Virus record (IMG/VR): IMGVR_UViG_3300042922_000646
Coordinates: 1 to 45,127 of that record
From: a virus
Reading direction: 5' to 3' (one strand)
DNA length: 45,127 nucleotides
Numbering within the stretch: the first letter of the stretch is position 1; every line of letters begins with the position of its first letter. Under the pieces are notes generated by a model, which saw nothing but the letters and a program-made list of their open reading frames with translations, made no database searches and had not been told where the DNA came from. This document shows positions 1-45,127 of the stretch, one piece after another. The position numbers were made by a program, and so were the translations under genes.

Positions 1-135
1 TACTTGAGCAGTTGCGCTTTTACCAGTAACAATATTTTGTAAAGTGGACTGAGTTACCCCCGATCTATCAGCGAGGTGATTTAATGTTATACCAAAAGCA
101 TCAAGCAAAAATAAAATTCGTCCAGAAATATCCAT
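1..135 (-). CDS. XRE-family regulator, N-terminal part (runs off left edge)
   Basis: Reverse-strand reading frame beginning with ATG at 135, preceded by a good ribosome binding site (GGAGG), and still open at base 1 after 45 codons. The translation starts MDISGRILFLLDAFGITLNH and continues with helix-turn-helix residues ADRSGVTQSTLQNIVTGKS, a typical XRE (Cro/CI-type) DNA-binding domain lacking its last helix. The missing C-terminal half appears to lie at the other end of the window (44995-45127, also reverse strand, beginning ITLEDFFREKDEF), so this is probably one gene cut when a circular molecule was linearised. The role is inferred: a repressor of the divergent gene at 283 and/or of itself. 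Confidence 0.8.
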   Translation of the reverse strand, partial: MDISGRILFLLDAFGITLNHLADRSGVTQSTLQNIVTGKSATAQV

Positions 136-165
136 TTGAGCCTCCGCACTTTTACGTTTGCCCAA

Positions 166-195
166 ATTATACTTTCTGTACATCTAACGCGCCAA
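166..195 (-). promoter_or_regulatory. Promoter of the edge XRE regulator
   Basis: On the reverse strand TTGGCG (195-190) and a perfect TATAAT (171-166) are separated by 18 bases, about 30 bases upstream of the ATG at 135. A sigma-A type promoter by sequence only. Confidence 0.5.
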
Positions 196-206
196 CGTCA
201 TAAGGT

Positions 207-235
207 TTGAAAAATAATGTTTAAACGATTAAATT
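207..235 (+). promoter_or_regulatory. Promoter of the small gene at 283
   Basis: TTGAAA (207-212), 17-base spacer, TAAATT (230-235). It is divergent from the promoter at 166-195, so both lie in one compact regulatory region that an XRE repressor could control. Confidence 0.4.
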
Positions 236-282
236 TAATGCGAGCATCATTATTCGATTTCGTCAAAGGGGTGACATTCAAC

Positions 283-522
283 ATGATGTGCTGTTCAAAC
301 ACTGAAACTTTGAAAAGGGTTAATAATTTACTTCGCTGCCTCCCTCAACACGTAAACGATGCATCGATAATCAAGATATATGAGCTATTGAGAACAAGTA
401 GATGCTTGCCTGGTGATATAGATGTAATTATATTCTGTGTAGCCTCTACTTGTGCTAGTCATTATGAAGAAGGGTATGAGTTGGGGGTACGTGGCAATAA
501 CAAAAAACATGCGTTGATTTAA
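283..522 (+). CDS. Hypothetical 79-aa protein
   Basis: I do not recognise this protein. The open frame could begin at 217, but the ATG at 283 is preceded by an excellent ribosome binding site (AAAGGGGTGA at 265-274), so 283 was chosen; the product starts MMCCSNTETLKRVNNLLRCL. It is mostly helical, has several cysteines and no obvious membrane segment. It is divergent from the XRE regulator at 135 and followed by the attachment-site region, a position where phages often carry excisionase, antirepressor or superinfection genes. No function can be assigned. Confidence 0.6.
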   Translation: MMCCSNTETLKRVNNLLRCLPQHVNDASIIKIYELLRTSRCLPGDIDVIIFCVASTCASHYEEGYELGVRGNNKKHALI

Positions 523-540
523 TCAGTGGCAACAAAAAAC

Positions 541-561
541 TTGTATGCAGGTTTGTATGCA
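541..561 (+). repeat. Integrase arm-type direct repeats, left of attP core
   Basis: Two copies of TTGTATGCA at 541-549 and 553-561, i.e. with a 12-base period. The same pair with the same period recurs at 780-800 on the other side of the tRNA fragment. Paired short direct repeats flanking a core are typical arm sites for tyrosine recombinases with an N-terminal arm-binding domain. Confidence 0.65.
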
Positions 562-660
562 ACGGTTATTTACGCGTGCTTACGAAAGCTTACTCCAATT
601 AACACAAACACAGGGTTAAAGCGCCTTTTTTACGCTAGTACGCGCAATTTTATGATACCT

Positions 661-711
661 AACTTGTTCGTAATGAGGGGGTCGCAGGTTCAAATCCTGT
701 TATCGGCTCCA
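661..711 (+). other. attP core: 3' half of a tRNA-Thr (CGT) gene
   Basis: The segment reads like the 3' half of a tRNA: an anticodon-loop-like TTCGTAA (667-673), variable loop, T arm (GCAGG, TTCAAAT, CCTGT at 683-699) and acceptor end TATCGGC-T-CCA finishing at 711. No matching 5' half (it should start GCCGATA) lies upstream, so it is not a functional tRNA gene. The integrase gene is about 140 bases away and arm repeats lie on both sides. This is the expected structure of a phage attP that restores the 3' end of a host tRNA-Thr gene on integration. The exact crossover cannot be read from one site. Confidence 0.75.
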
Positions 712-724
712 CATGAATATAGAT

Positions 725-771
725 AAAACAAGGCATTGCAGCGTTATTGAAGCGCCGCAATGCCTTGTTTT
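725..771 (+). terminator. Strong bidirectional hairpin downstream of the tRNA fragment
   Basis: A perfect 15-bp stem, AAAACAAGGCATTGC (725-739) with its complement at 757-771, 17-base loop, and T-rich ends on both strands. It probably ends the restored tRNA transcript after integration, and could also stop leftward transcription from the integrase side. Confidence 0.7.
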
Positions 772-779
772 ATGTCTAG

Positions 780-800
780 TTGTATGCATTTTTGTATGCA
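780..800 (+). repeat. Integrase arm-type direct repeats, right of attP core
   Basis: Two copies of TTGTATGCA at 780-788 and 792-800, matching the pair at 541-561 in sequence and 12-base period. Confidence 0.65.
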
Positions 801-810
801 GGAAGACTGA

Positions 811-836
811 AAAATAATAACCTGATGTTATTTTTT
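811..836 (-). terminator. Terminator of the integrase gene
   Basis: On the reverse strand the inverted repeat AATAAC / GTTATT (arms at 816-821 and 827-832, 5-base loop) is followed by a T-rich run, about 20 bases beyond the integrase stop codon. The stem is short and AT-rich. Confidence 0.4.
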
Positions 837-853
837 ACACAGATTAACACAGG

Positions 854-2065
854 TTAACGAGTTTTATTTTTAAATCTCTTATCTAAATCGGAAAGTGATT
901 TTCTTCTTTCTAGAGGAATTAAATGGAAATAACGGTTATAAGTAACATATATATCGCTGTGTCCCAATCGCCGCGAAACATAACTAATATCTTCATGTTC
1001 GGCAAGTAAGTGACTCGCATGAGTGTGGCGCAAGCAGTGAAATGTCAAACGTGTAATTCCGCAATCATCACAAAAATCGGGGAACCAAGAACTTATGGTA
1101 TCAGGATGGAGCGGATTGCCGTCTTCCCGACAAAAAATTAAATTTCCTTTACTGTAATTGTCTCCGAGTCTGTTTTTATACTCGGTTTGTTTTTTTGCGT
1201 GACTACGAAAAACATCGAGAACGGCCTTTGTCACTTCGATTTTGCGACGTTTTTTGTTCTTGGTAAGCTTATACTCATAGCCTCTTTCTTTTGTGTGCGA
1301 CAACGATCGCTTAACAAAAACAGTGCTATTACTATAATCGATTGCGTCCCACGTAAGTGCAAGTAGTTCGCCGCGCCGCATCCCGGTCCGCAATGCGACA
1401 AAAATTAAAGCGTAATAGGACGTGTCAGCGGTGTGGCGCTCTAGTACGCCTATTTCTTTTTGAGAGAAAACCTTTACAAGATCGCTATCGGGGTCGTAGT
1501 CTTCAGGAATTGCAGGCTCGGGCAAATCAATTTTAAGAGCAACGTTTTTTTCAATTATTTCATCTTTAAAAAGAGCATCGTTTAAAATCCTGCGAATAAC
1601 GCTGTGGTGATACAAAACAACATCCTTGCTTACTGGTTTAAATGGCCTGGTTTTTCCGGTTTTTTTCCCGCTCTCTAATTGCCCGACTTCGTATATTTTG
1701 TTATAGAAATCCATTAAATCTGAACGCTTAAGCTCGTGAACCTTAATATGTCCCAACCAAGGGACTATGCGCAACGTAATACAATTCTTATAACTTTCAA
1801 ATGTCTTTGACGATAATTTTAGTGCGGGCGGCGTGGTCAGCCATTTTTCAAAATACTCCTTAATAGTCAATTTAGAGGGAGGGACATAAGTGTTTTCTGC
1901 CAGTTTAACTAGAATTTTAAGTCTCTCGGTTTTGGCTTCTTCCATATCTGTTGTATTTAAAAGATGAGAAACTGTCTTCCGTTTTTTTGTAACTGGATCA
2001 ATACCATAATCGACAATAAGAGTAATGGATTTTTTAGAGCGCGGCAGAATTCTTACAGTTGCCAA
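854..2065 (-). CDS. int: Tyrosine-recombinase integrase
   Basis: 403 aa, the usual length for Gram-positive phage/ICE integrases (Tn916/phi-type). An N-terminal arm-binding region (about 1-60) is followed by a core-binding SAM-like domain (about 65-180) and the catalytic domain (about 200-400). Catalytic residues are visible: R230 in TGMRRGELLAL, H343-x-x-R346 in FHCLRHTHASHLL, H369 in RRLGHS, and the nucleophile Y379 in NRYFHLIP. It catalyses recombination between attP (540-800, just downstream) and a host tRNA-Thr gene. It is co-oriented with and 3 bases from the repressor gene, so it is probably expressed from the lysogenic promoter. All active-site residues are present. Confidence 0.95.
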   Translation of the reverse strand: MATVRILPRSKKSITLIVDYGIDPVTKKRKTVSHLLNTTDMEEAKTERLKILVKLAENTYVPPSKLTIKEYFEKWLTTPPALKLSSKTFESYKNCITLRIVPWLGHIKVHELKRSDLMDFYNKIYEVGQLESGKKTGKTRPFKPVSKDVVLYHHSVIRRILNDALFKDEIIEKNVALKIDLPEPAIPEDYDPDSDLVKVFSQKEIGVLERHTADTSYYALIFVALRTGMRRGELLALTWDAIDYSNSTVFVKRSLSHTKERGYEYKLTKNKKRRKIEVTKAVLDVFRSHAKKQTEYKNRLGDNYSKGNLIFCREDGNPLHPDTISSWFPDFCDDCGITRLTFHCLRHTHASHLLAEHEDISYVSRRLGHSDIYVTYNRYFHLIPLERRKSLSDLDKRFKNKTR

Positions 2066-2068
2066 TTT

Positions 2069-3178
2069 TTATACTCCCTCCTTTTTCAGCTTGGCGTTTT
2101 CTAAGTTTGAAATCATATTAATATGCATATTTATCATTGCTTGTATGGATTCGGGAGATACGCCGCTAGATTCAGCCATTTTAATTGTTTCAGACCATCG
2201 TGGGTCATTGCTGGAAGTAACGGAAAGCATAAAATCATAATCAATCAAGGTAGGCGCAGTTTCGCGAATAACACCAACAACTACGCCTATAATTTGATGA
2301 TCATGGTTTAATTTAATATCTTTATATTCAGGGTTAGCCGAGCGTAAATAAGCTTGGCCTTTTTTATTTATGTAGTATTTTATGCAAATATCTCCTGTGC
2401 CGCTATTAATAATGCCGACGGCTTGTCCGTCAAAAGGGGTTGTATTTTGGCGCAACAGAACAATATCGCCTGAGTAGATTCCCACAAAAAGCATTGAATC
2501 GCCTTTTACTCTTATTGCAAAATCGGCAACAATGCCACCAGGAGAAAGGATTTGCTCAGACCAGTTGCGTTTATCATACAAATCACACTCGCAAAGAAAC
2601 TCTTTGATAACAGGGATTGTTGTTGATTGGCCTGATTTTTGCGCCTCGTAATTATATGAATTATTTTTGGAAACTTGAATCAATATGTCTAGTAAGGAGG
2701 ATTTGAATTCTATATCAGGGTCTAGTTTGTTTAACACTTGCCTTATTCCACCAGGAGTAAAAGCAAACGTGACTTTATGAGTTTGACAAAAATATCTTAA
2801 AGCAGCTTCGAGGTGGATAGCTGTTTCTGAAGAAAATTCTTCAGGGTAAACACCGGGTATTGAGAGTGAAGAGATTGCGTTATTTATATCGCGATCTAAC
2901 TTGCTATGCCCTTCGAAGAAATCTAAAACAGAAAGTTTTTGTTCCGATGAAAACTCCGATAAGTACCCTGCCTTCTCCATCAACTCACCGTAGTTAACAT
3001 TTAAGAATTTTGAAAGAGTAGCTAAAGTTGTCGGCAAAGGAACTTGTTGACCAGATTCTGCTCTTGACAATGTTGTTTGAGAAACGCCGGATGCAATTGA
3101 CAATTGCTTTTGAGTTGTATAGCCAGCTTCAAGCCTGAGCGCTTTAAAATACTCGCCAAAGAAATTGTTTTTTTCCAA
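2069..3178 (-). CDS. CI-like repressor with XRE and S24 (LexA-type) domains
   Basis: 369 aa, starting with TTG at 3178 after the ribosome binding site GAGGTG. Residues 8-65 are an XRE helix-turn-helix (QLSIASGVSQTTLSRAESG). Residues about 185-305 are an S24 domain with catalytic S228 (VKGDSM) and K267 (DICIKYYIN). The expected Ala-Gly or Cys-Gly cleavage pair ahead of the Ser is not obvious: the region reads VIKEFLCECDLYD. A C-terminal tail of about 60 residues is unusual for this family. The linker (70-185) is also long. It would hold the prophage silent by binding the TGCG-N4-CGCA operators at 3227-3337. Whether it self-cleaves in the SOS response is uncertain. Confidence 0.9.
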   Translation of the reverse strand: MEKNNFFGEYFKALRLEAGYTTQKQLSIASGVSQTTLSRAESGQQVPLPTTLATLSKFLNVNYGELMEKAGYLSEFSSEQKLSVLDFFEGHSKLDRDINNAISSLSIPGVYPEEFSSETAIHLEAALRYFCQTHKVTFAFTPGGIRQVLNKLDPDIEFKSSLLDILIQVSKNNSYNYEAQKSGQSTTIPVIKEFLCECDLYDKRNWSEQILSPGGIVADFAIRVKGDSMLFVGIYSGDIVLLRQNTTPFDGQAVGIINSGTGDICIKYYINKKGQAYLRSANPEYKDIKLNHDHQIIGVVVGVIRETAPTLIDYDFMLSVTSSNDPRWSETIKMAESSGVSPESIQAMINMHINMISNLENAKLKKEGV

Positions 3179-3212
3179 TCAGGACACCTCATTGCGATTA
3201 ATAATTAAACTC

Positions 3213-3241
3213 ATTATAGTACATATATTGCGTCCGCGCAA
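3213..3241 (-). promoter_or_regulatory. Leftward lysogenic promoter (repressor-integrase)
   Basis: Reverse strand: TTGCGC (3241-3236), 17-base spacer, TATAAT (3218-3213), about 35 bases upstream of the repressor start. The -35 box lies within the palindromic operator 3227-3242, which suggests autoregulation. Confidence 0.65.
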
Positions 3242-3337
3242 TTAATTTATGCATATTTAATAAAAATAATTGCGCAGTAGAATAAAATGGTATATATTAA
3301 AAATGCGAGGTCGCATAAAAAATATGCGCAAGCGAAT
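3227..3337. promoter_or_regulatory. Repressor/Cro operator array
   Basis: Three dyads share the pattern WTGCG-N4-CGCAW: ATTGCGTCCGCGCAAT (3227-3242), ATGCGAGGTCGCAT (3303-3316) and the imperfect ATGCGCAAGCGAAT (3324-3337); a half-site ATTGCG lies at 3269-3274. The first covers the leftward -35 box and the others sit just downstream of the rightward -10, the classical arrangement of a lambda-type switch. Binding is inferred from position and symmetry. Confidence 0.65.
3270..3298 (+). promoter_or_regulatory. Rightward early promoter
   Basis: TTGCGC (3270-3275), 17-base spacer, TATATT (3293-3298). It has the same -35 hexamer as the opposing repressor promoter and lies between operator dyads. 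It would drive the early operon starting at 3364. Confidence 0.55.
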
Positions 3338-3363
3338 AATTTACAAGGGAGGTCGTAAAAACC

Positions 3364-3627
3364 GTGGGTAAAACCAAGAAAGTTATAAGGCTTAAGGTGA
3401 AAGAGCTAATGAAAGCACAAATAGACGCCAATATACCGACTGATGCAATTTTAGCAGAAAGAATAGGCGTGTCCGCATCGCAAGTATGGAGGGCGAAATT
3501 GCCTACAAATGACAATAGATATAATGCACCAGGTAATCAATTTATAGCCGGTGTCATTGATGCACTTAATGGTCGATTTGAAGATTTTTTCTACGTTGAC
3601 GAAATACCTCTTAATGAGGCGGTGTAA
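3364..3627 (+). CDS. Cro-like XRE/HTH regulator
   Basis: 87 aa, GTG start at 3364 preceded by AAGGGAGG. Residues 12-60 form a helix-turn-helix of Cro/CI type (AILAERIGVSASQVWRAKLP). The C-terminal residues ALNGRFEDFFYVDEIP resemble the end of many small phage XRE regulators. Being the first gene of the rightward operon and divergent from the S24 repressor across shared operators, it most likely acts as the lytic-side Cro repressor. Family assignment is good, the role is by position. Confidence 0.8.
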   Translation: MGKTKKVIRLKVKELMKAQIDANIPTDAILAERIGVSASQVWRAKLPTNDNRYNAPGNQFIAGVIDALNGRFEDFFYVDEIPLNEAV

Positions 3628-3632
3628 AAGAA

Positions 3633-3932
3633 GTGATTGAATGTGTTGGATGCAAAACCAGAGTCGAAGAGAAAACGAAGTTTTGCCCTGAGTGCGGAAA
3701 ACAAATACCTAAAATTGAAATTGCCCCAGAAAATAAAACAAAAGGCATATTGTTTGCGACGTTGGAGCAGATATCCGACATTTTGCAGATAAGCAAACCG
3801 ACAACATACAAGCTTATCGAAAATGACAACCTGCCTTGGTTCCCTATAGGCAGAGATAAGAGATTTATTGTTCCTGAAGTTTTGCGCTGGGCTATAAACA
3901 GACAGGTTCAAAGCGGGAGAAAACAGGCGTAA
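3633..3932 (+). CDS. Zinc-ribbon plus excisionase-like HTH protein
   Basis: 99 aa, GTG start at 3633 after GAGGCGGTG, five bases past the Cro stop codon. Residues 1-24 hold two CxxC pairs (C4, C7, C18, C21), a zinc ribbon. Residues 40-90 are a MerR-type winged helix-turn-helix like excisionase/HTH_17 proteins (TLEQISDILQISKPTTYKLI, then VPEVLRWAINRQ). It could be an Xis that directs excision, or a general DNA-binding regulator. The fusion of a zinc ribbon to a HTH_17 domain is not common. Its position beside cro fits an early regulator. Confidence 0.75.
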   Translation: MIECVGCKTRVEEKTKFCPECGKQIPKIEIAPENKTKGILFATLEQISDILQISKPTTYKLIENDNLPWFPIGRDKRFIVPEVLRWAINRQVQSGRKQA

Positions 3933-3951
3933 CAAAAGGAGGGACAAGCCA

Positions 3952-4071
3952 ACGTCTATTAAAAACCTGGACGACAAAATATCAGCAGGGACAATAGTAT
4001 TTAGCATAGCTTACCTAACCTGGCATATTTATTCGGCGGTGGCGGCGGGACGCATGGTAATTAATTTTTAG
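3952..4071 (+). CDS. 39-aa membrane miniprotein, apparent ACG start
   Basis: Forty codons starting with ACG at 3952 and ending with TAG at 4071. A strong ribosome binding site (GGAGGG, 3938-3943) sits 8 bases upstream, and no ATG, GTG or TTG is in frame near it. The product begins TSIKNLDDKISAG and has one hydrophobic segment (TIVFSIAYLTWHIYSAVAA). The frame fills the gap between two real genes. It is either a gene using the rare ACG start or one whose ATG has mutated (or was misread). Unknown function; possible membrane-acting early protein. Confidence 0.5.
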   Translation, partial: TSIKNLDDKISAGTIVFSIAYLTWHIYSAVAAGRMVINF

Positions 4072-4086
4072 AGAGGAGAGCGTAAA

Positions 4087-4386
4087 GTGATTGAGCAAAA
4101 AGAAAGCGCCACTACTGCGAATAGTGGCGGAGAGTGCCTTGGCCTTTGTGTAAATTGCGAACATGCCGCACTGGACCATACATCAGAACCCTGTAAATTT
4201 TGCCATAACGCAAGAGGGATATTCACCAACTTCAGCAAGGCGAAAGACAAACAGGAATCCCAAAAGTGCAATACATGCCGCAACAACACCGAACTTCCAC
4301 GAGAAAAGGGAACGCCGATCAATCAACAAGGATTCCCTTGCAATGTTTGCGTGGATGAATATTTTTATCACTCTAAAATTGATTAA
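4087..4386 (+). CDS. Cys-rich hypothetical protein (zinc-binding)
   Basis: 99 aa, GTG start at 4087 after GAGAGGAGAG. Multiple CxxC or Cx2-4C pairs (LCVNCEH, PCKFCHN, KCNTCRNN, PCNVCVDE) indicate binding of two zinc ions. I do not recognise a named family; similar cysteine-rich small proteins are common in early regions of Firmicutes phages. It is the last gene before a convergent reverse-strand gene and overlaps that gene's stop codon by 4 bases. Confidence 0.7.
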   Translation: MIEQKESATTANSGGECLGLCVNCEHAALDHTSEPCKFCHNARGIFTNFSKAKDKQESQKCNTCRNNTELPREKGTPINQQGFPCNVCVDEYFYHSKID

Positions 4387-4583
4387 GCAGGAAATACGTC
4401 TGGAAGACTTGCAACGACTGAACATTTTTTAACATCAGAACAGCGTGCCTCATGAGCGCATTCAAAGCGAATTGGCTTCCATCCACTGGTTGTTTTGCTG
4501 TTCATATCGGCGCACTCTACAGTAATGGAATGCATTCCGTTTAAGTGTGAACAGAAACCGGAAAAACTCTTGAATTTATTCAA
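4383..4583 (-). CDS. Small Cys-rich protein on the opposite strand
   Basis: 66 aa, TTG start at 4583 chosen because a near-perfect ribosome binding site (AAAGGAGGTGATG) lies 7 bases upstream. Product MNKFKSFSGFCSHLNGMHSI with six cysteines and conserved-looking pattern ECAHEARCSDVKKC, likely metal-binding. It is the only reverse-strand gene between the repressor and the end of the structural genes, so it is probably expressed in the lysogen or independently of the early operon. The family is not recognised with certainty. Confidence 0.6.
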   Translation of the reverse strand: MNKFKSFSGFCSHLNGMHSITVECADMNSKTTSGWKPIRFECAHEARCSDVKKCSVVASLPDVFPA

Positions 4584-4657
4584 AACATCACCTCCTTTAA
4601 AATCTGAAAATTCGACAGGAGGAAATAATTTCCTACGTGAGACCACAAAGGAGTCCA

Positions 4658-4717
4658 ATGAAAAGCAAAAATAAAAAGCGCTTACAACTACTGCAAATAG
4701 CTGTAAGCGCTTCTTAA
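4658..4717 (+). CDS. Possible 19-aa peptide overlapping a perfect hairpin
   Basis: ATG at 4658 with AAAGGAG at 4647-4653 and 20 codons to TAA, encoding the basic peptide MKSKNKKRLQLLQIAVSAS. It almost completely contains the inverted repeat 4676-4712. The spacing to the ribosome binding site is short (4 bases). It may be a leader peptide or toxin-like peptide, or a chance frame around a structural RNA. Confidence 0.3.
   Translation: MKSKNKKRLQLLQIAVSAS
4676..4712. repeat. Perfect 11-bp inverted repeat
   Basis: AAGCGCTTACA (4676-4686) and TGTAAGCGCTT (4702-4712) with a 15-base loop. On the reverse strand it is followed by TTTTTATTTTT, so it would terminate leftward transcripts. It lies upstream of the reverse gene at 4583 and could insulate it from other leftward transcription. 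Confidence 0.55.
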
Positions 4718-4722
4718 AAAGC

Positions 4723-4793
4723 CACATATAGAGTTAAGAATTATCAGTAATTTAATTATACTCTATGTGCGGCAAAAACTCAATAGTTTTGCG
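4723..4793. repeat. Two inverted repeats in the intergenic region upstream of rep
   Basis: CACATATAGAGT (4723-4734) is imperfectly complementary to ACTCTATGTG (4761-4770), and GCAAAAACT (4773-4781) pairs with AGTTTTGC (4786-4793) with one bulge. The 340-base stretch 4584-4924 has otherwise only the hairpin at 4676-4712 and AT-rich DNA. Such dyads just upstream of a rolling-circle Rep gene could be part of an origin or control region; this is inference. Confidence 0.35.
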
Positions 4794-4924
4794 GCTTCAG
4801 AGCCGTTATAAACTTGATAAAACTAATTAATCTTTGAGTATTTTCACCTATTTTGTATTAGTAGTATATCCGATACGAAAAAGGATTATACCAAGGATTA
4901 AAATTTTATGAATGGGAGTGCTGC

Positions 4925-5677
4925 ATGTCGCATTTAAAACGCCGTGTTAAAGCAGGGCGGGTTATTGATACAAATGTCTACCATACCGCAAGGCATAATT
5001 CACCAAAAAGACCAAGACAGAAAAATCACAATACCACTTCAGAGCAGCAGAGAAAAAATAACGAGCGAAGATCACAAAACACCCTGTTCCAGATAATAAG
5101 TGCAAACTTTCGCCCTGATGATTACTACCTGACATTTACCTACGGAAAAGAGAAAGAAGAGCCGCCACCGGAAGAGGCAAAAAAATACTTAGGCAAGTTG
5201 CTGGACAAGCTGCGGAAAATTTACAAGAAGCTTGGAACGCCATTGAAGTACATCGGAGTGACCGAACACCAAAAATGCAGGATTCACCACCACCTATTAA
5301 TCAACAATATCGGAATTAGCATAAAGCAGATAAAAAAATATTGGGAACACGGCTTTATGAAGCTTCAACTATTCGCTGGTGAATGGGAAGACTGCGAACG
5401 CCTTGCAAACTACTTTGTAAAAGAGAGCGCCAATACCTTCAACACTGATAAAAAAGTTCACGGCCTACGATGGATTAGTAGCAAAAATTTAATCCACCCC
5501 AAACCGGAAGTAAAAGTCGTAAATGGCAGTAGCTGGCTCGAAAACCCCAAACCGATAAAGGGATATTACATAGCATTCGTGCGGCGCGGCTGGACACAAC
5601 ATGGATACCCATACATGTTCTACCGGATGGTTCAACTGCCGGGTAGCGAGGACGAAACATTTTGGGGTGATGGATAA
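4925..5677 (+). CDS. HUH-type rolling-circle replication initiator (Rep)
   Basis: 250 aa, ATG at 4925. The basic N-terminal region (1-55) is followed by the three HUH endonuclease motifs in order: motif 1 YLTFTYG (68-74), the His motif RIHHHLLI (119-126), and the Tyr motif ANYFVKE with Y163 and K166. This is the fold of Rep proteins of rolling-circle plasmids and of small single-stranded DNA phages. It would nick one strand at an origin and remain bound to the 5' end. In a dsDNA tailed phage it suggests plasmid-like replication, supported by the nearby SSB and ParABS genes. The origin was not identified. Closest named family not certain. Confidence 0.75.
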   Translation: MSHLKRRVKAGRVIDTNVYHTARHNSPKRPRQKNHNTTSEQQRKNNERRSQNTLFQIISANFRPDDYYLTFTYGKEKEEPPPEEAKKYLGKLLDKLRKIYKKLGTPLKYIGVTEHQKCRIHHHLLINNIGISIKQIKKYWEHGFMKLQLFAGEWEDCERLANYFVKESANTFNTDKKVHGLRWISSKNLIHPKPEVKVVNGSSWLENPKPIKGYYIAFVRRGWTQHGYPYMFYRMVQLPGSEDETFWGDG

Positions 5678-5988
5678 TGCCAAAGTGTGTACCGGGGCCG
5701 ACAACATGGGCCATTTGCCCGAAGTGCTACAAGGACGGAACCGTTACTGGCTATAAAAATCCAATGCTAGATATGCAATGCGAATGCGGTAATACATGGC
5801 GAACCATTTCCAGCCTTTGCAGCTTCTGCCATAAACCATCGGAAACACCGCATTTCGTTGATTGCAAATATTGCAAAGACATTAAAAAGGAGTCGATAAA
5901 AGATGACAGCGACGGACATAGTACCAAGCGCCGTAATTCCCGCAAAAAGCAAGAGATATTACAGCAGGGTAATAACCCCTATAACTGA
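5677..5988 (+). CDS. Zinc-ribbon protein
   Basis: 103 aa; ATG at 5677 overlaps the rep stop codon (TAATG), so the two are translationally coupled. Four CxxC pairs (CPKC, CECG, CSFC, CKYC) indicate two zinc ribbons in residues 14-66; the last 35 residues are highly charged. It is probably a nucleic-acid-binding helper of Rep or a transcription-related protein. Family not recognised. Confidence 0.7.
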   Translation: MPKCVPGPTTWAICPKCYKDGTVTGYKNPMLDMQCECGNTWRTISSLCSFCHKPSETPHFVDCKYCKDIKKESIKDDSDGHSTKRRNSRKKQEILQQGNNPYN

Positions 5989-6328
5989 ACCGACTGACGT
6001 AATAATGCCCTATATAACCCGCAAAATGCCGCTAGAAGATTTAGAAGCAAAACTTTTCGCTCAGTTTGGGGACAAGCTGCAGCCTCGGCGCTTTCGGGTT
6101 GAACCGCCGCAACAACCAACGGAAAAAGAATTTCCCCGACAAAACCCTCCTCCCGCCGCATGGAAGCATGAAAGGGCCAAAATGCAGATAGAGCATTTAA
6201 CTGCTGAAAGATACCTGCAGTTAGTTGAGCAAGGAAAAAATATTACAGACGTAGCCCGCATGTACAACACCGCTGAAGCAGCCATAAGAGCGAAAATCCG
6301 TAACTGGGAGAGGAAGGCCAATGACTAG
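5903..6328 (+). CDS. Hypothetical protein with C-terminal HTH
   Basis: 141 aa, ATG at 5903 with AAGGAG upstream, overlapping the 3' end of the preceding gene by 86 bases. The last 45 residues look like a helix-turn-helix (AERYLQLVEQGKNITDVARM, then AIRAKIRNWER) as in resolvase/transposase-type DNA-binding domains. The N-terminal part is Pro-rich. Function unknown; probably DNA-binding. Confidence 0.65.
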   Translation: MTATDIVPSAVIPAKSKRYYSRVITPITEPTDVIMPYITRKMPLEDLEAKLFAQFGDKLQPRRFRVEPPQQPTEKEFPRQNPPPAAWKHERAKMQIEHLTAERYLQLVEQGKNITDVARMYNTAEAAIRAKIRNWERKAND

Positions 6329-6530
6329 TGAGTTTTATCTACCTGGCAGAGTGGTTGCCCAAACAGAAGCGGAAGCCATTACAGAGATAGCCAGACAGAT
6401 AACCGAGAGAAGCTTTACGGCATTGGAGCCGATCAAGCCATACCCCTGCAATGTGCAGCATAGACCGAATGAAACATGGTGGGAACATTACACAAAAGTC
6501 AAATGTGGAGGCGGATTGAGCCATGTTTAG
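6321..6530 (+). CDS. Hypothetical 69-aa early protein
   Basis: ATG at 6321 with GAGGAAGG upstream, overlapping the preceding gene by 8 bases and the next one by 8 bases, which supports it as a real member of a translationally coupled chain. No recognisable domain; acidic N-terminal helix (AEAITEIARQITER). Confidence 0.6.
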   Translation: MTSEFYLPGRVVAQTEAEAITEIARQITERSFTALEPIKPYPCNVQHRPNETWWEHYTKVKCGGGLSHV

Positions 6531-6963
6531 CGATGAGGAGTATTACCGGCGATCCCAAATTATAAGAACATCTGACACCATGAAAGAAGCCGCCCGAAGA
6601 CTTGGTATTAGTTATTCGTGCGCGGCACATTGGGCGAAGAAGAACAAAATTAGGGCCAAAACAATGTGTAAAAAGGGCTGTGACCATAAAAAGGATAGCG
6701 AGCGCATGACCTTATACCTCCAGGGAAAAACGGACAAAGAAATTGCTGAAGCGATAGGGTCTAACGTAAATACCGTCAGTAAGTGGAGAGTGCGGAAAAA
6801 CTTAGGGCCGAACATACCAGAAAGAAAAGTGAGTCCTCATAAAATCCCGAAAATAAAGAAGCCGATTAAGGTTGTTGAGCGCAAGACAAAGCCAAAACCG
6901 AAACCAAAACACTTCCCACCTGACATACGGCAGCGCCTTGGATTCTATCAGATGATTTTATAG
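6523..6963 (+). CDS. Double helix-turn-helix DNA-binding protein
   Basis: 146 aa, ATG at 6523 after GGAGGCGG. It carries two helix-turn-helix segments, TMKEAARRLGISYSCAAHWA (about 18-40) and GKTDKEIAEAIGSNVNTVSK (about 68-92), followed by a very basic Lys/Pro-rich linker (PKIKKPIKVVERKTKPKPKPK). This resembles DNA-bending or replication-region proteins, or regulators. Its place between Rep and SSB suggests a role in replication or its control. No specific family assigned. Confidence 0.65.
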   Translation: MFSDEEYYRRSQIIRTSDTMKEAARRLGISYSCAAHWAKKNKIRAKTMCKKGCDHKKDSERMTLYLQGKTDKEIAEAIGSNVNTVSKWRVRKNLGPNIPERKVSPHKIPKIKKPIKVVERKTKPKPKPKHFPPDIRQRLGFYQMIL

Positions 6964-6976
6964 GGAGGCGTGAAAG

Positions 6977-7138
6977 GTGTTTGAAACTGGCCTGTTTATT
7001 ATTGGGGTTATAGTTGGGTTTTTCATAGGCGCAATTTGGGCAGGTTGTGAGCGCGAAGACATGATGGACGAAAATATTAAGTTATGCGTAGAAAACGATG
7101 TATTAAGGGGTGCAATTGAAAAATATGAACAGCGTTAA
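6977..7138 (+). CDS. 53-aa membrane-anchored miniprotein
   Basis: GTG at 6977 with GGGAGG at 6963-6968, ending at TAA 7138, overlapping the SSB start by 14 bases. Product begins MFETGLFIIGVIVGFFIGA, a single N-terminal transmembrane helix, followed by a charged helix (KLCVENDVLRGAIEKYEQR). Function unknown; arrangement like many phage early membrane peptides. Confidence 0.6.
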   Translation: MFETGLFIIGVIVGFFIGAIWAGCEREDMMDENIKLCVENDVLRGAIEKYEQR

Positions 7139-7541
7139 ACTTATAGGACGGTTGGCACAGGACCCGGAAGTCAGATACACCAAAACAGGCAAGGCGGTAG
7201 TTTCGTTCACTCTCGCGGTATCGCGGAGCTTTGGCGCTCCAGGGCAGGAGCAAAGGGAATCGACAGATTTTATACCTATTGTGGCATGGGGCAACCTGGC
7301 TGAAATGATCGGCAACACATTAGCCAAAGGCTACCGGGTGTTTGTAGAAGGTCGCTTGCAGGTTCGGTCATACGAAACTACAGACGGACAAAAGCGCCGG
7401 GTAACTGAGATAGTAGCCAGTTTTGTAGCCCAAAGTATGGAATCGGAAAAAGGAATGGGAAATAACAGTGCATCCGGGAAGCCTACTGCTGACTTCGGTC
7501 AATTCGGGCGGGATGTGATAGACGAGGAAATCCCTTTTTAG
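7125..7541 (+). CDS. ssb: Single-stranded DNA-binding protein
   Basis: 138 aa from ATG at 7125 (MNSVKLIGRLAQDPEVRYT), the usual SSB N-terminus; an in-frame GTG at 7110 is less likely. Residues 1-105 form the OB fold with family residues FTLAVSR and TDFIPIVAWGN; the C-terminus ends in the acidic tip DEEIPF that recruits partner proteins. It would coat ssDNA made during Rep-dependent rolling-circle replication or recombination. Length is normal for a phage SSB. Confidence 0.95.
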   Translation: MNSVKLIGRLAQDPEVRYTKTGKAVVSFTLAVSRSFGAPGQEQRESTDFIPIVAWGNLAEMIGNTLAKGYRVFVEGRLQVRSYETTDGQKRRVTEIVASFVAQSMESEKGMGNNSASGKPTADFGQFGRDVIDEEIPF

Positions 7542-7545
7542 AAAA

Positions 7546-7578
7546 GCCCTCCAGGCGGCGGAGAATGGCAGGGAGGGC
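7546..7578 (+). repeat. GC-rich inverted repeat after ssb
   Basis: GCCCTCC (7546-7552) and GGAGGGC (7572-7578), 19-base loop, no U-run following. It could be a weak attenuator or RNA-stability hairpin between ssb and the next gene. Confidence 0.35.
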
Positions 7579-7607
7579 GCAAAAAGTAAGTAAGGGGAGG
7601 AAAGACC

Positions 7608-8465
7608 GTGAGTGAATGCAAGCATGAAACATGGAACAGTGTTAGTGCCGGGCTAAAGTGGGAGTGCGGGGAATGCGGAAAATTTGAAAGCGTAGTTATT
7701 AACGAGTTGCAACAACAACTAACATCAGAGCGGGACCGGGCGGACAAAGCAGAACGGATGCTAAGAAGAGCGAATGAGGCTTTAGAGCGGGCAGGAAGTG
7801 CAGGGCAGTTTAGCTCAGAAATAAAAATTCCAGAAGACGCTCTAGCATTCGCTGAATATGACTATACCCTTTCGTATGACTTGGAGGATGAACCTGCATA
7901 CAGTAAACGCCAATGGGACGAGCAGCAGGCCACTATAGCCGCTATGCGCTCAGCCTTGGAGGCTACGAAAGAAATTCCAAAACTAATAAGGGCATATGAC
8001 GATGAAGACGAACCGACACAGGAACAAGCAGAGGATTTAACAAGAAAAATATTCACTCGGCTTAGAGAGATTAACGCCATGCGGGAACAAGCCCTATCCA
8101 ATACAGCCAATACCGAGTACGCAGACAAGCTTAAACAAATGGAATATAAGTTGAATACGCTTGCTGACCAATATAAAAAGCTTGAGCATGAAAAAACGCT
8201 TTTAAACATGGCCTTACGTGCTGCAAATGACGGCAATGATACCACCGACCTAAGATACTCTTACGTGCCAGGAGTCGGGCCGGAACAGTTAGACTCCTTA
8301 TGCCACGGTGTAATTGTCCATATCCCTGTTGACTGGTTGAAAGGCTTGATTAATACGAACAAATCCAATACCGAGCATGCAGAGCGGGTAAAGAAGCTGG
8401 AAGAAGGCGGCGCAGGCTTTGATAGACGAAAGAGGTATAATCGACAGTGCATTCTTTTGGCTTGA
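7608..8465 (+). CDS. Coiled-coil early protein with zinc-ribbon start; 3' end frameshifted
   Basis: 285 aa, GTG at 7608 after AAGGGGAGG. Residues 1-25 contain C4, H6, C22, C25 (zinc ribbon); long stretches (30-55, 100-200) are predicted coiled coil. Near residue 266 the frame seems to shift: from 8407 the +1 frame continues with AAQALIDERGIIDSAFFWLE and a plausible end at TGA 8560-8562, running into the next gene in the normal coupled way, whereas the annotated frame ends in basic RRKRYNRQCILLA. One extra G in GGCGGCG near 8406 would explain it. Function unknown. Confidence 0.6.
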   Translation: MSECKHETWNSVSAGLKWECGECGKFESVVINELQQQLTSERDRADKAERMLRRANEALERAGSAGQFSSEIKIPEDALAFAEYDYTLSYDLEDEPAYSKRQWDEQQATIAAMRSALEATKEIPKLIRAYDDEDEPTQEQAEDLTRKIFTRLREINAMREQALSNTANTEYADKLKQMEYKLNTLADQYKKLEHEKTLLNMALRAANDGNDTTDLRYSYVPGVGPEQLDSLCHGVIVHIPVDWLKGLINTNKSNTEHAERVKKLEEGGAGFDRRKRYNRQCILLA

Positions 8466-8562
8466 AATCAATGCGGAAGATAGCTTCGGAGAGAGAAAAA
8501 GCATCAACGGATTAATTGACAACCTACAGGCCGTACTAGGGGAGGGGAAAGCGGATGCGTGA
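8407..8562 (+). pseudogene. Frameshifted 3' continuation of the 7608 gene
   Basis: This frame codes for 51 residues that read like a natural C-terminus (LIDERGIIDSAFFWLEINAE, then SINGLIDNLQAVLGEG). It has no start or ribosome binding site of its own and joins the upstream frame if one base is dropped at about 8406. A mutation, sequencing error or programmed +1 shift cannot be separated from sequence alone. Confidence 0.45.
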
Positions 8563-8710
8563 TAAGATAAGCCGTTGCGGATCGTGCCAGTTTTCGGAAG
8601 CGATATACCCAAACGGACGAATAAAGTACTGCGTAGTTCATAAGGAAAATGTATCTGCACAGCGGGTGATTTGTGAAAAGTATACGCCCACAGGGGAGGG
8701 AAAGCAGTAA
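8555..8710 (+). CDS. 51-aa Cys-rich protein
   Basis: ATG at 8555 with GGGGAGGGG upstream, ending at TAA 8710 where the next ATG overlaps. Product MRDKISRCGSCQFSEAIYPN with C-x2-C then C and C further on (KYCVVH, VICEKY), a small zinc-binding protein of the type that recurs at 12001, 12757 and 13851. Function unknown. Confidence 0.65.
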   Translation: MRDKISRCGSCQFSEAIYPNGRIKYCVVHKENVSAQRVICEKYTPTGEGKQ

Positions 8711-9129
8711 TGCAAATAGTCCCGATAGACTTTGCAGAAGCTAATGCCTTTGTAAAGCAATATCACCGGCACCATAAACCAGTGGTAGGTTGTAAGTTTT
8801 GCATAGCAGCGGCAATCGGGGAAAAGATTGTCGGGGTTGCAATTGTCGGCAGACCAGTAGCGCGGCGCTTGGACGATGGATGGACATTAGAGGTTAATCG
8901 CACTTGTACAGATGGAACTAAAAATGCTAACAGCATGCTATACGGGGCCGCTTGGAGAACAGCAAGGGCGCTTGGATACCGAAAACTGATTACCTACACT
9001 TTACCAACGGAAACAGGTTCAAGCCTTCGCGGTGCTGGTTGGAAATGTATCGGTGCAGCTGGTGGCGGCAGTTGGAATTGTACCGAGCAGGCCAAGGATA
9101 GACAAGCATCCATTACAGCAAAAGCTTAA
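8710..9129 (+). CDS. XF1762-like (GNAT-fold) protein
   Basis: 139 aa, ATG at 8710 overlapping the previous stop codon. Features MQIVPIDFAEANAFVKQYHR, then a repeated-Gly segment (IVGVAIVGRPVARRLDDGWT) and LEVNRTCTDGTKNANSMLYG. This matches my memory of the XF1762 family, small phage proteins with an acetyltransferase-like fold that occur beside DNA-metabolism genes. Substrate unknown. Confidence 0.75.
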   Translation: MQIVPIDFAEANAFVKQYHRHHKPVVGCKFCIAAAIGEKIVGVAIVGRPVARRLDDGWTLEVNRTCTDGTKNANSMLYGAAWRTARALGYRKLITYTLPTETGSSLRGAGWKCIGAAGGGSWNCTEQAKDRQASITAKA

Positions 9130-9147
9130 ATGGGAGGTAGGGCAATA

Positions 9148-9537
9148 ATGCAAGGTTTGTATAGAGGTAAGAGGATAGATAACGGCGAGTGGGTGTATGG
9201 TGATTTATTGCAGGACGGAGATACTGACGCATTTATTGCCACCAGATATACTGCATACTCAGACGGATTTTGCCAGGTTTTCGGGGAGCCCGTTCATGCT
9301 GAGACAGTAGGGCAGAGTACCGGATTGCCGGATAAAAACGGCAAGTATATCTACAAAGGCGATATATTTAAAGCGAGATATGATGTGTTGGTAGTTGTGG
9401 AATGGGATGCAGATTGCGCTAGATTTTTAGGATTCACGATTGAAAAAGAAAGAAAAATTGTATACATCGGACAAGAGCCAGCAGTAGAAGTAATAGGAAA
9501 TCGATGGGATAACCCAGAGCTATTGGGGGTTAGGTAA
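9148..9537 (+). CDS. YopX family protein
   Basis: 129 aa from ATG at 9148 (ribosome binding site GGGAGG at 9132-9137; an in-frame ATG at 9130 lacks one). It begins MQGLYRGKRIDNGEWVYGDL and contains the family hallmarks TGLPDKNGKYIYKGDIF and IGNRWDNPEL. YopX proteins (from phage SPbeta) are widespread small phage proteins of unknown function, predicted to multimerise. Confidence 0.9.
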   Translation: MQGLYRGKRIDNGEWVYGDLLQDGDTDAFIATRYTAYSDGFCQVFGEPVHAETVGQSTGLPDKNGKYIYKGDIFKARYDVLVVVEWDADCARFLGFTIEKERKIVYIGQEPAVEVIGNRWDNPELLGVR

Positions 9538-10323
9538 ATGCTGCTAGAAAATACGCTATGGTATGGCGTTGTAGATAAGGTGCAGGTAGCCATAGACCGG
9601 ATAAGACAGTTTGAGCCTCCAGAGGGTTATTATGTGGCCTTTAGCGGGGGCAAGGACAGTATAGTGGTGCTGGACCTGGTTAAACGGGCCGGGGTGAAAT
9701 ATGATGCACACTATAATCTGACTACTGTAGATCCTCCTGAACTGGTTTATTTCATCAGGGAACATCATTCGGACGTAGAAAAGCATATGCCAAATAAAAC
9801 TATGTGGCAACTGATCGAGCGCAAAGGTTTCCCAAGTCGAAAAATGAGATATTGCTGTGCGATATTAAAAGAGTCTGGAGGAAAAGGAAGGCTCTGCGTG
9901 ACCGGAGTTAGGCGAGAAGAAAGCCATAATCGTTCTAAAAGGAAAATGGTTGAACAGTGTTACCGAGATCCAAGCAAGCGATATTTAAACCCTATAATTG
10001 ATTGGAGTAGTCACGATGTTTGGCAGTATATTCACGGTAACAAACTTCCGTATTGTTCTTTGTATGACGAAGGGTTTGAACGACTTGGTTGCATAATGTG
10101 TCCGCTGTCTAATCCAAAGCAAATTGCAAGAGAGGCTGCGCGATGGCCTAAATATGCAGAAGCGTATCAAAGAGCGGCTTTAAAATCTTTTGAGTACAAA
10201 AAAGAGCGCGGATTAAGCCTGCCGCCTAACTGGACAAGCGGAACTGACATGTATGAGTGGTGGATAAAACAGGCCAGCGCCGAAAAAGAAAACCCGGATC
10301 AAAACGAACTGGACTACGAGTAA
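9538..10323 (+). CDS. PP-loop / PAPS-reductase-like protein with Fe-S cysteines
   Basis: 261 aa; ATG at 9538 directly abuts the YopX stop codon. The PP-loop SGGKDS (36-41) binds ATP in the adenylylating N-type ATP pyrophosphatase superfamily. The cysteine set C106-C107 and C185-x2-C188 (RYCCAIL and LGCIMCP) is the [4Fe-4S] signature of APS reductases and of DndC. This suggests a sulfur-transfer or nucleotide-activating reaction and not simple sulfate reduction, because no sulfur pathway genes are present. The following gene is a radical SAM protein. A role in phage DNA or nucleotide modification is possible but not shown. Confidence 0.85.
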   Translation: MLLENTLWYGVVDKVQVAIDRIRQFEPPEGYYVAFSGGKDSIVVLDLVKRAGVKYDAHYNLTTVDPPELVYFIREHHSDVEKHMPNKTMWQLIERKGFPSRKMRYCCAILKESGGKGRLCVTGVRREESHNRSKRKMVEQCYRDPSKRYLNPIIDWSSHDVWQYIHGNKLPYCSLYDEGFERLGCIMCPLSNPKQIAREAARWPKYAEAYQRAALKSFEYKKERGLSLPPNWTSGTDMYEWWIKQASAEKENPDQNELDYE

Positions 10324-10401
10324 ATTAGGCCATTAACACACCTATACATGTAACAAAACAAATATATAGATGCGGTATGTAACATAGTGGGAGGGGAAGA
10401 T

Positions 10402-11250
10402 TTGAACGGAATAATTCGGGTTTTCCCGCGAAGGACTGAAATGACACCGTTAGACGATATGAGTTTTTCGAGGGTATTTATAAACGGAATAGGTGACGAT
10501 AGCGATTTACCGACAATGTTTATTCCTGATCATGATGCCGTGCATATCTGCTGCGTTTTTACTTGGGACAAACATCGAGCAGAGGAACTTCAATATCAGT
10601 GGCAAGGGAAAACGGATAAGCCCGTACTGATTGGAGGACCGGCGTATGATGCCGATGGAGGCGAGTTCGTACCCGGTATGTACATGAGGCAGGGCGTAAC
10701 GATTACAAGTAGAGGGTGCAATAATCAATGCCCCTGGTGTTTTGCGTGGCGGCGGGAAGGGCGATTAAGGGAATTACCCGTACACGCTGGCAATGTTGAG
10801 CAAAGCAATAATTTCCTTCAATGCTCCATAAAACACCGGCGCACAGTCTACGACATGATGAAAACCCAAAGTCAAATAAGCTTTCGCGGTGGATTGGAAA
10901 CGGCCTTGTTGACCAACTGGGACATTGAAGAAATGCGCTCTCTAAGGATTGCCGACTTGTGGTTAGCGTGTGATACCAAGGGGGCCATAAAGAAACTGCG
11001 AAGTGCCTGCCAGCGGCTTCATAATGCCGGATTTAGCCAGAACAAAATTAGATGTTACGTGCTGATCGGCGACGATATGGCAGAAAACGAGTCGAGGTTA
11101 AGGCAGGTATACGAGGCCGGGGCGCTTCCGTTTGCTCAGTTATTTCAGCCAGAAACGCCTATAGAGTACTCAACAGAGTGGAAACAGTTTGCGAGGACAT
11201 GGAGTAGACCGGCAGCTTATAAGTCTAAATTGAAAAAGGAGCGCAGCTAA
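10402..11250 (+). CDS. Phage radical SAM protein
   Basis: 282 aa from TTG at 10402, chosen because GGGAGGGG precedes it. The [4Fe-4S]/SAM motif CxxxCxxC is at C106, C110, C113 (SRGCNNQCPWCF). N-terminal residues 40-90 contain a possible Rossmann-like portion (DKPVLIGGPAYD) and the second half continues the TIM-barrel type (ISFRGGLETALLT, KIRCYVLIGDD). It resembles uncharacterised radical SAM proteins found in Firmicutes phages. It probably acts on a nucleic acid or nucleotide. A 78-base gap with no clear signal separates it from the PP-loop gene. Confidence 0.85.
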   Translation: MNGIIRVFPRRTEMTPLDDMSFSRVFINGIGDDSDLPTMFIPDHDAVHICCVFTWDKHRAEELQYQWQGKTDKPVLIGGPAYDADGGEFVPGMYMRQGVTITSRGCNNQCPWCFAWRREGRLRELPVHAGNVEQSNNFLQCSIKHRRTVYDMMKTQSQISFRGGLETALLTNWDIEEMRSLRIADLWLACDTKGAIKKLRSACQRLHNAGFSQNKIRCYVLIGDDMAENESRLRQVYEAGALPFAQLFQPETPIEYSTEWKQFARTWSRPAAYKSKLKKERS

Positions 11251-11251
11251 T

Positions 11252-11572
11252 ATGAACGACCTAATAAGCCAGATAGAGCGGGGAGAGGTAATAGTAGCTG
11301 AGTTGGTAGATGGAAATTTAACCCAATTAGTGCCGGACTTTAATAAAACTGCCGAATTATTGCGTCTGATTCGTAACCCCTGGATACCAGTAACGCCTGA
11401 GACTATGCCGGAAGACGGGAAACCTGTATTGATATATTCTGCCTTAACAGAAAAGTTTGGAGTAAGCGATGTAGTGAGCGAGTTGGTGAAGTATCCGAAC
11501 GGTTATTTTACAGTCACCCACTGGATGCCATTACCTGCACTACCAGAGCAGGAGGGGGTAAACGGTGAGTGA
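11252..11572 (+). CDS. DUF551-like protein
   Basis: 106 aa, ATG at 11252 after AAGGAGCGC. The part from about residue 43 (NPWIPVTPETMPEDGKPVLI) to VTHWMPLPALPE matches the DUF551 pattern seen in many phage proteins (W-I-P-V..., P-x-x-G..., H-W-M-P-L-P). Function unknown. The N-terminal 40 residues are an extra helical extension. Confidence 0.75.
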   Translation: MNDLISQIERGEVIVAELVDGNLTQLVPDFNKTAELLRLIRNPWIPVTPETMPEDGKPVLIYSALTEKFGVSDVVSELVKYPNGYFTVTHWMPLPALPEQEGVNGE

Positions 11573-12008
11573 TAAACTACCGGACAATGTAATTAAATTC
11601 ACCACGCTAAAAACCGACTATGGGAAAAAGAAGCATTGCACCTGCTATGAATATAGGCGAGTATGGCCTCAGTACATTGTCGATACCCAGAACAGAGAAA
11701 TTACCTGCAAGCTATGCGGGAATGTGGTAGATCACTTTGAAGCTATGCTGAAGATTGCCAATCGTGGTGAAAGGTTGGAAGAAGAGGTTAACAGCCTTTG
11801 CGACAGGGCTAAAGAATTGAGCAACTATAAACCGTGGCTTAAAAGAATTCGGGAATTAGAAAGCTACTGCCGCAGCGGAACAATGGTTCTGAGTTGTCCC
11901 CATTGTCACCAAGGAATACTTTTTGAGGAAATGACCGGATGGACCAATAAAGAAAGGGAGCTACAGCGGCGCAAATTTAGAGAAAAGGAGCGTGACCCGA
12001 ATGCCTGA
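11565..12008 (+). CDS. Zinc-ribbon hypothetical protein
   Basis: 147 aa, GTG at 11565, overlapping the preceding stop by 8 bases, with GAGGGGGTAAAC upstream. Two cysteine pairs (CTCYEY and CKLCGN) near residues 25-53 and another (CPHCHQG) near 115 with a coiled-coil stretch between. Not recognised. Ends in KEKERDPNA, produced by the next gene's ribosome-binding segment. Confidence 0.65.
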   Translation: MSDKLPDNVIKFTTLKTDYGKKKHCTCYEYRRVWPQYIVDTQNREITCKLCGNVVDHFEAMLKIANRGERLEEEVNSLCDRAKELSNYKPWLKRIRELESYCRSGTMVLSCPHCHQGILFEEMTGWTNKERELQRRKFREKERDPNA

Positions 12009-12150
12009 ATGCAAATGTGGAAACTGCCAGCATTACAGCAAAGTAACGGAAGAATGCAATTTATCTGAGGAATGGATAGATCCAACATCTTACTGCATGC
12101 AACACCGTATGGACTGGCTAAAGGAGCGTGACCAACAATGCCAACCATAG
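12001..12150 (+). CDS. 49-aa Cys-rich protein
   Basis: ATG at 12001 preceded by AAAAGGAGCGTGACC, ending at TAG 12150. Product MPECKCGNCQHYSKVTEECN with six cysteines, zinc-binding in appearance. The segment AAGGAGCGTGACC recurs before the next ATG at 12138. Function unknown. Confidence 0.6.
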   Translation: MPECKCGNCQHYSKVTEECNLSEEWIDPTSYCMQHRMDWLKERDQQCQP

Positions 12151-12287
12151 CCATACAGTGCGTATTAGGATTTGCCCTTATTGCTGCAATAGTCACCTAT
12201 CCTAAATGGAGCTATAAGCAATGGGCGTACCGGTGCGAACGTGACGTTATACCGTTTGCCGGAAGAAAGAAGGAGGGCGCGAAATGA
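12138..12287 (+). CDS. 49-aa membrane protein
   Basis: ATG at 12138 with AAGGAGCGTGACC upstream, ending at TGA 12287 (overlap ATGA with the next gene). Begins MPTIAIQCVLGFALIAAIVT, one transmembrane helix, then a basic tail. Function unknown. Confidence 0.55.
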   Translation: MPTIAIQCVLGFALIAAIVTYPKWSYKQWAYRCERDVIPFAGRKKEGAK

Positions 12288-12583
12288 AAACAGCTATAGA
12301 GTTAATAGCCGCAGAGAGACAGCGACAGATAGAACAAGAGGGCTGGACACCGGAGCATGACAGACAGCACACAAAAGAACAAATAGCCTTAGCAGCTGTA
12401 TGCTACGCCTTGCCAGATTCGTTTAAAACCCTACTATTGCCGATGATGTGGCCTTTTGGACCGGAATACTGGAAGCCTTGCCCTGAAGATCGCATAAGGG
12501 AACTTGTAAAGGCTACTGCTCTTATGGTGGCTGAAATAGACAGGCTACGGGCAGAGGAGGGCGGCGGTAATGGAATTGGTTAG
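12284..12583 (+). CDS. Conserved phage protein (AAERQRQ-type)
   Basis: 99 aa, ATG at 12284 with GGAGGGCGCG upstream. The sequence ELIAAERQRQIEQEGWTPEH, DRQHTKEQIALAA and the Trp/Pro-rich middle is a frequent small phage protein family of unknown function, often near DNA-metabolism genes. C-terminus EEGGGNGIG arises from the ribosome-binding segment of the next gene. Confidence 0.8.
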   Translation: MKTAIELIAAERQRQIEQEGWTPEHDRQHTKEQIALAAVCYALPDSFKTLLLPMMWPFGPEYWKPCPEDRIRELVKATALMVAEIDRLRAEEGGGNGIG

Positions 12584-12764
12584 AGGAGAAAACGCGCTTG
12601 AAGGTATCGCCATACAAAAAGGCGATGAATACGACTTCCCTTGCCCTGTATGCGAGGAAGAGGTGGAAGTAGATGACTTTGGCCCTGCTTATAGATGCCA
12701 TAATTGCGGGTGTCCCATTCAGTTTAGAGAGGAAAATATAAAGGTTGTTCCCGTCGATGAGTAA
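12570..12764 (+). CDS. Zinc-ribbon protein
   Basis: 64 aa, ATG at 12570 after GAGGAGGGCGGCGG. Two zinc pairs, CPVCEEE (25-28) and CHNCGCP (43-46), around an acidic loop: a single small zinc ribbon. Unknown role. Confidence 0.65.
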   Translation: MELVRGENALEGIAIQKGDEYDFPCPVCEEEVEVDDFGPAYRCHNCGCPIQFREENIKVVPVDE

Positions 12765-12951
12765 TCGTGAAAGAAAAGGACAGCCAACATGCGGTAATTG
12801 TGCAGAGTATGTATCTGCAACACTGTTAGACCGATACAAGTATGGACGATGCCAACTGAGATTCGAGCAGAAAAAATATGATGCCGTCCACTTCCGCAGG
12901 GCGGCTTGCTCGGAATGGAGAGCGAAGGAGGGCGGCGGAAATGGACGCTGA
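12757..12951 (+). CDS. Cys-rich 64-aa protein
   Basis: ATG at 12757 inside the end of the previous gene (overlap 8 bases). Product MSNRERKGQPTCGNCAEYVS with C12, C15, C32 and C50; the same C-x2-C then C, C pattern as the miniprotein at 8555. Ends KEGGGNGR from the downstream ribosome-binding segment. Unknown function. Confidence 0.6.
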   Translation: MSNRERKGQPTCGNCAEYVSATLLDRYKYGRCQLRFEQKKYDAVHFRRAACSEWRAKEGGGNGR

Positions 12952-13162
12952 GACAATAAAGTCCATCCATGAACAAGAGTATTACGCCGAACTAGGACGA
13001 GCAGCCGAAAAAGGTATGTTGGAAGTAAGAGAGATAATTTCCTGCAAAGGAGCCTATCAGTCTTTCAAGTGTGATGTAGTGAGGGTAGACAAGATTTGCT
13101 CTCTGAAATACTTCTGTCAAAGATGGAAAGGGGCGGTAGGCGTTGAGAAAGTCAGCCCTTGA
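12941..13162 (+). CDS. Hypothetical 73-aa protein
   Basis: ATG at 12941 chosen over an in-frame ATG at 12878 because GGAGGGCGGCGG precedes it. Product MDAETIKSIHEQEYYAELGR, helical N-terminus followed by two Cys. Overlaps the next gene by 20 bases. Not recognised. Confidence 0.55.
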   Translation: MDAETIKSIHEQEYYAELGRAAEKGMLEVREIISCKGAYQSFKCDVVRVDKICSLKYFCQRWKGAVGVEKVSP

Positions 13163-13403
13163 AACACATATCATCTATCGCCGCAATGGAAAAACGATAA
13201 ACCAAAAAGTGATTTATATAAACAAGAAAGGCACCTTCCAATGGCGGGAGCAGTGCGAATCATGCAAGCATAAGGGCGTGGTAGGGATTGGTATTAGAGG
13301 ATTCCTCGAAGAGCCTACCTGTGACCGGGACGAACTGTCATGGCGGCGGATGAACGGTAAGACAGAAAAAACAATGCAAGCTATGGGAGGCGGTAGAAAG
13401 TGA
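13143..13403 (+). CDS. Hypothetical 86-aa protein
   Basis: TTG start at 13143 with AAAGGGGCGG upstream. Contains beta-rich N-terminus (THIIYRRNGKTINQKVIYIN) and a Cys pair (CESCKHK) plus a further Cys. The stop codon overlaps the GTG of the next gene. Not recognised. Confidence 0.55.
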   Translation: MRKSALETHIIYRRNGKTINQKVIYINKKGTFQWREQCESCKHKGVVGIGIRGFLEEPTCDRDELSWRRMNGKTEKTMQAMGGGRK

Positions 13404-13873
13404 ATCTTAAAGCATTAACTGTGCTTCAGCCATATGCGAGTTTAATTGCGGGTGGGCATAAAAAATATGAAACACGGTGTTGGTCTACAAAGTACCGGGG
13501 ACCGATTGCAATTCATGCAGGCAAGAAAGACCCTAGAACATGGTTGCATTTTATGAATAATGAGTTAATAGATGCGGCTGACACAGCCTTAAACGGAGCG
13601 TTATTTTACGAATTACCACGTAGTGCGGTAATTGCGGTTGCCGAACTTGTTGACTGCATTGAAATCACAGGCCCGGTAATGGGCGGATTAGCTATATTGG
13701 CAAACGGGGATATGATCGAGGGTAATGAGTATATATTCGGAAATTACAACAACAGGCCGCATTACGCGTGGAAACTCGCCAACGTGCGGCGGATTGATCC
13801 AATACCGGCAAAAGGGCTTCAAAGAATTTGGAACTGGGAGGTAAACGAAAATGAATTGCGTTTTAGGAGATAA
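13400..13873 (+). CDS. ASCH-domain protein
   Basis: 157 aa, GTG at 13400 with GGGAGGCGG upstream. N-terminal LKALTVLQPYASLIAGGHKK, YETRCWSTKYRGPIAIHAGK is the classic ASCH (PUA-like) start, with an RNA-binding beta-barrel fold. The rest (ELPRSAVIAVAELVDCI, HYAWKLANVRRIDPIPAKG) is also typical. ASCH proteins are predicted to bind RNA or modified bases; phage members are common. Specific substrate unknown. Confidence 0.9.
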   Translation: MNLKALTVLQPYASLIAGGHKKYETRCWSTKYRGPIAIHAGKKDPRTWLHFMNNELIDAADTALNGALFYELPRSAVIAVAELVDCIEITGPVMGGLAILANGDMIEGNEYIFGNYNNRPHYAWKLANVRRIDPIPAKGLQRIWNWEVNENELRFRR

Positions 13874-13976
13874 ATGCCAGTGCGTACACAACCAGGGCGG
13901 AAAATGCACAACCACACCAAAACCTGAAAGCGTCCCTTGCCTTGGTACAGTGTGCTTTAACATTACAAGTAAATAA
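13851..13976 (+). CDS. 41-aa Cys-rich protein
   Basis: ATG at 13851 (GGGAGG at 13836-13841 upstream), TAA at 13976. Product MNCVLGDKCQCVHNQGGKCT, six cysteines in 41 residues. It begins inside the end of the ASCH gene. Unknown; likely metal-binding. Confidence 0.55.
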   Translation: MNCVLGDKCQCVHNQGGKCTTTPKPESVPCLGTVCFNITSK

Positions 13977-13991
13977 GAGGGGGTAGCAAAT

Positions 13992-14267
13992 ATGATAAGC
14001 AAAGCATATCCGTCCAAAGGGACAGCAAGAGCGGCAGCCAAGGATCATGCTACCGCAAATAAATTAAAAGCCTTTATCCTGACAATTGATGCAGAAAACC
14101 GTAAATTCCACTTTGCAGATGAGGAACCTGCGCCAGACAGTGAACATATTGTTTTTGCTAGATACCAGCTATCAAATGGAAAGTGGCGAGATAAAACACC
14201 ACTTGGCAAAGTTGAGTGCGGCGGCGGGGTAACAGTAAAAACGGTCAATTTCATAACAGGAGGCTAA
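13992..14267 (+). CDS. Hypothetical 91-aa protein
   Basis: ATG at 13992 with GAGGGGGT upstream. Product MISKAYPSKGTARAAAKDHA; acidic middle, no cysteine cluster. It directly precedes parA (4 bases between stop and ATG), so is in the same operon. Not recognised. Confidence 0.6.
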   Translation: MISKAYPSKGTARAAAKDHATANKLKAFILTIDAENRKFHFADEEPAPDSEHIVFARYQLSNGKWRDKTPLGKVECGGGVTVKTVNFITGG

Positions 14268-14271
14268 AAGC

Positions 14272-15042
14272 ATGAAAAAGATAGCAATAATTAACCTAAA
14301 GGGCGGAGTAGCTAAGACAATGTCCTCTGTTAACATGGCCCATATACTTGCTGCCGTCTACGAAAAGCGCGTGCTGCTCATAGACAATGACAAACAAGGT
14401 AATTCGTCAAAGTTTTTTGGCCTGTATGGATATGACAAGCCGAGCATAGCGGACCTGCTGACAGAACGCAATTACGACATATCTAAAGTCATTAATCACA
14501 CGCCCTACCGAAATCTTGATTTGATTAGCGCAAACATGAACCTGCTGAACGCCAATTTAAAAATAATTCTCGATCCTTCGCGGCAGCAGCAAACCATACT
14601 CAGGAAAGCGTTAATGCAAATCGAGAACAACTACGACTATTGCATAATGGACAATGCGCCAGACATCAACATAAGTATCATTAATAGCCTGGTAGCCGCC
14701 GACGAGGTAATCGTGCCTATAAAGATCGATCAGTTTGCCTTTGACGGCTTAGAACAACTTACGGAGCAGTTTGAAACAATTAGAGAGTTTAATCCGGCAC
14801 TGAAGTTCAGAGGATGCTTAGTCACTCAATTCACCAAAAATGACGTAAATCTACAAGGTGAATCGTATTTAACCGAGCAAGGGAAATATCCGGTATTCGA
14901 AACGCATATCAGGAGAACGGAAAAAATTGACGAGAGTACCTTTGCCAGCCAACCTATAATTGAATATTCCCGGCAGTGCGGCGCTTCAAAAGATTATTTG
15001 AAGTTCGTGAAGGAATATTTAGTCAAAGAGTATGTTAAATAA
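14272..15042 (+). CDS. parA: ParA-type partition ATPase
   Basis: 256 aa, ATG at 14272 with AGGAGG upstream. The deviant Walker A box of ParA/MinD is clear: NLKGGVAKTMSS (K10, K15, T16), followed by Walker A' LLIDNDKQGNSSKF and the switch YCIMDNAPDINIS. It would segregate or position low-copy plasmid DNA together with ParB at 15083. No N-terminal HTH, so it is the short (type Ib-like or Soj-like) ParA. Its presence in a temperate phage points to a plasmid prophage stage. Confidence 0.92.
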   Translation: MKKIAIINLKGGVAKTMSSVNMAHILAAVYEKRVLLIDNDKQGNSSKFFGLYGYDKPSIADLLTERNYDISKVINHTPYRNLDLISANMNLLNANLKIILDPSRQQQTILRKALMQIENNYDYCIMDNAPDINISIINSLVAADEVIVPIKIDQFAFDGLEQLTEQFETIREFNPALKFRGCLVTQFTKNDVNLQGESYLTEQGKYPVFETHIRRTEKIDESTFASQPIIEYSRQCGASKDYLKFVKEYLVKEYVK

Positions 15043-15067
15043 AAATGTGTCCAAGTTGGACACATTT
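15043..15067 (+). promoter_or_regulatory. Palindrome between parA and parB: candidate parS/operator
   Basis: Perfect 10-bp arms AAATGTGTCC (15043-15052) and GGACACATTT (15058-15067) around AAGTT. It starts directly after the parA stop codon and lies 15 bases upstream of parB. It differs from the chromosomal parS consensus. It is the obvious candidate for a ParB binding site or an autoregulatory operator; with no U-run it is a poor terminator. Confidence 0.6.
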
Positions 15068-15082
15068 AAGAGGTGAAGGGGA

Positions 15083-16003
15083 ATGGCAAAGTTTAGCCTG
15101 AGCGACCTACTTAACACCCAGTCAAAACCGCAGGCCGTGGCGGCGGAATTTAAAATCGAAAAGATCAGTGTGTATCAACTAGAGCCGTCGAAAGACAATT
15201 TCTATAGCGTAGCCGATACTGACGACCTAAAGGACTCAATAGAACTAATTGGTATTCAGCAAAACTTAACAGTAACGCCAATACCGGGAACGGACAACTA
15301 CAAAGTAATATCTGGACACCGGCGCAGAATTGCCAGTATGAGACTGGCGGACGAAGGCAAGGAACAATTTGAGTTTGTTCCTTGCCGCATAGAAAACAAT
15401 CTCGACGAGATAAAAGAAAAAATAATGCTCATCTACACCAACTCTACTACTAGGAAAATAAGTGATTGGGAAAAGGTAGAGCAGTTAGCGCAGCTTAAAG
15501 CACTTTTGCAAGAATACAAAAAGACCCACGAAATACCAGGAAGAGTTAGAGAATTATTAGCCGAGGCGTTAAATGTTTCGCCTACACAAGTAGAACGCCT
15601 GGAAAGCATCGATAACAACCTTGTGCCAGAGTTTAAGGAAGAATTTAAGCAAGGAAATGTAAAAGTATCTGTTGCCGCTGAATTATCCAAACTGTCAGCA
15701 GCAGATCAGAAGGCCGTATATGAAACCCACAAGGAAAAGGGAGCAACAAACCTAAACGCTGTTAGGGCGCAGAAAGAAAAGGTCAGTAAGCCGCAGGAAG
15801 CAATAAACCCGACAATCACAGCCTTAACGCTAGTCAAGGACTTGTTAGAAAAGGAAATTGCCAGGATAAGGCCGGATGATGATAAAACAGTATTAAGCGA
15901 GTATTACCGCATACTAACATCAAAAGCCAGGGAAATAGATCAAGAGCTGCATTCTCTAATGGGCAGCGATATGTTCAAGGAGTGCAGCGGGGCGGCGGAA
16001 TAA
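15083..16003 (+). CDS. parB: ParB-type partition protein
   Basis: 306 aa, ATG at 15083 with GAGGTGAAGGGG upstream. ParB/Srx domain at about 25-125 with the CTP-binding box GHRRR (78-82) and LEPSKDNFYSV; a helix-turn-helix region follows (VRELLAEALNVSPTQVERLE, about 155-175), then a C-terminal helical dimerisation part. It should load at parS (probably 15043-15067), spread, and be moved by ParA. Normal length for plasmid/phage ParB. Confidence 0.9.
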   Translation: MAKFSLSDLLNTQSKPQAVAAEFKIEKISVYQLEPSKDNFYSVADTDDLKDSIELIGIQQNLTVTPIPGTDNYKVISGHRRRIASMRLADEGKEQFEFVPCRIENNLDEIKEKIMLIYTNSTTRKISDWEKVEQLAQLKALLQEYKKTHEIPGRVRELLAEALNVSPTQVERLESIDNNLVPEFKEEFKQGNVKVSVAAELSKLSAADQKAVYETHKEKGATNLNAVRAQKEKVSKPQEAINPTITALTLVKDLLEKEIARIRPDDDKTVLSEYYRILTSKAREIDQELHSLMGSDMFKECSGAAE

Positions 16004-16024
16004 CAAACGAAGGGAGATAAACAT

Positions 16025-16450
16025 TTGAAGCGAGAGATACGGTCATTCATTGAATCGGAACTTCGGGACTATGATAACACAAAAAAAGAATGGGAGAACT
16101 TACAAGAGGAATTAACCATAGGGAATGCTGCTGCTCACGAGGACTATATGGTAAGACTAGGGCTGTTATCTCCTGAGAAAGCAAACGGGCCTACAGAAAG
16201 CAGGGCGCTTAAATTAGTATCTAACAAGAGGTTAGCGCAAACAGAGAGAACTATTAAGGCGATAGAAAAAGTAATCATGAATTTGCCGGAAGAAAAGTTT
16301 AAGTTAATTAGAATGAGATACTGGGACATGCCAAGAACACTAACTGATGATGGAATTGCGGCGGAATTATCTTGCAGTAGGACTACATTGTATGTCTGGG
16401 TTGACGGAATAATCACGGCATTAGCAAAGGAAATGGGGCTAATTGATTAA
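16025..16450 (+). CDS. ArpU/RinA-like late transcription regulator
   Basis: 141 aa, TTG start at 16025 with GGGAG upstream. Coiled-coil N-terminus (IRSFIESELRDYDNTKKEWE) and a C-terminal sigma-region-4-like HTH (IRMRYWD, DDGIAAELSCSRTTLYVWVD). This is the family of Firmicutes phage late regulators (ArpU, RinA) which turn on packaging and structural genes. Position directly before the terminase region and the promoter at 16471 supports that role. Confidence 0.85.
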   Translation: MKREIRSFIESELRDYDNTKKEWENLQEELTIGNAAAHEDYMVRLGLLSPEKANGPTESRALKLVSNKRLAQTERTIKAIEKVIMNLPEEKFKLIRMRYWDMPRTLTDDGIAAELSCSRTTLYVWVDGIITALAKEMGLID

Positions 16451-16470
16451 AACCGGACAAAGTCGGGACT

Positions 16471-16499
16471 TTTACGTGGGGTTGACGTGGTAATATAGT
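16471..16499 (+). promoter_or_regulatory. Candidate late promoter
   Basis: TTTACG (16471-16476), 17-base spacer, TATAGT (16494-16499), just after the late-regulator gene and before the packaging genes. An overlapping TTGACG (16482) has no good -10. It may need the RinA-like activator. Confidence 0.45.
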
Positions 16500-16522
16500 A
16501 GCATGAAATAAATATACAAACC

Positions 16523-16550
16523 AAACCGCTTACTTATGTAGGCGGTTTTT
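16523..16550 (+). terminator. Rho-independent terminator before the late genes
   Basis: Stem ACCGCTTAC / GTAGGCGGT (16525-16533 and 16538-16546, one T-G pair), loop TTAT, then TTTTTCTTTT. It stops early transcription, and would also lie downstream of the candidate late promoter at 16471, implying read-through or antitermination for late expression. Confidence 0.75.
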
Positions 16551-16573
16551 CTTTTGGAAAGGGGTGTGCAAAA

Positions 16574-16921
16574 CTGTTTGATGAGTACGAAGAACTTGAA
16601 ATAATTGAATGTCTTGCAGCATTCCCGAAAACCAAGAGGAAGAGAATCAAAGGAGATCCATTAAAAGAACTTAATGCACAAATACATAAACGAGACAGGG
16701 ATGCCTGCATATTGTGCGGGCATTATGTTTTGCCGGGGGAAAAGTTCCACCATGAACCACCGGGAGCGAAGAAGCAAGACCGCGTTGAGTGCGCTGCATT
16801 GTTATGCCAAGGATGCCACCACGAGCGGCACTTCGGAGCGCGGTTGCGAGAGATAAGGCGAAGAGTAGAGGGCTACTTAAAGGAGCGTTACCCGGAGTTC
16901 TGGGAGACTAGGCAGGCATAA
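16574..16921 (+). CDS. HNH endonuclease (packaging-associated), apparent CTG start
   Basis: 115 aa if begun at CTG 16574, which follows AAGGGGTG (16560-16566) at ideal spacing; the first standard start in frame is TTG at 16712, inside the HNH domain, and would destroy it. Zinc/HNH residues: DACILCGH (44-50), EKFHHEPPG, and CQGCHHERH (78-86). HNH proteins encoded beside the terminase are needed for cos cleavage or packaging in several lambda/HK97-like phages (known from the family). Followed by the cos-like region. Confidence 0.75.
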   Translation: MFDEYEELEIIECLAAFPKTKRKRIKGDPLKELNAQIHKRDRDACILCGHYVLPGEKFHHEPPGAKKQDRVECAALLCQGCHHERHFGARLREIRRRVEGYLKERYPEFWETRQA

Positions 16922-16967
16922 GTGAACACCTAAATTGTTTGTTAATGAGACACAATTCTAATATTTT

Positions 16968-17014
16968 GGGTCCTTTCCAGGGGGTGGGGGCACAGGGGTC
17001 GGAAACCCCGCGAC
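16968..17014 (+). other. Candidate cos packaging site
   Basis: The 157 bases between the HNH gene and the small terminase gene include GGGTCCTTTCC (16968-16978), then a G-rich stretch and the dyad-like GGGGTCGGAAACCCCGCGAC (16995-17014). From memory, GGGTCCTTTCC also occurs just left of lambda cosN, followed at similar distance by GGGCGGCGACC. Location upstream of a Nu1-like gene fits. The exact nick positions cannot be read. Confidence 0.55.
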
Positions 17015-17078
17015 TATCCTGCCTGAAAAAAATAAAAAAAATAGGTAACAAGGAAACGAAAGCGGGGGATTTTGCTAT

Positions 17079-17645
17079 ATGGAAAAAGATGGGCAAAACG
17101 CAGTGATAAAGCCGCTTCCGTGGATACAAATTGAAGACACCCGTTTGTTACTTAACTCAACTGCCACAGCTGAGTTTTTTAACATATCCAGAAAGACGCT
17201 TTTAATGTGGGAACGTAAAGGAGCACCAAAAGAAGAACGCGGCTGGTGGGATATAAAAAAATTAATGGAGTGGCTTGGTAAAGGGGGTAGTAGTAAAAAC
17301 GAGGCTGTTAGTGACGAGGCTCGAAAATTAGCGGCAGAAGCCAAGTATAAAGAGGCTAAAGCAGCAATGGCAGAAATGGACCAGGCCGTCATGGAGGGTA
17401 AATACATAGAAAAGTCCGAGGTGGATAGAACATGGGCAATAGTCGGAACGCAAATAAAAGCAAACATCATGGCATGGGTAAGAACATTAACCCCGACACT
17501 TGCGCATCAAGACATGCGCAGCGTCGAAAAAGTCATGACCGGCGCAGTTTATGACCTCCTCGAACAACTCTCCTCGAAAGGCCGATTCCAAAAGAAACCA
17601 GATAGAGCTACCAGAAGCGCTAAGAAAGGCACTAAAGCCACCTGA
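17079..17645 (+). CDS. Terminase small subunit, Nu1-like
   Basis: 188 aa, ATG at 17079. The N-terminal winged helix-turn-helix (LLLNSTATAEFFNISRKTLL, then KGAPKEERGWWDIKKLMEWL, about 22-72) is the cos-binding domain of lambda gpNu1-type proteins; a coiled coil (80-120) and helical C-terminus for binding the large subunit follow. It recognises the cos region immediately upstream. Overlaps the large subunit gene by 95 bases. Confidence 0.85.
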   Translation: MEKDGQNAVIKPLPWIQIEDTRLLLNSTATAEFFNISRKTLLMWERKGAPKEERGWWDIKKLMEWLGKGGSSKNEAVSDEARKLAAEAKYKEAKAAMAEMDQAVMEGKYIEKSEVDRTWAIVGTQIKANIMAWVRTLTPTLAHQDMRSVEKVMTGAVYDLLEQLSSKGRFQKKPDRATRSAKKGTKAT

Positions 17646-19413
17646 AAGGCTCACTGTTAGCCAGTGGGCAGACAAAAACCGAATACTGGACCTGCGAACT
17701 TCCTCGATGCCTGGCCCGTGGAAAACGTCGTTTATCCCATACGCCAAAGAACCGATGGACGCATTCAATGATCCTGAAATAGAACATATCATTTTGTGTT
17801 TTGGTAGTCAGGCGAGTAAAACAGAAATATTAATCAATATGATTGGCTATGCGGCGGATCAAGACCCCGGACCAATGCTAGTTGTGTACCCGGAAGATGA
17901 TACCGCCAAATTCGCAGCCGAAAACCGCATTGAGCCGATGATACTTAGTGTACCGGCTCTAAAAAATAAATACGATCAACGCAACTCCGAAAAGTTAGAA
18001 TTAAAATTTGATGATATATTTATTGCCCTAAATGGTGCAAATTCTCCCTCAAAATTAGCATCTAAACCGATTCGCTATCTTATCCGCGATGAAATAAACA
18101 AATTTAAGCAGTGGACCGGAAAAGAAGCCAATCCGCTCGACTTAACGGAAGAAAGAACCAAAACTTTTCCGCACAACCGAAAGATAGTTGATGCTTCTAC
18201 ACCGACGCTGAAGACGGGAAACATAACGGTTGCCTATGAAAATGCGGACTCGCAGAAACAATATCTCGTTCCATGTCCGCACTGCGGGAAAATGCAGACA
18301 TTTAAATTCAAGCAGATAAAGTGGCCTAAAGAAATTAATAATGATCATAAGTTAGTCCGCGATTTAGCGTGGTATGAATGTGAACATTGCGCCGGGATTA
18401 TCGAAGACCGTCACAAACAGCAAATGCTTGCTTTTGGAAAATGGATGCAAGTCAATCAACACGCCGGAAGAGTACGGTCTGTGGGGTATCATATTAACTC
18501 AATTTATTCTCCGTTCGTCACTTTTGGCGAAATGGCGCGGAAGTTCTTAGTATCCAAAGATTTTCCCGATAAGCTAATGAACTTTATAAACTCTTGGCTG
18601 GCTGAGCCGTGGGAAGATAAGGCAACATCGATGAAGTCAGATGTTGTACTTGCTCATCAAGGAGATTATGAAGAGGGGACAATCCCGGAAGATGCCCTAC
18701 TATTAACTGCTGGAATAGATGTGCAACTTGATCACTTTTGGGGAACAGTTCGAGCATGGGGAGAGCGCTTGTCGTCTTGGCTTATACGCTATCAGCGATT
18801 AGAAACGTGGAATGATGTAGAACATTTTATTCTTGATCCCTATCCAACCGAATGGGGAGAAGTTACCTATATACAAAAAGCTTGTATAGATTCCGGGTAC
18901 AACACGGATGAAGTATATCTGTTTTGCGCTCAGAATCCTGGAATTTGTGTACCGACAAAAGGATCGTCAAATCCATTGAGGGCCAGGCAATCAGCTACGC
19001 GTATAGACAAAGGGAAGGGCGCAGGGCTGATTTTATATACTTTAGACACCAATCAATATAAAAATCAAATAGCGGGTGCATTAGCAAAGCCTGCCGGTAC
19101 ACCTGGTGCATTTATGGTATACAACGGCTGTCCGCGTGAATATGCAGATCAAATATGCAGCGAACAAAAAGTAAGTGAAAAAAACAAGCGTACTGGCGCG
19201 ACTGTTGATACGTGGAAACCAATTGGAAGCCATGCGCAGAATCATCTACTTGATTGTGAAGTGGGAGCGGCGGCGGCGGCAGATATGCTTGGGGTAAGAT
19301 TTGTAACAAAACCAGCAGAAGAAGAAAAACAGACCGAAGAAGAAACCACCTCGCAAACAAAGCGAGAAGGGTTTTTGAGCGGAAGAGAAAGATTATTAAA
19401 CCGGAGGAGATGA
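17551..19413 (+). CDS. Terminase large subunit, lambda gpA family
   Basis: 620 aa, typical for GpA. ATG at 17551 has no clear ribosome binding site, but later starts would remove the family N-terminus (ALKPPERLTVSQWADKNRIL). ATPase: Walker-A-like GSQASKTE (85-92) and the segment YPEDDTAKFAAENRIEPM; Walker-B-like region ending IRDE; zinc-ribbon cysteine pairs CPHCGK and CEHCAG near 245-290; nuclease Asp in TAGIDVQLDHFWG. It cuts cos and pumps DNA into proheads. Works with the portal and Nu1-like subunit. Confidence 0.93.
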   Translation: MTSSNNSPRKADSKRNQIELPEALRKALKPPERLTVSQWADKNRILDLRTSSMPGPWKTSFIPYAKEPMDAFNDPEIEHIILCFGSQASKTEILINMIGYAADQDPGPMLVVYPEDDTAKFAAENRIEPMILSVPALKNKYDQRNSEKLELKFDDIFIALNGANSPSKLASKPIRYLIRDEINKFKQWTGKEANPLDLTEERTKTFPHNRKIVDASTPTLKTGNITVAYENADSQKQYLVPCPHCGKMQTFKFKQIKWPKEINNDHKLVRDLAWYECEHCAGIIEDRHKQQMLAFGKWMQVNQHAGRVRSVGYHINSIYSPFVTFGEMARKFLVSKDFPDKLMNFINSWLAEPWEDKATSMKSDVVLAHQGDYEEGTIPEDALLLTAGIDVQLDHFWGTVRAWGERLSSWLIRYQRLETWNDVEHFILDPYPTEWGEVTYIQKACIDSGYNTDEVYLFCAQNPGICVPTKGSSNPLRARQSATRIDKGKGAGLILYTLDTNQYKNQIAGALAKPAGTPGAFMVYNGCPREYADQICSEQKVSEKNKRTGATVDTWKPIGSHAQNHLLDCEVGAAAAADMLGVRFVTKPAEEEKQTEEETTSQTKREGFLSGRERLLNRRR

Positions 19414-19419
19414 GCACGA

Positions 19420-19626
19420 TTGGCGGAAGCGTTAGAAGCCCAACTCGACAGAATACAAACCAGAATAGCGCAAATAGAAAATGGTGCTAGTGAGTTTCAG
19501 ACTGCGACTAGACGTTTGAAAAACCATGAACTTAATGTTCTATACGATCGAGAAAAAGACCTAATTAAACGTATTGCCATGCAAAAAAATGGGAATACGG
19601 CCTATGTAGGGAGGCCGACAAGATGA
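19420..19626 (+). CDS. Head-tail joining protein, gpW-like
   Basis: 68 aa, TTG start at 19420 after GGAGGAG. Lies exactly where gpW lies in lambda-like phages (between terminase and portal). Helical with pattern LDRIQTRIAQIENGASEFQT, HELNVLYDREKDLIKRIA. Assignment rests on position, size and general pattern. Confidence 0.7.
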   Translation: MAEALEAQLDRIQTRIAQIENGASEFQTATRRLKNHELNVLYDREKDLIKRIAMQKNGNTAYVGRPTR

Positions 19627-21146
19627 GAGCATCCTTGCTGGACAAGTTAATTACCTATGTATCGCCCAAAGCGGGCTATTATAGAGCCAAATATCAAGCC
19701 GGAGTAAATGCTGTCAGAAACTATGATGCCGGTAAAATTGACCGCAGTAATGCTGATTGGGTCCCGGTAAATTCAAGTCCCGAACAAACGGATGCAAACC
19801 AGAGGCCATTTGTTACTGCCAGGGCCAGGGATTTAGAGCGCAACAGTGATATTGCTGAATCTGTTGTTGATGCAATTGTTCGCAATGTCATTGGAACGGG
19901 AATAAAACCACAAGCGCAGATAAAAAACGATGACGACTCCTTTAATGAAAAGCTAAACACACAATTAGAAAAAAAATTCCAACGTTGGGCCATGCCGGAA
20001 AACTGCGACATAACCGGACATCAATCCTTCTACGAATTACAAACAATGGCTCTAACTAGGCGCATTTATGATGGAGAAATATTCGCTTTGCCAATCATGA
20101 TGAAAGACAAAGCGCTCTTCTTGCCGCTACAACTGCAGCTAATTGAGCCTGATTTACTTGCAACGGGCTTAATTAATGCCCCTGGAACAAATAACGTTAT
20201 TTTGCATGGCGTAGAAGTTAACAAGTACTTTAAACCATTGGCCTATTGGTTTCAGGAAATGAGTCCGGACGGATACACCTCTCTCGAGGCTCGTCGCGTA
20301 CCAGCAAATAAAGTGTGGCATTTATTTAAGAAACGGCGACCAAACCAGACGCGGGGAATGAGCGAGTTACACCGGATCATGAATAGGCTTAAAGAAACCG
20401 GTCGTTATCTTGATGCCGAATTGCTATGCAGAGAAATAGCTGCATGTTTTGCAGCCTACGTTGAAACAGACCTGCCAACCGAGCAAGTTTCAACTTTACG
20501 TAAGGGGGATAAAGAAAAGCCGCAAAAAGATCTCGTGCCGGGGACGGTGACTTATTTATCGCCGGGAGAAAAAATAACTACTGCACAACCACCGGCAAGC
20601 GGTGCTAGTGTCCAGGATTATACGCAAGTAGAACTGCGGCTAGCTGGTGCAGGTATCGGCGTAAGTTATGAAGAAGTAAGTCGTGACATGTCAAAGTCAA
20701 CCTACTCCTCGGCTAGGATGGCCCATTTAGCAGACAGAAGAACATTTATTCCTATTCAAAATTACGTGATTGTCCACTTTTGCCGACCAGTGTGGCGGGA
20801 GTTCGTTCGCTCTTGTGTCTTGACAAATCAAGTTAAAATACCGGATTACTGGCAGAATGAAGAAAAATACTTGGAATGCAACTGGATTGCTCCAGGATGG
20901 GCGTGGATTGATCCGCTGAAAGACGTTAAAGCCACTCGCGAAGAGATTGATGCCGGACTTGCAACTGTTGCTGACAAATGCGCAGAGCGAGGGGATGATT
21001 GGCGCGATGTGTATATGCAGCTAAAACGCGAACAAGATTACGCCAAGGAACTAGGGCTAAACATCAACATATTAGCAAATAAAGGAGGGATAACACAAAG
21101 TGCCACAGCTGAACAACAAAACACCAACGTGGGCAACAAACCTTGA
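19623..21146 (+). CDS. Portal protein, lambda gpB family
   Basis: 507 aa, ATG at 19623, overlapping the preceding stop. Family features include YRAKYQAGVNAVRNYDAGKI, NADWVP, RARDLERNSDIAESVVDAIV and the Asn/Gly-rich segment VVDAIVRNVIGTGIKPQA near residue 95. Forms the dodecameric ring through which DNA enters and leaves. Ends overlapping the next gene by 47 bases. Confidence 0.93.
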   Translation: MRASLLDKLITYVSPKAGYYRAKYQAGVNAVRNYDAGKIDRSNADWVPVNSSPEQTDANQRPFVTARARDLERNSDIAESVVDAIVRNVIGTGIKPQAQIKNDDDSFNEKLNTQLEKKFQRWAMPENCDITGHQSFYELQTMALTRRIYDGEIFALPIMMKDKALFLPLQLQLIEPDLLATGLINAPGTNNVILHGVEVNKYFKPLAYWFQEMSPDGYTSLEARRVPANKVWHLFKKRRPNQTRGMSELHRIMNRLKETGRYLDAELLCREIAACFAAYVETDLPTEQVSTLRKGDKEKPQKDLVPGTVTYLSPGEKITTAQPPASGASVQDYTQVELRLAGAGIGVSYEEVSRDMSKSTYSSARMAHLADRRTFIPIQNYVIVHFCRPVWREFVRSCVLTNQVKIPDYWQNEEKYLECNWIAPGWAWIDPLKDVKATREEIDAGLATVADKCAERGDDWRDVYMQLKREQDYAKELGLNINILANKGGITQSATAEQQNTNVGNKP

Positions 21147-23013
21147 AAGAAGCATCAGTTTTGAAAGAGCGGCTATCGACGTTGAAAAACGGACGGTGCC
21201 GCTTTCGTTTTCCAGTGAAACGACTGAGGTGGTTCGCTGGGGAGACGTCGAGATTCTTGACCATGCGCCTGGAGCTTGTGATTTAACACAACTTCGTGAC
21301 ATTGGAGTATTGCTGTTTAATCACAACTTAGATATGCCGATAGGTGGAATCGAATCAGCCGAAATAATTAATAACCGCGGCGAGGCGGTTGCGAGATTCG
21401 ACACTGACCCCGAAAGTGATAAGTATTTTCAGAAGGTAAGAAGCGGAAGTTTGAAAGCTGTTTCTTGCCGCTACACAGTTAGTCAGTGGGAAATTGTAGA
21501 AGCAAACATGATGTCGAGTGATGGACGATTCGCAGGACCTTGCTGGATTGCCCGTAAATGGAAACCAACTGAAATTAGTATTGTATCAATACCCGCTGAT
21601 TCGTCAGTTGGAGTTGGTAGAAGCGCTGAACAGGACAAAAGTCCTTCAGATAAAACAGAAGAAACAATAAGGAGTGATTCAAGTATGACCCCTGAAGAAA
21701 TAGCAGCAGCAGAAACTGCCAGACAAACTAAGGAAAAAGAGGATCAAATCCGCGCACAAGCACAAGCGGACGAGCGAGCCAGAGTAACCGATGTCACAAG
21801 TATTTGCCGTGCATTTGATGTAGATCCGAATGAGTTTATTAGCCGTGGGGCATCTGTTGATGAAGTGCGCAAATCGATCATGGATGATCAAATTCGCAAA
21901 AACGCACCTTTACACACGACTAGTACCGTGCAGGTGGGAGCGGATGAAGAAAGCAAAGTCAGGGCTGCTATGATTGATGGATTGGCTGCAAGGGCTGGCG
22001 TTAAAATTGACAAGCCTGCGGCTGGGTTTGAGGATTTTCGCTCTTTCCGTATGTTGCGACTTGCTGAAGAGTGCATCGAACGCCGCGACGGAAAACGCAG
22101 AAAATTTTCCAGCGATGAAGACATTATCCGTGAAGCGCTCACCGGCGCAAGCCAATTCCCTGGAATCTTGTCGAATGTAGCAAACAAATCTATGTCAAAT
22201 GCGTACCAGGCGGTGCCTACGACGTATCAAATCTGGACTGGAACTGGTTCGCAGTCTGATTTTAAAACAGGGACACGGTACCGGATCTCAGAAGCTGGTG
22301 AACTGGAAAAACTCAATAGTCAGGGCGAATTCAAACACGATGAAGTGACCGAAGGCAGTGCGACTGTCGCAGTAGGAACATACGGGAAGAAATTCAGCCT
22401 CACGCGGCAAGCCATTATTAACGATGACATGGGGGCCTTGACGCGCATACCTGCTATTCACGGCGCGGCAATTCCTCGCGGCATTAATCGCCTGGTTTAT
22501 AAAGTCATAAAAGATAATCCAACCATTGAAGGGGCGGCATTGTTCCATGCCAGTCATGGGAATTTAGCGGGAACAGGAGCAGCTTTATCTGTGGTATCGC
22601 TTGGTAAGGCTAAAGCGGCAATGGCGAAGCAAAAAAACATCGGTGGGAAAGAATATTTAAACATTCAACCGGCATTTCTATTGGTTCCGGTTGAACTAGA
22701 AGTAACAGCAGCGCAGCTTATCGGCTCGTTGGTTGATCCTACTAAGTCAAATGCAACACCTAACCCATTTGCAAACAAATTGACCGTGGTGTCGGACCCT
22801 AATATGGATGACATTAGCACGACTGCTTGGAATTTGGCGGCTGCCCCTGGATTCGTAGATACAATCGAAGTAACGTACTTAAATGGACGTCAACAACCGA
22901 CGTTAGAATCACAGGTAAGCTGGGAAGTATTGGGGATTGAATGGAGATTGTACTTTGATTTCGGTGTAAATCTTCTGGATTTCCGCGGACTATACAAAAA
23001 CCCTGGACAATAG
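21100..23013 (+). CDS. Fused prohead protease and major capsid protein
   Basis: 637 aa, GTG at 21100 with AAAGGAGGG upstream. Residues about 20-185 are an S78 (HK97-type) prohead protease: catalytic H75 in LFNHNLDMPIG and S122 in LKAVSCRYTV. A charged helical linker (195-260) resembles a scaffold/delta domain. Residues about 290-637 are a capsid protein with family features (FPGILSNVANKSMSNAYQA, NLLDFRGLYKNPG at the end). Ribosome binding site AAGGAG and ATG at 21685 could start a capsid-only product. Fused protease-capsid genes exist in some phages; cleavage by the protease would separate the parts. Confidence 0.88.
   Translation: MPQLNNKTPTWATNLERSISFERAAIDVEKRTVPLSFSSETTEVVRWGDVEILDHAPGACDLTQLRDIGVLLFNHNLDMPIGGIESAEIINNRGEAVARFDTDPESDKYFQKVRSGSLKAVSCRYTVSQWEIVEANMMSSDGRFAGPCWIARKWKPTEISIVSIPADSSVGVGRSAEQDKSPSDKTEETIRSDSSMTPEEIAAAETARQTKEKEDQIRAQAQADERARVTDVTSICRAFDVDPNEFISRGASVDEVRKSIMDDQIRKNAPLHTTSTVQVGADEESKVRAAMIDGLAARAGVKIDKPAAGFEDFRSFRMLRLAEECIERRDGKRRKFSSDEDIIREALTGASQFPGILSNVANKSMSNAYQAVPTTYQIWTGTGSQSDFKTGTRYRISEAGELEKLNSQGEFKHDEVTEGSATVAVGTYGKKFSLTRQAIINDDMGALTRIPAIHGAAIPRGINRLVYKVIKDNPTIEGAALFHASHGNLAGTGAALSVVSLGKAKAAMAKQKNIGGKEYLNIQPAFLLVPVELEVTAAQLIGSLVDPTKSNATPNPFANKLTVVSDPNMDDISTTAWNLAAAPGFVDTIEVTYLNGRQQPTLESQVSWEVLGIEWRLYFDFGVNLLDFRGLYKNPGQ
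21685..23013 (+). CDS. Internal in-frame start: capsid-only product
   Basis: ATG at 21685 has AAGGAG (21668-21673) 11 bases upstream and begins MTPEEIAAAETARQTKEKED, precisely at the border between protease and capsid linker. This would give a 442-aa scaffold-plus-capsid protein, in the same frame as the fusion and at higher amount. The spacing is slightly long, so support is moderate. Confidence 0.45.
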   Translation: MTPEEIAAAETARQTKEKEDQIRAQAQADERARVTDVTSICRAFDVDPNEFISRGASVDEVRKSIMDDQIRKNAPLHTTSTVQVGADEESKVRAAMIDGLAARAGVKIDKPAAGFEDFRSFRMLRLAEECIERRDGKRRKFSSDEDIIREALTGASQFPGILSNVANKSMSNAYQAVPTTYQIWTGTGSQSDFKTGTRYRISEAGELEKLNSQGEFKHDEVTEGSATVAVGTYGKKFSLTRQAIINDDMGALTRIPAIHGAAIPRGINRLVYKVIKDNPTIEGAALFHASHGNLAGTGAALSVVSLGKAKAAMAKQKNIGGKEYLNIQPAFLLVPVELEVTAAQLIGSLVDPTKSNATPNPFANKLTVVSDPNMDDISTTAWNLAAAPGFVDTIEVTYLNGRQQPTLESQVSWEVLGIEWRLYFDFGVNLLDFRGLYKNPGQ

Positions 23014-23036
23014 GTGGAGATAATCTCCACCTTCTT
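23013..23036 (+). terminator. Terminator after the capsid gene
   Basis: GGTGGAGA (23013-23020) and TCTCCACC (23024-23031), loop of 3 bases, then TTCTTTTT. Partial termination here could raise capsid mRNA relative to later genes. Confidence 0.7.
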
Positions 23037-23065
23037 TTTATAATAAATTAAATGGAGGGAATGAC

Positions 23066-23395
23066 ATGGCTAAAGAAGCGACCTATATTCAAAGAGGTGA
23101 CAATATTGACTACACTGCGGCGGCAGACATTGCCTACGGTGCAGTAGTCCCGCTGGTCACACGCATTGGGGTAGCGTTAGAATCAATTGCAACTGGCGCT
23201 ACAGGATCAGTAACAATAACGGGGGTATTTGAGGCAGCAGCTGTAAACGATGCTGCGTTTACGGTTGGTGATTTATTGTATTGGGATGACACGGCAAACA
23301 AGTTAACAAAAACTTCGGCTAGCAATACACCGGCAGGCGTTGCCATTGAACCAAAACTAACAGCTGGGGCCACTGCCAGAGTAAGGATTGGGTAA
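23066..23395 (+). CDS. DUF2190-like decoration/capsid-associated protein
   Basis: 109 aa, ATG at 23066 with GGAGGG upstream. MAKEATYIQRGDNIDYTAAA and ending TAGATARVRIG are typical of DUF2190 proteins: beta-rich, Ala/Thr/Gly-rich, next to the major capsid gene. Likely a capsid-decorating or stabilising protein. Confidence 0.85.
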   Translation: MAKEATYIQRGDNIDYTAAADIAYGAVVPLVTRIGVALESIATGATGSVTITGVFEAAAVNDAAFTVGDLLYWDDTANKLTKTSASNTPAGVAIEPKLTAGATARVRIG

Positions 23396-23421
23396 AAGGT
23401 TTTCTACAGGCGGTGAAAATA

Positions 23422-23748
23422 GTGAGCGTTAAAGATGCAATGGCTGAAGATATGGCTATCTTTTTAAACGAAGAAGAATTCGCAGAAGAAATAGAGTACA
23501 ACGGCGAAAAAATTATGGCAATACCCGACATTGGTCGCTCTAATGAAAAAGGAAATACCTTTACGAGCGACGGCGCGACAGACAGGGCGTGCTTTGAAAT
23601 TTCGGCAGATGACGTTTTAAATCCGCAGACAGGCGATCAAATAATGTATAAGGGCAAAGAGTGGACAGTAATCCGCATGATTGCAACTGATGGGTATATG
23701 ACTACGGTTGAATGCACGGCAAACGAAAGCGCCGTAATGCTGAGGTGA
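23422..23748 (+). CDS. Head-tail connector (FII-like)
   Basis: 108 aa from GTG at 23422 (AGGCGGTG upstream); an in-frame GTG at 23413 is possible. Beta-rich with CFEISADDVLNPQTGDQIMY and KGKEWTVIRM, like the small lambda gpFII-type connector/stopper proteins. It lies in the right place between capsid and tail-completion genes. Confidence in the exact family is moderate. Confidence 0.7.
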   Translation: MSVKDAMAEDMAIFLNEEEFAEEIEYNGEKIMAIPDIGRSNEKGNTFTSDGATDRACFEISADDVLNPQTGDQIMYKGKEWTVIRMIATDGYMTTVECTANESAVMLR

Positions 23749-23752
23749 TGCC

Positions 23753-24346
23753 ATGGATCTTCGCGCTGAACTACAGGACGAGGCAAGGCCGCTATTTAAT
23801 CGTATTATAACCGAAAAGCCGCAATGGCTTGGCAGCGCCATGAAATCAGCCGGTTACTGGGCACAGCAGGAACTAAAAAAGGGGATTCGCTCCGGTGCCC
23901 CTGGCGGTCGGCAGTATCGCGCCCTTATGCCAGCTTATTTGCGTTCTAAACTGGAAGGCGTAGTCAGTGGAAAAGCAAAGCGAACCTATAAGCCTCTTGG
24001 TGATTTAGTGCAGGCCGTTGGTTATGACAAAAGTAGGGCGAGAGAAGGCATTGTGACTACCGGGTGGCTAAGCGCATCCGCTGTTCGAATCGGCACCAAA
24101 CAGGAAAAAGGTTTTATTACGGCGGTAACAGACAAACTACGCAATGCTTTCCATGCTGCTGGCTTAAAAATCGGAGAGAATAAAACGCAAATTACCATTC
24201 AGGCACTGCCTACCTATCAACCCATGCACCCGCTTATTGAAAAGGGCGCTCCTGAGAGGGTGCAAGCCAAAATAGCCGACTACATCAACGGAGCAACACA
24301 ACGATCAGCGGCAAGCAGCAAGCGTGTATACCGCGTTTATTCGTGA
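23753..24346 (+). CDS. Minor tail/tail-completion protein (lambda gpZ-like)
   Basis: 197 aa, ATG at 23753, four bases after the preceding gene. Features AGYWAQQELKKGIRSGAPGG and HPLIEKGAPERVQAKIADYI fit gpZ/HK97-gp10-type tail-completion proteins. Position between connector and tail terminator supports this. Confidence 0.75.
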   Translation: MDLRAELQDEARPLFNRIITEKPQWLGSAMKSAGYWAQQELKKGIRSGAPGGRQYRALMPAYLRSKLEGVVSGKAKRTYKPLGDLVQAVGYDKSRAREGIVTTGWLSASAVRIGTKQEKGFITAVTDKLRNAFHAAGLKIGENKTQITIQALPTYQPMHPLIEKGAPERVQAKIADYINGATQRSAASSKRVYRVYS

Positions 24347-24353
24347 GGTGTGT

Positions 24354-24869
24354 ATGAATCCAACATTAAAACTCAAAACGATTGCCATGACATGGCGAGA
24401 CATTCTGATGGAATCGGGAAAAATACGTGGTTTTTGTCAGGAGAAATACGGCAAACCGCCAACTATTTTCATGGGAATGAACGGGCAAAGGTTACCAGTG
24501 AAAGAAACATGTCCATATATCGCCATTGTAGGCGGAGTGAAAAAGGAAGGACTTGAAGAAGAGTCCTTCCTTTACCACATAGGAATTTCGTGGGTTATTA
24601 TGCAAAGCAATGCGCTGGTCGACGGTGAAATAAAGCCGTGGTCTGAAAAACTGACGGGCGAAACAATTGAATGCATGGGTGTCTATGAATGTGATGAGCT
24701 AGGGCAGTTAATCTACGAGGTACTACAAGAAGCCTTGGGAGATAGCTGGCCTATATCTAAAATTGATTACGAAGTAGACTGGGCACCACCATACTTTCCG
24801 CAGTGGCCTGGTCATATGGTTGCTGCAACCAGTATTTTACCTACCATGGGCGAAGAAATTGAATATTAA
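24354..24869 (+). CDS. Tail terminator-like protein (lambda gpU-like position)
   Basis: 171 aa from ATG at 24354; GAGGTG lies only 3-4 bases upstream, so an alternative start at GTG 24348 cannot be excluded. Mixed alpha/beta with SFLYHIGISWVIM and a C-terminus PYFPQWPGHMVAATSILPTM typical of short tail-terminator proteins. Assigned largely by gene order. Confidence 0.6.
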   Translation: MNPTLKLKTIAMTWRDILMESGKIRGFCQEKYGKPPTIFMGMNGQRLPVKETCPYIAIVGGVKKEGLEEESFLYHIGISWVIMQSNALVDGEIKPWSEKLTGETIECMGVYECDELGQLIYEVLQEALGDSWPISKIDYEVDWAPPYFPQWPGHMVAATSILPTMGEEIEY

Positions 24870-24880
24870 GGAGGGAGAAC

Positions 24881-26221
24881 ATGGTGAGACAGGCGAGAGG
24901 CTATAAAGGAACACTCCTGTTAGCCTTTGAAGACGAATATGGCATTACTCCGGCCCTGCCGACAGTGTACATGCTGCCGTTTAACTCCAATTCCTTGGCA
25001 GGAAGCCAGGAACAAATACAATCAAACACTATTACTGGCAGGCGCGATCCTGTAGAACCGGGAGAAGGGACCATTGACTGCGCAGGTACCATAGTAGTTC
25101 CGATGGACGTTCGCAATTCAGGAATATGGCTTACATTGCTATTAAACGAACCGACAACAACGAACGAAAATACAGCAGGAAAATTGACGGGTGCTACCGG
25201 CGTAACAACCACCATCGGTACATGGAACGCAGTGACTGCCGGAGCGTTTAAAGTATCCATTGACGGCAGTGCAGCAACCGATGTTGGACCGATTGATTTT
25301 TCGACAGGAGCTACCACAATGCCGCTGGTAGCAAGTAAAATTCAAACCGCTATTCGTGCGGTTGCCACAGGCGGATTTACGAATGCAACGGCAGCATGGG
25401 ATAACACCAATACGAGATTTATCATTACCTCCGGCACCAGCGGCAACAGTTCGTCAGTCAGTGCATTGTCCGCACCGGCTACCAATACGGACATTTCCGG
25501 TACCGGCTTCATACGGGGAACAAACGGGACTACAACAGCCGGAAAAACGCTCTATAAACACATTTGGAAACTCACCGATGATATGCCAAGCGCTACGATC
25601 GAAAAGGGATTCGGCGATCTTTCCTCCTTCTCACGATGCCCAGGCGTTAAAATTAGTAAGTTTTCGCTGTCCGCCCAAATGGGAAACAACGAATTAACGG
25701 CAAGTATTGACGTAATGGCTGCCACAGAAACATTTACCGACACCACATTGAGCGATAACCCGACTGAACATGTATTGAAACGATTTAACAATACCAAAGC
25801 ATCTGTAAAAGAAAATGGTGTGTTTCTGGCAGATTGTCGCAAAATGGATATTGTAATTGATTCCGGGCTAGATGGCGATACCTATTGCTTTAGTGAAACT
25901 AACACTGACGCAGTACGAACTGCGTTGAATGAAGGCATGGTCCAAGTTACCGGCAATGTAGAAACGCTGTTTAAAAGCATGACGCTGCTAAACAAGGCGA
26001 TAAATAACACCAAATCGGGATTAGCATTAAAATTAGTGAATGGCGACCATTATTGCGAAATTGAAGCGCCTGAACTTAAATTCAAACGCACATCGCCTGG
26101 CGTTGATGGTCCCAAGGGCATTTTGTTATCGCTGGACTATACCGGATTCTACCAGGAAGACGCGGACAATTCAGCAGTTGTAGTTACGTTGGTCAATGAT
26201 GTACCCAGTTATGCGATATAA
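24881..26221 (+). CDS. Major tail tube protein with inserted DUF3383-like domain
   Basis: 446 aa, ATG at 24881 after AAGGAGGG. Residues 1-100 (QIQSNTITGRRDPVEPGEGT) and 225-440 (WKLTDDMPSATIEKGFGDLS, EIEAPELKFKRTSPGVDGPK) form a tail-tube fold of the phage_tube_2 type. About residues 100-215, rich in Thr/Ala/Ser/Gly (AFKVSIDGSAATDVGPIDFS, then ATAAWDNTNTRFIITSGTSG), look like an inserted module of the kind seen in DUF3383 proteins. Probably exposed on the tail surface. Confidence 0.8.
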   Translation: MVRQARGYKGTLLLAFEDEYGITPALPTVYMLPFNSNSLAGSQEQIQSNTITGRRDPVEPGEGTIDCAGTIVVPMDVRNSGIWLTLLLNEPTTTNENTAGKLTGATGVTTTIGTWNAVTAGAFKVSIDGSAATDVGPIDFSTGATTMPLVASKIQTAIRAVATGGFTNATAAWDNTNTRFIITSGTSGNSSSVSALSAPATNTDISGTGFIRGTNGTTTAGKTLYKHIWKLTDDMPSATIEKGFGDLSSFSRCPGVKISKFSLSAQMGNNELTASIDVMAATETFTDTTLSDNPTEHVLKRFNNTKASVKENGVFLADCRKMDIVIDSGLDGDTYCFSETNTDAVRTALNEGMVQVTGNVETLFKSMTLLNKAINNTKSGLALKLVNGDHYCEIEAPELKFKRTSPGVDGPKGILLSLDYTGFYQEDADNSAVVVTLVNDVPSYAI

Positions 26222-26234
26222 GGAGGAGTGGAAA

Positions 26235-26582
26235 GTGACGGAAGACATGGATGTAGCCGAGCAAAAAAGAAAAGAACAGTATGAAAATAACAGGGAAATC
26301 ATCTTACGGTTAGCGAAGGAAGGTAAATTACCGGAACCACGCAAACTAACCCATGGAGAAAGAAAACGTCTGGATGCTGCAAAAGTAAACGTGTTTAAAA
26401 TTGAAGCAGAAAATGACAAACGGTCTTATTTCACTGTTAGAGATGAAATGTCAGATTGGATCGTGACTAACATCTATCCAGACTTCAAAGGATTTGATGA
26501 CATTGACAACAACATTGTCCGCTTTTTTGGTGAATATGTCTTCGGCCTATCATACCGGGACGATTTAGCAGAAAAAAACTAG
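26235..26582 (+). CDS. Tail assembly chaperone, first frame (G-like)
   Basis: 115 aa, GTG at 26235 with AAGGAGGAG upstream (the frame is open from 26196 but without a ribosome binding site). Helical, charged (MDVAEQKRKEQYENNREIIL). It ends exactly at a slippery heptamer (26573-26579) and is followed by a -1 frame ORF, the hallmark of lambda G/GT-type chaperones that coat the tape measure. Confidence 0.85.
   Translation: MTEDMDVAEQKRKEQYENNREIILRLAKEGKLPEPRKLTHGERKRLDAAKVNVFKIEAENDKRSYFTVRDEMSDWIVTNIYPDFKGFDDIDNNIVRFFGEYVFGLSYRDDLAEKN
26573..26579 (+). promoter_or_regulatory. Programmed -1 frameshift slippery site
   Basis: A-AAA-AAC, where the zero-frame codons are AAA AAC and the next codon is the stop TAG (26580-26582). 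Slipping back one base lets reading go on in the frame of the following ORF. X-XXY-YYZ sites of this type are standard for tail chaperones. Confidence 0.85.
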
Positions 26583-26935
26583 TAGCCGTCTGGTCGTGGT
26601 ACGTTGAAAAGCAGGGGTATTGCCAAATGTGTTTCAACACACACCAAGACCAGACGGAATGTGCAAACTGCGAATGGCGATTGCCGAAACTTTGGACGGA
26701 AAACCAGGAAGCCTGGGACCTATGGAATGCTGTTAAAACCCAATGGAGAACTAGCGTAATGGGGATGGAAGGTTTTATTACGCCTTGTCCGATAGGACTA
26801 GACTATCCGGCGGTTTACGCCGTTGCTAAAACATTAAATATTGACATAGCGCCTGCAACTTTATTTAAGCTGCAGGCGCTTGAATTTTATGAGAAAAACC
26901 GCAAGCCGAAGGAGGGTGACAATGGGAGCGAGTGA
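26579..26935 (+). CDS. Tail assembly chaperone extension (T-like), made by -1 frameshift
   Basis: In the -1 frame, from the slip the sequence continues LVAVWSWYVEKQGYCQMCFN with no stop to TGA at 26935, giving a fusion of about 232 aa with the G-like part. An ATG at 26627 has only a weak ribosome binding site. Contains CxxC pairs in the part after the slip (MCFNTHQDQTECANCEWRLP). It should bind the tape measure. Overlaps the tape-measure start by 14 bases. Confidence 0.8.
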   Translation, partial: LVAVWSWYVEKQGYCQMCFNTHQDQTECANCEWRLPKLWTENQEAWDLWNAVKTQWRTSVMGMEGFITPCPIGLDYPAVYAVAKTLNIDIAPATLFKLQALEFYEKNRKPKEGDNGSE

Positions 26936-29900
26936 CGTACAAATACGGATTATAGGCAAAGATGTAAACGCAACAGGAACATTGCGGTCCGTGGATCAAG
27001 CGGCAGCCAATACAACCGCTCAGATTAACACCCTTGGGCGAGCTACAAGCGGTTTAAATCAAGTGTTTACTAGCGCAGCGGGGTTTGCTGCTGGAATAGC
27101 AGGTTTTAACGGATTAAGCGCAGCCATTCAAGGCACTGTGGGGGCTGTGTTTAACTTCAAAAAAGGCATGGAAGTCCACGAAACCGGTATGGCTGGCATT
27201 TTGCTATCCATGACGGAAATTAACGGCAGGACGCTGACGTGGGGCGAGTCTATTGGCCTATCGAAAACAATCATGGCGCAGTTAAATAGTGAGGCCCTGC
27301 GAACGGCTGCCACAACGGAAGAATTGACAGGTGCTTTTCGCGGAATTTTGGGACCGGCATTAAATGCTAAAATGACAATTAGTGAAATTGTTCAATTGTC
27401 GTCAGCCGGTGTCAATGCAGTAAAATCTATCATGCCTAATAATGCTGACGTACAGCGCCAAATCATTCAAGAATTACGCGATTTGGTAGCCGGTGGTATT
27501 CAGCCGTCCAGTTCCACACTGGCAACGGCCCTAGGGCTAAAAGACGCTGATATTAAGGCCGCAAAAGAGTCTTCTGAAGGACTATTCAAGTTCTTAATGG
27601 ACCGATTAAAAGGCTTTGAGACTTCCGCACCTGCATATGCCCGTACATGGAATGGCATAACGGACCAAATCAAAGAAGGCGTGACGCTTGGTGGATCACA
27701 AGGCTTTGATCCTCTGTTTGCCGCCATGAAAACGGAATTGGCTGACGTAGCCGCTCAGGTAGTCATTTTTAATAAAGAAACCGGGAAAATGGAAGTAAAT
27801 CCAGAAATTACGAAAACATTTCGGGAGATTGGCGATACGGTACTAGTAGTCGGCAGAGAAGTAAAAGCCCTTGCAAGTGATATTAGCACCATTGCCGCAC
27901 CGGCTGCGGCTATTCTTGGAGGAGCTTTAAAAATTGCTGCAGGTAATGCGGAATCGCTAACAATTGCAATTGGCGGATGGTTAGCCCTTCGCCGTGTTGG
28001 TGTTATCTATGCGGACGTAAGCGCAGCGGCAGCCGGTGCAACAACGGCCCAAACATTCCTTGGTAGGGCGGTAGTTGATACACAGGCTAAATTTGCGCAA
28101 CAAGCAGCTGCGGCAATAACTGCCACACAGGAAACAACTGCTGTAACGACTGCAGCGTCCGCAGTGCGCGAAAAAACAATTGTAAATGCAGAACGGTTGG
28201 CAATGGCAGCGGTAATAAAAACAGAAAAACAAGTCATGGCCTCCGCGGTGGCGGCGGCACAAGCAACGGGAGCCAGTGCGGCTGAAATAAACGCCATTAT
28301 TCAGAGTTCTTCGGCTAAGGCTGCGCTTGCGGCAGAGAGGGCTGCGCTTGCGACCAGAGAGGCTATATTGTCGACGGCCCAGGCTGCAACGGTGGCGACA
28401 GGGGCACTAGCAGAACAGGGAATAGTTGCAACGGTAGCGGGTAGCAAAGCGGCAACGGCAGCTGGAAGCGCAGCATTGGTGCAAAAAGAACTAGCGACCT
28501 CCATTGGTATAACAACAGCGGCCCAAGTGGAAAGTGGAGTAGCAGCCCAGACTGCTGGAGTAAAGACGGTTGGCGCTATGGCTGTAGGCAGAACTGCTGC
28601 CGGTAATTTTTTATCATCCTTATGGGCGTTGGCTGGCGGATGGGCTGGAGTTGCGATTGCTATTGGCTATGCAACATATAAGCTTTATGAGCATTTCGAC
28701 ACCAAAAATAAAATAGATAGCTACAATCCCAAGGCGAAAGTATTCGAAGAAAACGGAAAACTATACAAGGAAGCTTGGACCGAGAAACCAATTACAACGG
28801 TTGATGAGATGGGCAATACCATTGAAACGTCTGGGGCAGGGTGGGGAAAAGTAGAATTCACTCCAGGTGAATACGAAGATCATTATGCATGGAAGAAGTG
28901 GCGAGAGGAACAAGAGAACCAAAAGCCGTGGCAAAGCCCCGATGGATCAAACATTGAAGAATTAATGAAGCAGCTTACTGCTAAGTATCCCGGGACTGAT
29001 GACGGCAAGGCCGCGAAAGCTGCAGAACGGGCGTATGAAGAGAAACAGCGCCTACTTGACAAACTTGCAGACATGACCGCCAAAATGAACACTAAGATGG
29101 TTGAAGATACTAGCACTGCCTATGAAGCAAATACTGCCAAGCTTACTGCCGAAGTTGAAAACATGAAGCGGGAATTAGATAAGTCATCTATTGATTTTAA
29201 AAAGTACGGACTTGACGTAACAGCTGTCTATTCTCAAATTGGCAAGTATCAAGATTCTATGAAAGCAAAAATAGAACGACAGCGCTCACAAGAGATGGCA
29301 GGCATGAAAGCGGATACGGTTCTTATCGCGACAGGAATCGGTGGAGATCCAAAACAACAAGCAGAGGCGGAATATCAAAAAGAGTTAACCCGCATTCGCA
29401 AAGAACGGCAAAATGATGAGCTATTTAAAAAGACCGCCAAAGGGCCGGATGATGCAGAAGCAAGGGCGGCGGCGGATGATAATTACGCCAAACAAGAAGC
29501 GGCAGCTTTAAAGGCGAGGAATGATAAATACCGCGATGCAGATTTGCAATATTTTGATAGAGCTGTTCAGCATAATCAAAATCTTAAATTGATAGCTGGT
29601 GAGACATCGGATGCTATTGATCGCATGAATCGGCGAGTACTCGATAATAAAATATCATTCCTTCAGCAAGAACTGAATGCAGCAAGAATTACTGTCGAAA
29701 AAAGGCAAGAACTTGAAGACAAGCTGGCTACCGCAATTGAGCAACGCAATCAGATTGCATCCAGGAATATGTATGAGTCTGTAGGGCTGGCGATCAACGA
29801 CATAAGAAACGAGCAATTTGAATGGGCGAACCTATATAAAAGCACCTGGAGCGACATTGATTCAAGCGTAAACGACCATTTTAAAAACATGCTAAAAGGA

Positions 29901-30404
29901 AACGAAGGACTTATCCGAGGAATCAAGGGCGGATTGGTCGACGTTGCTCAATCCGTAACTGACATGATGGCAGACATTTTGTACCAGACCTACATCATGC
30001 AGCCAGTCAAAGATTGGTTTACTGATTTATTAGGAAGCATGGGGGCAAGCGGCTCGAAAGGTAGCGCATCGGCATCTACAACATCCTCTAATTTTAACGC
30101 GGGGAAATGGCTGACGAGCATTAGCTCGGGGATGAAATTTAATGCCGTTGGTGGATATAATTCGGGTGGATGGACCGTTGTAGGAGAAGAAGGCCCCGAA
30201 CTGGTGAACTTTGCAAATCCTTCGCGGGTTTATACTGCCCAGCAAACCAGGCAGGCCTTAAATGGTCGTGAAGGCGGCGGAAATGGAAATGTAACAATGG
30301 TGTTTCCTGGTGTAACGAAGCCGCAAGAGGTATCGCAATTCCGATATTCCCGCAGATCCATAGCCCGACAAGGTTTTGGATTAGCGCAAAGAGGTGCAAG
30401 ATAA
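26922..30404 (+). CDS. Tail tape measure protein
   Basis: 1160 aa from ATG at 26922 with GGAGGGTGACA upstream (in-frame ATG at 26880 is less likely). Long helical/Ala-rich regions (about 30-600), hydrophobic segments near 570-590 (AGGWAGVAIAIGYATYKLYE), coiled coil (710-1000), and a C-terminus with NAVGGYNSGGWTVVGEEGPE, typical of lambda H-type tape measures. It sets tail length; at roughly 1.5 angstrom per residue the tail would be about 170-175 nm, an order-of-magnitude estimate only. Confidence 0.95.
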   Translation: MGASDVQIRIIGKDVNATGTLRSVDQAAANTTAQINTLGRATSGLNQVFTSAAGFAAGIAGFNGLSAAIQGTVGAVFNFKKGMEVHETGMAGILLSMTEINGRTLTWGESIGLSKTIMAQLNSEALRTAATTEELTGAFRGILGPALNAKMTISEIVQLSSAGVNAVKSIMPNNADVQRQIIQELRDLVAGGIQPSSSTLATALGLKDADIKAAKESSEGLFKFLMDRLKGFETSAPAYARTWNGITDQIKEGVTLGGSQGFDPLFAAMKTELADVAAQVVIFNKETGKMEVNPEITKTFREIGDTVLVVGREVKALASDISTIAAPAAAILGGALKIAAGNAESLTIAIGGWLALRRVGVIYADVSAAAAGATTAQTFLGRAVVDTQAKFAQQAAAAITATQETTAVTTAASAVREKTIVNAERLAMAAVIKTEKQVMASAVAAAQATGASAAEINAIIQSSSAKAALAAERAALATREAILSTAQAATVATGALAEQGIVATVAGSKAATAAGSAALVQKELATSIGITTAAQVESGVAAQTAGVKTVGAMAVGRTAAGNFLSSLWALAGGWAGVAIAIGYATYKLYEHFDTKNKIDSYNPKAKVFEENGKLYKEAWTEKPITTVDEMGNTIETSGAGWGKVEFTPGEYEDHYAWKKWREEQENQKPWQSPDGSNIEELMKQLTAKYPGTDDGKAAKAAERAYEEKQRLLDKLADMTAKMNTKMVEDTSTAYEANTAKLTAEVENMKRELDKSSIDFKKYGLDVTAVYSQIGKYQDSMKAKIERQRSQEMAGMKADTVLIATGIGGDPKQQAEAEYQKELTRIRKERQNDELFKKTAKGPDDAEARAAADDNYAKQEAAALKARNDKYRDADLQYFDRAVQHNQNLKLIAGETSDAIDRMNRRVLDNKISFLQQELNAARITVEKRQELEDKLATAIEQRNQIASRNMYESVGLAINDIRNEQFEWANLYKSTWSDIDSSVNDHFKNMLKGNEGLIRGIKGGLVDVAQSVTDMMADILYQTYIMQPVKDWFTDLLGSMGASGSKGSASASTTSSNFNAGKWLTSISSGMKFNAVGGYNSGGWTVVGEEGPELVNFANPSRVYTAQQTRQALNGREGGGNGNVTMVFPGVTKPQEVSQFRYSRRSIARQGFGLAQRGAR

Positions 30405-31003
30405 TGGTATGGGATGATTTTCACGAGGTAAACTTCCCTCCAGATATTAAATATGGCGTTGAATTTGGGCCAATGTATTCGACGGATGTTGTTACAACCA
30501 ATTCCGGCGGAGAGCAGAGAAATCAAAACTGGAATCACCCCAAATACTCCGGAGACGCATCCCATGCGGTGAAAACAAGGCGGCAAATGCAACAACTGCT
30601 TGCCTTTTTTCATGCCCGGAAAGGGAAAGCGTTTGGATTTCGTTTTAAAGATTGGCTGGATTATAAAGCAAGTGATCAATTAATCGGAATATGCACAAGT
30701 GCAGGACAAACCTTTCAATTATCAAAAAAATATGTCGATGAGTTTGGTTACGAAACATTACGCCCGATATATAAGCCTATACCGAACAAGGTAATTATAT
30801 ATCGCAATGGAGTGCTGCAGACTACCGGATGGAGCATGGACTACACGACGGGAATATTTACGGCGAGTATAACCGGAACCTGGCGGGCTGACTTTGAATT
30901 TGATGTACCGGTCCGCTTTGATACTGATGAAATGAAACCGCGCTTTGATAATCCCAATGTATGCAGCTGGGAACAAATCCCGATCATCGAGATAAGGAGG
31001 TAA
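30404..31003 (+). CDS. Distal tail protein, DUF2460 family
   Basis: 199 aa, ATG at 30404 overlapping the stop of the tape measure. Sequence WDDFHEVNFPPDIKYGVEFG, RNQNWNHPKYSGDASHAVKT, GFRFKDWLDYKAS agrees with DUF2460 (gene transfer agent ORFg12, distal tail protein). First of a conserved four-gene GTA-type tail tip block. Confidence 0.9.
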   Translation: MVWDDFHEVNFPPDIKYGVEFGPMYSTDVVTTNSGGEQRNQNWNHPKYSGDASHAVKTRRQMQQLLAFFHARKGKAFGFRFKDWLDYKASDQLIGICTSAGQTFQLSKKYVDEFGYETLRPIYKPIPNKVIIYRNGVLQTTGWSMDYTTGIFTASITGTWRADFEFDVPVRFDTDEMKPRFDNPNVCSWEQIPIIEIRR

Positions 31004-31007
31004 CGGC

Positions 31008-31874
31008 ATGTATGAATGGCTAACCGGCACGCTTACCTCTATCGCCTGGTGCTTCAAACTCACCTTAACAGATCATACGGTCATGGGCTTCACTTCTCAT
31101 GACCAGGACCTGCTGGTTGCCGGTATTGCCTACGAAGCAGCAACCGGCTTTTCACCTTCTGCTGTAGAAACAAGCAAAGACATGTCGACAGATAATATCG
31201 ATGTGGAAGGCTGCTTAACAAGTGACCGAATAACCGAAAAAGACATTGAAATAGGACGCTATGATAATGCAGAAATTGAAATCTTTATTTGCAACTGGCG
31301 CAACCTAAGCGACCCTGTTTTTATCCTGCGTAGCGGAATATTAGGGGAAGCAACTACCGGAAAAATGACTTTTCAGGCAGAGGTAAACGGCTTGTTGTCC
31401 TACCTTCAGCAAGAAAACGGCGATGTATTCCAAAAGGCGTGCCGCGCTACGTTGGGAGACGGTAAATGCAGCAAAGATTTAACTGCCTATACATTCATCG
31501 GAACAGTAACTGCCGTTAATGCAGACGGCTCGTTTAATACTAACCTAGCTCAAACAGATAAGTATTTTGACTACGGGCTAATAACCTTTACTTCTGGAGA
31601 AAACACTGGACGCGGCTGTGAAATAAAAGAACACCTGCAAGCAAGCGGGGAACTCACGCCATTTCTGCCACTCGCTTTTCCTGTAGCCGCAGGAGATACA
31701 TTCACCATTATTGCCGGGTGCGACGGAAATTTCTCGACATGCAAAGCAAAATTTAACAACTATATTAACTTTCGCGGCGAACCCCATGTTCCGGGATCAG
31801 ATTATGCCGCAACATACCCGGCAACGGCAGGTGCATCGAATACAGTTTCGGAAGGAGGTAGCGTAAAACGTTGA
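31008..31874 (+). CDS. DUF2163-type tail tip protein (GTA ORFg13-like)
   Basis: 288 aa, ATG at 31008 after AAGGAGG. MGFTSHDQDLLVAGIAYEAA and the pattern VFQKACRATLGDGKCSKDLT, with C-terminal FSTCKAKFNNYINFRGEPHV, are characteristic of DUF2163/phage_BR0599 proteins, which bind an iron-sulfur cluster in the GTA homologue (family knowledge). Confidence 0.9.
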   Translation: MYEWLTGTLTSIAWCFKLTLTDHTVMGFTSHDQDLLVAGIAYEAATGFSPSAVETSKDMSTDNIDVEGCLTSDRITEKDIEIGRYDNAEIEIFICNWRNLSDPVFILRSGILGEATTGKMTFQAEVNGLLSYLQQENGDVFQKACRATLGDGKCSKDLTAYTFIGTVTAVNADGSFNTNLAQTDKYFDYGLITFTSGENTGRGCEIKEHLQASGELTPFLPLAFPVAAGDTFTIIAGCDGNFSTCKAKFNNYINFRGEPHVPGSDYAATYPATAGASNTVSEGGSVKR

Positions 31875-32311
31875 CGAGAGACGAAATAATCACAGAAGCG
31901 CGGCAATGGATCGGCTCTGAGTGGCAGCACCAGGCAAGTCTAAAAGGCGTGGCCTGCGATTGCATTGGCTTAATAAGAGGATGTCATGCCGAACTTACAG
32001 GGAAACCGCTTGCGGAATCGGTAGACTATCCACGCTCAGCTTATTATTATTGCAGGGAAGAAAAGTTGTACCCAGAGTTAAAAAAATACATGGAAGAAAT
32101 ACCGCTAGAAGAAGCGCAGCCCGGTGATGTGCTAACTTTTGCGACAAAAACAAGATTCCCCGACCATCATGTAGGCATTCTGTCCCATAATGGTTTTTTT
32201 GTTCACGCTTGTGGTGACATTGGCGTACAGAAAGTAATTGAATCGCGGCTTGACGATCGATGGGGAAAATGCCTTCGTCACGCCTTCCGCTTTCCGGGGG
32301 TGGAAGAGTAG
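31871..32311 (+). CDS. NlpC/P60 tail peptidase (GTA ORFg14-like)
   Basis: 146 aa, TTG at 31871 with GGAGG upstream, overlapping the previous stop. Catalytic C31 in VACDCIGLIRG, H100 in FPDHHVGILS and polar H112 in FFVHACGD give the Cys-His-(His) triad of NlpC/P60 enzymes. It would cut cell-wall peptide during DNA injection or assembly. Confidence 0.9.
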   Translation: MTRDEIITEARQWIGSEWQHQASLKGVACDCIGLIRGCHAELTGKPLAESVDYPRSAYYYCREEKLYPELKKYMEEIPLEEAQPGDVLTFATKTRFPDHHVGILSHNGFFVHACGDIGVQKVIESRLDDRWGKCLRHAFRFPGVEE

Positions 32312-34860
32312 TGGCAACACTTGTGCTTGCAAAACTGACCGCAGGAATGGCGGGAATTTGGCAATTCGTAGGTATGCAGCTGGGGTCCTATATTGACAAT
32401 AAATATCTGTTTCCGACGAAAGTAGAAGGAACCAGACTCCAGGACCTAAAGGTACAAACTTCAACCTATGGGGTAGCGATTCCCCACGTGTACGCAGGAA
32501 TGGCCCGTGTAGCTGGAAACATCGTTTGGGGAACAAAATTCGTTGAGCATAAAAAAACATCTAAACAAGGTGGCAAGGGTGGCGGCGGTGGTGCGGAAGT
32601 AACGGAATATAGTTACTCCGTTTCATTCGCCGTAGGACTGAGTAAAGGCCCGATAGCGGGAATTAGGCGGGTATGGGCAGACGGAAAACCGTTCCCCTTA
32701 TATGAAAGCAAATATTCACTGAATGGCATTACATCTGATCATAGCGGAGGATTAGGTCAAATTCTGGCGGGTCTAATACGAGGTGCTCAAAAACTGCAAT
32801 TTTCAGAGGTAGATTCTTTAACAGCGACGAAATGGCTGTTAACAGCCAAAAATGTTGACGATGCACAAGTATTAGGTGTGGAAGATGAGGATGGAAATGA
32901 ATACGATGATGCCTATTTTGGTAGCTACTACAATAATGGGCAAGTAAGTTTTACTGTAAATAAAACGACAGAATCAACGATAATTGTGGACGGAAGAAAA
33001 TTTATCTTATCTGTTGAACCACATACTGCCAAATATGAATTTACTATTCATACCGGATCAGAAACCCAAATGCCGGATAGTTTTATTGAATCCATTGAAG
33101 GAACTGGTAATGTCCCGGCCTATCGGGGGATGGCCTACGTTGTATTTCGAAATTTATACGTCGATGATTTTGGAAGGCGTATTCCAAGCCTGACATTTGA
33201 ATTAGAATCGACTATACATTCATTATCTGCCACAATAACGACAATCTGCGATGAGTCAGGACTAACGTCTGAAAAAATAATCACAACCGACTTGACAGGG
33301 ATTAGTGTTACGGGCTTTAGCACAGAACGTGCCGGAACCGGTGCTGATAAAATAAAGGCATTACAGACAGTATATAATTTTGATGCTGTTGAGCAAAACG
33401 GAAAAGTCGTTTTTCAACGACGTTCGACGGTGGACGCTATTGAAATACCCTATGATGACTTAGGGGCTTGCGAAAACAATGAGAAAACAGAACCATTGCA
33501 AAAAATCAGAATGCCTGAAATGGACCTGCCCCGAAAATTAAGCGTTCGGTATTTTGCTCGAAACTTTGACTACCAGGAGCAGACAGCGTCGAGTAAGCGG
33601 CAATTAACCACCAGTAAGGTAGAAACGACGATCGACACAGGTCTAGTGCTTACTGACTCTGAAGCACAAGAACTAGCAGACAAACTGCTGTATGAGGCTT
33701 GGCTCAATAGAGTCAGCTACAACTTTGTAGTTGGCAGTAAATATGCCACTATACTACCGGGAAAGGTTTTGAAAGTCGCTGATAATAAAGGTGACATACA
33801 TACAATGGTTACCACTAAAACCGCCTATGGCAAGCCCGGGCTAAATAAAATCAGCGCCATGGCGATTGACGGGATCGTCTATAAAACGGCAGCGAGGGAC
33901 GTTGATCCAAATGGAGGATCAGGAACCGACAAACCGCAAACGCAGGTGTATTTTGAGTTTTTAGACCTTCCAAAACTTCCGGGCGATTCCAGCAGCACAG
34001 ACAGTATTTATTTTGCGGCAACCGGCGAAGTATACAGCGGAGTAAATATATTCCGTACTGCCGACAATGGTGCAACCTATGAACTAGTACAACAATATGC
34101 CTTTAACTCTACCATGGGATACACAATAACAAAACTAGAAGCAGGCGTGGATCATTGTTGGGACAACAAAAACACAGTTGACGTAGTTGTCATCAGCGGA
34201 ACCTTGGAATCGCGTCCCCTTATTGACGTGCTGAACGGCTTTAATGCTGCAGTAATCGGCAATGAAATTATTCAATTCCGTACCGCAACATTAATCAGTA
34301 CTGGAACTTACAGACTATCGGGGCTGCTGCGCGGAAGACTGGGAACAGAAGACCACATTACAACCCATACCGCAGACGACAGATTTGTATTGTTGACTGC
34401 GGAAACACTGGGTAGAATACCGTCTAATCAAGAAGATTGGTACACGCCGCGTCAGTATCGCATAGGACCGGTAACCGCTGCCGTAGATGATCTTACCTAC
34501 ATGGACGTAGAATTTATCAACACGGCCCGAATGAATCGGTCATGGGCGGTAAGTCATGTAACAGGCGTGAGAGACGCGGCAGGAAACCTTACCGTAGTAT
34601 GGATGCGTCGGACTCGATTGAATGGTGAATGGAAAGATTTATCAGACGTACCGCTAAACGAAACTGCGGAAAAATATGAAATTGACATTATGACAGGCAG
34701 CGCGGTACTCAAAACAGTTACCATCACGGAACCGGTGTGGAATTACACAACAGCGGAACAAACAACCGACTTCGGGAGCGTTCAGCCAAGTATTACGATT
34801 AGAATTTATCAAATCAGCGAATCGCGGGGCCGGGGAATAGCAAAGGAGGAAACAGTATAA
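32311..34860 (+). CDS. Tail tip / host-specificity protein (GTA ORFg15-like, J-like)
   Basis: 849 aa from GTG at 32311, which overlaps the NlpC stop (TAGTG) and follows a GGGGGTGG. A Gly-rich loop (about 85-95), beta-rich tube domains, and FNIII-like C-terminal parts (FEFLDLPKLPGDSSSTDSIY ...) match the phage tail hub proteins that form the tip after DUF2163 and NlpC genes. Reported function: baseplate hub and receptor engagement. Confidence 0.87.
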   Translation: MATLVLAKLTAGMAGIWQFVGMQLGSYIDNKYLFPTKVEGTRLQDLKVQTSTYGVAIPHVYAGMARVAGNIVWGTKFVEHKKTSKQGGKGGGGGAEVTEYSYSVSFAVGLSKGPIAGIRRVWADGKPFPLYESKYSLNGITSDHSGGLGQILAGLIRGAQKLQFSEVDSLTATKWLLTAKNVDDAQVLGVEDEDGNEYDDAYFGSYYNNGQVSFTVNKTTESTIIVDGRKFILSVEPHTAKYEFTIHTGSETQMPDSFIESIEGTGNVPAYRGMAYVVFRNLYVDDFGRRIPSLTFELESTIHSLSATITTICDESGLTSEKIITTDLTGISVTGFSTERAGTGADKIKALQTVYNFDAVEQNGKVVFQRRSTVDAIEIPYDDLGACENNEKTEPLQKIRMPEMDLPRKLSVRYFARNFDYQEQTASSKRQLTTSKVETTIDTGLVLTDSEAQELADKLLYEAWLNRVSYNFVVGSKYATILPGKVLKVADNKGDIHTMVTTKTAYGKPGLNKISAMAIDGIVYKTAARDVDPNGGSGTDKPQTQVYFEFLDLPKLPGDSSSTDSIYFAATGEVYSGVNIFRTADNGATYELVQQYAFNSTMGYTITKLEAGVDHCWDNKNTVDVVVISGTLESRPLIDVLNGFNAAVIGNEIIQFRTATLISTGTYRLSGLLRGRLGTEDHITTHTADDRFVLLTAETLGRIPSNQEDWYTPRQYRIGPVTAAVDDLTYMDVEFINTARMNRSWAVSHVTGVRDAAGNLTVVWMRRTRLNGEWKDLSDVPLNETAEKYEIDIMTGSAVLKTVTITEPVWNYTTAEQTTDFGSVQPSITIRIYQISESRGRGIAKEETV

Positions 34861-35405
34861 TGGCAGATACATCGCCACGGTTAGGATTTGGCTATATAAA
34901 ACAATCCCAATCAGGCAAAGAAATTACCTTTGCCGAGTTCGTAAACCGATGTGAAGTTTTTATACAGCCGGTGGTTGAGTCAATGACCTTAACAGCGCCG
35001 CCTGCTGGCGTAGAGGGAAAACTATATGTTATTGCTACTGGAGCAACCGGAGACTGGACAGGAAAGGCTAAATTGTTAGCTCAGTATATTGACGGAGCGT
35101 GGGCGTATTTTACGCCGGTTGAAGGACTTAGAATTTGGGATAAAAACACATCTATGAGCATGGTTTATAAGTCGTCCACATGGCAAGCCGAAATTACCGC
35201 AAATGGTAAGATCGGCTTTTTTGGTGCCACCCCGGTTACCAAAACAACTGTGACAATGACAAATACTAATAGTGCTATCGGTGGATTAACAATAGGCGCT
35301 ACATATTCGCAAGTCGAAGTGCAGGCGCTAAGGGATGGCACAGAAATATTAGCAGATGATGTTAGGGCAATAAAAGCAGCGTTGTCGGCACTGGGGGCGA
35401 TGTAA
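34860..35405 (+). CDS. DUF2793-like tail protein
   Basis: 181 aa, ATG at 34860 (TAATG overlap). The N-terminal PRLGFGYIKQSQSGKEITFA and EGKLYVIATGATGDWTGKAK and GAWAYFTPVEGLRIW follow the DUF2793 pattern of tail-tip associated proteins. C-terminal about 55 residues are extra. Confidence 0.85.
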   Translation: MADTSPRLGFGYIKQSQSGKEITFAEFVNRCEVFIQPVVESMTLTAPPAGVEGKLYVIATGATGDWTGKAKLLAQYIDGAWAYFTPVEGLRIWDKNTSMSMVYKSSTWQAEITANGKIGFFGATPVTKTTVTMTNTNSAIGGLTIGATYSQVEVQALRDGTEILADDVRAIKAALSALGAM

Positions 35406-35771
35406 GTGGCGCTACCAGTTCGACTTGATTTTTACGCAAAACAGGGAGATAGCTTCCGATCCGATCCCATACAATGGCGTCGAGGCGACACTCCGGTGGA
35501 CTTAACGAATCTTGCCGGGAAGTGTCAGGTGCGGAACATTCCGCAAGGCGGACTAATAGCAGAATTGACGGTCGTAAAAGACGATGCTGTAAATGGATGG
35601 TACCATATTGAGGCTTCCAGGGACGTGATGACAAATATACCAACGGCGGGGGCTACTGTAAGCGATTATACAAAATACATCCAAGACGTTCAGTTTAGCT
35701 TTGAAGACTATCAAGAGACTGTGTCTGATGGTTTTTTTTATGTAGCACCGGAGGTGACGAGAAATGTCTAA
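35406..35771 (+). CDS. Baseplate/fibre-associated protein (BppU-N-like)
   Basis: 121 aa, GTG at 35406 right after the previous stop. Beta-rich with DFYAKQGDSFRSDPIQWRRG and CQVRNIPQGGLIAELTV like small tail proteins with an N-terminal BppU-type domain. Overlaps the tailspike start by 8 bases. Confidence 0.65.
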   Translation: MALPVRLDFYAKQGDSFRSDPIQWRRGDTPVDLTNLAGKCQVRNIPQGGLIAELTVVKDDAVNGWYHIEASRDVMTNIPTAGATVSDYTKYIQDVQFSFEDYQETVSDGFFYVAPEVTRNV

Positions 35772-37743
35772 TACAATAGTGATTGATAAAGGCGCAAACG
35801 AGTCCGTTAGCCAGGCGGCAATATCTGCCAATATTGCCACAAACAAAGCCGCACAAACATTGGGATACAAAAACGAAGCGGAGTTGAGTGCATTAGCAGC
35901 GGCAGCTTTTGCATCTCAAATAGCTAGCCTGTTTGATTATACCGGCACTGCTAAATTACTAGATATAATTCAAAGAGGCCCTGTAATTGATGCAAGAGCT
36001 CACGGTGTAAAGTGCGATGGCGTAACGGATGATACTGCCGCATTACAGGCGATTCTGGACTTAGTTGGCGGTTCGCTTGCAGACTATCAGGCCGGGATAT
36101 ATAAAGGCGGTAAAATTTTAATTCCAGGGGTGTGTAGGATAACGGCTCCGATATATATTGGACCTAACACCAAACTGATTGGTCTTGGATCTACTAGTTG
36201 GAGGGCGAGTTATTTAATGCCTCATCCTAGTGGCTCGGTAATTTATTGCGATTTCACAAATACCGAGCAGTACGCCGTTAATGTTTCTGGTTGGGTAACA
36301 GCAACAGGACAAAGGCATACAAGCTATTATTCTTCCGGTACTAGCTTTGATAGCGGGACAATAACTTTTACCGACAATGTAGAAATAGAAAATATTGCTT
36401 TTTATACTACACAAGATATAGCAATAGGTTTGCGATTGTGCGGAGCAGGGCGCATTAAGTTAAGAAATGTAGCATCTGTAAACTTTCGAAATGGTGTTGT
36501 TGCAAGTAGTTGCTGGGGTGGGTCAGCTAAAAACATTTTTGTTTTAGCAAAACATTCAGGGTTTTCATTGTTAGATGCATGCAATGGGTTTTCATTAAGA
36601 GACAGTTATATAAACAAAACAGGGAATCTCACGATGGATTCAAGCAATAAAATAATAACTAGATGTGATGCTTCAGACGGAACACTATATGCAAGGACGG
36701 GAATTTATTCTTGCTTCTCTAACGTAGTAGATTTTAACAATGTAATTACAGAACTGTGGGATAGATATTACCGAGTGTCGCGGAATGATGCAATGTCTAT
36801 CCGCAACGCTTACATGGAAGGAAATACTGCCAATGTTGCTACTAACTGTTTTGATATAACACAAAGCACGTACAATATCGATTCGTTTTGGGTTTTTTGC
36901 AGCTCAACAACAACAAATGTATTACGCGACACGGGGGCTTCAGTCGGGAAACTCAGTAATATTGCAAAAGTAAATACAAGCGGTACTCAATATGCAACTT
37001 TTGCAACTTCCGAGGGGTTCAGTACAATTGATGCAACTAGTTGTAGTATTCCCGACACGCAAAAACCGGTATCTGGCATCAAAATGTTCACTCACACTAG
37101 TTTTTACGTGGACACATCTACGGGTAATAACGCAAACAGCGGAACGCAAAACGCGCCGTTTGCTACCATTACAAAAGCGTTAGATTATATTGTTGCAAAT
37201 AATATAAAACAAGCTAGTATATATTTACAAGGAGGTCAAACGTTCAGCGTCGGGTATAACACTACTGTTGATGCGGGTACTATTTTAAGTATAAAAAGTT
37301 ATGGCACGGGGAATGCAGTCGTAGCATCATCAGCAACTAGTGGGTTTATAAACATGGTAAGATTATATAATAACGTATCAGTATCCTTTGATACGGTTAC
37401 CTTGCAAATAGCAAATGGAACCTATAATACATCGCAAAGAGGAATCCTATATGGCTACGGAAGTAATATAAATATAAACTTTAAAAATTGTCTAATTCAA
37501 ATTGGGGCAGGTGGGGCACTATTTCAACCTGGAAACGGACTTTTAGCAGCAATAAACACATACTATACCGGATGTACGATTGATGGGTATAGTTCGACAT
37601 ATGGTTATTTATCATTGCCAATTTCGGGAAGTATGGCAAAAATGGTAATAACTGATTACTCTTATGGTCACACAATTAACGCCACAATAAAAACACAAGG
37701 ATATAGTGGATCTACAATAATTCACTCAGATTTATTAACATAG
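35764..37743 (+). CDS. Tailspike with parallel beta-helix (pectate-lyase-like)
   Basis: 659 aa, ATG at 35764 with GGAGG upstream. The first 80 residues are an Ala-rich attachment region; residues from about 80 (DARAHGVKCDGVTDDTAALQ, GGKILIPGVCRITAPIYIGP) are the standard start of phage beta-helix tailspikes, continuing with repeating Asn/Thr/Ile turns to about 460; a second beta-helix-like section begins FYVDTSTGNNANSGTQNAPF (about 445). It probably binds or degrades surface polysaccharide. The two distinct beta-helix sections suggest module shuffling. Confidence 0.85.
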   Translation: MSNTIVIDKGANESVSQAAISANIATNKAAQTLGYKNEAELSALAAAAFASQIASLFDYTGTAKLLDIIQRGPVIDARAHGVKCDGVTDDTAALQAILDLVGGSLADYQAGIYKGGKILIPGVCRITAPIYIGPNTKLIGLGSTSWRASYLMPHPSGSVIYCDFTNTEQYAVNVSGWVTATGQRHTSYYSSGTSFDSGTITFTDNVEIENIAFYTTQDIAIGLRLCGAGRIKLRNVASVNFRNGVVASSCWGGSAKNIFVLAKHSGFSLLDACNGFSLRDSYINKTGNLTMDSSNKIITRCDASDGTLYARTGIYSCFSNVVDFNNVITELWDRYYRVSRNDAMSIRNAYMEGNTANVATNCFDITQSTYNIDSFWVFCSSTTTNVLRDTGASVGKLSNIAKVNTSGTQYATFATSEGFSTIDATSCSIPDTQKPVSGIKMFTHTSFYVDTSTGNNANSGTQNAPFATITKALDYIVANNIKQASIYLQGGQTFSVGYNTTVDAGTILSIKSYGTGNAVVASSATSGFINMVRLYNNVSVSFDTVTLQIANGTYNTSQRGILYGYGSNININFKNCLIQIGAGGALFQPGNGLLAAINTYYTGCTIDGYSSTYGYLSLPISGSMAKMVITDYSYGHTINATIKTQGYSGSTIIHSDLLT

Positions 37744-37770
37744 AAGATATCGCACAATGCAAAAAGCTTA

Positions 37771-37799
37771 CTGACAACACACGAATAGTAAGATATAAT
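37771..37799 (+). promoter_or_regulatory. Promoter of the acetyltransferase moron
   Basis: CTGACA (37771-37776), 17-base spacer, perfect TATAAT (37794-37799), about 37 bases before the ATG at 37837. The other late genes here are read from upstream, so a dedicated sigma-A promoter marks an independently expressed gene. Confidence 0.7.
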
Positions 37800-37836
37800 A
37801 ACGAATATAATTGTATGTAATTTTGCGGGGGTTGTG

Positions 37837-38445
37837 ATGAAAAAAACTATTGTTAAAATTATATGTTATATTAATCTAATAAGAGCTATTCCTGCGCTTG
37901 TAACTTATCAACTAACATCTCAAAAAGATTTAATCGATAAAGATATTGTTGTTTGGTCAAAATATAATAATATTTCCGAGTTTGGTGTCCGAGAAAAAAT
38001 AATTTGGTTATTAGTATTTAGGAAAGAGTACAGGAACTTATTTTATAAAAGAATCCAAAAACAAAATTGGATTCTTTCAAAAATGCTAACTGTATTTTTT
38101 GCTCCTTTGGACAGTTTGTTTATCGAAACCAACGATATTGGGGCAGGACTATATATTCAACATGGATTTGGTACAGTCATTGCTGCTAATAAAATCGGCG
38201 ATAATTGCTGGATTAATCAGCAAGTTACGATTGGGTTTAAAAATAAAACCGATTCGCCGATTATTGGTAACAATGTCCGTATAACAGCTGGCGCAGTTGT
38301 TATTGGCAAGGTAAATATTGGGGAAAACTCAGTAATCGGGGCAAATTCATCAGTAACAAAAGACATTCCTCCCAATTGTACTGTCGTTGGCAATCCTGGG
38401 TATATAGTTAAAAAGAATGGTATTAAGGTAAAAGAATATTTATAG
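37837..38445 (+). CDS. Left-handed beta-helix O-acetyltransferase
   Basis: 202 aa, ATG at 37837 (frame open from GTG 37834). The C-terminal half carries hexapeptide repeats (IGAGLYIQHGFGTVIAANKI, NNVRITAGAVVIGKVNIGEN) and the serine-acetyltransferase-type ending IPPNCTVVGNPGYIVKKNG. The N-terminal half is helical/basic. It most resembles CysE/WcaF-type polysaccharide O-acetyltransferases. With its own promoter, terminator and much higher A+T, it looks like a lysogenic-conversion gene changing cell surface sugars, perhaps blocking the receptor read by the adjacent tailspike. Confidence 0.85.
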   Translation: MKKTIVKIICYINLIRAIPALVTYQLTSQKDLIDKDIVVWSKYNNISEFGVREKIIWLLVFRKEYRNLFYKRIQKQNWILSKMLTVFFAPLDSLFIETNDIGAGLYIQHGFGTVIAANKIGDNCWINQQVTIGFKNKTDSPIIGNNVRITAGAVVIGKVNIGENSVIGANSSVTKDIPPNCTVVGNPGYIVKKNGIKVKEYL

Positions 38446-38456
38446 GTTTTAATAAA

Positions 38457-38487
38457 GAAAACGCCTGAGTTTAACTTGGGCGTTTTC
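38457..38487 (+). terminator. Terminator of the acetyltransferase gene
   Basis: GAAAACGCC (38457-38465) pairs with GGCGTTTTC (38479-38487), followed by TTATT. It isolates the moron from the lysis genes. Confidence 0.75.
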
Positions 38488-38548
38488 TTATTGTACATAG
38501 AAATTGGCGGTGCTAATAGATGAAAGTAATTTTATTGGAGGCGGAAGA

Positions 38549-39073
38549 ATGGAAGAGATATTTAACAGCGTATTAAAAGCGGCTAAAGGGGCTGCACAAT
38601 CCTTGGGGGATGTGGCACTAGTCAAAGTGGGTGTTGCTGGATTGTTGGCGGCAGTGTTCAGTAGTCATGGTACCGCGCTTATGGCGTTTGTAGTATTGAT
38701 TTTGATTGACTTAGCAACAAAATGGATGTCGCTGACATATCGGTACCTTCTTGACCAGGGCGTATGCCAAGAGCAGGCCGGGCTATGGCAATGCGCTCGA
38801 AATATGGGCAATGCCTTTAACCAGAAATACATTACATCGGAAATGATGAAAACAAAGTTTGCCGGAAAGATCATTTTGTATATGGTGCTGGTGACGGCGG
38901 TAATCCATGTTGATTTTATGGTGGGCGGCGAAGGTGTTTTCTTAAAAGCAGCCTGGTACTATCTGGCGGCTACTGAAGCAGTCAGTATTATTGAAAATTT
39001 GCGCGATGCCGGAGTACAAAGCCTTGACCCGCTGCTGACCTTTATTCGGTCTAAGTTAGGAGGGCTGAAATAA
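38549..39073 (+). CDS. Holin (phage_holin_4 / Cph1 type)
   Basis: 174 aa from ATG at 38549 with GGAGGCGG upstream. Hydrophobic segments near 25-48 (VGVAGLLAAVFSSHGTALMA, VVLILIDLATKW), 100-120 and 128-145, with the pattern LIDLATKWMSL and ETVSIIENL-like AVSIIENLRDAG are typical of the Clostridial holin family (TcdE/Cph1). It forms pores to let the endolysin out. Confidence 0.85.
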   Translation: MEEIFNSVLKAAKGAAQSLGDVALVKVGVAGLLAAVFSSHGTALMAFVVLILIDLATKWMSLTYRYLLDQGVCQEQAGLWQCARNMGNAFNQKYITSEMMKTKFAGKIILYMVLVTAVIHVDFMVGGEGVFLKAAWYYLAATEAVSIIENLRDAGVQSLDPLLTFIRSKLGGLK

Positions 39074-39192
39074 TGAGTGGTAATGCACCGCCCGGACTAT
39101 GGGAAATACCTTTAATTATTGCAATGGCAGCATGGGGCTATGTAAAATATAAAGCTGTCTTAGCATGGCGGCGGCTTACGGGGAGGAAGTAG
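39073..39192 (+). CDS. 39-aa membrane peptide in the lysis cassette
   Basis: ATG at 39073 (TAATG overlap with holin stop), TAG at 39192. MSGNAPPGLWEIPLIIAMAA followed by a basic tail: a one-helix membrane peptide. It may be a second small holin or antiholin. Unknown. Confidence 0.6.
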   Translation: MSGNAPPGLWEIPLIIAMAAWGYVKYKAVLAWRRLTGRK

Positions 39193-39194
39193 CC

Positions 39195-39815
39195 ATGACT
39201 GATGAACAATTAGCCTATGAAATAGCGCGGGGGATCGGTCAAACTGGAGTAGAGGGAAATTATGGCAGCGTGTCTTGCAGCACTGCCGGGGATTATCCCA
39301 GTATAGGCATTTCCCAGTGGGAAGGGATCGGAGGTAGGGGAGATTTGTTGCTGAGTTATATTAATGGCGGTGATTATTTCGCAGGCCGGACATATACAGG
39401 TATTCGGCGCAGCGGAGAACTAGACGCGCTTTCTGAGCTGCTTGCATCGCCACAAGGTCAAGAAGCTCAAAACATCATACTGGCGCAGGATTGCCTTTCC
39501 TCATACGTTCCTGCACTGAAGCAAGTACCTGGCTTGGATGATAGCAGGTGCTTTATTTATGCGGGCATATGGTGTCCTACCAGTCACAATGTTGTCAGGA
39601 GGTTTCTGCAAAATCGCACAGACAAATACAATCTCAGGAGCCTAGCTATGTTACGTTATCTATTCCGGGATCAGTATTACATTGCTGCATCAGTCGGAGT
39701 GGAGAATGCAGCCGGTTACGCCAATAGGGCTGAAAACACTTATCAATATGCTGCTGGCAGAGATTTAAGCGAATACGGGGTACAACCTTACGGCAACGGC
39801 CCCTTCGGGAGGTAA
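39195..39815 (+). CDS. Endolysin, muramidase-like
   Basis: 206 aa from ATG at 39195 (GGGAGG upstream; in-frame ATG at 39165 rejected because it overlaps the previous gene). The segment QTGVEGNYGSVSCSTAGDYP with SIGISQWEGIGGRGDLLLSY corresponds to the catalytic Glu motif (E20) and following region found in Clostridial phage glycan hydrolases. No cell-wall-binding repeats are evident. Located between holin and a spanin-like gene, so it is the lysis enzyme. Confidence 0.75.
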   Translation: MTDEQLAYEIARGIGQTGVEGNYGSVSCSTAGDYPSIGISQWEGIGGRGDLLLSYINGGDYFAGRTYTGIRRSGELDALSELLASPQGQEAQNIILAQDCLSSYVPALKQVPGLDDSRCFIYAGIWCPTSHNVVRRFLQNRTDKYNLRSLAMLRYLFRDQYYIAASVGVENAAGYANRAENTYQYAAGRDLSEYGVQPYGNGPFGR

Positions 39816-39820
39816 GGCGA

Positions 39821-40405
39821 TTGGAAACAACAAAAACTTTTATCCGCAATAATTGGAAATACATTATTGGGCTGGCGATACTGCTGGCCTTTTTATTTTG
39901 GGCGCGGGGTGAATACCAGGAGTGGAAGCAGCATAGCAGGAACCAAAGCGCCACGCCTGTTATTAATGTAAATACTGCAGGGGAAGCGTCCAAACCCGGA
40001 GAAACGCAAATCGTATATGTCCAAGGAGAAAATACCCATACCAAGGAAATTGTATATGTACCAAAAGAAACCGACACCACAACCGGAACACCGGAAAAAA
40101 CTGACGTGCAGTTTGATAAGCGCCAGGGCAAGATATATGTAAAAATAAACGGCAAGGAATTTGAAATCCCTGCCGAGGTAACGGAAAACACTAAATTTGA
40201 GAATGGGAAATTAGTTGTAACTGAACAAACTGAAATGCGTATCAACCTTACAACACCTAAGCCTGCAATGAATTTGGGCGTAGGATGGGGAATTAACGGC
40301 CCGGCAGCACAGATGAACGGCCCACTATATAAAAACGTGTCCTGGTGGGTGTATGGAGATCAGAAAACGGCTGCAGGCGGGATTCAGTTCCCAATAATGA
40401 AATAA
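39821..40405 (+). CDS. Membrane-anchored protein, spanin-like position
   Basis: 194 aa, TTG at 39821 after GGGAGG. One N-terminal transmembrane helix (YIIGLAILLAFLFWARGEYQ), then a charged periplasmic/extracytoplasmic part; C-terminal region with Gly/Asn and MNLGVGWGINGPAAQMNG. Location after the endolysin suggests an inner-membrane spanin (Rz-like), which would imply a host with an outer membrane. No family match is certain; a tail-associated or other membrane protein is possible. Confidence 0.5.
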   Translation: METTKTFIRNNWKYIIGLAILLAFLFWARGEYQEWKQHSRNQSATPVINVNTAGEASKPGETQIVYVQGENTHTKEIVYVPKETDTTTGTPEKTDVQFDKRQGKIYVKINGKEFEIPAEVTENTKFENGKLVVTEQTEMRINLTTPKPAMNLGVGWGINGPAAQMNGPLYKNVSWWVYGDQKTAAGGIQFPIMK

Positions 40406-40412
40406 TGTTATT

Positions 40413-40447
40413 GCCCAGTGGCTTCGGCTGCTGGGCTTTTTTATTTT
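40413..40447 (+). terminator. Strong terminator at the end of the lysis cassette
   Basis: GCCCAG (40413-40418) pairs with CTGGGC (40431-40436) extended by wobble pairs, TTCG loop, and TTTTTTATTTT after it. It marks the end of the long late transcript. Confidence 0.85.
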
Positions 40448-40487
40448 AATCATATGTGATACTTTATTATTGAGAGGTGGATTAGAT

Positions 40488-41213
40488 ATGGATTTGTATA
40501 TAATGGCAACTTGGGTATTTATTGCAGTCGGTATCGTTTGTGCTTTACTTGTGAAGTATATTCTTCCTGTATTTGCAACAAGAATTGTAGATAATCATTT
40601 TAATGAAAAGCTAGAAACTCATAAGCATGAATTGCATAATCTAACAGAAGCAGCGAAATTCGACTTTCAGAGAATGTTGTCTGGATTTAACCTTTATGCT
40701 CCTAAACGACATGATGCTTATGAAAAAATGCATAGCAGTATCATTAAAGCTAAAAACTATATTTTTGGATTACGTCTAGCTAGAACAGAGCCAACCTTTT
40801 CTGACTATGATGAGAGTGATGTGCAGGAATATTTGAAAGATATATTGATATTACCGAATGGAAAAATAAAAGAAGTTGTAAATCTCTGGGAGTCCGGTGA
40901 TCAAGAGTCTGCAAAGAAAGAAATTCGACGCTATTTAAAAATTAAAGCTAATCGAGACGCAAGCAATTCCTTTATTGATGCAAATCAATGCTTTTTCGAT
41001 TCATCTTTATATTTATCTAATGGCGCTATAGAATTAGCACAATTACTTTTAAATGACCTTAGAAGCCTGCTGATTAATTACAACTCTGATTATCCCGATA
41101 AGGAATTGAGAGAAGAGAGCAATCAATTAAAAATAAATATAGAAAAAAACATAGAAGAACTCACACTAATTATGAAAATGGAATTATCAGTAGGTTATTA
41201 TGAAGAGAAATAA
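40488..41213 (+). CDS. Membrane-anchored hypothetical protein (moron)
   Basis: 241 aa, ATG at 40488 after GAGAGGTGG. One transmembrane helix at the N-terminus (MATWVFIAVGIVCALLVKYI), then mostly helical, charged cytoplasmic domain (LETHKHELHNLTEAAKFDFQ ...). Bounded by terminators on both sides (40413-40447 and 41230-41260), with low G+C, so it is expressed separately. Such morons often block superinfection or act as defence proteins; no evidence for either here. Family not recognised. Confidence 0.6.
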   Translation: MDLYIMATWVFIAVGIVCALLVKYILPVFATRIVDNHFNEKLETHKHELHNLTEAAKFDFQRMLSGFNLYAPKRHDAYEKMHSSIIKAKNYIFGLRLARTEPTFSDYDESDVQEYLKDILILPNGKIKEVVNLWESGDQESAKKEIRRYLKIKANRDASNSFIDANQCFFDSSLYLSNGAIELAQLLLNDLRSLLINYNSDYPDKELREESNQLKINIEKNIEELTLIMKMELSVGYYEEK

Positions 41214-41229
41214 ATGTAATGCCCTTTGT

Positions 41230-41260
41230 CCGCTCATCCTTCGGGGTGGGCGGTTTTCTA
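41230..41260 (+). terminator. Terminator after the membrane moron
   Basis: CCGCTCATCC (41230-41239), TTCG loop (41240-41243), complementary arm (41244-41253, two G-T pairs), then TTTTCTATTT. Confidence 0.8.
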
Positions 41261-41271
41261 TTTATTGGAGC

Positions 41272-41321
41272 TTTACAAAACAGAACGTTTGTTCTAAAAT
41301 GGCTATACAAACACATGTTCT
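41272..41321 (+). promoter_or_regulatory. SOS promoter with two LexA boxes
   Basis: Promoter TTTACA (41272-41277), 17-base spacer, TAAAAT (41295-41300). The dyad AGAACGTTTGTTCT (41282-41295) fills the spacer and a second, CAAACACATGTTCT (41308-41321), lies at the transcription start. The known Firmicutes LexA consensus is CGAAC-N4-GTTCG-like (CGAACRNRYGTTYC); both boxes match most positions. The promoter drives the small gene at 41337. Confidence 0.75.
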
Positions 41322-41336
41322 AAAAGGAGTAGTAAT

Positions 41337-41567
41337 ATGGCTAAAACATTTATAACTGTAATAGCGGAACACAGCCCAAAAGGGGAAATAAAACCGCTCT
41401 CGATTGTATGGGAAGACGGGCGCAAATATAGTGTAGACAAGGTACTGGACGTAAGAGTGGCAGCATCACTAAAAATGGGCGGTCAGGGTAGGCGCTATAC
41501 TTGCAGGATACATGGCAAAGAGGTATTCCTATTCCATGATTCGGGACAATGGTTTATAGAATCGTAG
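41337..41567 (+). CDS. Small SOS-associated protein
   Basis: 76 aa, ATG at 41337 with AAAGGAG upstream. MAKTFITVIAEHSPKGEIKP, WEDGRKYSVDKVLDVRVAAS and GGQGRRYTCRIHGKEVFLFH: a small beta-rich protein. I recall similar unnamed proteins near SOS (dinB/UmuC-type) genes in Firmicutes. The two LexA boxes upstream indicate DNA-damage control. Function unknown. Confidence 0.75.
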   Translation: MAKTFITVIAEHSPKGEIKPLSIVWEDGRKYSVDKVLDVRVAASLKMGGQGRRYTCRIHGKEVFLFHDSGQWFIES

Positions 41568-41577
41568 CAGGAAAAAT

Positions 41578-41614
41578 ATTACATTTATCGAAAACGTACT
41601 ATAATATGTTTTCG
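41578..41614 (+). promoter_or_regulatory. Promoter and operator of the XRE gene at 41625
   Basis: ATTACA (41578-41583), 16-base spacer, TATAAT (41600-41605). The inverted repeat CGAAAAC (41589-41595) / GTTTTCG (41608-41614) brackets the -10, a likely operator for autoregulation by the XRE product. Confidence 0.55.
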
Positions 41615-41624
41615 GTGGTGAATT

Positions 41625-41858
41625 ATGCTTAAAAATAAATTAGAGAAGATACGATTTAAGTTGAGCGATAAAAAGGGTAGCGAAGTAACCCAACTTGAAT
41701 TTGCAAAAAGCGTGCTAGATGTAGGGCAAAGTCAATATAATCGATGGGCGCGCCAAGAAGTACAGCCTTCATTGGATATGGCATTTTGGTTGGCTGCGAA
41801 GCTAGATTGCAAAATAGAAGATTTATTTGACTATACTCCTCCGAAAACGGGGGAGTAA
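41625..41858 (+). CDS. XRE-family regulator
   Basis: 77 aa, ATG at 41625 after GGTGGTG. Helix-turn-helix in residues 18-60 (EVTQLEFAKSVLDVGQSQYN, RWARQEVQPSLDMAFWLAAK), ending LDCKIEDLFDY, typical of compact XRE repressors. It lies 57 bases past the SOS gene. Likely represses its own promoter and possibly the FtsK module downstream. Confidence 0.85.
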   Translation: MLKNKLEKIRFKLSDKKGSEVTQLEFAKSVLDVGQSQYNRWARQEVQPSLDMAFWLAAKLDCKIEDLFDYTPPKTGE

Positions 41859-41869
41859 TTTTTTATTTT
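41835..41869 (+). terminator. Terminator of the XRE gene
   Basis: ACTCCTCCG (41835-41843), AAAA loop, CGGGGGAGT (41848-41856), then AATTTTTTATTTT. It overlaps the last codons of the XRE gene. Confidence 0.8.
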
Positions 41870-41945
41870 AAATTATGTAGGACAGGCAATTATTATGAAT
41901 GATTGCATATTATAAACTATAAAAAAATGAAAGCGAGGCGAATAT

Positions 41946-43172
41946 ACGACGAGTATACTGTCAGAAATTAAGAATGATATACGTTCTATTTTGCTCCCTA
42001 TGTTCGGTTTAGATATTCCGCTATCTGTAACAGAAACCATAGAAGCGCTATGGCCCGAAACACTCAGGCCGCAGATCCATGCAAAAAAGAAAGCTACTAA
42101 CGGCTATGCATTTACAATCGCGCTTCCTGCAGGAATCAGCTTTAAGGATTTTTGCAGTAAAGCAGATTATTTTAAGGACGCAGCTGGCGGCAATAAAGTA
42201 ACTGTATCTATTAGTCAGTCAGGCAAGATGGCAATTCTACAGATCAACACTAATTTGCTAGGGGATTATTTTAAGTATACTTTTGATTATCCACGGTCCG
42301 GTATTTTGCCGGTTCCCATTGGTTACAGTCAAACCGGATTAGAAGTTATTGACCTGGCTGCATTGCCACACATGCTGATCGGCGGCACTACTGGAGGCGG
42401 AAAGTCTAACAGCATACATGTTATAGTCAATTCCCTTTTAAGCCTTGCAGAGCCGCCTATAATCATCCTGATTGATCTGAAAATGTCGGAGTATAACTAT
42501 TTGGAAGATCAAGTTATGTTGGTTACTGACATTGAAATGGCTGGTCATGCTCTTAATCGATTAGTACAGGAAATGAAGAAGCGGCAGCAGATATTAAAAC
42601 AATCAAGATTTGTGAATGTAGCTAAGTATAACGAGAAGTGTACTCAGAAAATCCCCTACATAGTCTTAATTATTGATGAGTTGGCGGAAATGAAAAACAA
42701 GGATGCCCAGGAAGATCTAGAAACATTGCTCCGTTTGTGTCGGGCTAGCGGTATTTGCATTGTCGCTGCCACACAAAGACCATCAAGCAAGATTTTTACC
42801 AGTAAATCATTTGGAGATGCTAAAGCAAATTTCGTAGGCAGATTATGCTATCAAACCATTTCGAGCATAGATAGCAGAATTATACTGGACTCAGGGGAAG
42901 GGGCGGACCTGCCGAAGATACCCGGCAGGGCATATTGGCGGTTAGGGCGTGAACTAATTGAAATTCAAACACCATACTTAGACCCGGAGGAGGTTATATC
43001 AGTTGACCAATTTTCGACGCCAGTGTTACGAACGGAATTCAAGGATAATGGCAACATTGGCAGAGTGGGGGGTATTGGATACGCAGCAACTTCAAATATT
43101 ATGCTTTCCATCGGAACGGGTAGCACAAAGAAGACTGACGGCACTATTTCAAGAAGGAAGAATAAAGCGTAA
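41946..43172 (+). CDS. FtsK/SpoIIIE-like DNA translocase (coupling protein type)
   Basis: 408 aa if begun at ACG 41946, 7 bases after GAGG; the first standard start (TTG 41991) has no ribosome binding site, and the codons before it (ILSEIKNDIRSI) look coding. FtsK-HerA ATPase: Walker A GGTTGGGKS (about 146-154), LIDLKMSEYNY, Walker B IVLIIDE (239-245), then AATQRPS (274-280). It resembles the TcpA/ConQ-type coupling ATPases of Gram-positive conjugative plasmids and ICEBs1, and replication-linked ATPases of plasmid-like elements. No membrane segment or gamma DNA-reading domain is visible. Overlaps the next gene by 170 bases. Confidence 0.85.
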   Translation, partial: TTSILSEIKNDIRSILLPMFGLDIPLSVTETIEALWPETLRPQIHAKKKATNGYAFTIALPAGISFKDFCSKADYFKDAAGGNKVTVSISQSGKMAILQINTNLLGDYFKYTFDYPRSGILPVPIGYSQTGLEVIDLAALPHMLIGGTTGGGKSNSIHVIVNSLLSLAEPPIIILIDLKMSEYNYLEDQVMLVTDIEMAGHALNRLVQEMKKRQQILKQSRFVNVAKYNEKCTQKIPYIVLIIDELAEMKNKDAQEDLETLLRLCRASGICIVAATQRPSSKIFTSKSFGDAKANFVGRLCYQTISSIDSRIILDSGEGADLPKIPGRAYWRLGRELIEIQTPYLDPEEVISVDQFSTPVLRTEFKDNGNIGRVGGIGYAATSNIMLSIGTGSTKKTDGTISRRKNKA

Positions 43173-43455
43173 CACTCAGGTGTCGCCATACTTGTACTAC
43201 GTAAACAACCAAAAAGAGCCGCTAAAGCGTATAGGCGTAAATTGGGCTAGGTTGTGGATTGCAAAGCGGTGCAGAAGCTGGGAACGCATAGAATTTGATT
43301 ATGATAAATGCATTTGTACGGTGACTAATACGGTCACAGGAGGCACTAAGGAATACTGGATAGTTGACAACGCCTTTAATCTACCGGGCGACCACTCGCT
43401 GATCGTTACTGATGATTGGATAAACAAAATAAGAGGGGAGTTACTATGTACATAG
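43003..43455 (+). CDS. Replication-relaxation family protein
   Basis: 150 aa, TTG at 43003 after GGAGGAGG. Winged-helix N-terminus (ERNSRIMATLAEWGVLDTQQ, LQILCFPSERVAQRRLTALF) with following NQKEPLKRIGVNWARLWIAK, as in Replic_Relax (PF13814) proteins of Firmicutes plasmids and ICEs, suggested to relax plasmid replication control or bind DNA. It usually sits next to an FtsK-like gene. The start lies well inside the FtsK gene, an unusually long overlap. Confidence 0.8.
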   Translation: MTNFRRQCYERNSRIMATLAEWGVLDTQQLQILCFPSERVAQRRLTALFQEGRIKRNTQVSPYLYYVNNQKEPLKRIGVNWARLWIAKRCRSWERIEFDYDKCICTVTNTVTGGTKEYWIVDNAFNLPGDHSLIVTDDWINKIRGELLCT

Positions 43456-43739
43456 TTGTTATGGCGGCGGCTTTGCTAATACCGGCAACTGCTCACGCCG
43501 CAGGGCTTAAAGATTTAATTACCGGCGCTTCTCCAGATGCAAAAACGTATCTGTATGGTGTTATTGCAATATTTGCAGTAGGAATAGTAGGGTTAGCCGG
43601 TTCAATGATTTTATCAGCGTTCGGCAATGCAAAGGTTGCCAGATTAGTGACAAACGGGAGCTACCTGGCTGCAGTTGGTATATTTTTGTCATTGGCATTG
43701 ATGCTATTTAAACAGTTTGTGGAGTTGGTCGTCGGCTAG
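43446..43739 (+). CDS. Pilin-like (TrbC/VirB2-type) membrane protein
   Basis: 97 aa from ATG at 43446 with GAGGGGAG upstream. A signal peptide (VVMAAALLIPATAHAA, cleavable after AHA) is followed by two hydrophobic helices (YGVIAIFAVGIVGLAGSMIL and NGSYLAAVGIFLSLALMLF). This matches the layout of type IV secretion pilins, though many small phage membrane proteins look similar. The FtsK neighbour makes a transfer role plausible. Confidence 0.6.
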   Translation: MYIVVMAAALLIPATAHAAGLKDLITGASPDAKTYLYGVIAIFAVGIVGLAGSMILSAFGNAKVARLVTNGSYLAAVGIFLSLALMLFKQFVELVVG

Positions 43740-43864
43740 TCGTTTGTTTGTTCGGCAGCTATACACTATGGCGTACAAAAACAAGCTCCAAAACCGCATG
43801 GAGGGATTGTCTTTCTCCTATAAAACAGGGTTTCGGTAAGTAATTAAAATAGAGGGGGATTAGC

Positions 43865-44068
43865 ATGGAAAAAATCAATGATATGGTGAACAAAGTTATC
43901 GATGAGTGCGAGAAACAAGGAATACCTTTTCTTGCTGCGTTTGGATTAGAAAAGATTGCCATACTTGAATATGCGCCGGACAATACCCCGGAGCGGATCA
44001 AGAAGGCCCGCACTACATTAATTAGTACAACGAAGCAGGCAAGGCGGCAAATAGAAATTGAGGCATAA
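43865..44068 (+). CDS. Hypothetical 67-aa protein
   Basis: ATG at 43865 after GAGGGGG. Helical: MEKINDMVNKVIDECEKQGI and a C-terminal basic helix (KARTTLISTTKQARRQIEIEA). Last gene of the FtsK module. Not recognised. The 125 bases before it hold no clear signal. Confidence 0.6.
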   Translation: MEKINDMVNKVIDECEKQGIPFLAAFGLEKIAILEYAPDNTPERIKKARTTLISTTKQARRQIEIEA

Positions 44069-44094
44069 ATAACGGGAAATAGTATTATTGCCCA

Positions 44095-44138
44095 AAGGGA
44101 CTTGTCCCTTATTTTGCACCTTACGGCGGTCTGTAAGG
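44095..44138. repeat. Two perfect short inverted repeats, candidate origin elements
   Basis: AAGGGAC / GTCCCTT around TT (44095-44110) and CCTTAC / GTAAGG (44119-44124 and 44133-44138) with an 8-base loop. They occupy a 570-base region (44069-44642) without clear genes, next to the FtsK/Rep-relaxation module. They might be replication- or transfer-origin hairpins. Also present here: the tRNA-like remnant, a terminator and an SOS promoter. Confidence 0.35.
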
Positions 44139-44267
44139 GTCAGAAACGGTCTTAAGCGGTACAAAGTGAGTAGAAAACAATTAACATGTAGATTTGCAAG
44201 AATGGCGTATTTACTGGGACGGCGGGACGTGAAATGAAAATAATAAACGGTAAACAAGCGAAGACCT

Positions 44268-44315
44268 TTTGACTACGAATCAAAAGGTCGCAGGTTAAAA
44301 TTCTATCGGACGTTA
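44268..44315 (+). other. tRNA-Arg (ACG)-like 3' remnant
   Basis: An anticodon arm (TTTTGA, loop CTACGAA, TCAAAA) reads ACG, followed by variable loop AGGTC and a T-arm-like GCAGGTTAAAATTCTAT with a damaged stem, then ATCGGAC. No 5' half is present upstream. It shares GGTCGCAGGTT-AAAT-like bases with the attP core. Most likely a decayed tRNA 3' fragment from an earlier integration or recombination. Confidence 0.55.
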
Positions 44316-44326
44316 ATTACAGACAT

Positions 44327-44362
44327 AAAAAGGCTTTGTGGAAATTCCGCAAAGCCTTTTTT
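44327..44362 (+). terminator. Strong terminator after the tRNA-like remnant
   Basis: AAAAAGGCTTTGTGG (44327-44341), AAATT loop, CCGCAAAGCCTTTTTT (44347-44362); one G-T pair. Typical of tRNA operons, in agreement with the remnant above. Confidence 0.85.
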
Positions 44363-44401
44363 GACAACGACGAAAGAGAAAAAATAGAAGTTGAATAGTT
44401 G

Positions 44402-44430
44402 TTTACTTTCTCGAACGTATGTTCTATAAT
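44402..44430 (+). promoter_or_regulatory. SOS promoter with a near-consensus LexA box
   Basis: TTTACT (44402-44407), 17-base spacer, perfect TATAAT (44425-44430). CGAACGTATGTTCT (44412-44425) fills the spacer and matches the Firmicutes LexA consensus at all but the last position. The design matches that at 41272-41321. It drives the regulator at 44643. Confidence 0.8.
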
Positions 44431-44501
44431 GATAATCAAATATAAAGATTCGGCAAAATTTTCAATAATTTAGCGTAAATTGTCGGAAAATTTATATGTG
44501 A

Positions 44502-44536
44502 AATTAGTATCAATCTTGCAGGTATTGATACTAATT
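44502..44536 (+). repeat. Perfect 13-bp inverted repeat in the SOS leader
   Basis: AATTAGTATCAAT (44502-44514) and ATTGATACTAATT (44524-44536) with 9-base loop, in the 200-base leader between the SOS promoter and the start at 44643; no U-run follows. It could be an operator (possibly for an XRE protein) or an RNA hairpin. Confidence 0.55.
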
Positions 44537-44642
44537 CGTCCAATGTTTAACTAGTTTAACATGATTTTCCATATTTGTTATGGGGGTGAATATAGAAGCG
44601 CTATTGCCTGTTAATACTAAAGTTGCGACAGGAGGTGGCAAA

Positions 44643-45017
44643 TTGATAACTCTAAAAGATATGGGGCTAAAAGCAAAAATTCTGATACCGGCCTGCAAAG
44701 AAGCTGGAGTGAGAATGGACAAAGATCGCGCGTCAAAAATTATTCACGCTCAGACTGTGATAAAGCCTGCTGAAATGGAGGTGATAAGCAGAATACTCAA
44801 TAAGACAATGGACGAGCTATATACCAAACTTGGCTCAGAAGAAGGGGAAATCCCTTGCCCGCTGCTTACATGGCTATGGGGAACAGAAATGATTTGTTGG
44901 AGCTATGCTTGTAATTTATGGGACGACGATGCTCAGTGGTGTAGGTATAAGGGGCTGAAACGGTTTGCAACACGAAACAACCCGACAGTCGAAACTATCG
45001 GGCAGGGTTCTTCTTAA
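44643..45017 (+). CDS. XRE-like regulator under SOS control
   Basis: 124 aa from TTG at 44643, chosen for AGGAGGTGG just upstream (an ATG at 44580 has none). Residues 1-60 (LKAKILIPACKEAGVRMDKD, HAQTVIKPAEMEVISRILNK, TMDELYTKL) follow the outline of small XRE regulators ending in a DELY/ELF motif; residues 65-124 are an unusual Trp/Cys-rich tail (CPLLTWLWGTEMICWSYACN). Its promoter carries a LexA box, so it is switched on by DNA damage. A candidate antirepressor or lytic inducer; unproven. Confidence 0.65.
   Translation: MITLKDMGLKAKILIPACKEAGVRMDKDRASKIIHAQTVIKPAEMEVISRILNKTMDELYTKLGSEEGEIPCPLLTWLWGTEMICWSYACNLWDDDAQWCRYKGLKRFATRNNPTVETIGQGSS
44981..45002. terminator. Convergent hairpin between the two regulators
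   Basis: CCCGACAGT (44981-44989), CGAA loop, ACTATCGGG (44994-45002), one mismatch. It lies in the overlap of two converging genes (44643 plus strand, edge XRE gene minus strand); the T-rich stretch is weak. Confidence 0.45.
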
Positions 45018-45127
45018 TAGGTTCTATATTGTATTTCCAACGCAAAAAATCTTTGTAGAGGTTTATTTCCTGCATGGCTGGTACTGGGAATTCATCCTTT
45101 TCTCTAAAAAAATCTTCTAATGTTATA
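44995..45127 (-). CDS. XRE-family regulator, C-terminal part (runs off right edge)
   Basis: Reverse-strand frame entering at base 45127 and ending with TAG at 44995-44997. It reads ITLEDFFREKDEFPVPAMQE then INLYKDFLRWKYNIEP, the normal continuation of an XRE domain whose N-terminal 45 residues stand at 1-135. Joining the two needs about 30 more bases (3n+2) coding for about 10-11 residues at the third helix. So the window is best seen as a circle opened here. Confidence 0.8.
   Translation of the reverse strand, partial: ITLEDFFREKDEFPVPAMQEINLYKDFLRWKYNIEPIKKNPAR

Follow-up and report, generated by a model that had tools for sequence, protein, structure and literature searches.

A nuclease-less version of the prophage FtsK-type DNA-motor module in a temperate siphophage of probable Negativicutes affinity

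When genes of conjugative type stand in the genome of a tailed phage, does the phage move from cell to cell as a plasmid would, or does it turn the machinery on its own DNA? The question was raised by positions 41946–44068 of a virus record of 45,127 nucleotides (IMG/VR IMGVR_UViG_3300042922_000646, analysed over its whole length and called the window below), which an earlier note had read as an ICE- or plasmid-like transfer module composed of an FtsK/TcpA-like ATPase, a Replic_Relax protein and a pilin-like protein. The record of 45,127 bases encodes a temperate tailed phage, with genes for a tyrosine integrase, a CI/LexA-like repressor, an HUH Rep, an SSB, a Mom-like protein, a PAPS reductase, a radical-SAM protein, ParA and ParB; its virion and lysis genes include those for terminase, portal, a capsid fused to a protease, tape measure, tail proteins and holin. 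The Mom-like DNA modification protein, the PAPS reductase and the radical-SAM protein lie in a row (8710–11250) and form a possible DNA-modification set; no Rfam RNA matched in the window.

The first gene of the block (41946..43172, plus strand) certainly encodes, as judged by its profile matches and motifs, a double-stranded DNA translocase ATPase of the FtsK/TcpA type, as had been claimed. Its motor domain matches PF01580 (E=3.8e-23, 82.5 bits against a cutoff of 24) and phrog_1358 (8.7e-65), it carries the Walker-type motifs GGTTGGGKS and IIDE, and its best relatives among solved structures are the entries 6o1w-z, named 'DNA translocase coupling protein' (E 8e-32), followed by FtsK (1e-27). 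The 6o1w-z entries are, we presume, the TcpA coupling protein of pCW3, which with its relatives in Firmicutes ICEs and IMEs would be the best-scoring solved-structure kin of the ATPase. TcpA brings an N-terminal transmembrane region of its own and operates alongside a T4SS and a relaxase, whereas the window has neither T4SS nor relaxase and its ATPase has no evident N-terminal transmembrane domain; likewise no transmembrane segment was called in the same chain in the FtsK homologues of loci L002–L006 and L011, where hydrophobicity is borderline (0.9–1.35). The first canonical start of ftsK is a TTG at 41991. Its homologues start 15 codons further upstream with GTG, TTG or ATG, at a position (41946 or close by) where the window has ACG, which is possibly a non-canonical or weak start, translation otherwise beginning at the TTG; the same ACG is found at this position in L002 and L006.

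The second gene (43003..43455, plus strand) starts inside ftsK and encodes a Replic_Relax-type winged-helix protein of 150 residues. The last ~56 codons of ftsK overprint it in an overlap of 170 nt, within which constraint falls on the downstream frame (pN/pS 0.12, 0.27) and spares the ftsK tail (1.6, 2.6). The Shine-Dalgarno sequence of the second gene, GGAGGAGG (42986..42993, plus strand), lies within ftsK codons that are themselves conserved (D-P-E-E), which suggests translational coupling of the two genes. The claim that this is a Replic_Relax protein holds for the N-terminal winged helix only: the match to PF13814 is limited to residues 17–68 and lies below threshold (E=0.0048, 17.4 bits against a cutoff of 25.3), and profile-profile comparison with Replic_Relax (hhalign, E=8.6e-8) covers ~60 residues of the winged helix and nothing beyond. 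The active-site motif of PD-(D/E)xK type is absent from the window protein and from all other Negativicutes-type modules seen. These comparisons support a winged helix akin to that of MOBC/Replic_Relax proteins such as CloDF13 MobC and pAD1 TraX, in a protein that has lost the nuclease-like part. (CloDF13 itself was left out as a MobC control, its PLSDB record having no annotated mobC.) For the window copy, identity as a relaxase was rejected, the PD-(D/E)xK-like part being missing and the PF13814 match below cutoff. Structure prediction for the protein was weak (pLDDT 58) and Foldseek returned no match.

The third gene (43446..43739, plus strand) encodes a small membrane protein with a signal-like N-terminus and two transmembrane helices in a hairpin. 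In these respects it resembles TrbC/VirB2 conjugative pilins, but its similarity to PF04956 (TrbC) is below cutoff (E=0.0012 for the longer ORF, 0.015 from the likely start at 43446) and a match, also below cutoff, is seen in one of five homologues; the pilin identity proposed for it was accordingly rejected in favour of a generic two-transmembrane hairpin. AlphaFold models of the winged-helix and hairpin proteins gave no usable fold match. The block ends with a gene for a 67-residue protein (43865..44068, plus strand; homologues in L002, L005, L006 and L011), and a 17-bp inverted repeat with a T-run (44327..44361, plus strand), picked up by a repeat/terminator scan, is likely the operon terminator. 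Upstream lies a small XRE/HTH_3 regulator gene (41625..41858, plus strand; PF01381, 4.8e-5), which is a conserved operon neighbour (44–69% identity in 5/5 IMG/VR relatives, L002–L006) and after which the terminator scan places a terminator-like hairpin (41834-41857). The genes for the ATPase, the winged-helix protein and the membrane protein are not chance ORFs, since they are under purifying selection: pN/pS is 0.09–0.39 in most pairs (0.09–0.17 against L002 and mostly 0.2–0.4 against other relatives), with 0.65 for the hairpin gene against L006. The closest relative (L002:6013-6450) has a truncated winged-helix gene and has lost the hairpin gene, so the full gene set is not always needed.

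The block belongs to the phage. Close relatives, with 67–88% identity in FtsK and 57–84% in the winged-helix protein, occur in five IMG/VR contigs, in two genomes as chromosomal prophages (G309, G082) and in two more on MAG contigs (G006, G007), a module relative is present in 4/380 genomes of the class, and the XRE-FtsK-wHTH(-hairpin) block is conserved across Negativicutes phages and prophages. No terminal repeats, direct or inverted, were found at the ends of the 45,127-base record. A single XRE regulator gene is split between its two ends (1-135 and 44995-45127). Read in reverse complement, the first ~135 bases give the N-terminus of the regulator (MDISGRILFLLDAFGITLNHLADRSGVTQSTLQNIVTGKSATAQV) and the last bases carry the reading on (ITLEDFFREKDEFP...), with ~32 nt missing between them, as estimated from an intact XRE homologue (L003:7273-7554) that lies just downstream of the same module. 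The phage genome is thus circular or circularly permuted and nearly complete. An assembly mis-join with a neighbouring element, which the earlier note had named as the finding that would overturn its reading, is excluded by the recurrence of the same block in independent contigs and prophages and by contig ends that join in a single gene; on sequence grounds the three module genes are the phage's own. On the circular map they lie on the integrase side, the integrase being found across the contig junction. Ku-like proteins (non-homologous end joining), recognised by eye, are encoded upstream of the module in two relatives (L003:2980-3792 and L002:2931-3737); the window has none in that place, again by eye.

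The tyrosine integrase (854..2065, minus strand; phrog_1, 1e-61) adjoins a 45-nt segment (667..711, plus strand) that corresponds to the 3' half of tRNA-Thr(CGT) and is flanked by TTGTATGCA repeats at 541-561 and 768-800. The segment matches tRNA-Thr(CGT) 3' halves with 2–3 mismatches in 9/379 genomes of the class, the tRNA-Thr identity resting on an anticodon loop read by eye, and a reversed control gave 0 matches. From its position between the repeats and beside the integrase it is probably the attP core. Its tRNA-Thr matches point to a Negativicutes host for what appears to be a temperate, integrating siphophage, the class name resting on one relative (L012), a Negativicutes MAG. An att-like scar, a 29-nt exact copy of part of a Negativicutes tRNA-Arg(ACG), adjoins the module (44268..44296, plus strand); it was dropped as an attP candidate in favour of the tRNA-Thr fragment adjoining the integrase. 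G309 has a tRNA-Arg remnant (L108) at a distance of 32 kb from another copy, which suggests an att site used by other elements. The scar, together with the lost nuclease part, the hairpin lost from L002 and the non-canonical ftsK start, might be taken to mean that the block is a decayed, non-functional remnant of the transfer region of a mobile element; this seems quite improbable, as the pN/pS values of all three genes indicate continuing constraint.

The genes that had been cited as signs of plasmid replication elsewhere in the genome are real: an HUH-type replication initiator (4925..5677, plus strand; PF23343, motifs FTYG, IHHHLLI and YFVKE), an SSB gene, ParA (14272..15042, plus strand; PF13614, 2.9e-46), a ParB-like protein (15083..16003, plus strand; phrog_4715, 1.8e-62) and, between the last two, a perfect 25-nt palindrome (AAATGTGTCCAA-T-TTGGACACATTT, 15043..15067) as a candidate parS. 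This candidate sits in a phage that also bears an integrase. The HUH Rep, the ParA-palindrome-ParB arrangement and the circular or permuted genome are shared with phage-plasmids; the window differs from them by its integrase and tRNA-Thr(CGT) attP, and relatives of its module include chromosomal prophages. For the lysogenic state the integrase and attP argue for integration, while the contig ends show a circular or permuted form. That the module is tied to plasmid-like replication is not borne out. The window's Rep had no match in any of seven module-bearing relatives (a search run without a positive control, on virus contigs that may be fragments), a pattern scan of viral contigs found no relative of it, and it was dropped as a module component, and the window's ParA had none among related viral contigs with the module, which may also be fragments; because of these missing matches the module appears to be independent of both genes.

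Evidence for conjugation-like transfer was sought in mating genes and an oriT, as the earlier note had proposed. Profiles of VirB4/TraG-type T4SS ATPases (PF19044, PF03135) were silent in the window and in five related viral contigs, which may be fragments, while the controls were positive; no oriT for mobilisation was recognised. These results give no support to a conjugative or ICE module: no VirB4/TraG ATPase was found in the sequences searched and the PD-(D/E)xK-like part of the relaxase is missing, to which the failed pilin match may be added; shared ancestry with coupling-protein/relaxase pairs is plausible. It is very improbable that the block is a TcpA/TraB-like transfer or mobilisation cassette, by which the phage would spread through contact as well as by virions. 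The motor would in that case pass the excised circle to an adjacent cell or to a helper channel; the nuclease-less winged-helix protein would aim the motor, the hairpin would anchor it, and the phage HUH Rep would nick the circle, if it is nicked at all. Also improbable, though less so, is an IME-like arrangement in which coupling protein and MOBC-type relaxase let the excised circle ride a helper T4SS. The 'DNA translocase coupling protein' match speaks for it, IMEs do have compact sets of coupling protein, relaxase and integrase without a T4SS, PF13814 being the MobC relaxase (PMC5357655), MOBC relaxases are related to PD-(D/E)xK enzymes (PMC11389934, PMC12857230), and Bacillus-type homologues keep a PD...E-x-Q motif. 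That motif and its domain are nevertheless missing from every Negativicutes-type module seen, the window's included; the IME survey pairs MobC with VirD4 and not with TcpA (PMC5357655), no oriT was recognised, and the HUH Rep, a conceivable substitute relaxase, lies at a distance of ~7 kb and had no match in the relatives.

The distribution of the module gives a different picture, and shows that the combination is not rare in tailed phages, as had been supposed. The proposed search for the FtsK-Replic_Relax pair found it in many Firmicutes prophages, commonly of the Bacillus group, and in GBSV1, SpaA1 and plasmids of Brevibacillus and Thermoanaerobacterium; it has been published as an 'additional module' (PMC3335513). 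More remote kin of the ATPase are widely spread, with matches in 238 phage records, and FtsK of SpaA1 type is present in 66 IMG/VR contigs, mostly Bacillus-group prophages. An ORF in the Replic_Relax position adjoins FtsK in 74/75 loci scored; 66/74 of these ORFs have the PD...E-x-Q motif, and it is found in none of the six Negativicutes-type loci, which include the near-identical L004 and L011. The module of the B. cereus group and Geobacillus (SpaA1 P26-P27-P28, GBSV1 ORF41-43, phIS3501 p50) likewise has FtsK and, next to it, a Replic_Relax gene that overlaps it downstream, together with a small two-transmembrane protein and a position between the lysis genes and the integrase, and integrase lies just downstream of the module in L005, L006, GBSV1 and SpaA1. 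The window has the same marks, FtsK before a Replic_Relax winged-helix gene, proximity to the integrase and an adjacent two-transmembrane protein, but lacks the PD...E-x-Q nuclease-like domain and has its hairpin downstream instead of upstream. Its module is of an ordinary kind but takes a new form, that of a known prophage DNA-motor module rearranged and stripped of its nuclease. The phIS3501 authors noted that most similar phages of the B. cereus group carry an extra FtsK-family module near the integrase, and left its role open, perhaps in aiding lysogeny or integrase reactions (PMC3335513). Of two near-identical phages of B. subtilis, one carries an additional 2.5 kb that holds FtsK, Replic_Relax and HTH genes and one further gene (PMC9476937), a membrane protein, FtsK and an HTH protein are listed consecutively in SpaA1 (PMC3398947), and the authors of Pony suggested a part in DNA injection (PMC3853050); none of these accounts gives an experimentally established function.

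The main new argument of the comparison is a gene-fusion pattern. A hairpin gene stands directly upstream of FtsK in ~57 Bacillus/Geobacillus-type loci (52 of SpaA1 type plus those of GBSV1 type; the counts overlap), and the SpaA1-type and GBSV1-type hairpins are related (hhalign, 6e-9). Brevibacillus-type loci (L097-L101, L009) have no separate hairpin gene, and their FtsK has ~65–90 additional residues ahead of the Walker A motif, among them a hydrophobic segment (maximal 19-residue mean hydrophobicity of the N-terminus 1.45–1.69 vs 0–1.15 in the Bacillus/Geobacillus type). Because the hydrophobic extension occurs where the separate gene is absent, the hairpin is probably the detached membrane anchor of the motor. 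Against this stands the fact that the Negativicutes hairpin is likened to those of Bacillus by topology and linkage, homology between the downstream and upstream hairpins not being detected.

Taken with what is known of FtsK modules, the evidence favours, at about even odds, reading the block at 41946–44068 as a lysogeny-associated, membrane-tethered double-stranded DNA-motor operon that acts on the phage's DNA and does not conjugate it. The ATPase would form a hexamer moving along double-stranded phage DNA, the winged-helix protein may load the motor at a phage site and/or regulate the operon, and the hairpin would tether the motor to the membrane, standing in for the membrane domain that is part of the FtsK and TcpA chains themselves, at their N-terminus. 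Such an operon could handle the circular or excised phage DNA at the membrane or septum, to position it, to resolve it into monomers or to assist the integrase; that its biological role lies in lysogeny, excision or replication is given an equal chance of being right or wrong.

Two other uses of such a motor have some evidence in their favour. A membrane-sited motor paired with a protein that binds DNA, and that in Bacillus is a nuclease, might attack or block incoming DNA, as an anti-superinfection or defence system: the accessory position next to the integrase would suit this, the ATPase domain is common to the defence proteins SspH/HerA, and Bacillus modules combine FtsK, a PD-(D/E)xK-like protein and a membrane hairpin. 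It is an unlikely function here, since PADLOC recognises nothing beyond the generic ATPase domain and gives 0 matches for the winged-helix and hairpin proteins, and loss of the nuclease-like part leaves the window no effector. Slightly less likely still is a part in sporulation, the motor either bringing the DNA of the phage or prophage into the forespore or reshaping SpoIIIE-driven translocation. A review raises the idea for phage FtsK/SpoIIIE homologues, and reports that the FtsK of Fah falls in a delayed expression class during infection, which counts against it (PMC4113786). The observed carriers are mostly kin of spore formers (Bacillus, Geobacillus, Brevibacillus, Thermoanaerobacterium and the sigG/spoIIR-bearing Negativicutes G082), yet FtsK matches also occur in phages of Listeria, Enterococcus and Mycobacterium. 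In G082 (C1, ~2580000-2584600; L029/L030) one end of the module-bearing prophage abuts a gene that reads by eye as host sigG, with spoIIR-like and serine-recombinase genes beyond it, a possible insertion beside sporulation genes.

Many Firmicutes prophages, then, have a motor of FtsK type in their accessory region, and the comparison suggests, for the preferred reading of a motor operon working on phage DNA, a unit of three parts: a motor, a winged helix with or without a nuclease, and a membrane hairpin that can fuse to the motor. This three-part unit is a testable proposal for the route by which phage motors reach the membrane, and the naturally nuclease-less form in Negativicutes sets motor activity and DNA binding apart from whatever relaxase-like function there may be.
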